Below are positions 1-64,000 of a stretch of 64,000 bases of DNA, piece after piece. This DNA is from a bacterium (GTDB taxonomy: Bacteria > Planctomycetota > UBA1135 > UBA2386): positions 1-64,000 of the forward strand of contig JAUILN010000001.1 in assembly GCA_030432695.1 (NCBI GenBank), given 5' to 3'. Within the stretch, counting starts at the first letter, position 1, and every line of letters begins with the position of its first letter. The notes beneath the pieces are model-generated. The model worked only from the letters and a program-made list of their open reading frames with translations. It had not been told where the DNA came from and did not search any database. The position numbers and the translations under genes were made by a program.

Positions 1-62
1 ACAGAAGTCAAGCAGCTGGGGCCGATGATAGTCGCAAGGCGAAAGTAGGTCAGTGCCGGAAC
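1..62 (+). rRNA. rrf: 5S ribosomal RNA, 3' part (5' end outside window)
   Basis: The first ~60 bases match the 3' half of bacterial 5S rRNA: the loop C/helix III segment followed by a 'GCCGATGATAGT' block (canonical GCCGATGGTAGT), a short helix IV hairpin and the 'GCGAAAGTAGGTC..TGCCGG' end. The 5' half lies before the window, so the closing helix I cannot be checked and the exact 3' end is approximate. A terminator follows about 30 bases later, which suggests this is the last gene of an rRNA operon read on the + strand. Confidence 0.85.
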
Positions 63-90
63 CATACACGGGGTAACACCCGAAAGAAGA

Positions 91-122
91 GCCCCGCAGG
101 TCGTCGACCTGCGGGGCTTTTT
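91..122 (+). terminator. Rho-independent terminator after 5S rRNA
   Basis: A perfect inverted repeat (13 bases, one central base, 13 bases; 91-117) rich in GC is followed at once by five T residues (118-122). It ends the rRNA transcript. It is the only hairpin in the window with a proper U-tract. Confidence 0.92.
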
Positions 123-247
123 CGTTTGTGCAGGCACCCGGTGCTGTGGAGATCCGCTGCGATCGGCCCCCAATAGTTTCGGGAGCTGGCCCTGGGGAGG
201 CGAGGCTTGCCGGGCTTCGTCCGCGCCAGTCGATCCGCGACCCTTGC

Positions 248-691
248 TCAGCTACGCGCGTCGACCAGATCCGCGATCAGGGCGACTCCGAACCCGGTCC
301 CGTGATCCTCGCTGACTGCAGGGCCGGCAAGGTCGATGTGGCACCAGCGTAGTTCGTCGTCCTGCGGCGGGTGCCAGTGGATGAGCGCCGCCGCGCAGCT
401 CGAATGCGCGTTGGAGCGGATCTTCACCGAGTTCCTTGTGTTCGCGATGGGGCGGCGGAACTCGGGACGATGGAACTCGGGTGTGGCTGGACGAGGTCTC
501 CCGACCGACGTCCGGCCTCGACAGCCTGCCGCTCGAGGTCCCCGTCGTTGGTCACTACCGCGGCGTGATTCAGGCCGGTGGCGATCAGCTGCGCGCCGGT
601 GAGCGTCGCGGCGTCGATGATCAGACCGGCGCCCAGCTTGCCCTTGGCATCGCTGACGCCATCGCCGAGCAGCAGCCTATCTTCCGCCGGT
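248..691 (-). pseudogene. Leucyl aminopeptidase (M17, NPEPL1-like) C-terminal remnant
   Basis: Reading the minus strand from ~691 gives 'LLLGDGVSDA', 'IIDAATLTGAQ' and 'ATGLNHAAVV', the typical M17 aminopeptidase core after the NTDAEGR metal/active-site motif. Near 485-490 the frame must change to continue with 'PEFHRPEF', 'NSVKIRSNAHSSCAAAL', 'WCHIDLAGPA' and 'GTGFGVALIADL', ending in TGA at 248-250. The N-terminal domain and most of the metal ligands are absent: upstream on the same strand is the intact hflX gene, and the NTDAEG box has become 'LPAED', keeping only the Glu. I conclude that this is a decayed fragment with a 5' deletion and one frameshift, not a working enzyme. It sits between the convergent 5S operon and hflX. 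The frameshift alone could be a sequencing error, but the missing N-terminus could not. Confidence 0.75.
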
Positions 692-724
692 AGCGAGGGT
701 GACCCCCTGTCCGGGATCCAGATG

Positions 725-2029
725 TCAGGAGGAAGGCGGCGGCGACGGCTGCAGGATTGCTCCGTGACTCAGGATGCGGCCAAGCATCGTGCTGCTGATC
801 TGGAGTTCCATTGTGGAGCCGTGTTCATCGTGCGACTCATGGAGCACCGTCGCGCAGCTGCGGATCTCGGAGTGGAGGGCCCCTGCGGAGTGCGGGACCA
901 GGATCGTGACCTTGCGCTCTGCGTGGGCAAGGTATGACTGTAGGGCGTTTGTGAGGTCGGTGAGACCTGCTCCGGTCCTTGCGGAGACCAGGACCGAGGT
1001 TCCTCCGTGCCGGTGGATCGGCGCGAGGACGGACATGTCGTCAATGCGGTCGCTCTTGTTCACTACGTAGAGGCGAGGGATGTGGTCGGCTCCGAGTTCT
1101 TCGAGGACGCTCTCTACCACGTGAACGTGTTCGATCGCCTGCTCGCTCGAGCCATCCATGACCAAGAACAAGAGGTCGGCATTCAGCGCTTCCTCGAGTG
1201 TTGCGTGGAAACTGGCTACGAGCTGGTGGGGGAGCTTCTTGATGAAACCGACGGTGTCGGAGAGAAGCACTGTCCGACCGCCCGGCAGGCGCCAGTTGCG
1301 AGTCCTCGTGTCCAGAGTGCTGAAGAGACGATTCTCCTGCAGCACGCCGGCGGACGTCAGTGCGTTCATCAATGTGGACTTGCCTGCGTTGGTGTACCCG
1401 ACCAGGGCGATAGTGAACTGATCTGCGCGGGTTCGGACCTCTCGTGCCTTCCGGGCTTCTACGGTACTCAGCTGCTTCTGCAGACTCGCGATTCGGGCGC
1501 GGAGTTCACTTCGGTCGAGATCGATCTGCTTCTCTCCGGCGCCGCCGCGTACTCCGATACCGCCGCGTTGCCGCTCAAGGTGCGTCCACAGTCGCTTGAG
1601 TCTGGGCACCTGATACTGCAGGCGAGCGAGTTCGACTTGAAGTCGCGCCTGCGGAGTGCGGGCGTGCGATCCGAAGATGTGGAGGATCAGTTCACTGCGG
1701 TCGAGCACTGGGACCCTGACTGTCTGCTCGACGTTCCGACCTTGCGCAGGAGACAGTGGGTCGTCTGCAATGACCACTCCCGCACCGGTCTGTTCGACGA
1801 TCTCCGCTAGTTCGGCGAGCTTCCCACTTCCCAAGTAGTTGTTCGGGTCGGGGTGGCGACGGTGCTGCGTGATGCACCCGCCGACCACGAACATCCCGGT
1901 GTCGGCAAGCTCCGCCAGCTCGCTCAGGGCTTCCGGCGGTGTTCGTTGATCGCCGTGGTCCACGATGCCGAACAGGATCGCCTCGATCGGTGACTGGCGA
2001 GTCGTGGAGACGCGTTCCTCATTCGACAT
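725..2029 (-). CDS. hflX: GTPase HflX
   Basis: 434 aa, full length for HflX, a ribosome-associated GTPase that can split stalled 70S ribosomes. The N-terminal HflX domain carries the glycine-rich 'RGGIGVRGGAGEKQ' segment (about 154-168). The G domain has G1 'GYTNAGKST' (211-219), G3 'DTVGF' (258-262) and G4 'NKSD'. The start codon lies inside the end of nadB (11 bp overlap), so the two genes are probably co-transcribed and coupled. Downstream on the same strand is only the aminopeptidase remnant. Confidence 0.95.
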   Translation of the reverse strand: MSNEERVSTTRQSPIEAILFGIVDHGDQRTPPEALSELAELADTGMFVVGGCITQHRRHPDPNNYLGSGKLAELAEIVEQTGAGVVIADDPLSPAQGRNVEQTVRVPVLDRSELILHIFGSHARTPQARLQVELARLQYQVPRLKRLWTHLERQRGGIGVRGGAGEKQIDLDRSELRARIASLQKQLSTVEARKAREVRTRADQFTIALVGYTNAGKSTLMNALTSAGVLQENRLFSTLDTRTRNWRLPGGRTVLLSDTVGFIKKLPHQLVASFHATLEEALNADLLFLVMDGSSEQAIEHVHVVESVLEELGADHIPRLYVVNKSDRIDDMSVLAPIHRHGGTSVLVSARTGAGLTDLTNALQSYLAHAERKVTILVPHSAGALHSEIRSCATVLHESHDEHGSTMELQISSTMLGRILSHGAILQPSPPPSS

Positions 2030-3710
2030 CGGACAGCCCCTGGACCGAGCCCACGTCGGAAGGCGGTCCTAGGGGACCTGACGTCTGTTCGATCGCCCCC
2101 TCTGGTGATCTACAGAGGAAGACGTGGCGACACCAACTGTCGTCGGACCGGAGGGCGTGGTCGGTCCGGTAGTGGGTGCCACGAGACTCGGTTCGGCTTC
2201 GTGCGGCACTCGCGATCAGCGAAGACGTCGTGAGCATGTTCTTGAGCTCGTAGCTCCGTCGATCGTGGCCGTGGGCCCGCAGCAGGTAGTGATTCCAAAG
2301 TGCGAGTCTGTGCACAGCCTCTTCCAGCCCCGGCTCGTCGCGGGCAAGTCCGACGTTCCGCCACATCAGACTCTTCAGGCTGTAGAGCAGATCGTCAAGC
2401 TGCAGCTGAGGTGCGTAGTCCGGCTCCGGAGGCTTCGGGATACGGCGTGGAAGCGACGGGGCCCTCGTGGTCGCAGCCGCGCTCTCGCCAGCGACCCGGC
2501 CGAGGACCGCTCCTTCGAGCAGTGAGTTCGACGCCAAGCGGTTCGCGCCGTGGAGCGCGGTCGCGGCCGCCTCGCCGACTGCGAAGAGCCCTTCGATCGA
2601 GGTCCGTCCTTCCAAGTCGGTTCTCACTCCGCCGATCGCATAGTGCGCGCCTGGTCGGACGGGGACCGGGTCGTGCGCAATGTCTATGTCGAAAGCGCGG
2701 CAGATCCGGGAGATCGACGGAAACAACTCGTGAGGGTCTCCATCGACTGTGGACAGGTCGAGATACACGTGTGTATCGCCGGTAGCCACCATCCGGTCGA
2801 GGATGGCTCGACTGACGACGTCTCGCGGTGCGAGCTCAGCATCTCGGTGGACACCAACCATGAATCGTTGGCCGGCCGCGTCTCGTAGCTGCGCGCCAGC
2901 GCCGCGGACGACCTCTGAGATCAGGAAGCGTGACGCACCCGCGATGTAGAGGACGGTTGGGTGGAACTGGACGAACTCCATGTCCGACAACACAGCGCCC
3001 GCTCGAAACCCCAACGCCGTACCATCGCCGCATGCTCCGGCAGGATTCGTGGTCTCGCGATACACCTGACCCGCGCCTCCCGCGGCGAGGATCACGGAGC
3101 GAGCATGCACCGCGAGTTCGACGTCACCTTCCAGGATGACCGCGCCCACGCATCTCCCATCTTCGATCAGCAGATCACGGACGAACGCACCGATCCGTAC
3201 GATGACGTCCTCTTCGTTCGCCAGCGATTGGGTCAGAACCCGCTCGATCTCGATTCCGGTGGCATCGCCGTTGGCGTGAACCACGCGATGAACGCTGTGG
3301 CCGCCCTCGCGGCCCAGTGCGACCTGACCCGACCGCATCCGGTCGAATCGGGCGCCTAGGTCGCAGAACCAGTCGTAGGTATCGGGGCCGGAACGGATGA
3401 TCCGCTCGACAACCTGAGGATCACTGAGGCCTGCTCCGACGCGCAGGGTGTCTTCGACATGGAGTCGAAAACTGTCGTCCGGTGCGAGCACCGCGGCGAA
3501 GCCACCTTTCGCCCACGCGGTGTTGGCCTCCGATGGGGGGGTCTTCGAGACGCAGAGAACTGACGCACCTTGCCTCGCCGCGGCGAGGGCTGCAGTGCCG
3601 CCGGCGATTCCTGCGCCGATCACCAGCACATCGGTTTGCAGGATGGGGGTGCGGCGGGCGTCAAAGCCACCGAGCATTGCCGGGAAGACCGGACGGACCG
3701 ACGACGTCAA
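2019..3710 (-). CDS. nadB: L-aspartate oxidase
   Basis: 563 aa flavoprotein that oxidises L-aspartate to iminoaspartate, the first step of de novo NAD synthesis, in the cytoplasm. Visible features are the N-terminal FAD dinucleotide-binding motif 'GAGIAG' (32-37), 'NTAWAKGGFAA' after it, the active-site 'QFHPT' segment, 'APRDVVSRAI' with the catalytic arginine, and 'GLFAVGEAA' near the end of the flavin domain. The C-terminal ~30 residues look unrelated to the family and are probably a lineage-specific tail. nadA and nadC are not nearby, so this gene is separated from the usual nad cluster and instead pairs with hflX. Confidence 0.93.
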   Translation of the reverse strand: MTSSVRPVFPAMLGGFDARRTPILQTDVLVIGAGIAGGTAALAAARQGASVLCVSKTPPSEANTAWAKGGFAAVLAPDDSFRLHVEDTLRVGAGLSDPQVVERIIRSGPDTYDWFCDLGARFDRMRSGQVALGREGGHSVHRVVHANGDATGIEIERVLTQSLANEEDVIVRIGAFVRDLLIEDGRCVGAVILEGDVELAVHARSVILAAGGAGQVYRETTNPAGACGDGTALGFRAGAVLSDMEFVQFHPTVLYIAGASRFLISEVVRGAGAQLRDAAGQRFMVGVHRDAELAPRDVVSRAILDRMVATGDTHVYLDLSTVDGDPHELFPSISRICRAFDIDIAHDPVPVRPGAHYAIGGVRTDLEGRTSIEGLFAVGEAAATALHGANRLASNSLLEGAVLGRVAGESAAATTRAPSLPRRIPKPPEPDYAPQLQLDDLLYSLKSLMWRNVGLARDEPGLEEAVHRLALWNHYLLRAHGHDRRSYELKNMLTTSSLIASAARSRTESRGTHYRTDHALRSDDSWCRHVFLCRSPEGAIEQTSGPLGPPSDVGSVQGLSDVE

Positions 3711-3842
3711 TGCGCGGCCTCGGTGAGCAAGGGCTTCGCGGAAGGCCGCTCGATTCGACGCCCGACCTCGCCGGAGGCGGGATCGTCGGTCCGCACCGAC
3801 GCTTGGGGCGATCGCGTCTCGAGGGTGTGGGACACGTCGGCC

Positions 3843-6830
3843 TTATGCCTGGCTGCCAGCTGGCACGGCGTCCGCGCTTGGTGACGCCATCTCCGGATCC
3901 TCTTCCTCAGGACGCTCTCGCTGCCACAGCCACAACATCACGGGGGAGGCGATGAAGATCGTCGAGTAGGTGCCGCTCAGGAGGCCTATCACCAGAGCGA
4001 AAGAGAAGCCCTCGAGCGAAGACGACGCGCCAAGGTTCACTACGAACTGGGTCAGCACGACCATCATCGTGGTTGCCGTCGTCAGCAGCGTGCGCGAGAG
4101 CGTCTGGTTGATCGACAGGTTCAGCAATCGCTTGTGATTGAGCGGCTCGCCCAGGCGCTTGCTCTCGTCGAGGTTCTCTCGCACGCGGTCGAAGATGACG
4201 ATCGTGTCGTTGATGGAGTAGCCGATGATCGTCAGGAAGGCTGCGATCATCGCCAGGTTGATCTCGCAGTCCACGAGATGGAGGTAGTTCGCGACGACGA
4301 CCACGCCGAGGGTGACGAGCACGTCGTGGAGGAGCGCGACAACCGCGGCGACGCCGTACTTGTACTCGTGGAATCGTGCTCTGATGAAGAGGACGATCGC
4401 TCCCATGGCGATGAGGAGCGCCGTGATGGCTGAGTTCCGGAGTTCGTTGACCATGCGGCCACCGATCTCGGAGGACTCGGGGATGGGATCGGAGAGCTGC
4501 ACCAGTTCGCCCGAGGCGTTCTTCAGCTCGGCCGTCCGAAGCATCTGCTGGATCGCGCCGAATAGCTGAGAGTCCGAGACCTCCTTCGCGACGTCCCACT
4601 CGACCCGATATCCCGAACTTAGCCCAGCGTTCCCGTTGAGGGGCGTGAGGACGAGGCCAGCAAGCCCGCGGAGAGCGGTCTTCACCTCGTCGGCCGGAAC
4701 TTGATCCGCGAAGTGCAACTCGATGCTAGCGAAGTTGACCGCGCGGTCCGGATCAGGATCGACGATCGCATTTTCCTGCGGGGCGTCGACGAGTTTCGAA
4801 GCGAGGGCTCGACGCAACTCGGTCTTGTAGGGTGGCTCGTAGCCGTCTGGGTTTGCCTGCCGCTCTGCATCGATCTGGTTGCGCTGCTCCTCGTTCAGCT
4901 TGACGCGGATCGAGAACCGCCTCGCCTTTCCGTCGACGAGTTCTCCGACGCTGTTCACGATCGGGTTCTCGTACTGCCCGTGGAAGGCGTCGTCGTTGGC
5001 GAGCAGGTTCCGGATCTCCTGAGCGCTCGCGGGCTCACGAAGCGCGACATTCAGGTTGGCGCCACCCGTGAAGTCGATGGCGTACTTCTCGTCGTTCGGA
5101 ACCGAGAAGAAGGCCGCCAGACCCGCGAAGATCACCAGAGCACTCGCGGCAAATGCCAGTCGTCTCCGAGAGAGGAAGTCGATGTTCACATTCTCGAGCC
5201 AGTGGGCGACCTTGAAGTTCTTCAGGCGCCCAGACTCGAGGAGGTAGTGGAACACCAGCCGGCTCACGAAGAATGCCGTGAACAGCGTCGTGACGATGCC
5301 GATCATCAGCGTCACCGCGAAGCCGCGGATGGGTCCGACGCCTGCCTGGAACAGCACGACGCCGGCGATGAACGTCGTGATGTTGGCGTCGAGGATCGTG
5401 ACGATGGCGCGCTCGAAGCCGGTGCGACAGGCCTGGAGGAGGTCCTTGCCGCGCTGCAGTTCCTCGCGGATGCGTTCGTAGATCAGGATGTTGGCGTCGA
5501 CGGCCATGCCCATGGTGAGCACGAGGCCGGCGAGGCCCGGCAGGGTCAGGCGCGAACGGAAGAACGCGACGACGCCGAGCAGCAGGAGGATGTTGAGGCC
5601 CAGGCCCGCGAACGCGACGAGACCGGCGATCCGGTAGTACGCGAGGATGAAGCCGAGCACCAGCACGGCGCCGATCGCGATCGAGTACATCGCGAGTTCG
5701 ATCGACCGCTGGCCCAGCTGGGCGCCGATGACGTCCTTGGACTGGAGGACCGGGCGCACCTGAAGGGCTCCGGTGCGCAGCACCTTCACCAGTTCGTCGA
5801 CCTCGCGGCGGCTGAAGTCACCCGAGATCTGGCCGGTGCCCACGATCTTCCCGCGGAAGACCGGAGCGGAGTAGACCTCCCCGTTGAGGATGATCGCGCT
5901 CTGCTTGGTGACGTTCCGGCCCGAGAACTCACCGTACCGGGGCGCCTGGTCGGCGCGCATCTGGTACGTGATCGCCGGACGGCCGAGATCATCGAGACTC
6001 GGTCCGATCCGGCCGACGTTGAGGTCGTCGCCCTCGAACGACTCCTCGTGCATGTTGATCGGCACGAACTCGACCAGGAACCGCTCGCCCTCGGGCTTCT
6101 CGAGGATCGCATCCGGAATCTGCCCGGCGTTGTAGTCCTCGGTCTCGAAACCGCTGACGGCGTTCGAGTAACCCGACAGGCTCCACGCTTCCCGCCACTT
6201 GCGGGAGTTGTCCGCGGAGGGCCGGATGACGTGCGGATACCAACGCAGGTCATCGCCACCGGCGACCGGGCCCTGATCCTCACCCGTGAGGGAGTTGAAG
6301 ACCCGGATTGCCGCGGGATCCTCCCGGACGAGCTGCAGATTGGCCGGTTCCTTCAGCCATGCTTCGAGTCGTTCCTTCTCGGCGGCGATATCGAAGCGGG
6401 TCTCCTCGCCTGTGGCCTCGTCGAGATCGACGTAGGTCTGCTCGGCCACGAGCCGGAACTCGAGCTGGCCCAGACTCTCGATTCGCGACTGGATCGCCTG
6501 TGCTTCGGCCTCGTTCTGGACGTCCGGGACCTCTACGAGGAAGCCGTATTGACCGCGCCGGAGAACCGCCGCATCGAGGATTCCCGTCGGATCCACGCGA
6601 CCGTCGACGATCGATACCGTCTCGTCGACGATTGCGTCTATTTCGGTCTCTGAAGCGTCGGCGGAGATGTCACCCGCCGCCTGGGCTCCGGGGATGTCGA
6701 TCTCGTAGATGAGCTGAATGCCCCCCTTGAGGTCGAGGCCGTAGCGAATGCCGAGGAAGCCCAACGAGGCGATCGCGGCGGCGGCCAGGACGAACACCAG
6801 GAAGACCTGGCGGCGTGCGTTCTCGAGCAT
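3843..6830 (-). CDS. secDF: SecD-SecF fusion protein translocase subunit
   Basis: 995 aa, with SecD and SecF fused in one chain. SecDF uses the proton gradient to help pull exported proteins through SecYEG. The SecD half has an N-terminal membrane segment, 'YGLDLKGGIQL', a large periplasmic region and about five C-terminal membrane segments. The SecF half begins near residue 555 and carries 'IDFTGGANLNV', another periplasmic region and the 'GYSINDTIVIFDRVREN' segment typical of SecF. The C-terminus is acidic and polar. No yajC precedes it; a 254 bp spacer separates it from rplS. The fused form occurs in several phyla, including Planctomycetota and Bacteroidota. Confidence 0.95.
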   Translation of the reverse strand: MLENARRQVFLVFVLAAAAIASLGFLGIRYGLDLKGGIQLIYEIDIPGAQAAGDISADASETEIDAIVDETVSIVDGRVDPTGILDAAVLRRGQYGFLVEVPDVQNEAEAQAIQSRIESLGQLEFRLVAEQTYVDLDEATGEETRFDIAAEKERLEAWLKEPANLQLVREDPAAIRVFNSLTGEDQGPVAGGDDLRWYPHVIRPSADNSRKWREAWSLSGYSNAVSGFETEDYNAGQIPDAILEKPEGERFLVEFVPINMHEESFEGDDLNVGRIGPSLDDLGRPAITYQMRADQAPRYGEFSGRNVTKQSAIILNGEVYSAPVFRGKIVGTGQISGDFSRREVDELVKVLRTGALQVRPVLQSKDVIGAQLGQRSIELAMYSIAIGAVLVLGFILAYYRIAGLVAFAGLGLNILLLLGVVAFFRSRLTLPGLAGLVLTMGMAVDANILIYERIREELQRGKDLLQACRTGFERAIVTILDANITTFIAGVVLFQAGVGPIRGFAVTLMIGIVTTLFTAFFVSRLVFHYLLESGRLKNFKVAHWLENVNIDFLSRRRLAFAASALVIFAGLAAFFSVPNDEKYAIDFTGGANLNVALREPASAQEIRNLLANDDAFHGQYENPIVNSVGELVDGKARRFSIRVKLNEEQRNQIDAERQANPDGYEPPYKTELRRALASKLVDAPQENAIVDPDPDRAVNFASIELHFADQVPADEVKTALRGLAGLVLTPLNGNAGLSSGYRVEWDVAKEVSDSQLFGAIQQMLRTAELKNASGELVQLSDPIPESSEIGGRMVNELRNSAITALLIAMGAIVLFIRARFHEYKYGVAAVVALLHDVLVTLGVVVVANYLHLVDCEINLAMIAAFLTIIGYSINDTIVIFDRVRENLDESKRLGEPLNHKRLLNLSINQTLSRTLLTTATTMMVVLTQFVVNLGASSSLEGFSFALVIGLLSGTYSTIFIASPVMLWLWQRERPEEEDPEMASPSADAVPAGSQA

Positions 6831-7036
6831 GCTCTAGCGCTGCTTTGGTTCGGTTGCTCGGACGCGGGCGCGAGGCGTCCGCGGGCGCCGTTCGGCGCCG
6901 TCCCGATGCGTCGGAGAGGAGAGCGGGGGGCGCCGATCGGAGATCGGTCGACCCGCCGGCACCTGCCGGCGTGACTCGCTTGGCGGCGAACCCCGGCGGC
7001 GGCTGATCCGCCTGCTGGGGCTCCGCTGGTCAAGGC

Positions 7037-7054
7037 CCGGACCTGGAGGTCCGG
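7037..7054 (-). terminator. Hairpin downstream of rplS (possible terminator)
   Basis: A perfect palindrome (CCGGACC, 4-base loop, GGTCCGG) lies 30 bases after the rplS stop on the minus strand. No U-tract follows, so it may be an mRNA 3'-end stabiliser rather than a true intrinsic terminator. Confidence 0.35.
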
Positions 7055-7084
7055 AAGTTGGTCGTATCGAGCAAGGCGGATGCC

Positions 7085-7498
7085 TCACTTGGTGCTAGCC
7101 GCCTCCGGAGCGGCCTTGTTCGCACCCTTCGGCATGGCGCGTGGGCCGCGAAGCTTGCCGAAGTTCTGGCGCAGGCGGACCGCCTTGCCGACCCGCTCGC
7201 GCAGGTAGAACAGCCGGGCTCGACGGATACGCCCCTTGGACTTCACCTCGACCTTCTGAACGCGCGGCGAGTGCAGCGGGAAGCGTCGCTCGACGCCCTC
7301 TCCGGCTACCAGGCGCCGTACGAGGAAGGTCCGTCGGATGCCGGACCCAGAGATCGAGATCACGGTCCCGGTGAAGACCTGAACGCGCTCCTTGTCGCCT
7401 TCGCGAATCAGGTAGTGAACGTCCACCGTGTCGCCGACGCCGAAGTCGGCGATGTCGGTGCGCATGTTCTCGAGTTCGATCTGTCGGATCAGGTCCAT
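7085..7498 (-). CDS. rplS: 50S ribosomal protein L19
   Basis: 137 aa. L19 sits at the 30S-50S interface. The body is canonical: 'FGVGDTVDVHYLIREG', 'VQVFTGTVISISG', 'GVERRFPLHSPRVQKVEV' and 'RRARLFYLRER'. The C-terminus has a short Ala/Lys-rich tail. As in most bacteria it lies downstream of trmD on the same strand, but the usual tight spacing is replaced by a 336 bp gap, and rimM and rpsP are not adjacent. Confidence 0.97.
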   Translation of the reverse strand: MDLIRQIELENMRTDIADFGVGDTVDVHYLIREGDKERVQVFTGTVISISGSGIRRTFLVRRLVAGEGVERRFPLHSPRVQKVEVKSKGRIRRARLFYLRERVGKAVRLRQNFGKLRGPRAMPKGANKAAPEAASTK

Positions 7499-7834
7499 CG
7501 TCGGGCTCCGTCGGCCTCGTTTCGTGGACGAGGCCTGTGCGATATCTCGCGTTACGCTCAGGTTGGTTCTGGGTCCGTCCTCGGCCGATCCCCGGGAGGG
7601 GGTCGCGTGGGATCGGAGGAAGCGGTCGGGTCGGTCGGATCGGTTGAAGCGTCAGAAGTCCCGAAGTAGAGAGGCAGGGAGGGGGGCGAGGAGCAAGGCG
7701 GTTCGGGTCGGCGACGGCGCAGGCCGACCGAAGCCGCTACGCTCCAGTCCGAACTCGCGGAATCCCGGATCCGGCGTGTTCGTAGTCGGCGGTGTCCTCT
7801 GGGGTCTCGCAAGCGTTGTCTGGGACAAGCGCCC
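7499..7834. other. Spacer between trmD and rplS, no gene seen
   Basis: 336 bp. Open frames through it on both strands are Arg/Ser/Pro-rich with no recognisable family. A GGTCG-type short repeat cluster lies near 7620-7650. A small inverted repeat (CCTCGT...ACGAGG) sits near 7517-7535, just upstream of rplS. Confidence 0.6.
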
Positions 7835-8692
7835 TCAAGAGTCCGTGTCCTGCCGACTTGCCGTGTCCTCCGAATTCGAGCGCGGCTGCATGCCGCTCTC
7901 ATCCTCCGTGTGGGATCCACCACTCCGCGACGACATCCGTTTCGCCGATCCAAGCGCCGCCGTTCGATCGGCCGCCGCCGTGATGCCAGCGGCCGTGATG
8001 CCAGCGGCCGTGATGCCAGTCGCCGTGAGGTCGGGTGTCCCGGCGATTCCGAACGACTCGGCGATCTGGCGCCTCCAGCGAGCCACGGCTCCGTGGTCAC
8101 CGGAAAGCAAGACCTCCGGAACTTCCATCCCTCGGAAACAGCGCGGACGCGTGTAGTGCGGGTGGTCGAAGCGCTCCTCCTCGAAGGACTCCGCCACCGC
8201 GGACTCTTCGCATCCGAGGACTCCGGGAATCAGCCGGACGGCCGCTTCCAGCACGGTCATGGCCGGAAGCTCGCCTCCGGCCAGAACGAAGTCGCCGATC
8301 GAGATCTCATCCCAGGTCATGCCGTCGCGGATCCGCTCGTCGAATCCCTCGTACCGTCCACAGAGCAGCATGAGGCGCTCGACGCGGGAAAGCTCCCGAG
8401 CCTTCGCCTGGTCGAATCGCCGGCCCCGTGGGCACAGCATCACCTTGTGGAAGGACCCGAACCGGCGCTCGGTGTCTTCTACAGCTTCAAAGATCGGCTC
8501 GGGCTTGAGCACCATACCCGGGCCACCACCGAACGGCCGGTCATCGACGGTCCGGTGGCGATCGTGGGTGAAATCCCGGTAGTCGACATACTCGAGGTCG
8601 AGCTTGCCGAGCCTCTGTGCGATCCCCAGGATGCTCTCGTCCAGGTAGGGCCGGATGGCGCCCGGAAAGAGCGTGAGGACTGCACAGAGCAT
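7835..8692 (-). CDS. trmD: tRNA (guanine-N1-)-methyltransferase
   Basis: 285 aa SPOUT methyltransferase that makes m1G37 in tRNAs and so prevents +1 frameshifting. The core shows 'LTLFPGAI', 'GGGPGMVLKPEPIF', 'LCGRYEGFDERI', 'EISIGDFVLAGGELPAM' and 'PHYTRPRCFRGMEVPEVLLSG'. After about residue 225 the protein continues with a low-complexity tail containing three in-frame copies of a 5-residue unit (ITAAG-like) and then a Ser/Arg/Asp-rich stretch. Family members usually end near 230-250 residues. Transcription is divergent from ribE, with 71 bp between the two starts. Confidence 0.95.
   Translation of the reverse strand: MLCAVLTLFPGAIRPYLDESILGIAQRLGKLDLEYVDYRDFTHDRHRTVDDRPFGGGPGMVLKPEPIFEAVEDTERRFGSFHKVMLCPRGRRFDQAKARELSRVERLMLLCGRYEGFDERIRDGMTWDEISIGDFVLAGGELPAMTVLEAAVRLIPGVLGCEESAVAESFEEERFDHPHYTRPRCFRGMEVPEVLLSGDHGAVARWRRQIAESFGIAGTPDLTATGITAAGITAAGITAAADRTAALGSAKRMSSRSGGSHTEDESGMQPRSNSEDTASRQDTDS
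7980..8024. repeat. 15-bp tandem repeat x3 inside trmD
   Basis: Three direct copies of a 15 bp unit (GTGATGCCAGCGGCC; third copy with two changes), in frame in the trmD tail, where they encode repeated Ile-Thr-Ala-Ala-Gly. The unit length keeps the frame open. Confidence 0.9.
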
Positions 8693-8763
8693 GGTGCCTC
8701 GCCGAAGAAGGGCCGAGTAGACTAGGGAGCCGCATCTGCGCAGTCAAGCGAGGTCACGAGCGA

Positions 8764-9381
8764 GTGTTCACGGGTCTCATCACCGCCATGGGGCGGGTCA
8801 TCGCCGCGCTCCCTGTCCGGGACCAACTCGACCTGCAGGTCGAGCTCGGAGGACTCGCGGCGAGTGCACGCATCGGTGACTCCATCGCCCTGTCCGGCGT
8901 GTGCTGCACCGTGGTCGAGATCACCGGCGAGGTCGGGCTGTTTCGCCTCTCGCGCGAGACCCTCGAGCGGACATGGCTCGGTCGGGCGGTTCCGGGTACC
9001 CGAGTCAACCTCGAAGGCGCGCTGCGAGTGGGCGAAGCCCTCGGTGGGCACCTCGTGCAGGGCCACGTCGACGGCGTGGGGAAGGTCGTCAGCAGCATCG
9101 ATCCCAAGGAGGGGGGTGACCTGGGATTGTCCGTTCCTGATACCCTTCGGCGATATTGTGTCGAGAAGGGGTCAATTACGGTGGATGGTGTGTCTCTCAC
9201 CATCGCGGGGATCGACGGAGCGACGATCCGGATCGCGGTCATTCCGCACACCGCGCAGGTCACGACGCTAGGCGGCCTGCCTGCCGGAACTCCACTGAAC
9301 CTGGAGGTCGACGTGATCGCGAAGTACGTGGAGACGATGTTGTCTGCCCGGTTCCCCGACCGAGCGGTCGCCGACGATTGA
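8764..9381 (+). CDS. ribE: Riboflavin synthase alpha chain
   Basis: 205 aa. It dismutates two 6,7-dimethyl-8-ribityllumazines to riboflavin plus pyrimidine. The start is GTG, giving the invariant N-terminus 'MFTGLI'. Two homologous lumazine-binding domains are visible: about 1-95, with 'SIALSGVCCTVV', and about 98-195, with 'GHLVQGHVDG', 'SITVDGVSLT' and 'VIPHT'. Length is normal. No other rib gene is nearby, and no FMN riboswitch is apparent in the 71 bp upstream. Confidence 0.95.
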   Translation: MFTGLITAMGRVIAALPVRDQLDLQVELGGLAASARIGDSIALSGVCCTVVEITGEVGLFRLSRETLERTWLGRAVPGTRVNLEGALRVGEALGGHLVQGHVDGVGKVVSSIDPKEGGDLGLSVPDTLRRYCVEKGSITVDGVSLTIAGIDGATIRIAVIPHTAQVTTLGGLPAGTPLNLEVDVIAKYVETMLSARFPDRAVADD

Positions 9382-9450
9382 TCAAGCATCTCGGTCTCGC
9401 CGAGCGTCCGCGGGGGGTCGGGGAAGTAGACCGCGAGGTCGTGAGCGTCG

Positions 9451-9466
9451 GCTCACGAAAGTGAGC
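9451..9466. terminator. GAAA-tetraloop hairpin between convergent ribE and MCE gene
   Basis: A perfect 6-bp stem (GCTCAC/GTGAGC) closes a GAAA tetraloop between two convergent genes. No T-run follows on either strand. It could act as a 3'-end signal in both directions; evidence is weak. Confidence 0.35.
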
Positions 9467-9498
9467 TGCGCCGCACGCTTTCGCCGCAGGGTATTCGA

Positions 9499-10671
9499 TC
9501 AGAATGCGCCGGTCGCGACCTGGAAGAACGTACCGATCGGGGCGGCCTCCCGGGCGTCCTCGATCGCGCGGGCGACCTGATTGAGCATGCGCGAGAACTG
9601 CTCTCCGAGCTCGTCATCGAACACGAGGCGACCGAGTAGGCCCCGGCCGTCTCGGATCTCGGCGGCGACTGCTCCGAAGTCGTCGGCAATGGCTACGAAC
9701 CGGTCCCGCAGGTTCCGGTCTGCGACCAGCGCTCCGATCACTCCTGCCATCGGGTCGTTCAGCCGGATCGAGAACGCCGCGAGTTCGCCGGTGAGAGTCT
9801 GGAGGTCCTCGGCCACCTGCTCATTCGACATGAGCAGGCCGAGAGGACCCCGGCCCGAGTTCAGCGCCGCGGAGAACTCTTCGACGTTCGCGAGCGTGTT
9901 GGCCAACGAGTCGCCGAGATCCTCGTCGTTGATCAGGCGTCCCAGCGGACCGTTCCCCGTGTCGATCTTGCGCACCGCCGATGCGGCGCCCGACACCAGT
10001 TCGACCAGCTCCTCGCCCATGGCCTCGTCGTGGATCAGTCGCCCCACGGCCCCTCTTCCTGCTTCGATGGCCTCGGAGTTCCGCCGTAGGCTCTCCAGGA
10101 GTTCCACCGCGACCCGGTGGAAGGTCTCGTCGTTGAGCAGCCGAGCGAGCGTGCCCTGGCCCTCATTGATGCGCCGAAACATCTCGCGGGCGTTGGAGAG
10201 GATGCCTTTCAGATCTGCTTCGATCTGCGGGTCGCCGACCAGGTCGCCGATCGCATCGAACGGGTCCTTTCGTCGCGTGCCCAGCAGCGTGACCGCCGGC
10301 GCCATCTCGTTCGGGCCGTCGCCGGGGTCGATCTCGATCTGCTGGCCGCCGAGGAGCGAGCCGGCTTCGATCCGCACCTCGTACGCGTCGGTGATGCGGA
10401 CCTCGCGGTCGAGGCGGACCCGTACCACGACCTTGCGTTGCCGATCCGTCGCGGTGGGGTCGGGAGCTATCGACTCGACCTGGCCAGTTCGGACCCCCAG
10501 GACGAACACATTGTCTCCCGCTCGGAGACCGGCCGCGTTGTCGAACCACACCGTTCGATACTCGGTCTGCTCGAACGACACTCCGGTGAGGAACAGAGTC
10601 GTGACGAGCAGCAGCGCGAGCCCGGCGAAGAACACCAGGCCGAGCATCAAATCCTGACGGGGTCGTTCCAT
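9499..10671 (-). CDS. mlaD: MCE-domain lipid transport protein (MlaD-like)
   Basis: 390 aa. MCE proteins bind lipid and form the periplasmic ring of Mla-type transporters. One N-terminal membrane anchor (about 9-30) is followed by the MCE domain (about 38-115, with 'VWFDNAAGLRAGDNV', 'GVRTGQVESI' and 'SLLGGQQIEI'). The C-terminal part (about 170-365) holds six copies of a 'GxGxLGRLLxDE' motif starting near residues 171, 205, 239, 273, 308 and 342, an almost exact 34-residue period, predicted helical. This is the last gene of the four-gene MCE operon, 27 bp after the ATPase gene. It probably links an inner-membrane MlaEF-like complex to the outer membrane. The symbol is by analogy with E. coli. 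Confidence 0.88.
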   Translation of the reverse strand: MERPRQDLMLGLVFFAGLALLLVTTLFLTGVSFEQTEYRTVWFDNAAGLRAGDNVFVLGVRTGQVESIAPDPTATDRQRKVVVRVRLDREVRITDAYEVRIEAGSLLGGQQIEIDPGDGPNEMAPAVTLLGTRRKDPFDAIGDLVGDPQIEADLKGILSNAREMFRRINEGQGTLARLLNDETFHRVAVELLESLRRNSEAIEAGRGAVGRLIHDEAMGEELVELVSGAASAVRKIDTGNGPLGRLINDEDLGDSLANTLANVEEFSAALNSGRGPLGLLMSNEQVAEDLQTLTGELAAFSIRLNDPMAGVIGALVADRNLRDRFVAIADDFGAVAAEIRDGRGLLGRLVFDDELGEQFSRMLNQVARAIEDAREAAPIGTFFQVATGAF

Positions 10672-10698
10672 GACGTCTCTGGGACTCTGATGTTCGGA

Positions 10699-11427
10699 TC
10701 AGTCGGCTCCGCCGCTGAGGAACGCGCGGACGATCTCGTGGTCGGATTCCTGCATCTCCTCGATGGTCCCTTCGGCGAGGATCCGGCCCTCGTCGAGCAC
10801 ACCGATTCGGTCGCCGGTGTCGAAGGCGCAGGCCCGGCTGTGGGTGACCACGAGGCCGGTGACTCCGAGGCGATCACGCACCTCGGCGATGAGTCGATGG
10901 ATCTGCTCGGACATGATCGGATCGAGGCCTGCATTGGGCTCGTCGTAGAGCACGTAGCGGGGTTCCGTGACCAGCGCGCGGGCCAGTCCCGTCCGCAGCT
11001 TCATGCCTCCCGAGATGCTCGAAGGGTACTGAGCTGCGGCGTGGTCCATCCCGACCAGGCCCAGAACCTCCATGACGCGAGACTCGACCTCGTCTCGCGG
11101 GAGGCTGCGACGCTCGCGGAGGGGTAGTGCCACGTTCTCGAAGACGGTCAACCAGTTGATGAGGGCGCCGTTCTGGAACAGGTAGCCCATGCGCCTGCGG
11201 AGTGCGGCGAGCTGACGCTGTGTCAGGTCCGGAACCGACTGGTCGTCGACGATGACCGTACCCGCATCAGGACGCAGGATGCCGATCACGTGCTTGAGGG
11301 TGACGCTCTTACCCGTACCCGATCGCCCCATCAGGACGTAGTTCAGACCCTCGGGCACCAGGAGGTCGAGTCCGGCCAGGATCTGCCGGTCTCCCAGTCG
11401 CTTGTGCACGCCGCGCAGTTCGATCAT
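10699..11427 (-). CDS. mlaF: MCE-associated ABC transporter ATPase (MlaF-like)
   Basis: 242 aa nucleotide-binding subunit. Motifs in order: Walker A 'GRSGTGKS' (about 34-41), Q-loop 'FQNGAL', signature 'ISGGMKLR', Walker B 'YVLYDEP', followed by 'NAGLDP', and the switch histidine 'VVTHS'. The 'NGAL..LTVFENV' and 'SGGM..R' wording is typical of the MlaF/Mkl subfamily rather than of drug or amino-acid importers. It lies 9 bp downstream of the permease gene and 27 bp upstream of the MCE gene, consistent with one transcript. Confidence 0.92.
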   Translation of the reverse strand: MIELRGVHKRLGDRQILAGLDLLVPEGLNYVLMGRSGTGKSVTLKHVIGILRPDAGTVIVDDQSVPDLTQRQLAALRRRMGYLFQNGALINWLTVFENVALPLRERRSLPRDEVESRVMEVLGLVGMDHAAAQYPSSISGGMKLRTGLARALVTEPRYVLYDEPNAGLDPIMSEQIHRLIAEVRDRLGVTGLVVTHSRACAFDTGDRIGVLDEGRILAEGTIEEMQESDHEIVRAFLSGGAD

Positions 11428-11436
11428 CCCGGTGCG

Positions 11437-12306
11437 TCAGCCGTCGAGCAGAAAGTAGAACAGCCAGGTGATCACGTAGCCGAGCACGATGATCAGGATG
11501 ATCGACCCCATCACCGCAGATTGCACGGCGCGACCGACTCCGAGCGCGCCGCCCTTGGCGCGGAGTCCGGCGGCGCAGCTCACCGTCGCGATGGTGCATC
11601 CGAAGACGATGGCCTTGATCAAGCCGACATAGACGTCCTTCGGTAGAAGGTGGGTGGAGTCGAGCAACGACTCCCGCACCGCAATCCAGTAGCTCTGTTG
11701 GGTGATTCCCAGATGGGCCGTCGCCACCGCAGCTCCACCGACGATGCCGATCAGATCGGCGAACACGGCAACCAGCGGGCACGCTAGCGTCAACGCGGCG
11801 ATCCGCGGCAGGACCAGGAAGTCGGTGACGTCGATCGACATCACGTCGAGGGCGGTGGTCTCCTCGGAGACCGTCATCGTGCCCAACTCGGCGGCGATGG
11901 CCGATCCGACCGTCGCGGCGAGGATCACCGCGGTCATGAACGGGCCCATCTCGCGGCACATCGATAGCGCAACGATGCTCCCGATGAGGTCCGATTGGCC
12001 GTAGCGCCGCAGTTCGATCCCGGTCTGCAGTGCCAGGATCATCCCCGCAAAGAACGCGACGACCGCGGAGACGGGGAGCGCCTTGACGCCGGCTGCGAAC
12101 GCTGCGTCCAGCGCGAAGCGGAGGCGTCGCGGCAGACGATGGACGAGGAGGAGGGCTCGGCCGAGTAGACCGACGCCGAATCCAGCCGACACCGCGGCGC
12201 TACGCAGTCCTGCTCCGGTCTCACGTATCGGTGCCAGCAGGCTGTCGCGCACGGCGCCGGATCGCGCCTCGGTCCCTGGCTTCGAGTGGTGGTGGTAGTA
12301 CTTCAC
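11437..12306 (-). CDS. mlaE: MCE-associated ABC permease (MlaE-like)
   Basis: 289 aa integral membrane permease. The chosen start is GTG at 12306, whose GTGA overlaps the stop of the upstream lipoprotein gene by 4 bases; a longer reading frame upstream is antisense-like and overlaps that gene. Family features include 'ALPVSAVVAFFAGMILALQ', 'REMGPFMTAVILAATVGSAIAAELGTM', 'EETTALDVMSIDV' and several hydrophobic spans through to 'LIIVLGYVITWLFYFLL'. The N-terminal ~45 residues (His-rich 'YYHHHSKPG') are variable. It should form the MlaEF core that moves phospholipid or a related lipid between the membranes. Confidence 0.9.
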   Translation of the reverse strand: MKYYHHHSKPGTEARSGAVRDSLLAPIRETGAGLRSAAVSAGFGVGLLGRALLLVHRLPRRLRFALDAAFAAGVKALPVSAVVAFFAGMILALQTGIELRRYGQSDLIGSIVALSMCREMGPFMTAVILAATVGSAIAAELGTMTVSEETTALDVMSIDVTDFLVLPRIAALTLACPLVAVFADLIGIVGGAAVATAHLGITQQSYWIAVRESLLDSTHLLPKDVYVGLIKAIVFGCTIATVSCAAGLRAKGGALGVGRAVQSAVMGSIILIIVLGYVITWLFYFLLDG

Positions 12307-13832
12307 CGGCTCGGGATCTCCGTCGGGGAAGCTGGAGCCTCGTTCGACCCGCCGAGGGGGATCGGCAGGAGATTGAACAGGTAGAGGGTGCTCGCCGCGT
12401 CGTCGCCCTCGTAGCTGAACAGGAACGGAACGCTGGTCTGGGTGCGGCCCGACCGTTCGCGGGTCGTGAAGAGATGCGCGGCGAGGTGGAACGATTCGTC
12501 GTCGACGGCCCGACGCCGGCCCTTCGCCAGGGTCCAGATCCAGCCGTACGCCTCTTCGACTCCGACCGCGTTGCTCTCCCGCCAGGGCCACGGCGACAGC
12601 ACGCTCCAATCGCCGCGGGTCGCGGTGCCATCCTCGTCGAGTGACTCCTGACGGTGGAACAGCGGCCAGATCTTGGTGAAGTCGTCGTGTGATCCGTCGC
12701 GGCCGTCCCGCGTCACCCGCCAGTACACCGGCAGGAACCAGTCCTGTTCCTGCGTGCCTTCCGGATCCCGGTACTCCCGGAACCAGATCAGCGGCCAGAG
12801 GAAACTCCAGGCCCACTGTCGATCCGTGACCGTCCGGGCGACGAGCGGCCACAGCCACCACCGCTCCAGGTTGAAGCCGGTCGAATCGTCGAGTTCGTAG
12901 CGGAACAGCGGCCAGAGCAGCGTGAGCTTCAGCAGCCGGTCGTCGATCCGGAGGTACTCGAAGAACGGCCACAGGAACGACCAGCCCGAGACGTGTGGTC
13001 CGTAACGGTGGCCGAGGATCGGCCACAGCATCCAGTGGTCGATCGGGCGGTCGGTGTTGCGGGCTTCCGTGCCGAAGTGGATGAAGGGCCACAGGATCGA
13101 CCAGCGCCAGTAGGCCTGGTCCTCGGCGAACATCCACAGCGGTAGTGCTCGATGCCAGCGGTAGCCGTCCGGTCCCGAGCCGAAGCCGACCAACGGCCAT
13201 AGGAACAGGTTGCCGACGTTGCCGTTCTTCTCGGTCCCCGTGTAGAGCGGCCAGAGGACGAACAGCAGGCGATCGTAGGTGAGGAAGTTCGGGAGGTCGG
13301 CGTAGAACGGGAAGATGCCGAAGTAGCTCTCCTCACCGTCCTCGCGGGATCCGCCCCAGATGAACGGGAACAGGGCGTACCAGTCGGTTTCCTGGAGACC
13401 GTCGACGTTGGGGCGGCTGCGATACCAGTAGAGAGGGAAGAACCGGTGGGAAGACTCCTGGCCGTCGCTGCGGACGCGACCGAGCGGCCAGAGGAACTGG
13501 TGCTCGGTGGCCGAGCGACCGACGATGTTGGTCTCCGGCTCGGTGACCCGCCGGTAGAAGGGGCGGATCCGGAAGTCGTCTCCGCCCTCTGGAGTCTGCT
13601 CGTAGTGGAAGATCGGCCAGAGGACGTCGACCTCCAGGGGGCTGCCATCCTCGGCGAGTCGCTGGCGATAGAGCGGTGAGAGGTTGAACTCGCTGGGTAG
13701 CCATGTGCAGCCGCCCAGGATGCTGGGGAACATCAGTCCGACCAGCAGCGTGAGACACGCGGTCAGTGCCGGATGCCGGGTCCGTTGCGCGGCCGCCGCC
13801 ACCAGCTGTCGGCTCACGACAACCCTCGCCAT
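12303..13832 (-). CDS. Predicted lipoprotein with repeated LWP motifs, in MCE operon
   Basis: 509 aa; I do not recognise the family. The start at 13832 gives a lipoprotein signal peptide: Arg-rich n-region, hydrophobic stretch and lipobox 'ILGGC' with Cys near residue 42. Starts at 13868 or 13982 are also open. The mature protein is unusually rich in Trp, Phe and Pro and contains about 16 copies of an 'LWP-hydrophobic-x-aromatic' unit (for example VLWPIFHY, FLWPLGRV, ALFPFIWG, VLWPLYTG, FLWPLVGF, ILWPFIHF, FLWPFFEY, LLWPLFRY, FLWPLIWF), each ~25-45 residues apart and often followed by polar or acidic residues. This looks like a repeat beta structure, possibly a barrel or propeller at the outer membrane. 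It is the first gene of the MCE operon and overlaps the permease start by 4 bases, so a role as an outer-membrane partner (the place of MlaA) is plausible but unproven. Confidence 0.75.
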   Translation of the reverse strand: MARVVVSRQLVAAAAQRTRHPALTACLTLLVGLMFPSILGGCTWLPSEFNLSPLYRQRLAEDGSPLEVDVLWPIFHYEQTPEGGDDFRIRPFYRRVTEPETNIVGRSATEHQFLWPLGRVRSDGQESSHRFFPLYWYRSRPNVDGLQETDWYALFPFIWGGSREDGEESYFGIFPFYADLPNFLTYDRLLFVLWPLYTGTEKNGNVGNLFLWPLVGFGSGPDGYRWHRALPLWMFAEDQAYWRWSILWPFIHFGTEARNTDRPIDHWMLWPILGHRYGPHVSGWSFLWPFFEYLRIDDRLLKLTLLWPLFRYELDDSTGFNLERWWLWPLVARTVTDRQWAWSFLWPLIWFREYRDPEGTQEQDWFLPVYWRVTRDGRDGSHDDFTKIWPLFHRQESLDEDGTATRGDWSVLSPWPWRESNAVGVEEAYGWIWTLAKGRRRAVDDESFHLAAHLFTTRERSGRTQTSVPFLFSYEGDDAASTLYLFNLLPIPLGGSNEAPASPTEIPSR

Positions 13833-13903
13833 CGCGGGCACGATACGCGGCCCGTATCGAAACGCCATCCCGGAGCCGCCTCCTGCCCGATAGAGTGCCG
13901 GGC

Positions 13904-14461
13904 ATGGGAGGCAAAGTTCAGTCGCGACCCCACGGTCGTCTTCGTCGCACTCGGCTTCGCGGTGGTCTCGGGTCGTCTGCACGGCTAGGTCGGGTCGCTC
14001 ATCCGATGGTCGGGATCTGCGTGCTGTGGTTGGGTGGCTGTTCGGGCGCGCCGACGACCATCGATCCAGCAGTCGTGGAAGCCGAAGAGGCGAGGCTGCG
14101 GGCGCCGTTCGGCGAATCGCGCACGATCGTGTGTGAGCGGCTCGACGTTTCGCTCTCGCCGAACTTCGTCGGTGTCATGACCTACCCGGTTCCGAATCTT
14201 GCCGTGCAGTCAGAGGAACGCCTCGAACTTCCCGATGGGGGCCTCCGGCGCACCTTCAAGAACGGCGGCGGGGACAGCCTCAGATTCGCGGTCGGGAATC
14301 TGGCGTTCAGGGTGTTGGAGGAGGCACGTATCGAGGTTCTCGGTGGGCGAGCCACGATGACGTTGTCGGCGGAGACATCCGGGGATACCTGGCTCGTGCA
14401 GGGCTCGCAGACCCAGCAGATCTCGCCGTTGCGGATCGCCGACGGGGCGGCCCGTCCGTGA
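13904..14461 (+). CDS. Putative small lipoprotein
   Basis: About 185 aa from ATG 13904, or 151 aa from ATG 14006; the start is uncertain. A hydrophobic 'MVGICVLWLGGC' segment ends in a good lipobox (LGGC). The mature part begins with a polar/acidic stretch 'APTTIDPAVVEAEEARLRAPFG' and continues with mixed beta-like sequence (for example 'GVMTYPVPNLAVQSEE', 'RTFKNGGGDSLRFAVG'). No known domain is recognised. It is divergent from the MCE operon (72 bp from that start) and overlaps the next lipoprotein gene by 4 bases (GTGA), so the two are coupled. Confidence 0.65.
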   Translation: MGGKVQSRPHGRLRRTRLRGGLGSSARLGRVAHPMVGICVLWLGGCSGAPTTIDPAVVEAEEARLRAPFGESRTIVCERLDVSLSPNFVGVMTYPVPNLAVQSEERLELPDGGLRRTFKNGGGDSLRFAVGNLAFRVLEEARIEVLGGRATMTLSAETSGDTWLVQGSQTQQISPLRIADGAARP

Positions 14462-15507
14462 GACTCCGGTTGGTCGGAATCCTCATCCTCAGTGGTTGCA
14501 CGGGCAGTTCGTTCCTGCCCGCGCCATCGCCGCAGGATGCCTCAGGATGCAACGACAGGGACTGGCCGGCCGCGGAATCCGCGGCGGCGCGGGGTGATGC
14601 GGCGGCTGCACTCCCGCTGTTGGAAGGCGTCGTCCGAAACTGTCCGGCCTTCGCTCCCGCCCACGAGCTGTACCAGGACCTTGCGATCCAGCGCGGCGGG
14701 GCGGCCGAGGCATCGATGCGGGCGTACTATGCGGCCGGACCCGGTGGACGGCCGTCGGGCCTCGACGCCTACCTGCAGGCTCGGCTCCAAAGCAACGAGT
14801 CGCGCCGCAAGGATCTGCTGGACCGGTCCCTCTCAGAGGATCCGGCACTCTGGCGTGCGCATCTGGAACGGGCGCGAATCTGGCTTCGCGCGGGCAATCT
14901 TGAGAACGCGTTCGCCGATCTCGAGGCAGCGGTTCGCGGCGACCCGAGTGCGCCCGCACCCAATCTGGAGCTTGCCCGGGTGCTGCGGTCACTGGGCCGC
15001 GCCTCCGACGCCGCGCGCCACTACGGGCGTTATCTGGCAGCCCGGCCAGAAGACCTCGCTGCAGTCACCGAGTATGTCCGCCTGCTGATCTACGAGTTGG
15101 GCGAGCCTGATCCTGCGAAGCCGTGGCTAGATCGGCTGCTCGAGGCGTCTCCGAGCGATCCCGAACTCCTGATGGACTCCGCTGCGCTGGCGTGGCGCAC
15201 CGCGGAGCGGGATCGGGCGGCGGATCTCTACCGCCAGGTGCTCGAACTCGATCCCCAGGCGGCGCGGGCCGCGCTCAATCTCGGTAACCTGTACTATCTG
15301 TCGCCTGATCGGGATGAGGCGGACAAGCGGCGGGAGTGGCCACGAGCCCGGTTGGCATACCTCTACTTCCTCGAGCTGGCGCAGGTCCATGATGGTCACG
15401 ACCTGCGTGACATGCTCACGACCGTGCCGGAGAGGCTCGCGAACATCGATGCGGTTCTGGGGCCGCTCCCACCTGGGACCCCGCCGCCAAGCGCTCGCGA
15501 TCTCTGA
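14458..15507 (+). CDS. TPR-repeat lipoprotein
   Basis: 349 aa. GTG start inside the previous stop (GTGA). The signal peptide 'MRLRLVGILILSGC' has a canonical lipobox LSGC. The rest consists of tetratricopeptide repeats: A/L/Y patterns such as 'ALWRAHLERARIWLRAGNLENAFADLEAAVRGDP' split over about 130-165, then further units near 165-200, 235-260 ('AADLYRQVLELDPQAARAAL') and a closing helix. TPR lipoproteins usually scaffold envelope complexes. Its pairing with a second lipoprotein and its divergent position beside the MCE operon suggest an envelope role. The partner is unknown. Confidence 0.8.
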   Translation: MRLRLVGILILSGCTGSSFLPAPSPQDASGCNDRDWPAAESAAARGDAAAALPLLEGVVRNCPAFAPAHELYQDLAIQRGGAAEASMRAYYAAGPGGRPSGLDAYLQARLQSNESRRKDLLDRSLSEDPALWRAHLERARIWLRAGNLENAFADLEAAVRGDPSAPAPNLELARVLRSLGRASDAARHYGRYLAARPEDLAAVTEYVRLLIYELGEPDPAKPWLDRLLEASPSDPELLMDSAALAWRTAERDRAADLYRQVLELDPQAARAALNLGNLYYLSPDRDEADKRREWPRARLAYLYFLELAQVHDGHDLRDMLTTVPERLANIDAVLGPLPPGTPPPSARDL

Positions 15508-15741
15508 GTTCCGGGGCTTCGCAGCCGGTGCGATGCGGGCCGGCTCGAGGTCGGCGCGCGAGTGCGGGCCTTCCTCCGAACGTAGCCGTCACCGTGGTGC
15601 GTCGGCCGAGGTCCGTCGACCAGGGCGGTCGCAGGCCTGGTGTCCCTGCATCCGGGACGATTCACGAGCGCCCAGCTTCGGCTCCATCCCTGCCACCTCG
15701 TGACGAGGCCTGGAGGAATGATCCGGGTTCGCTGTTGGCCC

Positions 15742-16443
15742 TCACCAGAGATTCGGCAGTTCGTGTCTCGCCAGATCTCGCCCGAGACGATCGCGGTCTT
15801 CCATGACGAGCCGGTCGGCTCGGTGGCCTTGCCGGCGCAGGACTCGTCTCGGACTGTCGATCTTGGCGACCAGCCAGTTTCCGGGTGGAGTGTGTCTCGC
15901 GAGCAGGTTTCGCAGGTCGAGGTTCCGGTCACGGAAGCCTGCCCGGTGGAGGGAATCCACGAGGTCCCGAATCGCCGACAGCAGCCCGCTCCGGTCCGGG
16001 TCGGTCAGCGATCCGAGGAGGTTCTCCACGGAATCTCCCGGCCAGGTCCGAGTCACGAGAATCGAGCGACGGAGTTGGCCGGTCCCGGTGCGAGCCTCTG
16101 CCAGGCCGAGCGGCTCGGCCGTCTCGAAGCCGCGCATGATCATCCACTGCAAGGCCGTATATTCGCGCCAAGCCCTCGATCGGGCGAGCCAGGTAGTCCG
16201 GAACCAGCCTCGGCGACGATCCACAGGCGTTGGGTAGTCGTAAACCTTGACGTGGCAATCGATGCCCGCGACGATTCCACGGCTTGTCCACGACGATCGC
16301 GCGGCGCGGATCAAGGTACCGGTGGCTTGCGCAGCGAGTTCGTCAGGAACGGGTGCCGCCCCGCTAGATGCCGTGGTCCGAAAGATCTCTCCCCGGACTT
16401 TCCAGGGACCCAGATTCAGGAATTCGCCCGGGGTGGAGATCAC
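15742..16443 (-). CDS. WaaP/InaA-like (Kdo/LPS) kinase-fold protein
   Basis: 233 aa with GTG start. The kinase-like core shows 'VYDYPTP', 'SRAWREYTALQWM' (helix C region), 'ILVTRTWPGDSVENLL', the catalytic-loop segment 'LHRAGFRDRNLDLRNLLA' and 'VAKIDSPR' (the DFG-equivalent Asp). This fits the lipopolysaccharide kinase (InaA/WaaP/KdkA) family, which phosphorylates lipid A-core sugars. In the usual motif 'HRDLxLRN' the catalytic Asp precedes the loop Asn by five residues; here that position is Asn (RNLDLRN), so activity is doubtful. Convergent with the TPR lipoprotein gene; a small inverted repeat (CCTCG TGA CGAGG) lies just past its end near 15707. Confidence 0.7.
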   Translation of the reverse strand: MISTPGEFLNLGPWKVRGEIFRTTASSGAAPVPDELAAQATGTLIRAARSSWTSRGIVAGIDCHVKVYDYPTPVDRRRGWFRTTWLARSRAWREYTALQWMIMRGFETAEPLGLAEARTGTGQLRRSILVTRTWPGDSVENLLGSLTDPDRSGLLSAIRDLVDSLHRAGFRDRNLDLRNLLARHTPPGNWLVAKIDSPRRVLRRQGHRADRLVMEDRDRLGRDLARHELPNLW

Positions 16444-16526
16444 AACGTTATGCTAGCGGCCGGTTTGTTGAGTCTGCGCGACGTTCGCGGAGACCTCGGA
16501 GCTTGCCCCCACGCCGAGAGACGCCG

Positions 16527-17009
16527 ATGAGGACGGTCACGAAGAAGGAGCTGGTCAACCGCATCGCCGAGCAGACCGGCCAGACCAAGGTGGTCGCCAA
16601 GGAGATCATCCAGGCTTTCCTGGATTCGATCATCGACGAACTCGCGATGGGCAATCGGCTGGAGTTCCGTGAGTTCGGCGTGTTCGAGAGCAAGGAGCGG
16701 GCTGCCCGCCGAGCGCAGAACCCACGGACCCTGGAACGCGTCGACGTCCCGGCGAAGCGGATCGTCAAGTTCAAGGTGGGTCGACTCATGCGGCAGCGGG
16801 TGTCCGGTGACGATGATGACGATTCGCCGCTCGGTGACGACGGGAGTTCGGCACCAGCGAGCACCGGGGCTGGCTCCGGTCCTGCGGCACACTCGGCTGA
16901 GGTGAAGGCACGAGGTGACGATGCGGACCGCGGAGGTCGGCCATCGGGGTCGGTCGGTGACGGCGAGTCGTTGCGCGGTGGGGCGGCTGGTGCTTTCGGC
17001 GATTCCTGA
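16527..17009 (+). CDS. HU/IHF-family DNA-binding protein with acidic tail
   Basis: 160 aa from ATG 16527; upstream in-frame sequence is antisense to the kinase gene. Residues 1-92 are a full HU/IHF fold: 'VTKKELVNRIAEQTG', 'EIIQAFLDSIIDEL', 'RLEFREFGVFESKER' and 'AQNPRT', the DNA-intercalating arm tip. A disordered C-terminal extension of ~68 residues follows, starting with five consecutive Asp and rich in Gly, Ser, Asp and Ala. Ordinary HU is ~90 aa. The acidic tail could tune DNA binding or protein contacts. Divergent from the kinase gene, with 83 bp between starts. Confidence 0.9.
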   Translation: MRTVTKKELVNRIAEQTGQTKVVAKEIIQAFLDSIIDELAMGNRLEFREFGVFESKERAARRAQNPRTLERVDVPAKRIVKFKVGRLMRQRVSGDDDDDSPLGDDGSSAPASTGAGSGPAAHSAEVKARGDDADRGGRPSGSVGDGESLRGGAAGAFGDS

Positions 17010-17021
17010 CGAGTTCTCGTC

Positions 17022-17045
17022 CTCTCGAGCCCGCCAGGTCGAGAG
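17022..17045. terminator. Inverted repeat between convergent HU and metB-like genes
   Basis: A 7-bp perfect stem (CTCTCGA/TCGAGAG) with a 10-base loop lies between two convergent genes. No T-tract on either side, so only a weak terminator candidate. Confidence 0.35.
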
Positions 17046-17130
17046 CGCCGTGGCGTCAGTTCGAGTGCCGTAGTCCCCACCGCGGGTTGTCGGCGCTGGC
17101 CCTCGAGGAGGAGCGTTTGGTGTCGGTTGC

Positions 17131-18291
17131 TCAGGAACCGAGCGTCGCCAGCGCGGCCGCGACGTCTGCTCGGAGATCGTCCAGATCCTCGATCCCCACC
17201 GAGAGACGGATCAGCCCGTCCTCGAAACCGGCTGCGATCCTCTCCTCGCGGGGGATGCTGCCGTGGGTCATCGACGCCGGGTGATCGACGAGGCTCTCGA
17301 CCCCTCCCAGACTCTCCGCCAGGGCGAACAGTCGGAACCGCGAGGTCACGGCCATCGCGTCCTCGACGCTTGCGTCGAGGACGAAGGACACCATTCCGCC
17401 GCCGTTCCGCATCTGGCGCTGGGCGAGTTCGAACTGCGGATGCGACGGTAGGCCGGGGTAGTAGACGCGACGGACCTTGGGGTGTGCTTCCAGATCACGT
17501 GCGATCTGCTCTGCGTTGGCGGCATGGCGGTCCATGCGGACGTGCAAGGTCTTCGTGCCACGCAGCACCAGGAAGCAGTCCATCGGTCCGGGCGTTCCTC
17601 CGACCGTGTTCTGGAAGTGCGCGAGGCGTTGACGGAGGTCGTCGTCGTTGGTGACGAGTGCGCCGCCCACGACGTCGGAATGGCCTCCGAGATACTTCGT
17701 CGTGGAGTGGATCACGACGTCGATCCCGTGGTCGAGCGGGTTCTGCAGGTACGGCGTGGCGAAGGTGTTGTCACACATCGAGAGGATGCCGCGCTCCCGG
17801 CACAGCTCCGCGACTGCCGCGAGGTCGGTCAGTCGAAGCAGTGGGTTCGAGGGTGACTCGGTCATCACCAGCCGGGTGTTGCCGCGAACCGCTGCGCGAA
17901 GCGCGTCCTGACTCGACATGTCGATGAAGGAGAACTCGACGCCGAACTTCTGGTAGAGCGTCGTGCAGATCCGATAGGTGCCGCCGTAGAGATCGTTGCT
18001 GGCCACGACGTGGTCGTCGGACTTCAACAGGTTCAGCACCGTGTTGATCGCTGCCATGCCGCTGGCGAAGCAGAGACCGTGCCTGCCCTTCTCGATCCCG
18101 GCGATGTTGGCTTCCAGGGCGGTGCGCGTCGGGTTGCAGGTTCGCGAGTAGTCGTAGCCCTTGATGACCCCTGGGGCCTCCTGGACGTACGTGCTCGTCA
18201 TGTAGACCGGCGGCATGATCGCGCCGGTCGTCGGGTCGGGGGACTGGCCTGCGTGGATGGCTCGGGTGCCGAATCCGTCGGTTGGGTTCAT
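17131..18291 (-). CDS. Cystathionine gamma-synthase / gamma-lyase family PLP enzyme
   Basis: 386 aa, normal length for the Cys/Met-metabolism PLP family. Features: 'TRAIHAG', 'PPVYMTSTY', 'YDYSRTCNPTR' (cofactor phosphate region), 'CFASGMAAI', 'SNDLYGGTYR' and the PLP lysine in 'HSTTKYLGGHSD' (K199), then 'GGMVSFVL' and 'LGGVESLVDHPASMTH' near the C-terminus. The last pattern is typical of gamma-synthase/gamma-lyase enzymes. Synthase (metB, methionine synthesis) and lyase (mccB/cth, reverse transsulfuration) cannot be told apart by eye. It stands alone, without met neighbours. Confidence 0.88.
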   Translation of the reverse strand: MNPTDGFGTRAIHAGQSPDPTTGAIMPPVYMTSTYVQEAPGVIKGYDYSRTCNPTRTALEANIAGIEKGRHGLCFASGMAAINTVLNLLKSDDHVVASNDLYGGTYRICTTLYQKFGVEFSFIDMSSQDALRAAVRGNTRLVMTESPSNPLLRLTDLAAVAELCRERGILSMCDNTFATPYLQNPLDHGIDVVIHSTTKYLGGHSDVVGGALVTNDDDLRQRLAHFQNTVGGTPGPMDCFLVLRGTKTLHVRMDRHAANAEQIARDLEAHPKVRRVYYPGLPSHPQFELAQRQMRNGGGMVSFVLDASVEDAMAVTSRFRLFALAESLGGVESLVDHPASMTHGSIPREERIAAGFEDGLIRLSVGIEDLDDLRADVAAALATLGS

Positions 18292-18498
18292 CTCGCTGTC
18301 TCGGTCGGGTGGTCGGCAACGTGACTGCGCGGCCGCGTGGGGGGAGCGGAGCCCGGCGTCCCGATCCAGACGACCGGTGAAGGGCTGCTCGACTCGGCCG
18401 GAAGTCTAAGGCGGGCGTGCACCGATGTCCGGTCTGGAGTGTGGCAGCCGTGGAACCGTGATGGGTGCGGCGACCTGGGCGGTACACTCCCTGACCCG

Positions 18499-20574
18499 AT
18501 GCCCAGGCCCACCCGATTCGATCTCGACACACTCGAGTTTGGTGCCGTTCGCGAGCTGCTCGTCGATCGGTTGCAGACCGCGCTGGGCCGCGGAGAGGTC
18601 GAACGGCTCGGTCCGGCGTCCGATGGTGCCGAGGCGCGGCGCCGACTGGACGTCGTCGCGGAGTTGGCGGTCCGGCTCGCTGCTGAAGATCGCCCGCCGC
18701 TCACCGGGGCTGTCGAGGTGAGGTCCTGGCTCGGGGCCTTCTTCACGGGAGACCACCAGCCGGATACTCGCGATCTGGCCGAACTCAAGCGGCTGCTTCG
18801 AGTCGCGGCGCGCTGCCGTGGCTGGCTGTCCGGGTGCCCTCGGGGTTCGTCGCTGGCGCAGCTGACGATCGAGTTTCCGGCCGTCGACGACCTAGTGCTC
18901 GAACTCGACTCGGTCCTGGACGACCGCGGTGAGGTTCTCGACAGCGCGTCGGTGAAGCTGTCGCAGGTTCGGCAGTCGATCATCGAGGCCGAAGCACAGG
19001 TGAGGAGCGCCATGCAGCGGTTCGTTTCCGATGAACGGATGCGTCGGTGCTTGCAGAGTCCCGAGCCCACCTGGCGCCATGGCCGCCCGGTGTTCCAGGT
19101 GCGCTATGAGCAGCGACAGAATGTTCCCGGCGTCCTGCACGATCGCAGCCAGTCCGGGGCGACCGTGTTCATCGAGCCGCAAGTGGTGGTCGAGGCCGCG
19201 AATCGGCTCGCGGATGCACGGTCGGACGAGCATCGCGAGATCCAGGTCGTGTTGACCCACATCGCGCGCGGTCTTCGTCGCTGTCAGCCGGAAATCGAGG
19301 GATCGGTCGATGCGGTCAGTCGGTTCGACGTGTCGGTCGCCGCTGCTCGACTGGTGACCGAGGACGGCTATCGCGTCGTGCCGGTTCGCGACGGGGGAGT
19401 TCTGCGGCTGCGGCGGGCCCTGCACCCCTTGCTACTTCGGTCGGTGCCTGCAGGGCCAGCTCGAGAGAGCCTCGTCCCCCTCGATCTGACGTTGGGAGAC
19501 CCCTATTCGATGTTGGTCATCACCGGGCCGAACACCGGTGGCAAGACCGTCGCGCTCAAGACCGTGGGGCTGCTGTCGATCATGGCCCGAAGTGGACTGC
19601 CGATCCCAGCTGACGAAGGCAGCGAGATCCCCGACTTCGATGGCGTGTTCGTCGACATCGGCGACGAGCAGGGGATCGCTCAGAGCCTGTCGACGTTCTC
19701 ATCGCACGTTACCCGAATTGCTCGCTGTCTCGATGGCGCGACGGCTCGCTCGCTGGTCCTGCTCGACGAGGTCGGAGCCGGCACCGATCCGGAAGAGGGG
19801 GGAGCGCTGGGGGCTGCAGTGCTCGAGGAGCTGGAGCGTCGCGGCACCCACGCAGTGGTCACGACGCACATCGGACGGCTGAAGGACTTCGCCTATACCC
19901 ATCGTGGTGCGGAGAACGGTGCGATGGCGTTCGATGGCGCGAGCCTCCGTCCGCTCTACCGACTGGATGTGGGAATTCCTGGGGCGTCCCATGCGCTGGA
20001 TATCGCCGCGCGGGTCGGATTGGACCGAGCGCTCGTGGATCGTGCGCGCGAGCTACTCGGGGCCCGAGACGAGCGACTCGAGCGCGTGATCCAGCAGGTC
20101 CAATCGGCGCGTCAACAGGCCGAGGAGCAGCGTCGGCACACCGAACGGCTACGTCTCGAAGCCGATCGGACCGGCGCCGAGCTCGAGCAGAAGCACCGCG
20201 ACATCGACAGGCAGCGGGCGTGGCTGGCGGAGGAGGCGGATGCTCTGGTCGCGGAGCAGCTGCGCATGGTGCGGGAGCGGCTCGACCCTGGGCTGCGGCA
20301 GCTTCAGAACGCGCCGAGTTCCCATGGGCAAGTGGCGAGGGACCTTCTGACGGTCCTCGGGAAGCTCTCCGAGGGCACGTCGGTGCAGCGTCGGAGGCTC
20401 CGATTCCTGTCAGGAGTGAAGAAGGGCGACGATGTGTTCGTGGCCCGGTTCGGTCGGAGGGTCCGGGTTCATCGGATCGACCGGGTCAAGGAGGTCGTCA
20501 GCGTGGACTTCGGGAAGATGCGGATCGACGTACCGTTCGAGGACGTATCATGGATCCAGCCGATGGACCTGTGA
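18499..20574 (+). CDS. mutS2: MutS2-family ATPase lacking Smr domain
   Basis: 691 aa from ATG 18499. MutS2 is involved in suppressing recombination and/or rescuing collided ribosomes. The N-terminal clamp/core region has 'LDTLEFGAVRELL'. The ATPase domain has Walker A 'GPNTGGKT' (about 342-349), 'FVDIGDEQGIAQSLSTFSSH' and Walker B 'LVLLDEVGAGTDPEEG' (about 420-435), followed by 'VTTHIGRLKDFAY'. A long coiled-coil follows (about 515-600) and then a KOW-like linker 'VKKGDDVFVARFG'. The protein ends there: the C-terminal Smr endonuclease domain (~80 aa) found in most MutS2 is missing, with a normal stop and no Smr-like sequence downstream. Confidence 0.92.
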   Translation: MPRPTRFDLDTLEFGAVRELLVDRLQTALGRGEVERLGPASDGAEARRRLDVVAELAVRLAAEDRPPLTGAVEVRSWLGAFFTGDHQPDTRDLAELKRLLRVAARCRGWLSGCPRGSSLAQLTIEFPAVDDLVLELDSVLDDRGEVLDSASVKLSQVRQSIIEAEAQVRSAMQRFVSDERMRRCLQSPEPTWRHGRPVFQVRYEQRQNVPGVLHDRSQSGATVFIEPQVVVEAANRLADARSDEHREIQVVLTHIARGLRRCQPEIEGSVDAVSRFDVSVAAARLVTEDGYRVVPVRDGGVLRLRRALHPLLLRSVPAGPARESLVPLDLTLGDPYSMLVITGPNTGGKTVALKTVGLLSIMARSGLPIPADEGSEIPDFDGVFVDIGDEQGIAQSLSTFSSHVTRIARCLDGATARSLVLLDEVGAGTDPEEGGALGAAVLEELERRGTHAVVTTHIGRLKDFAYTHRGAENGAMAFDGASLRPLYRLDVGIPGASHALDIAARVGLDRALVDRARELLGARDERLERVIQQVQSARQQAEEQRRHTERLRLEADRTGAELEQKHRDIDRQRAWLAEEADALVAEQLRMVRERLDPGLRQLQNAPSSHGQVARDLLTVLGKLSEGTSVQRRRLRFLSGVKKGDDVFVARFGRRVRVHRIDRVKEVVSVDFGKMRIDVPFEDVSWIQPMDL

Positions 20575-20720
20575 GAGGATCGCGGTGACCTCTGGGGGGT
20601 TCCTGTCATCGGCGACGCGATCGGGCCAACAGTGGAACTGCTACCGAGGCTGGGGCGCGTCGAACCGCCGCATCGCGCTTGCCCGCATCGAGCCGCAGCA
20701 GGGCTTCGGGCCGAACCACG

Positions 20721-21158
20721 TTGGAACCCCTGACCGAGTCCTCCGCCAGCTTGCCCCGCGTCCTCCTCGCCGACAACGACGAGGCGGTTGTGGAGATGCT
20801 GATGGAGTTCCTCCGGCGTCGAGGACTCGAGGTGGAGGTCGCACCCGACGGCGAGGTCGCGTTGAGGTCGCTGGAGATGCATCCCTTCGATCTCCTGGTC
20901 TGCGATCTCGACATGCCCGTGATGCGCGGGGATGAGCTCCTTCGCCGGATCGCTGGCTCGCGGAGCGCGCCGCCCACTTTGGTGATCTCTGGCTACGTCG
21001 ACGAGTTCGTCGAGCGAGAGCTGATGGCGCATCCCCACGTCCGGCGGGTGTTCCGGAAGCCATTCGATGTCCGGGGCTTCACCGAGGTGGCTGATCGTCT
21101 TGCGCGGGGCAAGAACATCGACGACGTGTTCGACGATCCAGCACCAGGCCTCTTCTGA
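20721..21158 (+). CDS. Single-domain response regulator
   Basis: About 145 aa from a TTG at 20721; an upstream TTG at 20679 is also open, and no ATG precedes the receiver. The sequence is one CheY-like receiver: acidic pair in 'LLADND' (about 15-20), phospho-acceptor Asp in 'LVCDLDMP' (D62), Ser in 'LVISGY' and the conserved Lys in 'VFRKPF'. There is no output domain; ~25 residues after the Lys form the last helix and an acidic tail. No histidine kinase is nearby, so its partner is unknown. It lies 146 bp after mutS2 and upstream of the tRNA operon. Confidence 0.85.
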   Translation: MEPLTESSASLPRVLLADNDEAVVEMLMEFLRRRGLEVEVAPDGEVALRSLEMHPFDLLVCDLDMPVMRGDELLRRIAGSRSAPPTLVISGYVDEFVERELMAHPHVRRVFRKPFDVRGFTEVADRLARGKNIDDVFDDPAPGLF

Positions 21159-21498
21159 TCCGTCGCCGGGGAATCTCTGCCGCGGGCGCTGACTCCTTGG
21201 GGTCGTGGTTGCCCGGGTGGTCGTCTGCACGGCCGATCGCTTCGGAGGGGGGCGGGGAGGTAGCGAGTCGCACTCGACGGGTGCCGTCAGGGAGTAGCAA
21301 GGTCGTTCCGAGCCGGCTCGGCGCGGTCGCTCGATGCAGCGGGGCCGGGGCCTTTCGTCGACTCGTCGCAGCAGTCGAGGTGAGACCAGGGGTCGGGAAG
21401 TGGCGCCGTGCACACGGTCGCGAAACTGCCTCCGTCCGTTCTTGACCTCGCGGAGGTCGTCGGTATCGTGCCTCGTCCTTTCTTCGACAGCCCGCTCT
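21159..21498. other. Spacer between response regulator and tRNA operon
   Basis: 340 bp with no supported gene. Its last part carries the candidate promoter of the tRNA-tuf operon (21442-21469). The rest is GC-rich without a clear repeat or hairpin. Confidence 0.6.
21442..21469 (+). promoter_or_regulatory. Candidate sigma70-type promoter of the tRNA-tuf operon
   Basis: TTGACC (21442-21447), 16 bases, then TATCGT (21464-21469), about 30 bases before the first tRNA. The -35 box is near consensus and the -10 box has three of the key positions. Its place, directly upstream of a tRNA gene with no leader needed, supports the call. Confidence 0.5.
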
Positions 21499-21570
21499 GC
21501 TAGCGTAGCTCAACGGTAGAGCACCTGATTTGTAATCAGGCGGTTGTGGGTTCGACTCCCTCCGCTAGCT
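21499..21570 (+). tRNA. tRNA-Thr (anticodon TGT)
   Basis: Complete cloverleaf: 7-bp acceptor stem GCTAGCG/CGCTAGC, D-arm with 'TAGCTCAACGGTAGAGC', anticodon loop TTTGTAA giving TGT, T-loop TTCGACT, discriminator T. CCA is not encoded. First of four clustered tRNAs in the same order as the E. coli thrU-tyrU-glyT-thrT-tufB operon. Confidence 0.95.
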
Positions 21571-21696
21571 CTTTGGAGCCTAGCACTTTAGGGCGATCCG
21601 ACAGTCGTTGCGATCTACCAGGCACGCGGCCAGAGCGGCGCTCGAGCAGAAGGGCGGAGTTCACTCCTGGTCGGACTTCCTGACAGCAGGCAGTCT

Positions 21697-21778
21697 GGGC
21701 GAATACCCAAGCGGCCAACGGGGCCAGACTGTAAATCTGGTGGCTATGCCTTCGCAGGTTCGAATCCTGCTTCGCCCA
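21697..21778 (+). tRNA. tRNA-Tyr (anticodon GTA)
   Basis: Class II tRNA with a long variable arm. Acceptor GGGCGAA/TTCGCCC, anticodon loop CTGTAAA giving GTA, T-loop TTCGAAT, discriminator A, no encoded CCA. Confidence 0.95.
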
Positions 21779-21856
21779 CTCGCCTCCCGTCCTCTTCGAT
21801 CACCTCGGTGCTCGGCGAGGTGCGGCAGGAAGCAGACCTGGAGCGGCTCCGCGTTC

Positions 21857-21930
21857 GCGGGTGTAGCTCAATGGTAGAGCCCCAGCCTTCCAAGCTGGTT
21901 GTGAGGGTTCGATTCCCTTCACCCGCTCCA
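21857..21930 (+). tRNA. tRNA-Gly (anticodon TCC)
   Basis: Acceptor GCGGGTG/CACCCGC, anticodon loop CTTCCAA giving TCC, T-loop TTCGATT, discriminator T. CCA follows directly (21928-21930); it is the only tRNA of the five here with CCA next to the discriminator, which could be chance. Confidence 0.95.
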
Positions 21931-22136
21931 GTTCTTTGTCTTGAGCAGATCAACCTCGGCAAGTCGACTTTCGAGCCAGCCTCGGCGGCCGCCGTCCGGA
22001 TTCGTCGGGAGCGCCGGTTCGTCGGGAGCGTCAGGTCTCGGCGGTCGACTCGCGGTTCTCCTTGAAGTCGGCTCGTTCGAGCCGTTCGCTGGCGGTCGCA
22101 CGACGTGTCGCTCGCGATCTCGGGGTCTTCTCGTCT

Positions 22137-22208
<72 letters not shown>

Positions 22209-22406
22209 ACGTCCAGAAGGCATCCGCGGTCGCGATGTAGGCGATGCTGCGGCTCTCGCGGGCTTCTTCGCGGAGTTCGGCTCCGTTCCCTCGAGCTTGC
22301 TCGCGGGTCTTCGCGGAAGTGCGTCTGAGGATCGTGCCGGCTCGGCTCGCTTCGACCGGACGGGTCATGCGGGCGGGTCATCCGGATGTGTCATCCACGG
22401 GTGGTC

Positions 22407-22495
22407 TCATCCAGTTGCGGTGCCATCCAGATGCGGTGCCATCCAGATCGGGTGCCATCCAGATCGGGTGCCATCCAGATGCGGTGCCATCCAGA
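22407..22495. repeat. 16-bp tandem repeat, about 5.5 copies
   Basis: Units CCATCCAGATGCGGTG and CCATCCAGATCGGGTG alternate from 22423 to 22495; a diverged copy precedes at 22407-22422, and weaker degenerate copies (TCATCC...) extend back to about 22364. Confidence 0.9.
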
Positions 22496-22800
22496 AGTAG
22501 TAGGCCGCACGCCGTTGGGTTCCGTCGAGAGGTGAGCGCGAGAAGAGAGCGACCGTGCTCGGTTGAGCCCGGGTCCGCTCGCATCGAGCGAGTAGTCCGT
22601 TGCTATGGAAGTTGCTCCGGTGGCCGTTGCTCCAGATGGGGTGGTGGACGCGTCGGGTGGCCGATCACGGCGTGGCGACTCGAATCGACGAGGCGGGGTG
22701 TGCATCTGTATGTCGTGGTGGTCGGCGAATCTCTCGACCTGGTCGTGCAATCCGGATCCGGATCTCGTCCAGTGCCGCAGGATCGGCGATCGCGGCAGCT

Positions 22801-22834
22801 CGAGACCAATCTGCAGTTCGAGACCAATCTGTAG
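22801..22834. repeat. 18-bp tandem duplication
   Basis: CGAGACCAATCTGCAGTT is followed directly by a second copy of its first ~14 bases. Confidence 0.85.
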
Positions 22835-23080
22835 CGCGGGTGTCCCCGCTGAGTGGATGGCTCGTGCTGCTGCCAAGTGTTCCGCTCTGGTTCGTCGACG
22901 GCTTCCGAGTGAAGTCGGATGACGGGTTGGGGCGGGTCAGTTTCTTCCCTTTTTGATCACCGCTCCGGGCGTCCCGCGCGGCGCTCGAACCATTCGGTTC
23001 GCGGCGAGAGTCAGGATCTCGCCTGGACAGAATCAGCAAGCGAGTCCGCCCCGCGGACAACGCACGGAGTCCATAGACAG

Positions 23081-24283
<1,203 letters not shown>

Positions 24284-24438
24284 TCCTGCGCGACAGGTGG
24301 GGCCTGGGTCCGACCTTGTCGGGTCCCGGCTCGAATCGGTCTGGTGCTGGCGTTCGCCGCCAGCTTCGGGCATGATGCTTCGCCCGAAGTTCGTACCGAT
24401 CGCCCGAGGCGGTTGGATCAGGCGCTTCGGGCGCGCGT

Positions 24439-24511
24439 ACGGCAGTAGCTCAATTGGTAGAGCAGCTGATTCCAAATCAGCAGGTTGAGGGTTCAAGTCC
24501 TTCCTGCCGTG
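24439..24511 (+). tRNA. tRNA-Trp (anticodon CCA)
   Basis: Acceptor ACGGCAG/CTGCCGT, D-arm 'TAGCTCAATTGGTAGAGC', anticodon loop TTCCAAA giving CCA, T-loop TTCAAGT, discriminator G as expected for Trp. No encoded CCA. Located between tuf and secE, a widely conserved place. Confidence 0.95.
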
Positions 24512-24733
24512 TTGTTTCCAAGTGGCCGGTCGCACCGCAGTCACTTGACCCCTGATTCCCAGATCGACGCCTTCTCGGCCTACTTTCCGAGGCCGTCGAT
24601 CTCCGACTCGTGCGAAGGCCCCTGGCGGGTCATCGGACGGTGTCGGTCACTCCGCTCAAGGCTCTCGTGCGCTCCGGGCTTCGCTCCCGGGGATCCGCGA
24701 CGGGGCCGCCGCAACCGCACAGGCACCTGACTC

Positions 24734-25162
24734 GTGGCTTACAAGAAGGACCATGGCCGCTACGCCCGAATGGCCTCGTTCTGGGCGCTGTTCCTGTTGC
24801 TCGGCTACGGATGCCTCGGGGGATTGGTCATCACCTTGCGGGGCTGGTTCGGTGCTGGTGAGCCGTGGACGGAGATCCCGGTACTCGGTGCCGTCGACGG
24901 TCCGAAGATCATCGCGCTGATCGCGCTGGCGGTGCTCGGCTTCTTGCTGCACTGGGCGCTGAACACTCCGAAGATCGCCGATCTTCTGATCGAGACCGAG
25001 GCCGAACTTCGCAAGGTGACCTGGCCGTCGGCGCACGAGACCTGGACCGGTTCGGTGGCCGTGGCCCTGACCGTGCTCGTGATGCTGTTCTATCTAGCCG
25101 GCGCTGACCTCGTGCTTACGGCGCTGATGCCCCGCCTGATGGGGGGAGGAGGAGCCGGCTGA
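24734..25162 (+). CDS. secE: Preprotein translocase subunit SecE
   Basis: 142 aa with GTG start. SecE clamps SecY in the inner membrane. The conserved region 'ETEAELRKVTWPSAHETW' (about 96-113) is followed by the essential C-terminal membrane segment. Two additional hydrophobic segments lie in the N-terminal half (about 14-36 and 57-75), so this is a three-TM form rather than the minimal one-TM form. Its TGA overlaps the nusG ATG by one base. Confidence 0.93.
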   Translation: MAYKKDHGRYARMASFWALFLLLGYGCLGGLVITLRGWFGAGEPWTEIPVLGAVDGPKIIALIALAVLGFLLHWALNTPKIADLLIETEAELRKVTWPSAHETWTGSVAVALTVLVMLFYLAGADLVLTALMPRLMGGGGAG

Positions 25163-25692
25163 TGGTCCTCGAGTGGTATTTCCTCCGGGTGCAGGTCGGC
25201 CGTGAAGAGCGAATCCGGAAGACCATGATCGCGCGGATCAAGCAGGCCGGGCTCGAGGAATTCGTGCCGCAGGTCCTTGTCCCGAGCGAGCAGGTCGCCG
25301 AGGTGCGTGAGGGTAAGCGTCGGATCCGCAAGAAGAAGCTCTATCCGGGCTACCTGATGGTCCAGATGGAGCTGAACGACGACGTATGGTTCGCGATCCG
25401 CGAAACGTCGGGGTTCGGTGACTTCGTGGGTTCGCGCGGAACTCCGACGCCGATGACCTCGCAGGAGGTCGAGAACATCCTCGGCCGAATGGACGAGTCC
25501 AAAGAGGCTCCGAAGATGTCCGTGCAGTTCAACAAGGGCGACCGCGTCAAGATCAAGGATGGCCCCTTCGAAAACATCGATGGGACCGTTGAAGACGTGA
25601 ACCCCGAGAAGGGAACGCTGGAGGTCGCTGTGACGCTCTTCGGTCGTTCCACGAATGTGTCCCTCGGCTACTGGGAGGTCGAACCGGTTTGA
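25162..25692 (+). CDS. nusG: Transcription termination/antitermination protein NusG
   Basis: 176 aa. NGN domain with 'WYFLRVQVGREERI' and 'KKKLYPGYLMVQMELND', then the C-terminal KOW domain 'FNKGDRVKIKDGPFENIDG'. It binds RNA polymerase and couples to the ribosome (S10) or Rho. The start overlaps the secE stop (TGATG). Confidence 0.96.
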   Translation: MVLEWYFLRVQVGREERIRKTMIARIKQAGLEEFVPQVLVPSEQVAEVREGKRRIRKKKLYPGYLMVQMELNDDVWFAIRETSGFGDFVGSRGTPTPMTSQEVENILGRMDESKEAPKMSVQFNKGDRVKIKDGPFENIDGTVEDVNPEKGTLEVAVTLFGRSTNVSLGYWEVEPV

Positions 25693-25741
25693 GTCCTGTG
25701 CCGGCCGGCCTTCCAGGCCGCGTTCGCCAGCTCTTCCACGA

Positions 25742-25770
25742 GACGATTCTCCTCCGCGAGTCGAATCGTC
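25742..25770 (+). promoter_or_regulatory. Stem-loop in nusG-rplK spacer (candidate leader element)
   Basis: A 7-bp perfect stem (GACGATT/AATCGTC) with a 15-base loop, 120 bp before rplK. In E. coli the L1 autoregulatory site lies in the rplK leader, but I cannot confirm L1-site sequence identity here. Confidence 0.3.
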
Positions 25771-25889
25771 TACCGAACGACCATTCCAGAGCCAGTCAGT
25801 GAAGGGCCGCTCCATCGTCGGGGCGCCCTCGCTCCGCGCGGGAGAGATCGGCTTTCGACCATCTCGTCCGAACCGCAGGGAGTCCGAAC

Positions 25890-26315
25890 ATGGCAAAAGA
25901 AGTCACCGCACAGATCAAGCTGCAGTGCCCGGGCGGCCAAGCTACGCCCGCCCCACCCGTTGGTCCCGCTCTGGGCCAGCATGGTGTGAACATCGGGCAG
26001 TTCGTCAAGGAGTTCAACGATGCCACGCGCGACCGCCCGGGCCTCGTGATTCCTGTCGTCATCAGCGTCTACAAAGACCGCTCGTTCAGCTTCGTGATGA
26101 AGTCGCCGCCGGCCGCGGTGCTTCTCAAGAAGGCCGCCAACCTGGCGTCGGGCGCGAATACTCCGGGATCCCAGGTCGCTGGTGAAGTGACCCGCGAGCA
26201 GGTTCGGGAGATCGCGGAGATGAAGATGGCGGACCTCAATGCCGCCTCGACCGAGGCCGCGATGCGGATCATCGAGGGTACGGCGCGTTCCGCCGGGATC
26301 CGAGTCGTCGACTGA
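25890..26315 (+). CDS. rplK: 50S ribosomal protein L11
   Basis: 141 aa, canonical length. L11 forms the GTPase-associated centre with 23S rRNA. Seen: '[25 protein letters not shown]' split over residues 8-32 (Pro-rich hinge), '[21 protein letters not shown]' and the C-terminal rRNA-binding part '[14 protein letters not shown]'. Followed 17 bp later by rplA. Confidence 0.97.
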
Positions 26316-26332
26316 CAGGAGCAGCACTACCC

Positions 26333-27019
26333 ATGGCACGCACACGCAGTCGTCGATACCGCAAGGGCGCAGAACTCGTGGACCGCACCAAGGTCTACGA
26401 GCCCACCGAGGCACTGGAGATCCTCAAGAAGTTCCCCGGACCGAAGTTCGAGGAGTCCGTCGAGATCGCCGTCCGGCTCGGCATCGACCCCAAGAAGACC
26501 GATCAGCTCGTCCGTGGATCAGTCAGTTTGCCGAAGGGCACCGGCAAGCAGGTCCGGATCGCCGTGTTCGCCGAAGGCGACAAGGCGGAGGCTGCCAAGG
26601 CTGCCGGGGCGGACTTCGTCGGTGGTCAGGACCTCGCTGAGAAGATCGAGGGCGGGTTCACCGACTTCGACATGACCATCGCGTCGCCGGACATGATGCG
26701 GTTCGTCGGCAAGCTGGGTCGAGTCCTCGGTCCGCAAGGCAAGATGCCTTCTCCGAAGGCCGGAACAGTGACCCCGAACGTCGCGGACGCCGTCCGTGAG
26801 TTCAAGGCCGGCAAGATCGAGTTCCGCACCGACTCCGGTGCCAACGTCCACGCTGCGATCGGTCGCCGATCGTTCAACGTCGAAGACCTCGAGGCGAACC
26901 TCCGGGCCTTCGTCGAGCACCTCAAGTCCCTCAAGCCGGCTCAGGCGAAGGGTGCGTTCATCCGGAAGGTGTGCGTGACCACTTCCATGGGGCCCGGCAT
27001 CAACGTCGCGGTCGGCTGA
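26333..27019 (+). CDS. rplA: 50S ribosomal protein L1
   Basis: 228 aa. L1 forms the L1 stalk near the E site. Typical segments: '[21 protein letters not shown]', '[19 protein letters not shown]', '[19 protein letters not shown]', '[18 protein letters not shown]' and '[12 protein letters not shown]'. Followed 14 bp later by rplJ, so there is no room for an E. coli-type L10 leader. Confidence 0.97.
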
Positions 27020-27033
27020 CCAGGAGGACCCCG

Positions 27034-27564
27034 ATGCCCAACGTCGTCAACGAGATCCTCTACGAGGAACTGTCGCAGAGCTTCCGGGACTCCGGATCCT
27101 GCCTCGTGCTCAGTTTCGACAAGCTCACCGTCGCACAAGACGGGGACTTGCGGACCAAGCTCCGGGAAGCCGGAGTGAGCTATCGCGTCGTGAAGAACCG
27201 ACTCGCCAACCGCGTCCTCAAGGACGTTCTAGACCTGGACCTCGACGAGGCCCTGGTCGGGAAGTGCGGGGTCGTCTTCGCGCCCGAGGAGATGGCCATC
27301 TCCGCCGCCAAGATCGTCCGCGAGGCGATGAAGGCCCACAAGAAGGACGTGCCCGTGCGCGTCGTGGCGGGAATCGTCGAGGGTGAGTCGATCACCGGCG
27401 CCGCCGCCGAGACGATTGCCGACATGCCTGACCGCAACACGGTGCGGGCCCAGTTGGCCGGTGTGATCGCCGGTCCGGCTCGGGCACTGGCAACCGTGGT
27501 CTCGGCCGTTCCGGCCGGACTGGCGCGGTGCATCCAGGCCAAGCTCGACCAGGGGGAGGGCTGA
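27034..27564 (+). CDS. rplJ: 50S ribosomal protein L10
   Basis: 176 aa from ATG 27034, chosen because an AGGAGG (27022-27027) lies 6 bases upstream. L10 anchors the L7/L12 stalk. Seen: 'LSFDKLTVAQDGDLRTKL' (RNA-binding fold), 'SYRVVKNRLANRVL', 'FAPEEMAISAAKIV' and the C-terminal helix that binds L12 dimers ('AVPAGLARCIQAKLDQ'). Confidence 0.96.
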   Translation: MPNVVNEILYEELSQSFRDSGSCLVLSFDKLTVAQDGDLRTKLREAGVSYRVVKNRLANRVLKDVLDLDLDEALVGKCGVVFAPEEMAISAAKIVREAMKAHKKDVPVRVVAGIVEGESITGAAAETIADMPDRNTVRAQLAGVIAGPARALATVVSAVPAGLARCIQAKLDQGEG

Positions 27565-27705
27565 GTCGGAACTGGTAGTCGGCTGTTCCCAGTCGTCGTT
27601 CAGCTCCGCATCTCACTCCCAGTAGACCTGCGTCTCGAACCCGCGCTGGTTCCCGCGCAGAACCCACAATCCACTCAAGACCGACCGACACCCGGAGAAT
27701 CTGAA

Positions 27706-28110
27706 ATGTCCGAAGAGAGCACTGTGACCCTCGACGCCGATCTCGAGGAGATCTTCACCAAGATCGATGGCTTGACCCTTGGTCAGGCGGCCCAGCTCGT
27801 GAAGGCGATGGAAGACCGCTGGGGCGTATCCGCCGCGGCGCCTGCGGCCGTCGCGATGGCTATGCCTGCTGGCGGTGGCGGCGAAGCCGCCGAAGAGAAG
27901 ACCGAGTTCGACGTCATCCTGAAGGGTGCCGGCAGCAACAAGATCGCGGTCATCAAGGTGGTTCGCGAGATCACCGGCCTCGGCCTCAAGGAAGCCAAGC
28001 AGCTCGTCGAGGAAGCGCCGAAGCCTCTCAAGGAGGGCGCGTCCAAGGACGAGGCCGAGGAGCTGAAGAAGAAGCTCACCGAGGCGGGAGCAGAGGTCGA
28101 GGTCAAGTGA
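27706..28110 (+). CDS. rplL: 50S ribosomal protein L7/L12
   Basis: 134 aa. The N-terminal dimerisation helices end in '[14 protein letters not shown]'; an Ala/Pro/Gly hinge follows ('[18 protein letters not shown]', about 43-60); the C-terminal factor-binding domain has '[22 protein letters not shown]', '[22 protein letters not shown]' and the Lys-rich helix. Acidic, as expected. 141 bp after rplJ. Confidence 0.97.
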
Positions 28111-28233
28111 TCTCGGCTCTCCGGCCGGTCGAACTCTCCTGAGATCGTGGTCGCGCTGGCGCGGCAACGTTCCGGGTCGGGCGGCCGGCGGAAGCTTCGC
28201 CAAGTGGTTCCCCCAGCTCGGGGCGGGCTCTAC

Positions 28234-28276
28234 AACGCAGCAGGGTGGTCCTCGAGAGGATCTGCCTTGCTGCGTT
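28234..28276 (+). promoter_or_regulatory. Long hairpin between rplL and rpoB
   Basis: AACGCAGCA (28234-28242) pairs with TGCTGCGTT (28268-28276), and the interior can pair further (GGTCCT/AGGATC type). No U-tract follows. In E. coli the same interval holds an attenuator and an RNase III site, so a processing or partial-termination role is possible here by analogy. Confidence 0.45.
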
Positions 28277-28511
28277 CTGTCGTTGGTGCGACCTCGACCC
28301 GCGACAACGGCAGCTCGGGATCCTGGAGTCCGCCAGCGTCCCATTTCGGGGTTTCCGGCCGAGCTGGCCCCATCGTCTTCTGGCCGCGTCTCGCTGAAAT
28401 CCTCCTCGCGCTGCAGATTGCCGTTGCATCCGAGGTTCAGCGTTCTCTACCCTACCGAGCCAGCCGCGGGAGCGGTTTTTGCAGCGGCTGGATTCCCAGG
28501 GATGCGTCCGA

Positions 28512-28551
28512 CAGTCTGCGAACCCCAGGATCAGTCTGCGAAGCCCAGGAC
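28512..28551. repeat. 20-bp tandem duplication
   Basis: CAGTCTGCGAACCCCAGGAT is followed directly by a copy with two changes. Confidence 0.85.
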
Positions 28552-28666
28552 CTGCGTGTCGATGTCCTATCGACCATCCGGTGCGCGTCCTTCCGGGGCG
28601 CCGTCGGCAGGAGTTCCGCCGACGGCGCTTCTGCGGAACCCAGGCTGGACGGCGTGTTTCGTCTTC

Positions 28667-28711
28667 CGTCGACCGAGACCGCCGTCGACCGAGACCGCCG
28701 TCGATCGAGCC
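28667..28711. repeat. 16-bp tandem repeat, about 2.8 copies
   Basis: Unit CGTCGACCGAGACCGC at 28667 and 28683, then a partial diverged copy (CGTCGATCGAG). Confidence 0.85.
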
Positions 28712-28968
28712 TGTCAGGGTGCCGACCACCAGGCTGGGGATGGCATTCGTCAGAGTCCGTCATACTCGATCGCCCGATCGTGGAGTGCGCTTCCTGTTCG
28801 CGCGCACCCGGCGGCGGCCGGTTCCCTACTCCACTCATCCCCACGCCCGTTCGTCCAGCGCGTCGGCCACTCGTCGAGACTTGATGGCCGGAGCTTTGAT
28901 GGTCCGAGGTCCGATGGTCTGGTCTTCCCTGGGCGGGTCGTCCACGGACCGGAACGATATCGCTCGGG

Positions 28969-29004
28969 ATCGCGGTGCTGGGCATCGCGGTGCTGGGCAT
29001 CGCA
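28969..29004. repeat. 15-bp tandem repeat, about 2.4 copies
   Basis: Unit ATCGCGGTGCTGGGC at 28969 and 28984 plus a partial third copy. Confidence 0.85.
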
Positions 29005-29208
29005 GCGTTCGGCGCGGGCCGCTGATCATCCCACTCCAGACGCGTCGTCGCGCGTGTCGTGCACCGGCCACCTGATGGTGGTCGGCCTTCTCTGATTTCC
29101 CACTGCGGTCGTTCGTCGCGCCCCTCTGCGACGGCGGCCGCACGCAGGCGTCCAGCCACCGCGGGTTCTTCTGCCCAAACGGATCCTTCGGATCGACAGG
29201 TGTTGAGC

Positions 29209-32925
<3,717 letters not shown>

Positions 32926-33008
32926 GGTGACCCTGGGCGGCGCATCGGCGTCGTCTTCCCGAACCCTTCCCGCAGCTCGAGTTCCCCCCACAGTCTGAGA
33001 GGATTCCG

Positions 33009-37223
<4,215 letters not shown>

Positions 37224-37563
37224 GGGCCGAGAGACTTCGATCGGCCGAGCCCGCCACGACCCACCCCGAGGGTCCGGCGGCTGAAGGCTGGCGGTCGATG
37301 GTCGATGGCCTCGGCCCGGGACGTGCCCCGTTCCGAGCGCCTCCCTGCGCGGTGTTCTCTCCGGAGTGGAGAGGGTGCCTCGCGGATGCAATCTGGGCCG
37401 GACGCCCTCTTGCTTCTGGAGACGTCCTCCATAACATATCCCGCCCTCGATCGTGGCCCGTCGCGCCGGGCCTCGTGGACCTAGGGGCTTCCTCTTCGGC
37501 CGTCCGGTCCGGCGTTCTGATCGTCGGCCGCTCGACCACCGGACCCAAGCGCCGGCCCAACGC
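37224..37563. other. Spacer between rpoC and rpsL
   Basis: 340 bp, no gene supported. A short direct repeat (GGTCGAT twice) lies near 37294-37308. No clear terminator or promoter seen. Confidence 0.6.
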
Positions 37564-37938
37564 ATGCCGACCATCAACCAGCTCGTGAACAAGGGACGGA
37601 AGAAGATCCGTTCCCGCAGCAAGTCGCCCGTCCTCGAGAGCTGCCCGCAGAAGCGTGGCGTCTGTCTTCAGGTCAAGACGATGACCCCGAAGAAGCCGAA
37701 CTCGGCGCTGCGTAAGATCGCGCGAGTGCGGCTCTCGAACGGCAAGGAAGTCACCGTCTACATCCCGGGCGAAGGCCACAACCTCCAGGAGCACTCCATC
37801 GTGCTGATCCGCGGAGGACGCGTGCGCGACCTGCCGGGTGTCCGGTACCACGTGCTGCGTGGAGTGCTCGATGCTTCCGGCGTTGATGGACGGCGCCAGT
37901 CGCGTTCGAAGTATGGTGCGAAGCGCCCGAAGAGCTGA
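37564..37938 (+). CDS. rpsL: 30S ribosomal protein S12
   Basis: 124 aa from ATG 37564 ('MPTINQLV'). Decoding-centre protein. Conserved loops '[11 protein letters not shown]' and '[13 protein letters not shown]' are present; the position equal to E. coli Lys88 is Arg, a residue in the streptomycin-associated region (effect unknown). The C-terminal basic tail 'RSKYGAKRP' is normal. Confidence 0.97.
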
Positions 37939-38248
37939 TCGGCTGATCGGTGCGTCGCTCGGCCCTCCCGTCGGAACGTTGCCGACGGTGGCGGCAGACG
38001 CCGCCCGTAGTGTTGTTGGAGGTTCGGGCTGCCCGAGTGCGCGTGCCAGAGTCGTCCAACGGGTGTGATCAGGCCCGGGACTGATCTCCAGAGATCCGCC
38101 TCCTGCGGATGTGCGTGCCGGCGGCGCGCGTCGAGCGGCCTCTGCGGCCCCCCGAGTCCCCGTCGCGCGAATCGATGTCGTTGCTTTCCGTCGCTGGGTC
38201 CCCGGTCGAGCCACCGGGGGCGAGTGCCGAGTCCCGTAGAGATCTCCG
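37939..38248. other. Spacer between rpsL and rpsG
   Basis: 310 bp with no gene seen; begins with a short GCTGATCG duplication at the rpsL stop. E. coli has an S7 regulatory site in this interval, but no matching structure is recognised. Confidence 0.55.
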
Positions 38249-38719
38249 ATGCCTCGTTCCTACAAGTCCACCGCCGTCTACCTGAAGCCCGATCCGCGCT
38301 ACGGCTCGAAGCTCTGCTCGAAGATCATCAATGCGATCATGCTCGATGGTAAGAAGAGCACGGCGCAGAAGATCTTCTACGACGCGATGAACATCGTCGT
38401 GGAGAAGGTCCAGGGCGAGCCCCTCGAGATCATCACGGCGGCGATCGACAACTCGTCGCCGCGCGTCGAGGTGCGTTCCCGCCGCGTCGGTGGCGCGACC
38501 TACCAGGTTCCTCGCGAGGTGCAGCGGAAGCGTGCTCAGAGCCTTGGCATTCGGTGGCTGATCGACGCGGCGCGCGCGAAGCGCGGCAAGCCGATGGCGC
38601 GGCGCCTCGCTGAGGAGATCTTCGACGCCTACAACGGTCAGGGTGCAGCTGTGACCAAGCGCGAGAACGTGCATAAGATGGCGGACGCGAACAGCGCGTA
38701 CAGTCACTTCTCCTGGTGA
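38249..38719 (+). CDS. rpsG: 30S ribosomal protein S7
   Basis: 156 aa, canonical. S7 nucleates assembly of the 30S head. Seen: 'DPRYGSKLCSKIINAIM', 'DGKKSTAQKIFYDAM', 'VEVRSRRVGGATYQVP' and 'RWLIDAARAKRGKPMARRLAEEI' split across 108-130. The last gene of the rpsL-rpsG pair; a strong hairpin follows. Confidence 0.97.
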   Translation: MPRSYKSTAVYLKPDPRYGSKLCSKIINAIMLDGKKSTAQKIFYDAMNIVVEKVQGEPLEIITAAIDNSSPRVEVRSRRVGGATYQVPREVQRKRAQSLGIRWLIDAARAKRGKPMARRLAEEIFDAYNGQGAAVTKRENVHKMADANSAYSHFSW

Positions 38720-38734
38720 GGCTCCTCGTGGCGA

Positions 38735-38767
38735 GGCTGGCTGTCACGTCGCGTCGTGACGCTAGCC
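38735..38767 (+). terminator. Strong hairpin after rpsG (possible transcript end)
   Basis: GGCTGGC + GTCACG pairs with CGTGAC + GCTAGCC (about 13 bp with one G-U pair and one bulge) around a 6-base loop, 15 bases after the rpsG stop. No U-tract. Confidence 0.45.
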
Positions 38768-38833
38768 GGCGCTAGGAAGCAGGGTCACGGGAGACCATTC
38801 CGCCCAGCACGCGCCCTCGCGACCAGGATCTCG

Positions 38834-38892
38834 CGGCGCGGTGGTCCTCGGCGCGCGGTGGTCCTCGGCGCGCGGTGCTCCTCGGCGCGCAG
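38834..38892. repeat. 17-bp tandem repeat, about 3.5 copies
   Basis: Unit CGGCGCGCGGTGGTCCT repeated from 38834 to 38892, the first copy 2 bases shorter and the last partial. Confidence 0.88.
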
Positions 38893-39265
38893 GCTCGCCG
38901 AATCCACCGATTCGGCTGCGTTTCGCGGCTTTGACCTGAGCACGATTGCACGCACTGGCTAGGAACGTGTCCTGTGACCAGGCCTCCTAGGCGATTCCCG
39001 TCGGATGGACTGGGGGGCGTCCGACTTCCAGTCTTGCCGCCAGAATCAGGGCGAGGGCCGTGGCTCGGGATTGTCTGGCGGTCTACGGGCTGCTTCCGAT
39101 CGTCGACGTGCGCGGTCCCAGGGAGGCCTTGGCCATGATCGATCCATCGAGGTCTCCCGCCGCAGAGTTGGTGCGTCCTCGGATCGATCCGCCGCCTGTT
39201 TCCAGGGCCAGGTAGGTCGGTGCTTGCGAGGCCCGACGGGCAGGCGAGGCCCCGTTGCGGGAGTG

Positions 39266-41371
39266 ATGGCCAGCGACCACGATTCCATGGCTATGGACGA
39301 TGCGTCGGAGACCGGTCCCCGGAGCATCCGGAATGTGTGCATCGTTGCGCACATCAATGCCGGGAAGACGACCCTCGCGGAGCGGATCCTGTTCGACGCG
39401 GGGCGTCAGCGGTCCTGCGGCGACGTGGATTCCGGTACCACGACGATGGACTCACTGAGGCAGGAGCAGGAGCGGGGGATCTCGATTGCGGCAGGCGTAT
39501 CGAGACTGCGTTGGCGTGGTCGTACGATCCAGCTGGTCGACACTCCTGGACACGTCGACTTCGCCGTAGAGGTGTTGCGTTCGCTCCGTGCCGCGGACGG
39601 GGCCGTGGTCGTCGTCGATGCCGTCCGGGGAGTCGAGTCGCAGACGGAGTCCGTATGGCGCTTGCTCGACGATGCTGAACTTCCTCGCGTCGTCTTCGTG
39701 AACAAGCTCGATCGCGCAACGGCATCCGAACAGGGCGCGCTCGAGTCGCTTCGTCGCAGTTTCCCCGAGGAGCTGTTCGTGCCGATGAGTTCGTCGTTAC
39801 GTCAGGAGGGGGAACTCACGGGCCTGATGGACGTGATTGGCGGTCGTTCGCTCCGCTTTGACGGGGCTCTGGCAGAGCGGCGCCATGACCAGTCCGAGAC
39901 TGAGGTCCAGGACGTCGAGGAGGCGCTGAAGAGTGCCTACCTCGACCTCGTCGCTGCGGTCGCGGAGGTCGATACCGAGGTGATGGCGGCGTTCTGCGAA
40001 GGCCGTGAGATCAGGCCCGGAATGTTGCTCGCGCGGATCCGGCAGGCCGTGCTCCGTCGGGAGCTGGTTCCCGTCTTGGTCGGGTCCGCACTGCTCAACC
40101 GTGGCGTCGAGCTGCTCCTCGAAGCGGTGTGTGCTCTGCTTCCGAGTCCTGTGGAGGGTCATCGTCACGGGTTGGAGCCCGATCCCGCCGGGGACTTCGT
40201 CGGGTTGGCGTTCCAGTCCGGATTCGACCCCTCGGTCCGGCTCGAGGTTGGCGAGTCGTTGGTCAGAGTGTTTCGCGGCGAACTGGTCGTCGGGCAGGAG
40301 GTCGAATGCGCAGGGGACAGCAGGCGCTTCGTGGTCGAGTCATTGTTCGACCCCCACGGTGCCGAGCGTCGCCCGGTGGAGCGGGCGGGCGTTGGCGAGA
40401 TCGTCGCTGTCCCCACGCCGTGGCTGATGCGTTCGGGTGAGACTATCCGGGCTCCTGGAACCGAACCCGAGTTCGAGCCTCTGGAAGTTCCCGAGGCGGT
40501 CCTCTCCGTGCGACTCGAGGCGCGAAGCGAATCCGGAGTCGAGCCTCTGCGCCGGGCCGCCGCCCTCCTGGCCGCCGCCGACCCGACCCTTCGGTTCCGG
40601 GTCGACGCCTCCGATGGGACTGTGCGTCTGTTCGGGATGGGAGAGCTCCACCTCGAGGTTGTCATCGAGCGGCTGCGGAGCCTCGTGTCGGGCGATCTCC
40701 GCGAGGGACGCGTGCGGGTCGAGAGTTTCGAGACGGTGTGTGGTTCAGGGGCGGGTGCTGCGGCGATCGAGCGTCGCTTTGGCGGGGTCGTGCTTCGTGC
40801 GTCGGCCAGGATTGCGGTGGAGCCAGCGTCTGGCGCCGGCAGGCCGATTCTTCGCTGGGCGGTGGCCGGGTACGGGTCGGAGGAACAGCGGGAGTTCCTG
40901 TCGCAGGGACTGCGGGAGGCGGTGGAGCGCGCCGGCGGACTCGGGGACCCACTCCGTGATCTCGCGGTGTCGCTCGACGAATTGGACTTCGACGTCGACC
41001 AGGATGGTGGATCTCTACTCGCAGTCGAGGCGATCGGCCTGGCGCTCCGCCGTGGACTCGACGTTGCCGGGCGGCAGCGGCTTGAGCCCTGGGCTGACCT
41101 TTCGGTACGCGTTCCGTTGCCCTTCTTGTCGAGCGTGGTCGCCAACCTGAATGCGCGTGGTGCCCAGGTGCGTGACGTTGTCGCGGGGCAGGAGCTGTCC
41201 GAGGCACGGGCGTGTCTTCCGCTCCGCAAGCTTCTGGGGTACGCCACCGAGCTGCGCTCGGCGACCCGTGGGAAGGGGCGATTCGAACTTGCTCCGGCGG
41301 GCCTCAGGCCGATGGCGACCGGACCGGGGTCGACTGTCGGGGAGCCCAAAAAGACTCCGGGTCCGCCTTGA
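39266..41371 (+). CDS. Divergent elongation factor G-like GTPase
   Basis: 701 aa from ATG 39266. It occupies the fusA position of the str cluster but is diverged. G1 'AHINAGKT' (28-35) has Asn where EF-G has Asp; switch I 'ERGISI' has Ser73 in place of the Mg-binding Thr; G3 'DTPGH' (92-96) and G4 'NKLD' (146-149) are intact. Domain II/III segments 'LFGMGELHLEVVIERL' and domain V 'LGYATELRSATRGKG' are clear. Domain IV lacks the usual HDVDSS tip motif and reads differently ('ELDFDVDQDGGSLL'). It could be an EF-G2-type paralog, a recycling factor or a TetM-like ribosomal protection protein; a normal fusA may lie elsewhere. I give no symbol. Confidence 0.85.
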   Translation: MASDHDSMAMDDASETGPRSIRNVCIVAHINAGKTTLAERILFDAGRQRSCGDVDSGTTTMDSLRQEQERGISIAAGVSRLRWRGRTIQLVDTPGHVDFAVEVLRSLRAADGAVVVVDAVRGVESQTESVWRLLDDAELPRVVFVNKLDRATASEQGALESLRRSFPEELFVPMSSSLRQEGELTGLMDVIGGRSLRFDGALAERRHDQSETEVQDVEEALKSAYLDLVAAVAEVDTEVMAAFCEGREIRPGMLLARIRQAVLRRELVPVLVGSALLNRGVELLLEAVCALLPSPVEGHRHGLEPDPAGDFVGLAFQSGFDPSVRLEVGESLVRVFRGELVVGQEVECAGDSRRFVVESLFDPHGAERRPVERAGVGEIVAVPTPWLMRSGETIRAPGTEPEFEPLEVPEAVLSVRLEARSESGVEPLRRAAALLAAADPTLRFRVDASDGTVRLFGMGELHLEVVIERLRSLVSGDLREGRVRVESFETVCGSGAGAAAIERRFGGVVLRASARIAVEPASGAGRPILRWAVAGYGSEEQREFLSQGLREAVERAGGLGDPLRDLAVSLDELDFDVDQDGGSLLAVEAIGLALRRGLDVAGRQRLEPWADLSVRVPLPFLSSVVANLNARGAQVRDVVAGQELSEARACLPLRKLLGYATELRSATRGKGRFELAPAGLRPMATGPGSTVGEPKKTPGPP

Positions 41372-41805
41372 CCGAGTCGGCCTCCATGAGTAGTTTCTTT
41401 CTTCCCATGTCGGCAGGGAGACTCCCTGTAGGCATAACCTGCTGTCCGTTAGCGAGTTAGACAACACGTCCTCGCTAGGGCCAGAGAGGGGTCTGCCAAG
41501 TGCAGCCTCCTCGACTCCTGCTAGTTCGGCTCGCGCCGATCTACCGCAGCGTGGGTTCCCGCCACGGGTGACCCGGAAGTCTGCTTCCGGATTGCAGAGT
41601 GCTCCATCCACTTCTCGGTCGTCGTTGGCCCGCAGATCGTCTCCGACCTGTGCGCTTCAGGCGGCCCATGTCGGCCATCGGTGTCTTCACCGGAGCCGAA
41701 CTTCACACGGACCGGTCTTGGCCCAGCTTCCTCCATTCAGGGAGTGCGGGAGAGGTCGGTCCAACATCACACGACACACCGTCCAAGCCAGCCAGGTCGC
41801 CCACG
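41372..41805. other. Spacer between the EF-G-like gene and rpsJ
   Basis: 434 bp without a supported gene. A relatively AT-rich part (41387-41475) may hold the S10-operon promoter, but no good -35/-10 pair is visible. Small perfect hairpins at 41414-41428 (CAGGGA/TCCCTG) and 41573-41590 (CCGGAAG/CTTCCGG). Confidence 0.55.
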
Positions 41806-42111
41806 ATGCAAGAGAGGATCCAGATCCGCATGGAGGCCTACGACTACGAGGCCCTCGACCAGGCGGCTCTCGACATCGTCGAGACCTCGGTTCGGACCGG
41901 CGCTCGCGTTGCGGGCCCGATCCCGTTGCCGACCCGGATCGAGCGTTACACCGTGCTCAGGTCGCCGCACGTCGACAAGAAGAGTCGCGAGCAATTCGAG
42001 ATCCGCACCCACAAGCGTCTGATCTACATCTCCGAGCCGACCTCGAAGACCGTCGACGCGCTGTCGAAGCTCAACATGCCTGCGGGTGTCGACATCCGCA
42101 TCAAGGCTTGA
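41806..42111 (+). CDS. rpsJ: 30S ribosomal protein S10
   Basis: 101 aa from ATG 41806. S10 of the 30S head, also the NusE transcription partner of NusG/NusB. Seen: '[19 protein letters not shown]', '[20 protein letters not shown]' and '[15 protein letters not shown]'. First gene of the S10 cluster. rplC, normally next, is absent. Confidence 0.96.
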
Positions 42112-42431
42112 ACGTCCGGCGGGCGTTGAGGCCCAAATCCTGCCGGTCTCACCTGGGGCCGGCCGAGCGCGGAAAGACCCTCGCTCGGAATCCACGTCCA
42201 CTCTCACCGGTCGCGACCCGCGGCCGATGAGCATTGCTCGGGCCGGCGTTTTCGGTCGTCCCCAGAGCATTCCCTTCTCCGGTAGCGCCTCGTCCTCAGA
42301 TCACCCGCGATGCCGGGTGGGCGGGGCTGCGCTCCATACAGTGGCTCGGTCCGACCGGGTCGCACGACTCACTCCATGCCGGGGTCCCGCGAGACCGGGA
42401 TCGGCGGCCGCACCGCGACACACACGACGCC
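42112..42431. other. Spacer where rplC (L3) would be expected
   Basis: 320 bp between rpsJ and rplD. No L3-like sequence in any frame and far too short for L3 (~205 aa). No repeat stands out. Confidence 0.7.
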
Positions 42432-43100
42432 ATGGTTCAGGTCAAGGTCTACTCGAACGGCTCCGTGAGCCAGCGCGAGGTCGATCCCGCCCCATTCGGT
42501 GAGCGGGTCCTCGGCCGCACGCTCAAGGACGCGGTCGTGATGTACGAGGCGAACACCCGCCAAGGGACCGCGAAGTCGAAGTCTCGCGGTGAGGTCGCCG
42601 GTCCGAACAAGAAGCTCTGGAAGCAGAAGCACACCGGTCGAGCCCGCATGGGCTCCAAGAAGGTGGTGCACTGGCGGGGCGGTGGCACAGCCTTCGGTCC
42701 CGTGCCGCGGGACTACGAGTATCACATGCCGAAGAAGGCAAGGCGGCTCGCCTTGCGGAACGCGATCTTCTCGAAGTTCGCGGATGGCGAGGTGTGTGTC
42801 GCCGAGGGATGGCCGACGGACCGTCCGAGCACCAAGGCTGCCGTCGCGGTGCTCAAGGCTCTCGAGATCGAGGGTGGAACGCTCATCGTGACCGCCGACG
42901 CGGACACGGTCTTGCATCGTTCGCTGCGCAACGTCCCGCACGTCGATGTCCGTCCGGTGGCCGACCTGAACGCCCGCGAGGTGCTGCTTCGTCGGAACAT
43001 GGTCCTGACCCCCGACGCGCTGTCTGCGCTCGAGAGCCGCTTCTCGGGAGCCGCTGATCCTGAGGGCGGCGCCTCCGGCGTTGGAACCGCTGAGAGCTGA
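42432..43100 (+). CDS. rplD: 50S ribosomal protein L4
   Basis: 222 aa from ATG 42432. L4 lines the exit tunnel; in E. coli it also represses the S10 operon. Conserved loop 'WKQKHTGRARMGSKKVVHW' and 'GGGTAFGPVPRDYEYHMPKK' are clear, with 'RRLALRNAI' after. The C-terminus has a Gly/Ala-rich tail. 14 bp before rplW. Confidence 0.95.
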   Translation: MVQVKVYSNGSVSQREVDPAPFGERVLGRTLKDAVVMYEANTRQGTAKSKSRGEVAGPNKKLWKQKHTGRARMGSKKVVHWRGGGTAFGPVPRDYEYHMPKKARRLALRNAIFSKFADGEVCVAEGWPTDRPSTKAAVAVLKALEIEGGTLIVTADADTVLHRSLRNVPHVDVRPVADLNAREVLLRRNMVLTPDALSALESRFSGAADPEGGASGVGTAES

Positions 43101-43114
43101 GAGGAGTCTGATCC

Positions 43115-43405
43115 ATGGCGAACCCCAACCTCTACTACAGCGTCCTGCGCAAGCCGCTCGTCACCGAGAAGACGACGCGTCTACAGGAGTTCCAGAACAA
43201 GTACGCGTTCCGCGTCGCGAACGGTGCGAGCAAGAACGAGATCCGCAAGGCGGTCGAGACCCTCTTCGAGGTCGAGGTCGCCAAGGTGAACGTAATGACG
43301 GTCACCGGAAAGTATCGGCGCATCCTCGGGCGCCCGGGTCGTACCAGCGATTGGCGCAAGGCGATCGTTACCCTGAAGGAGGGGAGTTCGATCGACCTGA
43401 TCTGA
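43115..43405 (+). CDS. rplW: 50S ribosomal protein L23
   Basis: 96 aa. L23 sits at the tunnel exit and docks SRP and trigger factor. Seen: 'VLRKPLVTEKTTRLQEFQNKY', in two parts around residues 10-30, and 'NEIRKAVETLFEVEVAKVNVM'. Normal length. Confidence 0.96.
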   Translation: MANPNLYYSVLRKPLVTEKTTRLQEFQNKYAFRVANGASKNEIRKAVETLFEVEVAKVNVMTVTGKYRRILGRPGRTSDWRKAIVTLKEGSSIDLI

Positions 43406-43538
43406 CAGGATCGATCGGGTGCGGAACCGCTGAGGGCTCGCTCTTCGCGGGGCGCCACGGCGAATCCCGCCACCCATCGATTGCCTGGAGCGATCAAACC
43501 GAACTCTCCAAGACAACGGAATCCAACGGACAGACGCG

Positions 43539-44387
43539 ATGCCCATCAAGGTCTACAAGCCGACGTCGCCCGGCAGGCGGAACTCATCGGTTCTCGACTT
43601 CTCGCACATCGCGAAGAAGCGGCCGGAGAAGTCACTTGTCGTGCGCATCGCCCGCAAGGGTGGTCGCAACGCGCACGGGCGGATCACCTCCCGCTTCCGT
43701 GGCGGTGGTGCGCGCAAGCTGTATCGCCTGGTCGACTTCAAGCGCAACAAGGCAGACGTTCCCGCGAAGGTCGCCGCGATCGAATACGACCCGAACCGCA
43801 ACGCCAACATCGCGCTGCTCCACTACGCAGACGGAGAGAAGCGCTACATTCTGGCGCCGAAGGCTCTTCGCGCCGGTGATCGCGTGATCGCCGGGGAGCG
43901 GGTCGAGCCCGAGACCGGCAACGCGATGCCTCTCGCCAACATCCCGCTCGGCCTGATGGTGCACAACGTCGAGCTGCAGCCCGGTCGGGGCGGTCAGATC
44001 GCCCGTTCGGCCGGTATGAGTGCGCAGCTACTGGCTCGCGACGGCGACTACGCTACCTTGGTCATGCCGTCGGGCGAACTTCGCCGTGTGCACGTGCGCT
44101 GCATGGCCACGATCGGAGAGGTCGGCAACGCGGACTATCAGAACGTTCGCTGGGGCAAGGCCGGACGGCGCCGGCACAAGGGTCGCCGACCGCACAACCG
44201 GGGAACCTCGATGAACCCGGTTGCCCACCCCATGGGCGGCGGCGAGGGACGGACCGGTGGTGGTCGCCACCCCGTTTCACCGTGGGGCCGACCGACCAAG
44301 GGTGCCAAGACCCGGAAGCGCAAGTCGGCCTCGAACCAGTTCATTCTCCGGCGTCGCAAGCCGGGCAAGCACAGTGGAGGTAAGTGA
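43539..44387 (+). CDS. rplB: 50S ribosomal protein L2
   Basis: 282 aa, close to the peptidyl-transferase centre. Seen: '[15 protein letters not shown]', '[20 protein letters not shown]', '[18 protein letters not shown]' and the C-terminal signature '[20 protein letters not shown]', which contains the functionally important His. Confidence 0.97.
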
Positions 44388-44481
44388 CGGTCGATGAGCA
44401 CGTGGCCGCTTCGGCATAACGCCTCGTGCGTAGACTCATCCACCTGATCTTCCGAACCCTCACGCCTTCGCAAACGGAACC

Positions 44482-44748
44482 ATGACGCGCAGTGTCAAGA
44501 AGGGCCCGTTCGTCGACATCAAGTTGATGGACAAGGTCGAGAAGTTGATCGAATCCGGGAAGCGCTCGCCCATCAAGACCTGGGCGCGCGCGTGCACGAT
44601 CGTGCCGGAATTCGTCGGTCACACCTTCCTGGTCCATAACGGCCGCGTGCACGTCAAGGTGTACGTCACGGAGGACATGGTCGGGCACCGCCTTGGCGAG
44701 TTCGCGCCGACCCGGACCTTCCGCGGTCACACGAAGAAGGAGAAGTGA
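44482..44748 (+). CDS. rpsS: 30S ribosomal protein S19
   Basis: 88 aa. '[19 protein letters not shown]', '[20 protein letters not shown]' and '[17 protein letters not shown]' are canonical. Ends 2 bp before the rplV ATG. Confidence 0.97.
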
Positions 44749-44750
44749 CG

Positions 44751-45164
44751 ATGGCCGACTTCCGTGCAACGCACCGTTACGCCCGCATCGCCCCGCGAAA
44801 GGCTCAGCCGGTCATGGAGATGATCCGCGGCATGTCGGCGAGCGCCGCACTCGATACACTCGAGAACGACAACCACCGGGCTTCGGCGATGATCTACAAG
44901 GTCCTCGCCTCTGCGGTCGCCAACGCTCTGCAGGATCCCGAGGTGCGTCCAAACCGCCTCACCGTCGACCAGGCATTCGTGCAGCCCGGACCACTGCTCT
45001 TCGGGCGGATCCGGTTCCGCCCGGCCTCGATGGGCCGAGCGATGCCGATCCGGAAGCGGACTTGCCACCTCCACGTGCATGTCGTCGATCCCGATGCGGT
45101 CGGCGGCGGGGCACCTCGGGTCGGTGGTGAGGCCGAGGCCGAGACGGCAGGATCGGTCGACTGA
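44751..45164 (+). CDS. rplV: 50S ribosomal protein L22
   Basis: 137 aa. ATG at 44751 is preferred over GTG 44745 because the AAGGAG upstream is 8 bases from the ATG but only 2 from the GTG. L22 reaches into the exit tunnel. Seen: 'HRYARIAPRKAQPVMEMIRG', 'VLASAVANA' and 'GRAMPIRKRTCHLHV'. A Gly/Glu-rich tail of ~25 residues extends the C-terminus. Confidence 0.94.
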   Translation: MADFRATHRYARIAPRKAQPVMEMIRGMSASAALDTLENDNHRASAMIYKVLASAVANALQDPEVRPNRLTVDQAFVQPGPLLFGRIRFRPASMGRAMPIRKRTCHLHVHVVDPDAVGGGAPRVGGEAEAETAGSVD

Positions 45165-45334
45165 TCGGGCTGTCCGCTCGGGACGACGCGAAACTGGAAG
45201 AGACCCGGCCGTCAGCAAGTCTCGCCACTCAGCGAGACTCGGCACGGGTTGAGGCATGAAATTGGATGGCTCGCCACCGCATGGCCGGCGACCACCGCTA
45301 TCCCGGACGAAACGAGCCCGGAAAGACAGAGATC

Positions 45335-46021
45335 ATGGGACAGAAGGTTCACCCGATTGGCTTCCGCACCGCGATCACGGAGCCCTGGCGTTCGCGCTGG
45401 TACGCCTCGCGGAAGGACTTCCCGAAGTTCTTGGTGCAGGACTACAAGATCCGCGAGCACATCAGCAAGAACTGGGGGTTTGCAGCCATTCCGCGCGTCG
45501 AGATCGAACGCGCAGGTGAACTCGTGACGGTCTTCGTGCACACGGCTCGCCCTGGTGTGCTGATCGGCAAGAAGGGTGCGAAGGTCGACCAGTTCCGGGA
45601 GGAACTCGAGAAGATCGCCGGCATGCCCGTCCGCCTCAAGATCGTCGAGATCCATCGGCCGGAACTCGAGTCTGCGCTCGTTGCCGAGTCCGTGGCCGAG
45701 ATGCTGGCCAAGCGAATGAACTACCGTCGGGTCCTGAAGAAGGCTACCGATCAGGCAATGGCGGCTGGGGCCCAAGGGGTCAAGATCATGGTCAGCGGCC
45801 GACTCAACGGCGCCGAAATGGCGCGCGTGGGCAAGGCCAACAAGGGCCGGGTTCCGTGCACCACCCTTCGTGCGAAGATTGACTATGCGCAGGTCATCTC
45901 GCGCACGAAGGCCGGAACGATCGGTGTGAAGGTCTGGATCTTCAAGGGGGAGTATGGTCCCGGCGAGACGACTGCCGGCCTCCTGCCTGTTGAGCGGTCC
46001 GAGCGGGCTCAGGTGTCCTGA
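45335..46021 (+). CDS. rpsC: 30S ribosomal protein S3
   Basis: 228 aa from ATG 45335 ('MGQKVHPIGFRTAI'). S3 forms part of the mRNA entry helicase. KH domain 'PGVLIGKKGAKVDQFREEL' and C-terminal 'GVKIMVSGRLNGAEMAR', 'GRVPCTTLRAKIDY' and 'GTIGVKVWIFKGE' are clear. Confidence 0.97.
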   Translation: MGQKVHPIGFRTAITEPWRSRWYASRKDFPKFLVQDYKIREHISKNWGFAAIPRVEIERAGELVTVFVHTARPGVLIGKKGAKVDQFREELEKIAGMPVRLKIVEIHRPELESALVAESVAEMLAKRMNYRRVLKKATDQAMAAGAQGVKIMVSGRLNGAEMARVGKANKGRVPCTTLRAKIDYAQVISRTKAGTIGVKVWIFKGEYGPGETTAGLLPVERSERAQVS

Positions 46022-46078
46022 GCGTTCCCGGGTTTCCCGTCCGAACGCTGATCAGAGAGAACGGAAGACGTAGAGTCG

Positions 46079-46106
46079 CCGTCGCTTCATCACCGTCGCT
46101 TCATCA
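46079..46106. repeat. 14-bp tandem duplication in rpsC-rplP spacer
   Basis: CCGTCGCTTCATCA occurs twice in direct succession within the 224-bp spacer between rpsC and rplP. Confidence 0.88.
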
Positions 46107-46245
46107 GGTTGCATCCTTCTGAGCGACATCATCTGGATGGGTCCTCACTCCACGGTGAAGGCCCCCATCGTACGCGATCGAATCTGGAGCGCTTCCCGAG
46201 CGTTCCCACTGTTGAACACCCGATTCCAAGAGGAAGATCCGAATC

Positions 46246-46656
46246 ATGTTGATGCCGAAGCGCGTGAAGTGGCGCAAGCAGCAGCGCGGCAGAATTCGCG
46301 GATGCGCCACCCGTGGGCACACGGTTGCTTTCGGTGAATTCGGCCTCCAGGCGATCGAGCCGGGTTGGATTCCCTCCCGGACGATCGAGGCATGCCGTAT
46401 CGCCGCCACTCGCGGTGCTCCCGAAGCCAAGATCTGGATCCGCATCTTCCCGCACAAGTCGGTGACCTCGACCCCGGCCGAGACGCGGCAGGGCACCGGC
46501 AAGGGCGACATCGACTACTGGACCGCGGTCGTGAAGCCCGGAACCGTCATCTTCGAGGTCGGTGGAGTCACCGAGGACCTCGCGAAGAAGGCGTTCAATC
46601 GCGTGGCGCACAAACTCCCGGTCAAGGTCCGCATGATCAAGCGGAGGCACCTGTGA
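46246..46656 (+). CDS. rplP: 50S ribosomal protein L16
   Basis: 136 aa. '[19 protein letters not shown]' starts as usual; '[23 protein letters not shown]', '[13 protein letters not shown]' and '[15 protein letters not shown]' follow. L16 organises the A-site tRNA elbow region. Its stop overlaps the rpmC start (GTGA). Confidence 0.97.
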
Positions 46657-46865
46657 AGTTCAGCGACATCAAAGGCAAGGACTCTCGCGAGCTCCAACTG
46701 GATGCCCAGGGCCTCCGAAAGGAACTCTTCGAGCTCCGGCTCAAGGCTCCCGAAGAGATCCAGAGTCCGGCACGCTTCCGGCAGATCCGGCGTACCATCG
46801 CACAGATCGAGACCGTGCTCAGAGATCGAGAACTCGCCGCGATGCGGCAGCAAGCCGTTAGCTGA
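46653..46865 (+). CDS. rpmC: 50S ribosomal protein L29
   Basis: 70 aa from GTG 46653, overlapping the rplP stop by 4 bases. '[19 protein letters not shown]' and '[20 protein letters not shown]' form the two helices of L29. The longer upstream reading frame is an out-of-frame shadow of rplP. Confidence 0.93.
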
Positions 46866-47052
46866 TCCCTTCTGCCTCGTGACGGGGCGGCGCGGACTCG
46901 TGCGCAGACGGGCCGCGTGCGCACATAGATATCGAGGGTCGCAACGTCGTTCGACGGCCGACCTCCTGGCGAACCAACCACTATCCCCTCCGAGATCGGA
47001 GCGCGGTCGCCGGTGGTCGGGACCCATCACCTACCAGCAACCTGACTAGACC

Positions 47053-47355
47053 ATGTCCGATACGACGAACCAGGCTACCGAAGCGACCTCCGAGAAGGCG
47101 CGCGGCGAGCGTCGAGTGATCGTGGGCACGGTCACCTCGGACAAGATGGACAAGTCCATCACGGTCGAGGTGGCGCGCCTGGTGAAGCACCCGCTCTACG
47201 AGAAGTTCGTGAAGCGACGCACTCGTGTTCATGCTCACGACGAGCAGAACGACGCCAACGTTGGTGACCTCGTCGAGGTCGTCGAGACGAGGCCCTTGTC
47301 GAAGCTCAAGCGATTCCGGTTGGTTCGGGTAGTAACCCGGGCTGTTCAGGACTGA
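47053..47355 (+). CDS. rpsQ: 30S ribosomal protein S17
   Basis: 100 aa. A short acidic/Thr-rich N-terminal extension (about 1-18) precedes the OB fold '[19 protein letters not shown]', '[20 protein letters not shown]' and '[21 protein letters not shown]'. Confidence 0.95.
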
Positions 47356-47572
47356 GGGCCCGAAGATCAACCGACGACCAGGGCCCGGCGAACGACCGGG
47401 CTCGGATGCTTGCACGGGTCCCTTCCCGTGACGAGCGATACTCACAAGACGGATTCCGCGGGACCGCGCGCGACCGGCCGAACCGCCGCGAGGCGATCTA
47501 CCCGGCGGAGCCGTTCCACAGCTCTCCAAATCCTCGACTCGCTCCCGGAAGGGGCCCAGAGGGTGCACCGAA

Positions 47573-47941
47573 ATGATCCAGGAACAGACCATCCTCGACG
47601 TAGCCGACAACAGCGGCGCGAAGCAGGCGATGTGCATCAAAGTGCTCGGCGGAAGCCGGCGCCGCTACGCCTCGCTGGGTGACGTGATCGTTGCCAGCGT
47701 GAAGAAGGCTCTGCCGAATGGCGAGGTCAAGGCCGGGCAGGTCATCCGTGCGGTGGTCGTTCGCACCGCCAAGCAGGTGCGTCGGTCGGATGGCAGCTAC
47801 ATCCGTTTCGATCGCAACGCCCTGGTCGTCATCGACAAGGACAACAATCCTCGTGGAACGCGCATCTTCGGTGCCGTGGCGAGAGAGCTGCGAGAGCGGA
47901 ACTTCATGAAGATCGTCTCTCTGGCGGAGGAGGTCATCTGA
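47573..47941 (+). CDS. rplN: 50S ribosomal protein L14
   Basis: 122 aa, canonical. '[20 protein letters not shown]', '[20 protein letters not shown]' and '[15 protein letters not shown]' are clear. TGATG overlap (1 base) with rplX. Confidence 0.97.
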
Positions 47942-48261
47942 TGACTCGCAAGACGCGATTGAAGAAGGGCGACAAGGTGGTCGTCATCTCCGGTGCCTGG
48001 AAGACTGACGAACCTGCGGAGATCCTGCGGGTCCACGCCGACTCCGGGAAGGTTGTCGTCGAGGGCGTGAACCTCCGTTGGAAGCACGAGCGACGTTCCC
48101 AGCAGAATCCCGACGGCGGGCGGACCAGAACCGAGTTCCCGATCGACGCCAGCAACGTTCTTCTCTACTCGGAGAAGGCGGGCAAGGGCGTGCGGATCCG
48201 CCGAGAAGTGGTGGACGGGAAGCGTGCCCGGGTCGGGACCTGCGGGACCCGGTTCGACTGA
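47941..48261 (+). CDS. rplX: 50S ribosomal protein L24
   Basis: 106 aa. KOW motif 'KKGDKVVVISGAWK' (about 8-21), then 'SGKVVVEGVNL', 'FPIDASNVLLY' and a basic end. Coupled to rplN. Confidence 0.95.
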   Translation: MTRKTRLKKGDKVVVISGAWKTDEPAEILRVHADSGKVVVEGVNLRWKHERRSQQNPDGGRTRTEFPIDASNVLLYSEKAGKGVRIRREVVDGKRARVGTCGTRFD

Positions 48262-48604
48262 GAGTCCCGTTCGACACCGAATCCAGCGATCGATGGGCGC
48301 CCCCTGCCGGCGCTTCGGAGGCCTCGCTCATTCCCGTCGCGGGACGAGGCTCCCCCGTCGGCCGACACCCCTCGGCCGACAAAGTAGGTGGCGCATCCTC
48401 GTTGCGCCGACATGATCCAATCCACGGGGACCCGTCGGGCAATATCAGCCCGCGCGGGTCACCGACTCGCTGCTACCAGTCTCCGAGGTCGGACACCCCG
48501 ACTTCGGGCCGAGGTCAAGCAGGCGTTTCCAGCGAATCCCACGGTGTGAGGTTTCCGCAGCTGTCCGGACGGTTTCCGGGCGGACGGGAACCAGGAGAAC
48601 CGAC
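48262..48604. other. Spacer between rplX and rplE
   Basis: 343 bp, no gene supported. Includes a 14-bp direct duplication TCGGCCGACACCCC (48358-48381). An AGGAG lies just before the rplE ATG. Confidence 0.6.
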
Positions 48605-49171
48605 ATGAGCGCGACCGATACTCCCGAGAAGACTGTGCCGCGCCTGGTGGAGAAATACCGCCAGGAGGTGGCCCCGGCGCTGCGTGAGCAGTTCGGCTAC
48701 ACCAACCCGATGCAGATCCCGCGGCTCGTGAAGATCGCGGTGAACATGGGGATCGGGAAGGCGGTCGAGAACAAGGCTCGGATCGAACACGCCCAGCGCG
48801 AACTCGCCGCCATCGTCGGCCAGAAGCCGACGGTCCGGGTTGCCCGCAACGCGATCGCCGGTTTCAAGATCCGAGAGGGCTACCCGGTCGGCTGCGCTGT
48901 GACTCTGCGTGGCGCGCGGATGTGGGAGTTCTTCGATAGGTTCGTCACGATTGCAATTCCGCGAATCCGAGACTTCCGCGGCTTCCCGAAGAAGCTCGAT
49001 GGTCGCGGCAACTACAGCGTCGGTCTGGCGGAGCAGAGCATCTTCCCTGAGATCAGCCTCGATCGGATCGAGTTCGTTCAGGGCATGGACGTCACATTCG
49101 TCACCACCGCGAAGACGGACGAGGAAGGATTCGCGCTGCTTCAGCAGCTCGGCTTTCCGTTCCGCAAGTGA
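48605..49171 (+). CDS. rplE: 50S ribosomal protein L5
   Basis: 188 aa with a good AGGAG 7 bases upstream. L5 binds 5S rRNA and contacts S13. Seen: '[20 protein letters not shown]', '[21 protein letters not shown]', '[16 protein letters not shown]' and '[19 protein letters not shown]'. rpsN, normally next, is absent. Confidence 0.97.
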
Positions 49172-49291
49172 GGCTGGTCGTCCACAACCACCATTCGATT
49201 GCCTGATTCCGATCACAGCGCGTCGGACGCGAGGAGCCTCGCCTTCGAACGTAGTCGAGTCGGGACCCGCAACACCCAGGAGCCTAGATCC

Positions 49292-49687
49292 ATGATGACC
49301 GACCCGATTGCCGATCTGCTCACGCGGATCCGCAATGCTCTTCGCAACCGCGCCGCGACCTGCACGGTGCCCGGCAGCGGGGTTAAGGTGAGAATCCTCG
49401 ACGTCCTGAAGCGCGAGGGCTACATCCAGAACTTCGATGTGCACTCGGATGGGCCGCGTTCGACGGTTCTCATTACCCTGAAGTATGGGCCGGAAGGTGA
49501 GCAGGTCATCACCGACCTGCAGCGCTACAGCAAGCCCGGCTGTCGGCGTTACCGTGGCGTAGAGGATCTTCCGCGGGTGCGCGGAGGGCTCGGAATCGCG
49601 GTAGTCTCCACCAACCAGGGCGTGCTGTCAGACCGCGAGTGCAGGGAGAAGCGCGTGGGTGGAGAGGTCTTGTGCACCGTTGAGTGA
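49292..49687 (+). CDS. rpsH: 30S ribosomal protein S8
   Basis: 131 aa. Two ATG codons (49292, 49295); 'MTDPIADLLTRIRNALRNR' follows. C-terminal 'GGLGIAVVSTNQGVLSDREC' is the 16S-binding signature. Central part 'YSKPGCRRYRG' is normal. Confidence 0.97.
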   Translation: MMTDPIADLLTRIRNALRNRAATCTVPGSGVKVRILDVLKREGYIQNFDVHSDGPRSTVLITLKYGPEGEQVITDLQRYSKPGCRRYRGVEDLPRVRGGLGIAVVSTNQGVLSDRECREKRVGGEVLCTVE

Positions 49688-49953
49688 CCGCGTTCCGAAA
49701 CGCATTCGCCGTCGGTCTCCCACGCTTCCTGATGCTCCAGTGCGACTTCCGCCGCGAGTTGGCATCCGATCCCGGGCGGGACACCGGGCGAACGATCGCC
49801 GGAGCTGCGGGTCCCTTTCCCGGTGCGGGCGCCGCCTCCCACCGGAACCCCAGCTGGAATGCGTAGCATCCAGGTCCCACCCACATCACAGGCCCACTGC
49901 GGAGTCGGACGTTTCAAACCCACGGCTCCAGGAACAACTCAGCGAGAACGAAA

Positions 49954-50502
49954 ATGTCTAGGATCGGAAGTGCGCCGGTAGATCTGCCGTCCGGTGTCGA
50001 CGTGAAGGTGGACGGTAAGGACGTCACCGTTAAGGGGCCCAAGGGGTCGATTTCCTTGACCGTCCGGCGAGAGATCGACGTCGAGGTCGATGGTCGGATC
50101 GTCAAAGTGATGAACATTCGGCCGGCACGCGATCGTCAGGCTCGGGCCTACCACGGGTTGTTCCGCTCACTCATCCAGAACATGGTGGTCGGTGTCACCG
50201 AGGGCTACGCCAAGAAGCTGGAAATCCACGGCGTCGGCTACCAGGCCAAACAGCAGGGGCAGCAGCTCGTCTTCAATCTCGGATTCGCTAACGACATCGT
50301 TCTCGACATCCCGAGTTCTGTTGAGGTAAAGCTCGACAACCCGACGAACCTCACGATCTCCGGCTGCGACAAGCAGCAGGTCGGTGAGTTCGCCGCTCGG
50401 ATCAGGAAGCTGCGGCCGCCGGAGCCATACAAGGGCAAGGGCGTCAAGTACTCGGACGAGATCATCCGCCGGAAGGCCGGGAAGGCGTTCGGTTCGTCCT
50501 GA
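49954..50502 (+). CDS. rplF: 50S ribosomal protein L6
   Basis: 182 aa. 'MSRIGSAPVDLPSGVDVKVD' start, 'VTVKGPKGSISL', 'GVTEGYAKKLEIHGVGYQA' and C-terminal 'LRPPEPYKGKGVKYSDE' match L6. Almost no Shine-Dalgarno. A 266-bp spacer precedes it. Confidence 0.97.
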   Translation: MSRIGSAPVDLPSGVDVKVDGKDVTVKGPKGSISLTVRREIDVEVDGRIVKVMNIRPARDRQARAYHGLFRSLIQNMVVGVTEGYAKKLEIHGVGYQAKQQGQQLVFNLGFANDIVLDIPSSVEVKLDNPTNLTISGCDKQQVGEFAARIRKLRPPEPYKGKGVKYSDEIIRRKAGKAFGSS

Positions 50503-50643
50503 TCGTTTCTCGGCAGGGTCTCCATCCCGACGAGTGCCGCTTCAACGGTCACGGATCGCGACCTTTGGACCGGCTCTCGGTCCAGCAGGCAGGCCGGAGA
50601 TCTCTTGTCCAACTACCAAGAAGAACACGACTGAGGCTCAGCC

Positions 50644-51015
50644 ATGGTTCGAGTTGACAAACGCAAGCAGGTCCAGCGCACGCGGAAGTCCATGCGGACG
50701 CGGAACCGCGTCCGAGCGGCAGGCGAGCGCCCCCGGCTCTCGGTTTTCCGCAGCCTGAAGAACATCTATGTCCAAGTCATCGACGATCAGACCGGCCGCA
50801 CGCTCGCGTCCGCCTCGTCGAAGGACGCTGCTCTGCGCGAAGGCCTCGCCGGGATGCGGAAGACTGACGTGGCCGCCAAGGTGGGAGCCGCCGTTGCCGA
50901 ACGCGCCAAGGCAGCCGGGGTCGATGCCGTGGTCTTCGACCGTGGCAGATTCCGCTACCATGGACGTGTGAAGGCTCTGGCAGACGCAGCTCGCGAAGCA
51001 GGTCTTCAATTCTGA
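50644..51015 (+). CDS. rplR: 50S ribosomal protein L18
   Basis: 123 aa 5S rRNA-binding protein. '[19 protein letters not shown]', '[20 protein letters not shown]' and '[17 protein letters not shown]' are canonical. Confidence 0.96.
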
Positions 51016-51372
51016 CCAGGTCTGCAGCTCTCACGCTTCGGGGTTCCGAAGTTGGAAGTGTGTCTTCGTCCGGCCGGCTCTGGACTGACGAGGCCTCTCC
51101 GCTCATGCTTCCGGGTTCGGTGCAAGGCAGACGATGCCGGACGCGCCCTCCGGGAGATCATCTCGAACGACAGGCGAGCCTCGCTCCTCCGAGGAGCTGC
51201 GCCGCGACTCCCTGATCTCTGATTCCTGGTGTCTTCTCGCCTCTGGTGGGGCGGGAGACAGCACTCGCGCCGTTTCCTGTCCTAGGAGCGCGAGTGCGGT
51301 GGCTTCGACGCCGAGCCGTCGTGCCGTTCCTTGCACAACGCATTCGACACTGTCCCACCGATTCATCGTCCC
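51016..51372. other. Spacer between rplR and rpsE
   Basis: 357 bp. No gene, clear repeat or hairpin with U-tract seen. The frames through it are shadows without family features. Confidence 0.55.
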
Positions 51373-51888
51373 ATGGGAAAGCCCAAGTATCCCCGCGTGC
51401 CGATCGATGAGGCACTGCGGGTCGACGACCTCCGCGATGACGTCGTCGCCATCAACCGCACTGCGACCGTCGTGAAGGGCGGTCGGCGGTTCTCGTTCAG
51501 CGCCCTCGCGGTGGTCGGAAACGGCGACGGATTCGTCGGTGTCGGCTACGGCAAGGCCAAGGAAGTTCCCATGGCCGTCGAGAAGTCGGTGAAGGACGCC
51601 CGGAAGCAGTTGCTGCGCGTGGTCCGGGACGGGGGAACGATCCCTCATCAGACCGAAGCGGTCTACTGCTCGTCCCGAGTAAGGCTGATTCCGGCGTCGC
51701 CTGGCACCGGCATCATCGCCGGCAAGTCGGTTCGCAAGGTCCTCGAACTAGCGGGCATCACCGACATTCTTACCAAGGTCTACGGCTCGACCAACGCCCT
51801 GAACGTCGTGAAGGCGACGATGGCGGCGCTTGCGCAGCTCCGAGACCGGAACGAGATCGAACAGCTCCGAGGAGTGGAGATCGGATGA
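51373..51888 (+). CDS. rpsE: 30S ribosomal protein S5
   Basis: 171 aa from ATG 51373. '[20 protein letters not shown]', '[19 protein letters not shown]' and '[22 protein letters not shown]' are typical. The ATGA at its end starts rplO directly, so rpmD (L30) is missing. Confidence 0.97.
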
Positions 51889-52430
51889 ATCTTTCCGAAG
51901 CGAAAGCACTCGGACTCAAGAAGTCCAACCGCAACCGGGTGGGGCGGGGTATCGGTTCCGGCAACGGCAAGACGTCGGGTCGCGGACACAAGGGAGCGAA
52001 GGCTCGTTCGGGTTGGTCGCGACGTGTCGGCTGGGAGGGTGGTCAGATGCCCCTGTTCCGCCGTCTCCCGAAGCGTGGCTTCAAGAACGCATTCCGAAGG
52101 GTCTACACGACGGTCAACCTCCGGGATCTGGCCGTCTTCGAGAACGGCGCCGTCGTTGACCTGGCTGCCGTGCTGGAGCGTGGGCTCACCTCGAAGGTGA
52201 AGCACACAGAACTCTTCAAGATCCTCGGTGACGGGGATATCTCGAAGAAGCTCACGGTTCGAGTTGATGCCATCACGGGACCAGCTCGGGCCAAGATCGA
52301 GGCAGCCGGTGGGACCGTCGAGGTCGTCGAGCAACGCGAGATGCGACCGAAGTTCGTTCGAAAGGACGGTAGCAAGAGCACCCCGGGCGGGAACCACAAC
52401 GGCAAGGGCAAGGAGAAGGGCGAGGCGTGA
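51885..52430 (+). CDS. rplO: 50S ribosomal protein L15
   Basis: 181 aa with ATGA overlap with rpsE. 'GRGIGSGNGKTSGRGHKGAKAR', in parts over residues 21-42, 'EGGQMPLFRRLPKRGFKN' and 'EAAGGTVEVV' mark L15. The C-terminus is extended by ~30 Lys/Gly/Asn-rich residues. Confidence 0.96.
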   Translation: MNLSEAKALGLKKSNRNRVGRGIGSGNGKTSGRGHKGAKARSGWSRRVGWEGGQMPLFRRLPKRGFKNAFRRVYTTVNLRDLAVFENGAVVDLAAVLERGLTSKVKHTELFKILGDGDISKKLTVRVDAITGPARAKIEAAGGTVEVVEQREMRPKFVRKDGSKSTPGGNHNGKGKEKGEA

Positions 52431-52482
52431 CCTGGGCGGTCGCGTCGAATCGCCGAGTCCACACCCCAGTCCGAGTTACCTC

Positions 52483-53832
52483 ATGAGCCTGTCCATCGGC
52501 AACCTGGTCCGCGTGAAGGAGATCAGGTCGAAGATCCTGGTCACCCTCGGCCTGCTGTTCATCTACCGCATCGGGTTCTACATCCCATTGCCGGGCGTGA
52601 ACTACGCCGAGTTCACCAAGTCCGTGAGTGGGGAGTCCGAGGGGCTTTCGCGGCTCACGGACATGATGAACGTCCTCACTGGCGCGCGCCTGCAGACGGC
52701 ATCGCTGTTCTCGTTGGGCGTGATGCCCTACATCTCGGCGAGCATCATCTTTTCGCTGCTGGTCAAGGTGATGCCTGCGTTGGAGCGGATTTCGAAGGAA
52801 GGGCCGTCCGGACAGCGCAAGATCAATCGGTACACACGGTTTGCGACGATCCCGATCTGCCTCGTGCAGTCGTTCTTCGTGATCTTCGGTACGCTGATAC
52901 CGAGCGACAACGGGCAGACCATGCTGCACGCCGGGGTCGAGCAGTATTCGCTGCTCTACTACCTGATGGTCATGATCTGTTTGACCTCGGGAACGCTCTT
53001 CATCATGTGGCTTGGTGAACAGATCACCGAGCACGGGGCAGGCAACGGCATCTCCCTGATCATCATGGCGGGCATCGTGGCGGAGTTGCCGCGCGCGGTG
53101 TCGACCTACTTCATCGGAGACGACGGCCTGAGCGCGAGCACTTGGCAGGCGCTCCTGATGTTCGTCGGCGCCTGGATGTTCGCAGTGGTGGCGGTCGTCT
53201 ACATGACGAAGGCGCAGCGACGGATTCCGATCCAGCAGGCCAAGCAGGCTCGCGGTCGTCGCGTCTACGGCGGACAACGGCACTTCCTGCCTCTGAAGGT
53301 CAACCACGCGGGAGTGATGCCGATCATCTTTGCCTCCGCACTGCTGATCATCCCCACCATCCTCGGAGGGGCCTTGGGCATCGATTTCCTCGAGAACCTG
53401 CAGCGTACCCAGGGCTTCTGGTACATCACGCTGTATGGCGTGCTGATCTTCTTCTTCTCGTTCTTCTGGGCGTCCCTGATGTTCCAGCCCAACGAGATGG
53501 CGGACAACCTCAAGGAGCACGGATCCTTCATCCCGGGCATCCGCCCGGGCAAGCCGACCGCGGAGTTCCTCGAGCAGACCATGGTGCGGATCACCCTCGC
53601 GGGCGCCGCCTTCCTGACGCTCGTCGCGGTCTTCCCCTCCCTCGTCGGAGGTCAGTTCCAGGGCGTCAATCAGACCCTGGTCTACTTCATGAGTGGGACC
53701 TCGATCCTGATCGTCGTGGGTGTGGCTCTCGACCTCGTCGAGAAGCTCAACGCCATGCTGATCATGCGCAACTACGAGGGCTTCATGGAGGAGACCAACC
53801 TGCCCGCGCGAGGCTGGGGGCGTCAGCGATGA
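52483..53832 (+). CDS. secY: Preprotein translocase subunit SecY
   Basis: 449 aa from ATG 52483. Ten-TM protein channel. Seen: 'IYRIGFYIPLPGVNY' (TM1), 'FSLGVMPYISASIIFSLL' (TM2 and plug region), 'GNGISLIIMAGIV', 'QRRIPIQQAKQARGRR' (cytosolic loop), 'HFLPLKVNHAGVMPIIFASA', 'FNPxxMADNLK-like NEMADNLKEHGSFIPG' and 'NAMLIMRNYEGFM' near the end. ATGA overlap with adk. Confidence 0.97.
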   Translation: MSLSIGNLVRVKEIRSKILVTLGLLFIYRIGFYIPLPGVNYAEFTKSVSGESEGLSRLTDMMNVLTGARLQTASLFSLGVMPYISASIIFSLLVKVMPALERISKEGPSGQRKINRYTRFATIPICLVQSFFVIFGTLIPSDNGQTMLHAGVEQYSLLYYLMVMICLTSGTLFIMWLGEQITEHGAGNGISLIIMAGIVAELPRAVSTYFIGDDGLSASTWQALLMFVGAWMFAVVAVVYMTKAQRRIPIQQAKQARGRRVYGGQRHFLPLKVNHAGVMPIIFASALLIIPTILGGALGIDFLENLQRTQGFWYITLYGVLIFFFSFFWASLMFQPNEMADNLKEHGSFIPGIRPGKPTAEFLEQTMVRITLAGAAFLTLVAVFPSLVGGQFQGVNQTLVYFMSGTSILIVVGVALDLVEKLNAMLIMRNYEGFMEETNLPARGWGRQR

Positions 53833-54503
53833 GCGTCGGCTCGGCCACCTTCCACTCGGTCTTCCTCGGACCACCTGGTGCCGGCAAGGGAACCCAGGCC
53901 AAGGAGTTGGTGGATCGGGGCGACGTCCTGCACATCTCCACCGGCGACATGCTGCGCGAGCACGTCCAGGGTGGGACCGACCTGGGGAGACAGGCCAAGG
54001 AGTTCATGGACTCCGGGCGCCTGGTCCCGGATGAGTTGATCATCTCGATGGTCGACGAACGACTGGTCCGACCGGACGCCGCGGGCAGCTGGATCCTGGA
54101 CGGGTTCCCGCGCACCGTTCCCCAAGCAGAAGCCTTGGATTCCAGCTTGGAGAGGGCTGGCGCTCCGCTGACCCACGTGATCTACTTCCGGGTTCCGCAT
54201 GAGGGGCTGATTCGGCGATTGACCGGTCGCCGGACCTGCTCGGATTGCGGTGCCATCTGGAACGTCTTCACGAAGCCGACCCGCGAGGAAGGCGTCTGCG
54301 ACGCTTGCGGTGGCGCGCTGAAGCAGCGCGCGGACGACCGCGAGGACGCCGTGGAGCAGCGTCTCCAGCAATACAATGCCCTGACCGAGCCCGTTCTGGG
54401 GCACTACTCGGATCGGGGCATCCTGGTGGAGATCGACGCGGATCGGTCTCCGGAACAGATTCTCGAGGATCTCGTGAGCGCGCTGCAGGAGGCGTCAATC
54501 TGA
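53829..54503 (+). CDS. adk: Adenylate kinase (zinc-type lid)
   Basis: 224 aa from ATG 53829. Interconverts ATP + AMP and 2 ADP. P-loop 'GPPGAGKGT' (14-22), 'HISTGDMLREH' (AMP site), 'ILDGFPRTVPQAEAL' and a long lid with four Cys, 'CSDCGAIW...CDACG', which should bind zinc. 'RADDREDAVEQRLQQYN' and 'IDADRSPEQILEDL' finish the fold. Usual place after secY. Confidence 0.97.
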   Translation: MSVGSATFHSVFLGPPGAGKGTQAKELVDRGDVLHISTGDMLREHVQGGTDLGRQAKEFMDSGRLVPDELIISMVDERLVRPDAAGSWILDGFPRTVPQAEALDSSLERAGAPLTHVIYFRVPHEGLIRRLTGRRTCSDCGAIWNVFTKPTREEGVCDACGGALKQRADDREDAVEQRLQQYNALTEPVLGHYSDRGILVEIDADRSPEQILEDLVSALQEASI

Positions 54504-54736
54504 GCGGAGACGAGCCGGCTGGTCGGTCGCCGACCGGGACCGAGTGGGCCGTCGTCCGAAGGCATTTGCAGAATCGTCTGATCCTGGTCGAAAGCGAGGC
54601 CGAGAGTGATGAGGTGGAAGTTCACCTCAGCGGACCCATGAGGGTCGGCGTCACTCGCCTAGAGGTCGGAAGTCGGGTGCTGATCCAGCGCTCCGGCTAC
54701 GACCGTAGCAAGGGCCGAGTCGTCGGAAGATCCTGA
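54500..54736 (+). CDS. infA: Translation initiation factor IF-1, probable CTG start
   Basis: 78 aa. 'VEVHLSGPMRVGVTRLEVG' and 'RSGYDRSKGRVVGRS' match the IF-1 OB fold (E. coli: AHISGKMRKN, YDLSKGRIVFRS). The only in-frame initiator that keeps the whole first strand is CTG at 54500: an AGGAGG lies at 54487-54492 with 7-base spacing, and CTGA overlaps the adk stop just as GTGA/ATGA do at other junctions in this window. The next alternative, TTG 54566, would cut into strand 1. An extra ~15-residue N-terminal part precedes the core, which is quite divergent. Position between adk and rpmJ is the normal infA place. Confidence 0.8.
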   Translation: MSGDEPAGRSPTGTEWAVVRRHLQNRLILVESEAESDEVEVHLSGPMRVGVTRLEVGSRVLIQRSGYDRSKGRVVGRS

Positions 54737-55046
54737 CCGACAGGCGCCTCGCACAGGCGGCTCGAGGCTTGGTCGGAGGCCGGCACCGCGCCTGCGGCTG
54801 AGGTCACCGCCCCGAAACGCCGGTGGCGCAACATAGAGCGGCCGAAGACCAACGATTCGTCGACAGGCTTCTCCCGAGTATTCTCGAGAGCTTTGGCCCC
54901 ACCCGGTTCCGCTCGCGGAGCCGCGGAGGGGCGACCACTGCGGTCGCGATGACGCGACTGCGGCACAGCACCATCCAACTCCGCGCTGGCGAGCATGAGC
55001 CGTCGCGGTCCAGCGAGTCCAACCCAACGTCATTGGAGCCAGAGTC
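54737..55046. other. Spacer between infA and rpmJ
   Basis: 310 bp without a supported gene. rpmJ itself has a GTG start and no strong Shine-Dalgarno. No tandem repeat seen. Confidence 0.5.
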
Positions 55047-55166
55047 GTGAAGGTCCGAGCAAGCGTTCGCCGCGTCTGTGAGAGCTGCCGCATCGTGCGC
55101 CGTCGAGGCGTCGTGCGGGTCATCTGCAAGGCCGATCCCCGCCACAAGCAGCGTCAGGGACGCTGA
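55047..55166 (+). CDS. rpmJ: 50S ribosomal protein L36
   Basis: 39 aa with GTG start. Sequence begins '[19 protein letters not shown]' and ends '[13 protein letters not shown]'. The zinc ligands Cys11, Cys14, Cys27 and His33 are all present (the C+ form). Too short for ordinary gene finders at a 60-codon cutoff. Lies between infA and rpsM, its usual place. Confidence 0.95.
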
Positions 55167-55325
55167 GACCGTCCAAGCCGTGTCCGCGGGTTCGGAGGAA
55201 GCGTCTGCCTCGCAGGCCCTCCGAGCAGCGGACACGAATCGGCGCTACCTCACGCACCGCTTCCCTCCAACGACCACTACCCGAGTGTGCAGGCCGGCGC
55301 CCGCCCTCGAACGGAACCCACCGAT

Positions 55326-55703
55326 ATGCCGCGAATCCTCGGAGTCGACATCCCGAACGACAAGCGCCTCGACATCGCGCTCACCTACCTCTACGGCGTC
55401 GGCCGGACCACGGCCGCCCGCGTGATCGAGGACCTCTCGCTCCGTGCCGACCAGCGTGCCAAGGACCTCGGCGACGAGGACGTTGCGCGGATCGCGACCC
55501 ACCTCGAGGAGAACTTCGAGGTCGAGGGTGCACTGCGCCGGCAGGTGCTTGCCCACGTCAACCGCCTCAAGGACATCGCCTGCTACAGGGGGTTGCGTCA
55601 CCGACGGGGTCTGCCCGTGCGCGGCCAGCGTACGCGCTGCAACGCACGCACGCGGAAGGGGCCGCGTAAGACGGTCGCCAACAAGAAGATCCTTCGCAAG
55701 TGA
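55326..55703 (+). CDS. rpsM: 30S ribosomal protein S13
   Basis: 125 aa from ATG 55326. 'MPRILGVDIPNDKRLDIALT', 'YLYGVGRTTAARVIEDL', 'CYRGLRHRRGLPVRGQRT' and the basic tail 'NARTRKGPRKT' are typical. Confidence 0.97.
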   Translation: MPRILGVDIPNDKRLDIALTYLYGVGRTTAARVIEDLSLRADQRAKDLGDEDVARIATHLEENFEVEGALRRQVLAHVNRLKDIACYRGLRHRRGLPVRGQRTRCNARTRKGPRKTVANKKILRK

Positions 55704-55907
55704 GCCGGAGCCGGGCACTCGTTCCGCTCGATGGGGACCGATTCCCGGTGCCCTGCGGATCGGCAGAACCCGGCACATCCGGCAGCTGGACTCGAGGGGG
55801 TTCGGCGTGGTCGAGGGGCTCGTCCCTCGACCGAAGTCGAGACCCGCCGGGTCAGTCGAGCGAAAACCAGAGCATCGAGATCAACATGAAGAGCCGAGAG
55901 TTGCTGA

Positions 55908-56288
55908 ATGGCTGAGACCAAGAAGAAGCGGACTCGCAAGAACGTCGGGCGGGCCATCGCCTACGTGAACGCGACGTTCAACAACACGATCGTGACCGTC
56001 ACCGACACCAACGGCCAAGTGCTAGCTTGGGATTCCGCCGGGACGATCGGGTACAAGGGCAGCAGGAAGAGCACTCCGTTCGCTGCGCAGCGTGCCGCTC
56101 AGAAGGTCTCGGACAAGATCCGGAAGATGGGCGTCTTTGAGCTCGAAGTCCGGGTGAAAGGTCCCGGGTCCGGCCGTGAGTCGGCGGTCCGCGCGCTTGG
56201 CGGTAGCGGCATCGAGATCAAGAGCATCGAAGACCGGACGCCGCTGCCTCACAACGGTTGTCGACCGCGGAAGCGGCGGCGCGTGTGA
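55908..56288 (+). CDS. rpsK: 30S ribosomal protein S11
   Basis: 126 aa. '[19 protein letters not shown]', '[19 protein letters not shown]', '[16 protein letters not shown]' and '[18 protein letters not shown]' are canonical. Confidence 0.97.
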
Positions 56289-56311
56289 TGCTGTCGGTGG
56301 AGTGCCCTCCT

Positions 56312-56387
56312 GCTGACCGTGCTTCCGTTTGCTGACCGTGCCTCCGTTTGCTGATCATGCTTCCGTCTGCTGGCCGTGCTTCCGGCA
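56312..56387. repeat. 19-bp tandem repeat x4
   Basis: Unit GCTGACCGTGCTTCCGTTT at 56312, 56331, 56350 and 56369; later copies have one to five changes. Unit length is not a multiple of three, consistent with non-coding DNA. Confidence 0.92.
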
Positions 56388-56551
56388 GGGCCGCCGTTTC
56401 GAGGGGAACGTCCTCGTGGGGTGCGGATCGACGGGCGGCTCTTACGGGGTGGAAAGCGCCAGGTCCGCTCGAGCGGACTGGAGGCCGGATGAGGAACGAC
56501 TCCGAATCCGAATGGGCCTTTGGCCATGCTTCGCGGATCGGAACCCGCGGT

Positions 56552-56593
56552 AAAGCGACAGTGGCAAAGCGACAGTGGCAAAGCGACAGCGGT
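56552..56593. repeat. 14-bp tandem repeat x3
   Basis: Unit AAAGCGACAGTGGC at 56552, 56566 and 56580 (third copy with two changes). Confidence 0.92.
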
Positions 56594-56700
56594 AGAGCGT
56601 CAGGCGCCGGCTCACCGGCTCACGACAAGATCGAGATCGGCTGGCATCGCGGCCAGGCCGCTCGGACAGAACACTCGAGAGAATTCAGGACGACACGAAC

Positions 56701-57324
56701 ATGGCGAGAATCACCGGCAAGGTGTGCAAGCTGTGCCGCCGAGAAGGCATGAAGCTGTTCCTCAAGGGGCAGCGCTGCTTCTCGGAGAAGTGCGGAATCA
56801 ACCGGCGTGACTATCCGCCTGGTGTCCACACGCGGCCACGCAAGACGACCGACTTCTACGTGCAGCTCCGCGAGAAGCAGAAGGCGAAGCGGATCTATGG
56901 GATCCTGGAGCGCCAGTTCCGGCGCTACTTCGAATCCGCTGTGCGTCAGAAGGGCAATACCGGCGAGAACCTGTTGGTGCTCATGGAGCGTCGACTGGAC
57001 AACGTAGTGTTGAACCTCGGTCTCGCGAACTCGCGGTTCGAGGCGCGCCAATTGGTCGCTCACGGTCATGTGCGCATCAACAAGCAGCGGATGGACATTC
57101 CCAGCTATCTGGTGAAGCCCGGCGATGAGATCTCCCTCGTGTCGAAGGAGAAGATCCGCAAGCGCGCTGCGGAAGCCGTGGAGATGAACAAGGGGCAGCA
57201 GGTCGCTGCCTGGCTGGAAGCCAGCCCGGGGGAACTGTCCGGTCGAGTCGTGGCGATGCCGCGGCGAGAGGACGTTCCGCACCCGATCAACGAGCAGCTC
57301 ATCGTCGAGCTCTGCTCGCGCTGA
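56701..57324 (+). CDS. rpsD: 30S ribosomal protein S4 (zinc form)
   Basis: 207 aa. The N-terminus has four Cys (C9, C12, C26, C31: 'CKLC...CFSEKC'), the zinc-binding C+ form. 'YGILERQFRRYFESA', 'GENLLVLMERRLDNVVLNLG' and the S4 RNA-binding domain 'ARQLVAHGHVRINKQRMDIPS' in parts follow. S4 also acts in 16S assembly and antitermination. Confidence 0.97.
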   Translation: MARITGKVCKLCRREGMKLFLKGQRCFSEKCGINRRDYPPGVHTRPRKTTDFYVQLREKQKAKRIYGILERQFRRYFESAVRQKGNTGENLLVLMERRLDNVVLNLGLANSRFEARQLVAHGHVRINKQRMDIPSYLVKPGDEISLVSKEKIRKRAAEAVEMNKGQQVAAWLEASPGELSGRVVAMPRREDVPHPINEQLIVELCSR

Positions 57325-57654
57325 CTTCGGCGTGTGATCCGGCACGGGTCGGGACTGGGAGCAATGCTCCCGTCCCGGGTTCCGACCGGCCCTGTGTCGG
57401 GTCGCTCGGGCGAGAGACTCTCGAGGATGAGCGGACAATTCGTCCGCCCGTCCATTCATCGCTTCCGACCGTCTGGGGGTGTCGTTCGCCGCGTGGCGAG
57501 AGGCAGCGCCCGTACGAAGGCCGGAAGTCACCGGCGCTCCCTGGTTTATGCCGCGGTCAGGCGTAAGCTGAGGAGTTCCGAGCAATCACCTCATGTGGGT
57601 CCGGTCTGTCCTCGACGGCACGATCGGCCGCCAAGTCCAGGAGATCCGAACGCG
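57325..57654. other. Spacer between rpsD and rpoA
   Basis: 330 bp, no gene or tandem repeat recognised. Confidence 0.55.
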
Positions 57655-58656
57655 ATGCGTATTCGCTGGCGCAACTTCGAGCTTCCTTCCCAGGTCCGAC
57701 TCGATCCCGAGACCTCGACCGACACCTACGGCCGCTTCGTGGTCGAGCCGTTCGAGCGCGGGTTCGGCACGACCATCGGGAATGGTCTGCGCCGCGTTCT
57801 GCTCTCGTCGATCGAGGGTACCGCGGTCACGTCGGTGAAGATCGACGGTGTCGTCCACGAGTATTCGACGATTCCCGGTGTGCTCGAGGACATCACCCAC
57901 ATCGTCCTGAACTTCAAGAAGCTGCGGGTGCGGATGCACACCGATGCTCCGACGATCCTCCGATTGGAGGCCAACGAGAAGGGCGACGTGACCGCCGGGA
58001 TGATCGAGGGCGATCAGAACGTCGAAATCGTCAATCCCGAACTCCGGATCTGCACGCTGACCGAGGACGTCCGGTTCGAGGCCGAGATCACGGTTCGCAA
58101 GGGCCGTGGCTACGTTACCGCCGAGGACAACGTCTCAGAGGACGTCGAAGTCGGGACGATCCCGGTGGATTCGATCTTCAGCCCCGTCTACCGGGTGAAG
58201 TACGGGATCGAGAACACGCGAGTCGGCAAGTTCACGAACTACGACAAGCTCGTCCTCGAGATCTGGACCGACGGCACGGTGACCCCCGAGATGGCGCTGG
58301 TCGAGGCCAGCAAGATCTACCGCAAGCACCTGAACCCGTTCGTCCAGTACTTCGAGCTCAAGGAGGACCTCGCGGTGGACGGCGGCGCGCTCGCGCCCGA
58401 GGGCGACGAGGGCGCGAAGCGTCGGGAACTCGAAGATCTGCTCAGCAAGTCGGTCGACATCCTCGACCTCTCGGTCCGAGCGAAGAACTGCTTGGACTCG
58501 GAGAACATCACCAAGCTCCGCGATCTCGTGGTCCTGACCGAGTCTGAGATCCTCAAGGTGCGAAACTTCGGCCGGACCTCGCTGAAGGAAGTGAAGAGCA
58601 AGCTCTCTGCGCTCGGCCTGTCGCTCGGGATGCCTCCTGAGCAGATGGGCGTGTGA
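57655..58656 (+). CDS. rpoA: RNA polymerase subunit alpha
   Basis: 333 aa from ATG 57655. N-terminal dimerisation domain: 'YGRFVVEPFERGFGTTIGNGLRRVLL' across about 22-47, 'SSIEGTAVTSVKIDGVVHE', 'VYRVKYGIENTRVG'. Then a linker and the C-terminal domain 'LDLSVRAKNCLDSENITKLRDL' and 'VRNFGRTSLKEVKSKL', which bind UP elements and activators. Confidence 0.98.
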   Translation: MRIRWRNFELPSQVRLDPETSTDTYGRFVVEPFERGFGTTIGNGLRRVLLSSIEGTAVTSVKIDGVVHEYSTIPGVLEDITHIVLNFKKLRVRMHTDAPTILRLEANEKGDVTAGMIEGDQNVEIVNPELRICTLTEDVRFEAEITVRKGRGYVTAEDNVSEDVEVGTIPVDSIFSPVYRVKYGIENTRVGKFTNYDKLVLEIWTDGTVTPEMALVEASKIYRKHLNPFVQYFELKEDLAVDGGALAPEGDEGAKRRELEDLLSKSVDILDLSVRAKNCLDSENITKLRDLVVLTESEILKVRNFGRTSLKEVKSKLSALGLSLGMPPEQMGV

Positions 58657-58870
58657 CAGGCAGGTCGCGCCCCGGGATACCGGAAGCGCGACGCGCTCGC
58701 GGTGAGTGGTGCAGCTGGCGTTTCCGGAGCGATTCGCGGCCGCCGAGGCTCTTCGATCACAACACCCAACGAATTCCGCCGCGTTGCGATGGTCGGGCTC
58801 GCGCCGTCTCCGTGACGGCGCATCCCGATACCGCGCGGCTCCTGACCCTCACGTCCCTGCGGTATACAAC

Positions 58871-59299
58871 ATGCGACATCGTCGACTTGGCAAGCACCTG
58901 AATCGTTCCTCGAGCCACCGGCAGTCGATGGAGCGGAACTTCGTGTGCTCCGTCATCAAGCACGAGCGCGTCGTCACCACGCTGCCCAAGGCCAAGGCCC
59001 TGCAGCGCAACGTGGAGAAGATGATCACCCTCGGCAAGAAGCAGGATCTCACGCGGCTGCGTAAGGCGATCGCCTATCTCCGTGACAAGGACGCCGCACA
59101 CAAGCTCTTCGAGGAACTCGGCCCGCGCTACGCAGATCGTCCGGGCGGCTATACGCGCGTGGTCCGCCTGTCGGAGTTCCGCGTCGGTGACGGCACTCCC
59201 AAGGCGATCCTCGAACTGGTCGACAACAAGGTGCTCGAGCAGCAGCTGGAAGCGGCCGCGGCTGACGAGGACCTCGACCAAGACCGCGACGAGGACTGA
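58871..59299 (+). CDS. rplQ: 50S ribosomal protein L17
   Basis: 142 aa from ATG 58871. 'MRHRRLGKHLNRSSSHRQSM', 'ERVVTTLPKAKALQRNVEKM', 'LFEELGPRYADRPGGYTRV' and 'AILELVDNKVL' mark L17. C-terminus is acidic (EDLDQDRDED). Last gene of the supercluster. Confidence 0.97.
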   Translation: MRHRRLGKHLNRSSSHRQSMERNFVCSVIKHERVVTTLPKAKALQRNVEKMITLGKKQDLTRLRKAIAYLRDKDAAHKLFEELGPRYADRPGGYTRVVRLSEFRVGDGTPKAILELVDNKVLEQQLEAAAADEDLDQDRDED

Positions 59300-59420
59300 T
59301 CGACTGCTTCCGAGAATCTACGCGCCCTGCGCTGATTCTCGGGCGGAGTCGATCCCTACAACACGGTCAGCGCGGCCGACTGCCTCGGGGCATGGTGAGC
59401 GCGGCGAGTCATGCCCCTTC

Positions 59421-59456
59421 GGTCGCGGCAGGAGGCCGCGCTGAGAGGCCGCGACC
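59421..59456. terminator. Inverted repeat between convergent rplQ and dnaE
   Basis: 9-bp perfect stem (GGTCGCGGC/GCCGCGACC) with an 18-base loop in the 281-bp gap between rplQ and dnaE. No U-tract, so a candidate only. Confidence 0.4.
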
Positions 59457-59580
59457 CATTCCGGCGAACCAAGTTCGTCGAGCCACTCAGTTGGTGATTG
59501 GCGGGCGTGGCGCGGGTTCGTGGTAGGTGTGTCAGGAGGGCCCCGAAGACCTCACGATTCCTGATCCAACCGCGATCGGC

Positions 59581-62500
59581 TCAGCGTCGCGTGAAAAGCA
59601 GGTTATCGGGTCCGACCAGTCCTGCGAGGTCGTCGATCAGCTCGTCTCCGACCGACACGGAGAACTTGGCGTCTGCCCGGATCCTGTGCCGTGACCCCGC
59701 GAGATCGACCTCGAACAGGAGTCGTTGATCACCCCGCGAACGTTCTGTCGCGGAGGCGATACCCTCGAGGATCCGGTCCTCCACCTGTGATTCCTGCAGC
59801 CGGATGACGAGTTCGTGGACCTCGCGCGCGACTACCCGGTCTGCGAGTTCCAGGGCATCGCAGCGCAGGCCGACCTCCTCGCCGTTCTTCTCGACGCGCC
59901 CGGTCACGAACACGATCGCGTCGTCGACGAGCGAGTCCTTCACGTTCTCGAATGCACGCGTGAACACGACGGCTGGAAGGGCCCCTTCGAGATCCTCGAG
60001 CTGGAACCTGGCCATCTTCTTGCCCGCGTTCCTGCCGTTCTTGACCACCATGATCCGGACGCCGGTCATCATTCCGGCGATCCGGACCTCGTCGTCGTGC
60101 GCGCAGTTTTCAACCACGGTCTTCGAAGTCGTGCCGGCGAGCCGTGCGAGGAAGCGGCCTCGCTTCTCGAACGGGTGCCCTGACAGGTAGAAGCCGAGCG
60201 ACTCCTTCTCATATGTCAGCCGCTCCATCTCGGTCCATTCCGCGGCGCGCCGGGCGCTCCGATCTTCAGGAGCCTTGGGTGGGGTCTCGAAGCCGAACAG
60301 GCTTCCTTGACCCTTGCGGCGGTCCTCGCGGGTTTGTGCCGACGCACGGAGGGCGGCTTCCAGTCCCTGGAAGGTGGACTTGCGGCTGTTCTCGATGCTG
60401 TCGAAGGCTCCGGCCTTGGTGAGTGCCTCCAGCGAGCCCTTGTTCAGGACCTGGGGGTCGACGCGTTCGCAGAGGGTCTCCAGGGAAGTGTACGGACCGG
60501 CGCCCTCGCGTGAGGAGCCGATGCTCTGCGCCAGCCGACCTCCGACTCCCTTGACCGCGCCGAGGCCGTAGCGAATGGCCCCGTCCTCTACGTTGAAGTG
60601 CTCGAAACTCCGGTTCACGTCCGGGGGCAGGATCGACATCTGCTTGCGCCTGGCCTCGTCGACATACTCCTTCAGCTTGTCGGAGTTGCCGGACTCCACG
60701 GTCATGTTCGCCGCGATGAACTCGACGGGATAGTGGGCCTTGAGGTAGGCGGTCTGGTAGGTCACCAGTGCGTAGGCCGCGGAGTGCGACTTGTTGAATC
60801 CGTAGCCGGCGAAGTACTCGATCGTTTCGAAGAGTTCGGTGGCCCACTTCGTGGCGTGGCCGTTGGCGACGGCACCGTCGACGAACTTCTGTTTGAACTT
60901 CTGCATGACCTCGGGCTTCTTCTTGCCCATGGCCTTGCGGAGCGAATCGGCCTCGTTCATCGAGAACCCGGCGATTGCGCCTGAGACGAGCATGACCTGT
61001 TCCTGATAGACGATGACTCCGTAGGTGTCCTCGAGGATGTCGCGCGTGTCTTCGTGGGGGAGAACGACTTCTTCTTCGCCGTGCTTCCGGCGCACGTACA
61101 TGTCGACCATTCCCGAACTCAACGGTCCGGGTCGGTACAGTGCCAGGACGGCGACGACGTCCCCGAAGTTGTCCGGCTTGAGCCGGGCCAGCAAGTCGCG
61201 CATGCCGCCGGACTCGAGCTGGAATACGCCGAGGGTGTCTCCGGCGGTCATCAAGCGATAGGTCGGCTCGTCATCGAGGGGGATCGCGTCGAGATCGATC
61301 TCGACACCGTGCACGTCACGGATGAGCCGGCAGGCCTCGGTGAGGATGGTGAGGGTCTTCAGGCCGAGGAAGTCGACCTTCAGCAGACCGACTTCCTCGA
61401 GTTCGGTCATCTGCCACTGAGTCGTGAACTCCGTGCCGTTCTTGCAGAGCGGCACGTAATCGATGAGCGGGCGGTCGGCGACGACGACCCCGGCGGCGTG
61501 CACCGACGAGTGCCGTGCCAGTCCCTCGAGCTTCAGACCGAGCTCGAAGAGCCGCTTGTTCGAGGGATCGGAGTCACGGATTTCCTGGAGGTCCGGGTCG
61601 CTCTCCAACGCGGCGCGCAGACTCGCACCGGGGCCCTGAGGGACCTTCTTGGCGATCTTGTCGATCGCACCGAGGTCGACTTCGAGGACCCTTCCGACGT
61701 CTCGTAGGACTCCTCGGCTCGCCATGGTGCCGAAGGTCACGATCTGCGAGACGCACTCGCGTCCGTACTTCTCCCGGACGTATTCGATGACCTCGTCGCG
61801 CCGGTTGCCGCAGAAGTCGACGTCGATGTCGGGCATGCTGACGCGTGCGGCGTTCAGGAAGCGCTCGAACAGCAGGTCGTACTCGAGTGGGTCGAGGTTG
61901 GTGATCCACAGCACGTAGGCGACCATCGAGCCGGCCGCGGAGCCACGACCCGGGCCGACGGGAATGCCCTGACGACGCGCGTACTCGATGAAGTCGGCGG
62001 TGATCAGGAAGTAGCTGCAGAACCCGAGTTGCTTGATGATCCCGATCTCGTATTCGAGGCGGGTCCGCACCCGGTCGGTGATCTCGCCGTAGCGCTTCTG
62101 CGCGCCCTCGAAGCACATCCGGACGAAGTAGTCGTCGGGTGATTCGTCTGTGCCGGTATCGAAGACCGGGAGGTGGTAGACGTTGAACGGGATCTCGACG
62201 TCGCAGCGGCCGGCGATCTCGACGGTCGCCGCGAGGGCCTGAGGCACATCCCGGAACAACCGGGCCATCTGTTCACGGGTCTTGAAGTAGAGCTCGCGCG
62301 ACGGCATCCGGAAGCGATTGGGGTCGTTGACCACCTTGCCGCTCCGGATGCAGGTCATGATGTCCTGCGCAACCCAGTCGCCCTGTTCGATGTAGTGAAC
62401 GTCGTTGGTCGCGACCACCGGGGTCCCGGTGCGCTGCGAGAGTTCGAGCAGGATCGGATTCAGGCGTCGCTGAGCCTCGACACCCGTCTCCATGAGTTCG

Positions 62501-63021
62501 AGGTAGACGTTTTCCTTGCCGAAGATCTCCTGCAGCTCGGCGAGCGCTCGTGCTGCTGCAGGTGTGTCCTGCGCCTGGAGGAGCCTCGGGACCTCGCCGG
62601 AAAGATCACCAGTCAGGGCGATCAGCCCCTCGCCATACTCGCGCAGCAGCTCCCGGTCGATACGCGGTCGGTAGTAGAAGCCCTCGAGGAACCCGTACGA
62701 CGAGAGCCTCTTCAGGTTCTCCCAGCCCGCTGCGTTCCGGGCCAGCAGGGTGAGCTGCTGGGTCGGATTGTTGGCGGTCGTCGGCTCCTTCCGGGTTCGC
62801 CCGGCCTCGTAAGCGACCATTCCGAGGATCGGCTTGAGTTCCTTCGCCTTACAGCCCTTGTAGAACTCGATCGCGCCGTAGAGGTTGCCGTTGTCGGTCA
62901 GGCCCAGCGCCGACTGTTCGTCGGCTGCGGCGTGCGCTACGAGCTGACCGATACGCGCCGGAGCGGCGAGCAGGCTGTAGTGGCTATGCGTGCGGAGGTG
63001 GACGAAGTCGGGCGTGCTCAT
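59581..63021 (-). CDS. dnaE: DNA polymerase III subunit alpha
   Basis: 1146 aa, the replicative polymerase catalytic subunit, DnaE1 type. Order: PHP domain ('FVHLRTHSHYSLL', 'GNLYGAIEFYKGC', 'ATNDVHYIEQGD'), polymerase palm with 'GPGRGSAAGSMVAYVLWI' and catalytic Asp pair 'MPDIDVDFCGNRRDEV', fingers 'FVHAAGVVVADRPL-like HSSVHAAGVVVADRPLIDY', 'TYGVIVYQEQVM', 'NKSHSAAYALVTYQTAYLK', HhH region and C-terminal OB fold ('VRIAGMMTGVRIMVVKNG'). Start ATG 63021. It ends in a lineage-variable tail. Monocistronic as far as visible. Confidence 0.97.
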   Translation of the reverse strand: MSTPDFVHLRTHSHYSLLAAPARIGQLVAHAAADEQSALGLTDNGNLYGAIEFYKGCKAKELKPILGMVAYEAGRTRKEPTTANNPTQQLTLLARNAAGWENLKRLSSYGFLEGFYYRPRIDRELLREYGEGLIALTGDLSGEVPRLLQAQDTPAAARALAELQEIFGKENVYLELMETGVEAQRRLNPILLELSQRTGTPVVATNDVHYIEQGDWVAQDIMTCIRSGKVVNDPNRFRMPSRELYFKTREQMARLFRDVPQALAATVEIAGRCDVEIPFNVYHLPVFDTGTDESPDDYFVRMCFEGAQKRYGEITDRVRTRLEYEIGIIKQLGFCSYFLITADFIEYARRQGIPVGPGRGSAAGSMVAYVLWITNLDPLEYDLLFERFLNAARVSMPDIDVDFCGNRRDEVIEYVREKYGRECVSQIVTFGTMASRGVLRDVGRVLEVDLGAIDKIAKKVPQGPGASLRAALESDPDLQEIRDSDPSNKRLFELGLKLEGLARHSSVHAAGVVVADRPLIDYVPLCKNGTEFTTQWQMTELEEVGLLKVDFLGLKTLTILTEACRLIRDVHGVEIDLDAIPLDDEPTYRLMTAGDTLGVFQLESGGMRDLLARLKPDNFGDVVAVLALYRPGPLSSGMVDMYVRRKHGEEEVVLPHEDTRDILEDTYGVIVYQEQVMLVSGAIAGFSMNEADSLRKAMGKKKPEVMQKFKQKFVDGAVANGHATKWATELFETIEYFAGYGFNKSHSAAYALVTYQTAYLKAHYPVEFIAANMTVESGNSDKLKEYVDEARRKQMSILPPDVNRSFEHFNVEDGAIRYGLGAVKGVGGRLAQSIGSSREGAGPYTSLETLCERVDPQVLNKGSLEALTKAGAFDSIENSRKSTFQGLEAALRASAQTREDRRKGQGSLFGFETPPKAPEDRSARRAAEWTEMERLTYEKESLGFYLSGHPFEKRGRFLARLAGTTSKTVVENCAHDDEVRIAGMMTGVRIMVVKNGRNAGKKMARFQLEDLEGALPAVVFTRAFENVKDSLVDDAIVFVTGRVEKNGEEVGLRCDALELADRVVAREVHELVIRLQESQVEDRILEGIASATERSRGDQRLLFEVDLAGSRHRIRADAKFSVSVGDELIDDLAGLVGPDNLLFTRR

Positions 63022-63144
63022 GGCCGGTCGCGGCCGTCCACACCGTCGTCGGCCCCGTTCCGTACGGGGTTCGATGAGGCCCGAACCGCGGGCACCACTG
63101 TAGCACCTGACGGGCTCCCTTCGGACGAGAGCAGGTCCTGGTGG

Positions 63145-63816
63145 TCAGCGGTCGCCGGTGAGCATGTGGTGCACGCTTGGATCGTCGCCGTCCGATCTGC
63201 GAGCAGGCGGATCTCCATCGGACTCCGCCTGCGGGTCGAGGATCTCGTCCGGCGAGCGATCGTCGTCCTCGCGTTGACGTAGCCGATGGGGATCGCCCGG
63301 AAGAGGAGCGGCCGCTTCGGGGGCGGCGTGCATCGCGGGAGTCCGCGGTTCGCGGGGCGCGGTCCATCTTCCGAACAGGAACCCGGCGATCGCAGCGGCG
63401 GCAACGAGCACCGTGATCCAGGTCGCCAGGCCCGCGGCCGCACGCTCTCGCCCGGGATCGTGCTGTGCGCCCGGAACGGGCGTCGGGCGACTCCCGCGTA
63501 GCCCGTCGTCCAGCTCTCGGAGGACCTCGCGCCGTCGCCGTCGGGCTTCGACGAGTACCCGCTCCGTGAGCGATCCGCGGTCAGCGACCAGCGCCGACCC
63601 AGCGGCGCTGCGCGACCTGGCGCCCAGCGCTACGAATTCCCGGTAGAAGTTCTGGCAGCCGTCGCAGCCGCGGAGGTGATGCTGGATCGTCTCGCGTTCC
63701 GCCGCCCGTATCCGACCGTCGAGAAAGTCGGTTGCGGCACGACGCGCCGCCCGGCAGCTCGCGGGCAGTGGGGGCTTTCGCGTCGGGCTTCGATCGGGCT
63801 CGCTGGGGCTGGTCAT
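63145..63816 (-). CDS. Anti-sigma factor, zinc-finger (ZAS) type
   Basis: 223 aa from ATG 63816, overlapping the sigma-factor stop by 4 bases (ATGA). The N-terminal zinc-binding anti-sigma domain has an upstream Cys ('SCRAARRAATDFLDG') and the H-x3-C-x2-C motif 'HLRGCDGC'. A single membrane segment 'LATWITVLVAAAAIAGFLFG' follows (about 130-150), then a ~70-residue Pro/Asp/Arg-rich periplasmic tail. Expected to hold the adjacent ECF sigma factor at the membrane. The signal is unknown. Confidence 0.85.
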   Translation of the reverse strand: MTSPSEPDRSPTRKPPLPASCRAARRAATDFLDGRIRAAERETIQHHLRGCDGCQNFYREFVALGARSRSAAGSALVADRGSLTERVLVEARRRRREVLRELDDGLRGSRPTPVPGAQHDPGRERAAAGLATWITVLVAAAAIAGFLFGRWTAPREPRTPAMHAAPEAAAPLPGDPHRLRQREDDDRSPDEILDPQAESDGDPPARRSDGDDPSVHHMLTGDR

Positions 63817-64000
63817 GCTGGTTCCTCCCGGAGCCACTCCGCAAGTCGGTGGCGCAGCCGGAGTCGAGCGCGGTGCAGTCGCGTCGACACGGTCTTCTCG
63901 CCGGTTCCCATGATCTGGGCGATGTCTGTGTAGGAGAGTTGGTCGAGTTCCCGGAGCACGAACGCGGTCGCCAGCTCTTCGGGCAGCGAGGCGAGTTCGG
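63813..64000 (-). CDS. ECF-family sigma factor, C-terminal part
   Basis: The last 61 codons are visible; the 5' part is outside the window. 'LPEELATAFVLRELDQLSY', 'DIAQIMGTGEKTVSTRLHRAR' and 'LRLRHRLAEW' form sigma region 4 (helix-turn-helix binding the -35 box). Coupled to the anti-sigma gene. Confidence 0.85.
   Translation of the reverse strand, partial: ELASLPEELATAFVLRELDQLSYTDIAQIMGTGEKTVSTRLHRARLRLRHRLAEWLREEPA

Follow-up and report, generated by a model that had tools for sequence, protein, structure and literature searches.

The first gene of a lipid-transport operon in the DNA analysed here encodes a repeat protein, LWP, which on the basis of sequence searches is a member of a large, previously unnamed protein family and a strong candidate to supply the outer end that the MlaEFD lipid pathway lacks. 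We put the probability at about 0.6 that LWP is a dedicated component of long-needle MlaEFD, working on the outer-membrane side and replacing MlaA and MlaC. The biochemical role of the protein, its outer-membrane location and its handling of lipids are what we infer from the evidence below.

The window, that is, the whole stretch of 64,000 nucleotides that was analysed, contains at positions 9499-13832 of the minus strand a four-gene operon in the order LWP lipoprotein, MlaE, MlaF and MCE/MlaD. Its features are the following:

12303..13832, minus strand: LWP-repeat lipoprotein, the operon's first gene (ORF of 509 aa, ATG start)
13707..13832, minus strand: signal peptide and lipobox of the LWP protein (sequence SILGG/C, the Cys being residue 42)
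12360..13680, minus strand: repeat region of the LWP protein, 18 units of ~19 residues each
11437..12306, minus strand: MlaE-family permease (GTG start; PF02405, 8.9e-66)
10699..11427, minus strand: MlaF-type ATPase (PF00005, 1.1e-27)
9499..10671, minus strand: MlaD/MCE protein with a long C-terminal extension (PF02470, 1.2e-14, residues 40-117)
9502..9549, minus strand: C-terminal hydrophobic tip of MlaD, EAAPIGTFFQVATGAF, a tip pattern common to loci with LWP

The three Pfam matches lie above cut-off in adjacent genes, which identifies an MlaEFD-type MCE ABC transporter. Against NCBIfam, the permease matches TIGR00056 at 9.6e-59, under the curated cut-off, and the best model for the ATPase is MlaF at 5.4e-57, under the equivalog cut-off. 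The MlaD protein has 390 residues, contains no second Pfam domain and ends in a PI.TF...GAF tip. The intergenic spacings are -4, 9 and 27 bp, the first being a 4-bp overlap (GTGA) between the LWP gene and the GTG start of the permease. A preliminary description of this DNA had reported the same packing, the same overlap and the same MlaE, MlaF and MlaD identities, and every position and spacing was reproduced.

That description also counted about sixteen units of LWP plus an aromatic residue in the 509-aa lipoprotein. Our recount gives 18 units of the form [LIFVA][WFLR]P[LFIVW], 10 of them exact LWP, while 2000 shuffles of the protein's own residues average 1.3 units and never give more than 6. 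The plan of each unit is beta6 - xWP[LF] - beta6 - polar D/G turn. The composition had been left without a family assignment, and this holds, as single-sequence and profile searches with the window protein returned nothing in Pfam, NCBIfam, PHROGs or the PDB sequences, and 24 further family members matched no family in Pfam or NCBIfam. The MlaA domain (PF04333) is absent from the window protein and the 24 members in Pfam, the MlaC domain (PF05494) has no match in the window protein, and no sequence family match to PqiC or LptE-like lipoproteins was found in Pfam, NCBIfam or the PDB. Matches to SRP68 (E 0.15-1.2) were not significant. We found no description of the family in the open-access literature that was searched.

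The family is widespread. It was found in 60/61 searched genomes of the window's class (the window's genome counted in), in 148/154 genomes of this Planctomycetota class, in 159 of 392 sampled Planctomycetota and in about 30-50% of the sampled genomes of three further phyla. Linkage to mlaEFD was surveyed at 154 loci chosen by the LWP protein alone, and a co-directional mla neighbour stands beside LWP at 145 of them, in at least four phyla. The counts are 57/57 in the window's class, 37/40 in Planctomycetota, 34/40 in the phylum of a Deltaproteobacteria MAG (one failure being at a contig end), 10/10 in the phylum of a Leptospiraceae MAG and 7/7 in a Verrucomicrobiota-like phylum. All 57 class loci have mlaE directly downstream of the LWP gene, and because of this and its presence in 60/61 genomes the gene is not a one-genome artefact. 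There are two main gene orders, LWP-E-F-D and E-F-D-LWP (the latter at 30 loci), and in a tree of MlaE the LWP-linked label falls on separate lineages, divergent MlaE proteins (L269, L295) among them. In a few cases the LWP gene stands away from mla genes (L243-L246, L250, L273, L292, L293). At the level of gene neighbourhood, these loci show a conserved linkage, LWP and mlaEFD being encoded together in four phyla or more. The preliminary description wished to see whether LWP stays next to mlaE in other genomes; its linkage to mlaEFD is conserved over several phyla and gene orders, and a family found broadly without MCE neighbours, which would have spoken against its proposal, is not what the 145/154 loci present.

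It is important to point out that the repeat as such reaches further than the transporter. Relatives extend to lengths of 1284-2266 residues, and giant distant ones without MCE neighbours exist (L339-L341); therefore, the LWP repeat alone does not mark a protein as one of lipid transport.

We turn now to the proteins that LWP might replace. In the 61 searched class genomes, MlaA was found once and MlaC (PF05494) not at all (0/61), with E. coli and Caulobacter as positive controls; LWP, present in 60/61, occupies genomes without MlaA. Among 345 genomes from a second phylum, 16 have both LWP and MlaA, 86 LWP only, 165 MlaA only and 78 neither, a strong anti-correlation with an odds ratio of 0.088 when kinship is ignored. 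These gene counts place LWP mainly in genomes that lack MlaA. Compared to E. coli Mla (MlaA-MlaC-MlaFEDB), the LWP loci have the inner-membrane core families MlaE, MlaF and MlaD in common, whereas the window's class differs in MlaA (1/61), in MlaC (0/61), in a long, tip-ended MlaD and in LWP. The Veillonella parvula MlaEFD (PMC10665443) likewise has the core without MlaA or MlaC, but its MlaD carries a fused barrel as the outer-membrane end, while in the LWP loci this end would be the putative separate LWP protein, the MlaD carrying a short tip.

The lack of MlaC from 61/61 class genomes is also consistent with LWP being a periplasmic lipid carrier or bridge, with acyl chains running along its aromatic-proline edge, that replaces the MlaC shuttle and not the MlaA receptor. 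The hydrophobic edge is indeed long and repetitive, and secreted forms without lipidation occur in other phyla. However, most Planctomycetota members are lipid-anchored, which is easier to reconcile with a fixed receptor than with a shuttle, and MlaD is already long, a property argued to make a shuttle unnecessary (PMC10665443). We consider this alternative unlikely.

Concerning the anchor, the window protein has the signal peptide and lipobox Cys of a bacterial lipoprotein, with Thr and not Asp at position +2, and none of 128 lipobox-bearing members has Asp at +2. The lipobox is conserved in the class relatives and in most Planctomycetota, but not in every phylum. Members from the Verrucomicrobiota-like and Spirochaetota-like phyla have ordinary signal peptides instead, as do some from a Desulfobacterota-like phylum. 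With lipidation missing from many members beyond Planctomycetota, the family cannot be defined as one of outer-membrane lipoproteins.

The C-terminus of MlaD provides a further link. A shared hydrophobic tip ends 123/135 MlaD proteins of loci with LWP and 1/23 of those from loci without LWP outside Kiritimatiellae; gut Kiritimatiellae keep the tip with no LWP gene nearby. Endings of the FEDEDLKYLFG type, which we read as barrel-like, were seen only in loci without LWP. A precedent for an outer-membrane lipoprotein receiving an MCE C-terminus is PqiC of PqiABC (PMC10897342), which is encoded with its MCE needle, as LWP is needle-linked, and is the proposed receiver of the needle's end. By analogy, the sequence pattern is suggestive of the conserved MlaD tip being the C-terminus that LWP would bind. 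The two proteins differ in build, PqiC being an octameric toroid of 187 aa and LWP a 509-aa protein predicted to be a repeat meander, with no sequence match to PqiC.

PqiC was itself proposed to be a collar and not a conduit (PMC10897342), and the giant relatives without MCE neighbours show that proteins built from the repeat can have other functions outside the cell or in the periplasm. Both points would suit an LWP whose role is structural or in assembly, either of the MlaEFD needle or of the envelope's architecture, and which makes no contact with the transported lipid. Its co-occurrence with one type of MlaD tip and its inverse occurrence with MlaA point instead to a pathway role, and we regard a purely structural factor as quite improbable.

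The AlphaFold monomer model of the whole LWP protein has a pLDDT of 89.7, and that of a fragment 95.3. LWP is predicted to be one long, open antiparallel meander or ribbon of ~40 strands of six residues, in which one edge consists of repeated L-W-P-F/L-Y turns and is hydrophobic, while the opposite edge is polar. The hydrophobic band spans -4 to +2 around each Pro. In the pooled residue covariation, Pro turns and polar turns alike have support as hairpins, and for the Pro-turn hairpin the -7/+6 coupling was equalled by 0/3000 random-anchor draws. As this favours hairpins at both turns, an alternative "taco" fold with long kinked strands was given up. Pro-Pro couplings were set aside; being just as high at a distance of two repeats, they are probably an artefact of near-invariant columns.

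Foldseek searches with the whole model (PDB, viral) and with a 191-aa core (PDB) gave weak local matches only, with TM <=0.36 among the PDB matches listed. On these grounds, membership in a propeller, a VDAC-like barrel or the OspA fold was not accepted. OspA, TCP10/CPAP and axonemal central-pair proteins resemble the model in local antiparallel meander geometry, but at TM <=0.36 and with no sequence relation. The all-beta prediction and the secretion signal, together with VDAC and LptD among the weak 3Di matches, could be taken to indicate a lipid pore built as an integral beta-barrel of the outer membrane. However, at about six residues the strands are short for crossing a bilayer, the covariation places hairpins at Pro and polar turns alike, no fold match to barrels was obtained (TM <=0.27 among the matches listed), and relatives of 1284-2266 residues suit an open-ended repeat; a pore of this kind is thus very improbable. 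In place of the barrel or propeller with a lipid-sized cavity that had been anticipated, the predicted fold is the open meander, neither a barrel nor a propeller having an obvious cavity. Of the earlier proposal of an outer-membrane partner in place of MlaA, the mlaEFD linkage, the absence of MlaA and MlaC and the anti-correlation speak in favour, while the barrel or propeller is not supported.

In the mechanism we propose, MlaE and MlaF would drive transport and an MlaD hexamer would span the periplasm. Its six hydrophobic tips would dock onto the aromatic-proline edge of LWP, which would sit at the outer membrane's inner face, coupling the MCE channel to that leaflet. The arrangement would resemble the unrelated PqiC collar receiving the end of PqiB. 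More tentatively, and at somewhat less than even odds, LWP may represent a third way to build the outer end of an MCE system, besides MlaA with MlaC and the barrel-fused MlaD, namely a separate open beta-repeat ribbon with a novel fold, its aromatic-proline edge taking up the MlaD tips and serving as the lipid path, across Planctomycetota and Verrucomicrobiota-, Spirochaetota- and Desulfobacterota-type bacteria.

How MlaEFD reaches the outer membrane where MlaA, MlaC and a fused barrel are all missing is a question that has been raised for PVC bacteria, whose MlaD lacks a fused barrel and for which unidentified helper proteins were proposed (PMC10665443). LWP, a conserved, unannotated partner with an unmatched predicted fold, gives experiments a definite protein to work on. 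Should the proposed role hold, different phyla would have replaced this outer part of lipid transport between the membranes by unrelated proteins, and names could be given to many "hypothetical proteins" of sequenced genomes.

The operon occupies positions 9499-13832 of the window, on the minus strand, and its four tightly spaced genes, assigned from open reading frames and Pfam, are arranged exactly as in the preliminary description:

12303-13832, minus strand: LWP-repeat lipoprotein, 509 aa (LWP, also used for its family)
11437-12306, minus strand: MlaE permease, GTG start (Pfam)
10699-11427, minus strand: MlaF-type ATPase (Pfam)
9499-10671, minus strand: MCE/MlaD protein (Pfam)

The GTG start of mlaE overlaps the stop of the LWP gene (GTGA). 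Five MCE loci are present in the host genome (10.0 Mb, 37 contigs), with six MlaD-domain matches of which two fall within one gene; LWP is encoded at just one of these loci, that of the window. The other four (G000:C33, C14, C5:779050 and C30, that is, loci L318-L321) are without it; one encodes a 500-aa protein with two MCE domains. A divergent gene pair adjoins the operon (13766-15507, plus strand); one gene encodes a small lipoprotein-like protein with no match in Pfam, the other a TPR protein that resembles a lipoprotein. A Kdo/WaaP-type lipopolysaccharide kinase gene nearby (15742-16443, minus strand; PF06293, 8.3e-6) hints that this planctomycete may have LPS.

The expectation that LWP stays next to mla genes in other genomes is borne out: among 154 loci chosen by the presence of the LWP protein, 145 have a same-strand mlaE, mlaF or mlaD beside it. 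The order is, with few exceptions, LWP-E-F-D in Planctomycetota and in the phyla of a Lentisphaerae/Kiritimatiellae MAG (Verrucomicrobiota-type) and a Leptospiraceae MAG (Spirochaetota-type), and E-F-D-LWP in the phylum of a Deltaproteobacteria MAG, at 30 of its 34 linked loci (first case, L168). At L294 LWP lies between mlaF and mlaD. In the reverse direction, starting from MlaE, the 80 nearest loci in GTDB include 25 with LWP. An exploratory MlaE tree (FastTree, 191 sequences) contains a well-supported clade of 101 rows, all but seven with LWP; the LWP-downstream group sits in another lineage, intermixed with LWP-less systems, and the divergent MlaE of L269 and L295 also have LWP. By parsimony, the tree needs eight changes of LWP presence. 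That LWP accompanies several MlaE lineages, and in more than one gene order, speaks for a functional link and against a single frozen neighbourhood. In three small genomes (L244, L245, L250), the LWP gene adjoins not mla genes but what we take, from its sequence appearance, to be a phosphopantetheine adenylyltransferase gene (coaD-like).

MlaD proteins at LWP loci share a hydrophobic tip at their end: P[ILV]xx[FLV] and then a short hydrophobic stretch, in many cases ...GAF. The tip is present in 123 of 135 MlaD of LWP loci vs 1 of 23 LWP-less relatives of other groups, counts that are descriptive, as the pattern was drawn up after the sequences were viewed. Several of the 12 tip-less proteins are second MlaD copies, and several LWP-less relatives have endings resembling the fused-barrel type. 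Gut Kiritimatiellae operons (L117, L120, L122, L125, L133) keep the tip with no LWP gene at the locus; in some of them, mlaE is preceded by a TPR-like gene.

LWP occurs in 60 of 61 genomes of the window's class in a first search and 148 of 154 in a fuller one; this class is a single order among the genomes sampled, and the nearest operons among named GTDB records are from Planctomycetota. Across the Planctomycetota sample it is found in 159/392 genomes (118/267 genera), and in the Deltaproteobacteria-type phylum in 102/345. The tallies for the other two phyla, 59/198 Spirochaetota-type and 98/195 Verrucomicrobiota-type genomes, take in some long, distant relatives with weak matches.

Searches that were positive in E. 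coli and Caulobacter found MlaC, the usual periplasmic partner, in none of 61 class genomes, and 60 of these were also without MlaA, the usual outer-membrane partner. The sole MlaA (G060:C36:61117-61647, minus strand; L175) is possibly a horizontal acquisition or contamination. Of the 345 genomes sampled in the Deltaproteobacteria-type phylum, 86 have LWP alone, 165 have MlaA alone and 78 lack both, while in the other 16 the two do coexist (odds ratio 0.088; Fisher p ~1e-19, which overstates the evidence as kinship is uncorrected).

A strict filter, which missed some clear cases, finds a lipobox in 53 of 59 class members, and 34 of 38 from other Planctomycetota have one. The +2 residue of a lipoprotein governs outer-membrane sorting in E. 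coli; Asp is at +2 in 0 of 128 lipobox-bearing LWP members, which is compatible with such sorting, by a rule that may not be that of the host phylum. Verrucomicrobiota-type and Spirochaetota-type members have ordinary signal peptides, and the lipid anchor is therefore dispensable in evolution.

The preliminary description could not assign LWP to a family, and our sequence and profile searches agree, with zero matches in Pfam, NCBIfam, PHROGs or PDB sequences. The window protein contains 18 [LIFVA][WFLR]P[LFIVW] units, where shuffles of its own residues give 1.3 on average (at most 6 in 2000 shuffles). Each unit of ~19 residues comprises a strand (6), an xWP[LF] turn, a strand (6) and a polar D/G turn; positions -4 to +2 about the proline are hydrophobic, the remainder mostly charged or glycine. 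The AlphaFold model (24 sequences; pLDDT 89.7, pTM 0.77; 95.3 pLDDT for a ten-unit core) is all beta save one short helix, and neither model nor core matched a solved structure in PDB fold searches. Mean-field covariation over 162 sequences, pooled over repeats, backs pairing at two kinds of turn: polar (+3/-4; mean z 3.3, median 1.9) and Pro (-7/+6; mean z 1.95). A two-edged antiparallel meander is therefore the most likely chain path. Giant relatives of 2266 and 1284 aa indicate that the repeat is open-ended. These are tandem secreted LWP/FFP-repeat proteins (L339:4182-10982 and 11049-14903, plus strand; Spirochaetota-type) without MCE genes nearby, the larger containing near-identical super-repeats. 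Further long, distant ORFs without MCE neighbours lie in Verrucomicrobiota-type genomes (L340:2527-5682 and L341:4324-6618, both minus strand).

Comparison of the loci shows that LWP carries a secretion signal and is coupled to one MlaEFD type, and we put the probability that it is a genuine partner of this system at about 95%. LWP would sit at the outer-membrane side, where the MlaD tips would dock on it and it may contact lipid. A role there as receptor or anchor is reasonably probable; that LWP is itself the lipid path is less so. The transporter core MlaEFD is already known. Four things are new relative to the databases and open-access literature searched, where none of them was found: the family to which LWP belongs, the distribution of that family, its predicted fold and the matching tip of MlaD. 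PqiC, an outer-membrane lipoprotein proposed to receive the C-terminus of PqiB (PMC10897342), is unrelated to LWP but provides a functional precedent. For PVC MlaD proteins, which are without a fused barrel, help from unidentified proteins has been suggested (PMC10665443), and LWP is a concrete candidate for these helpers.
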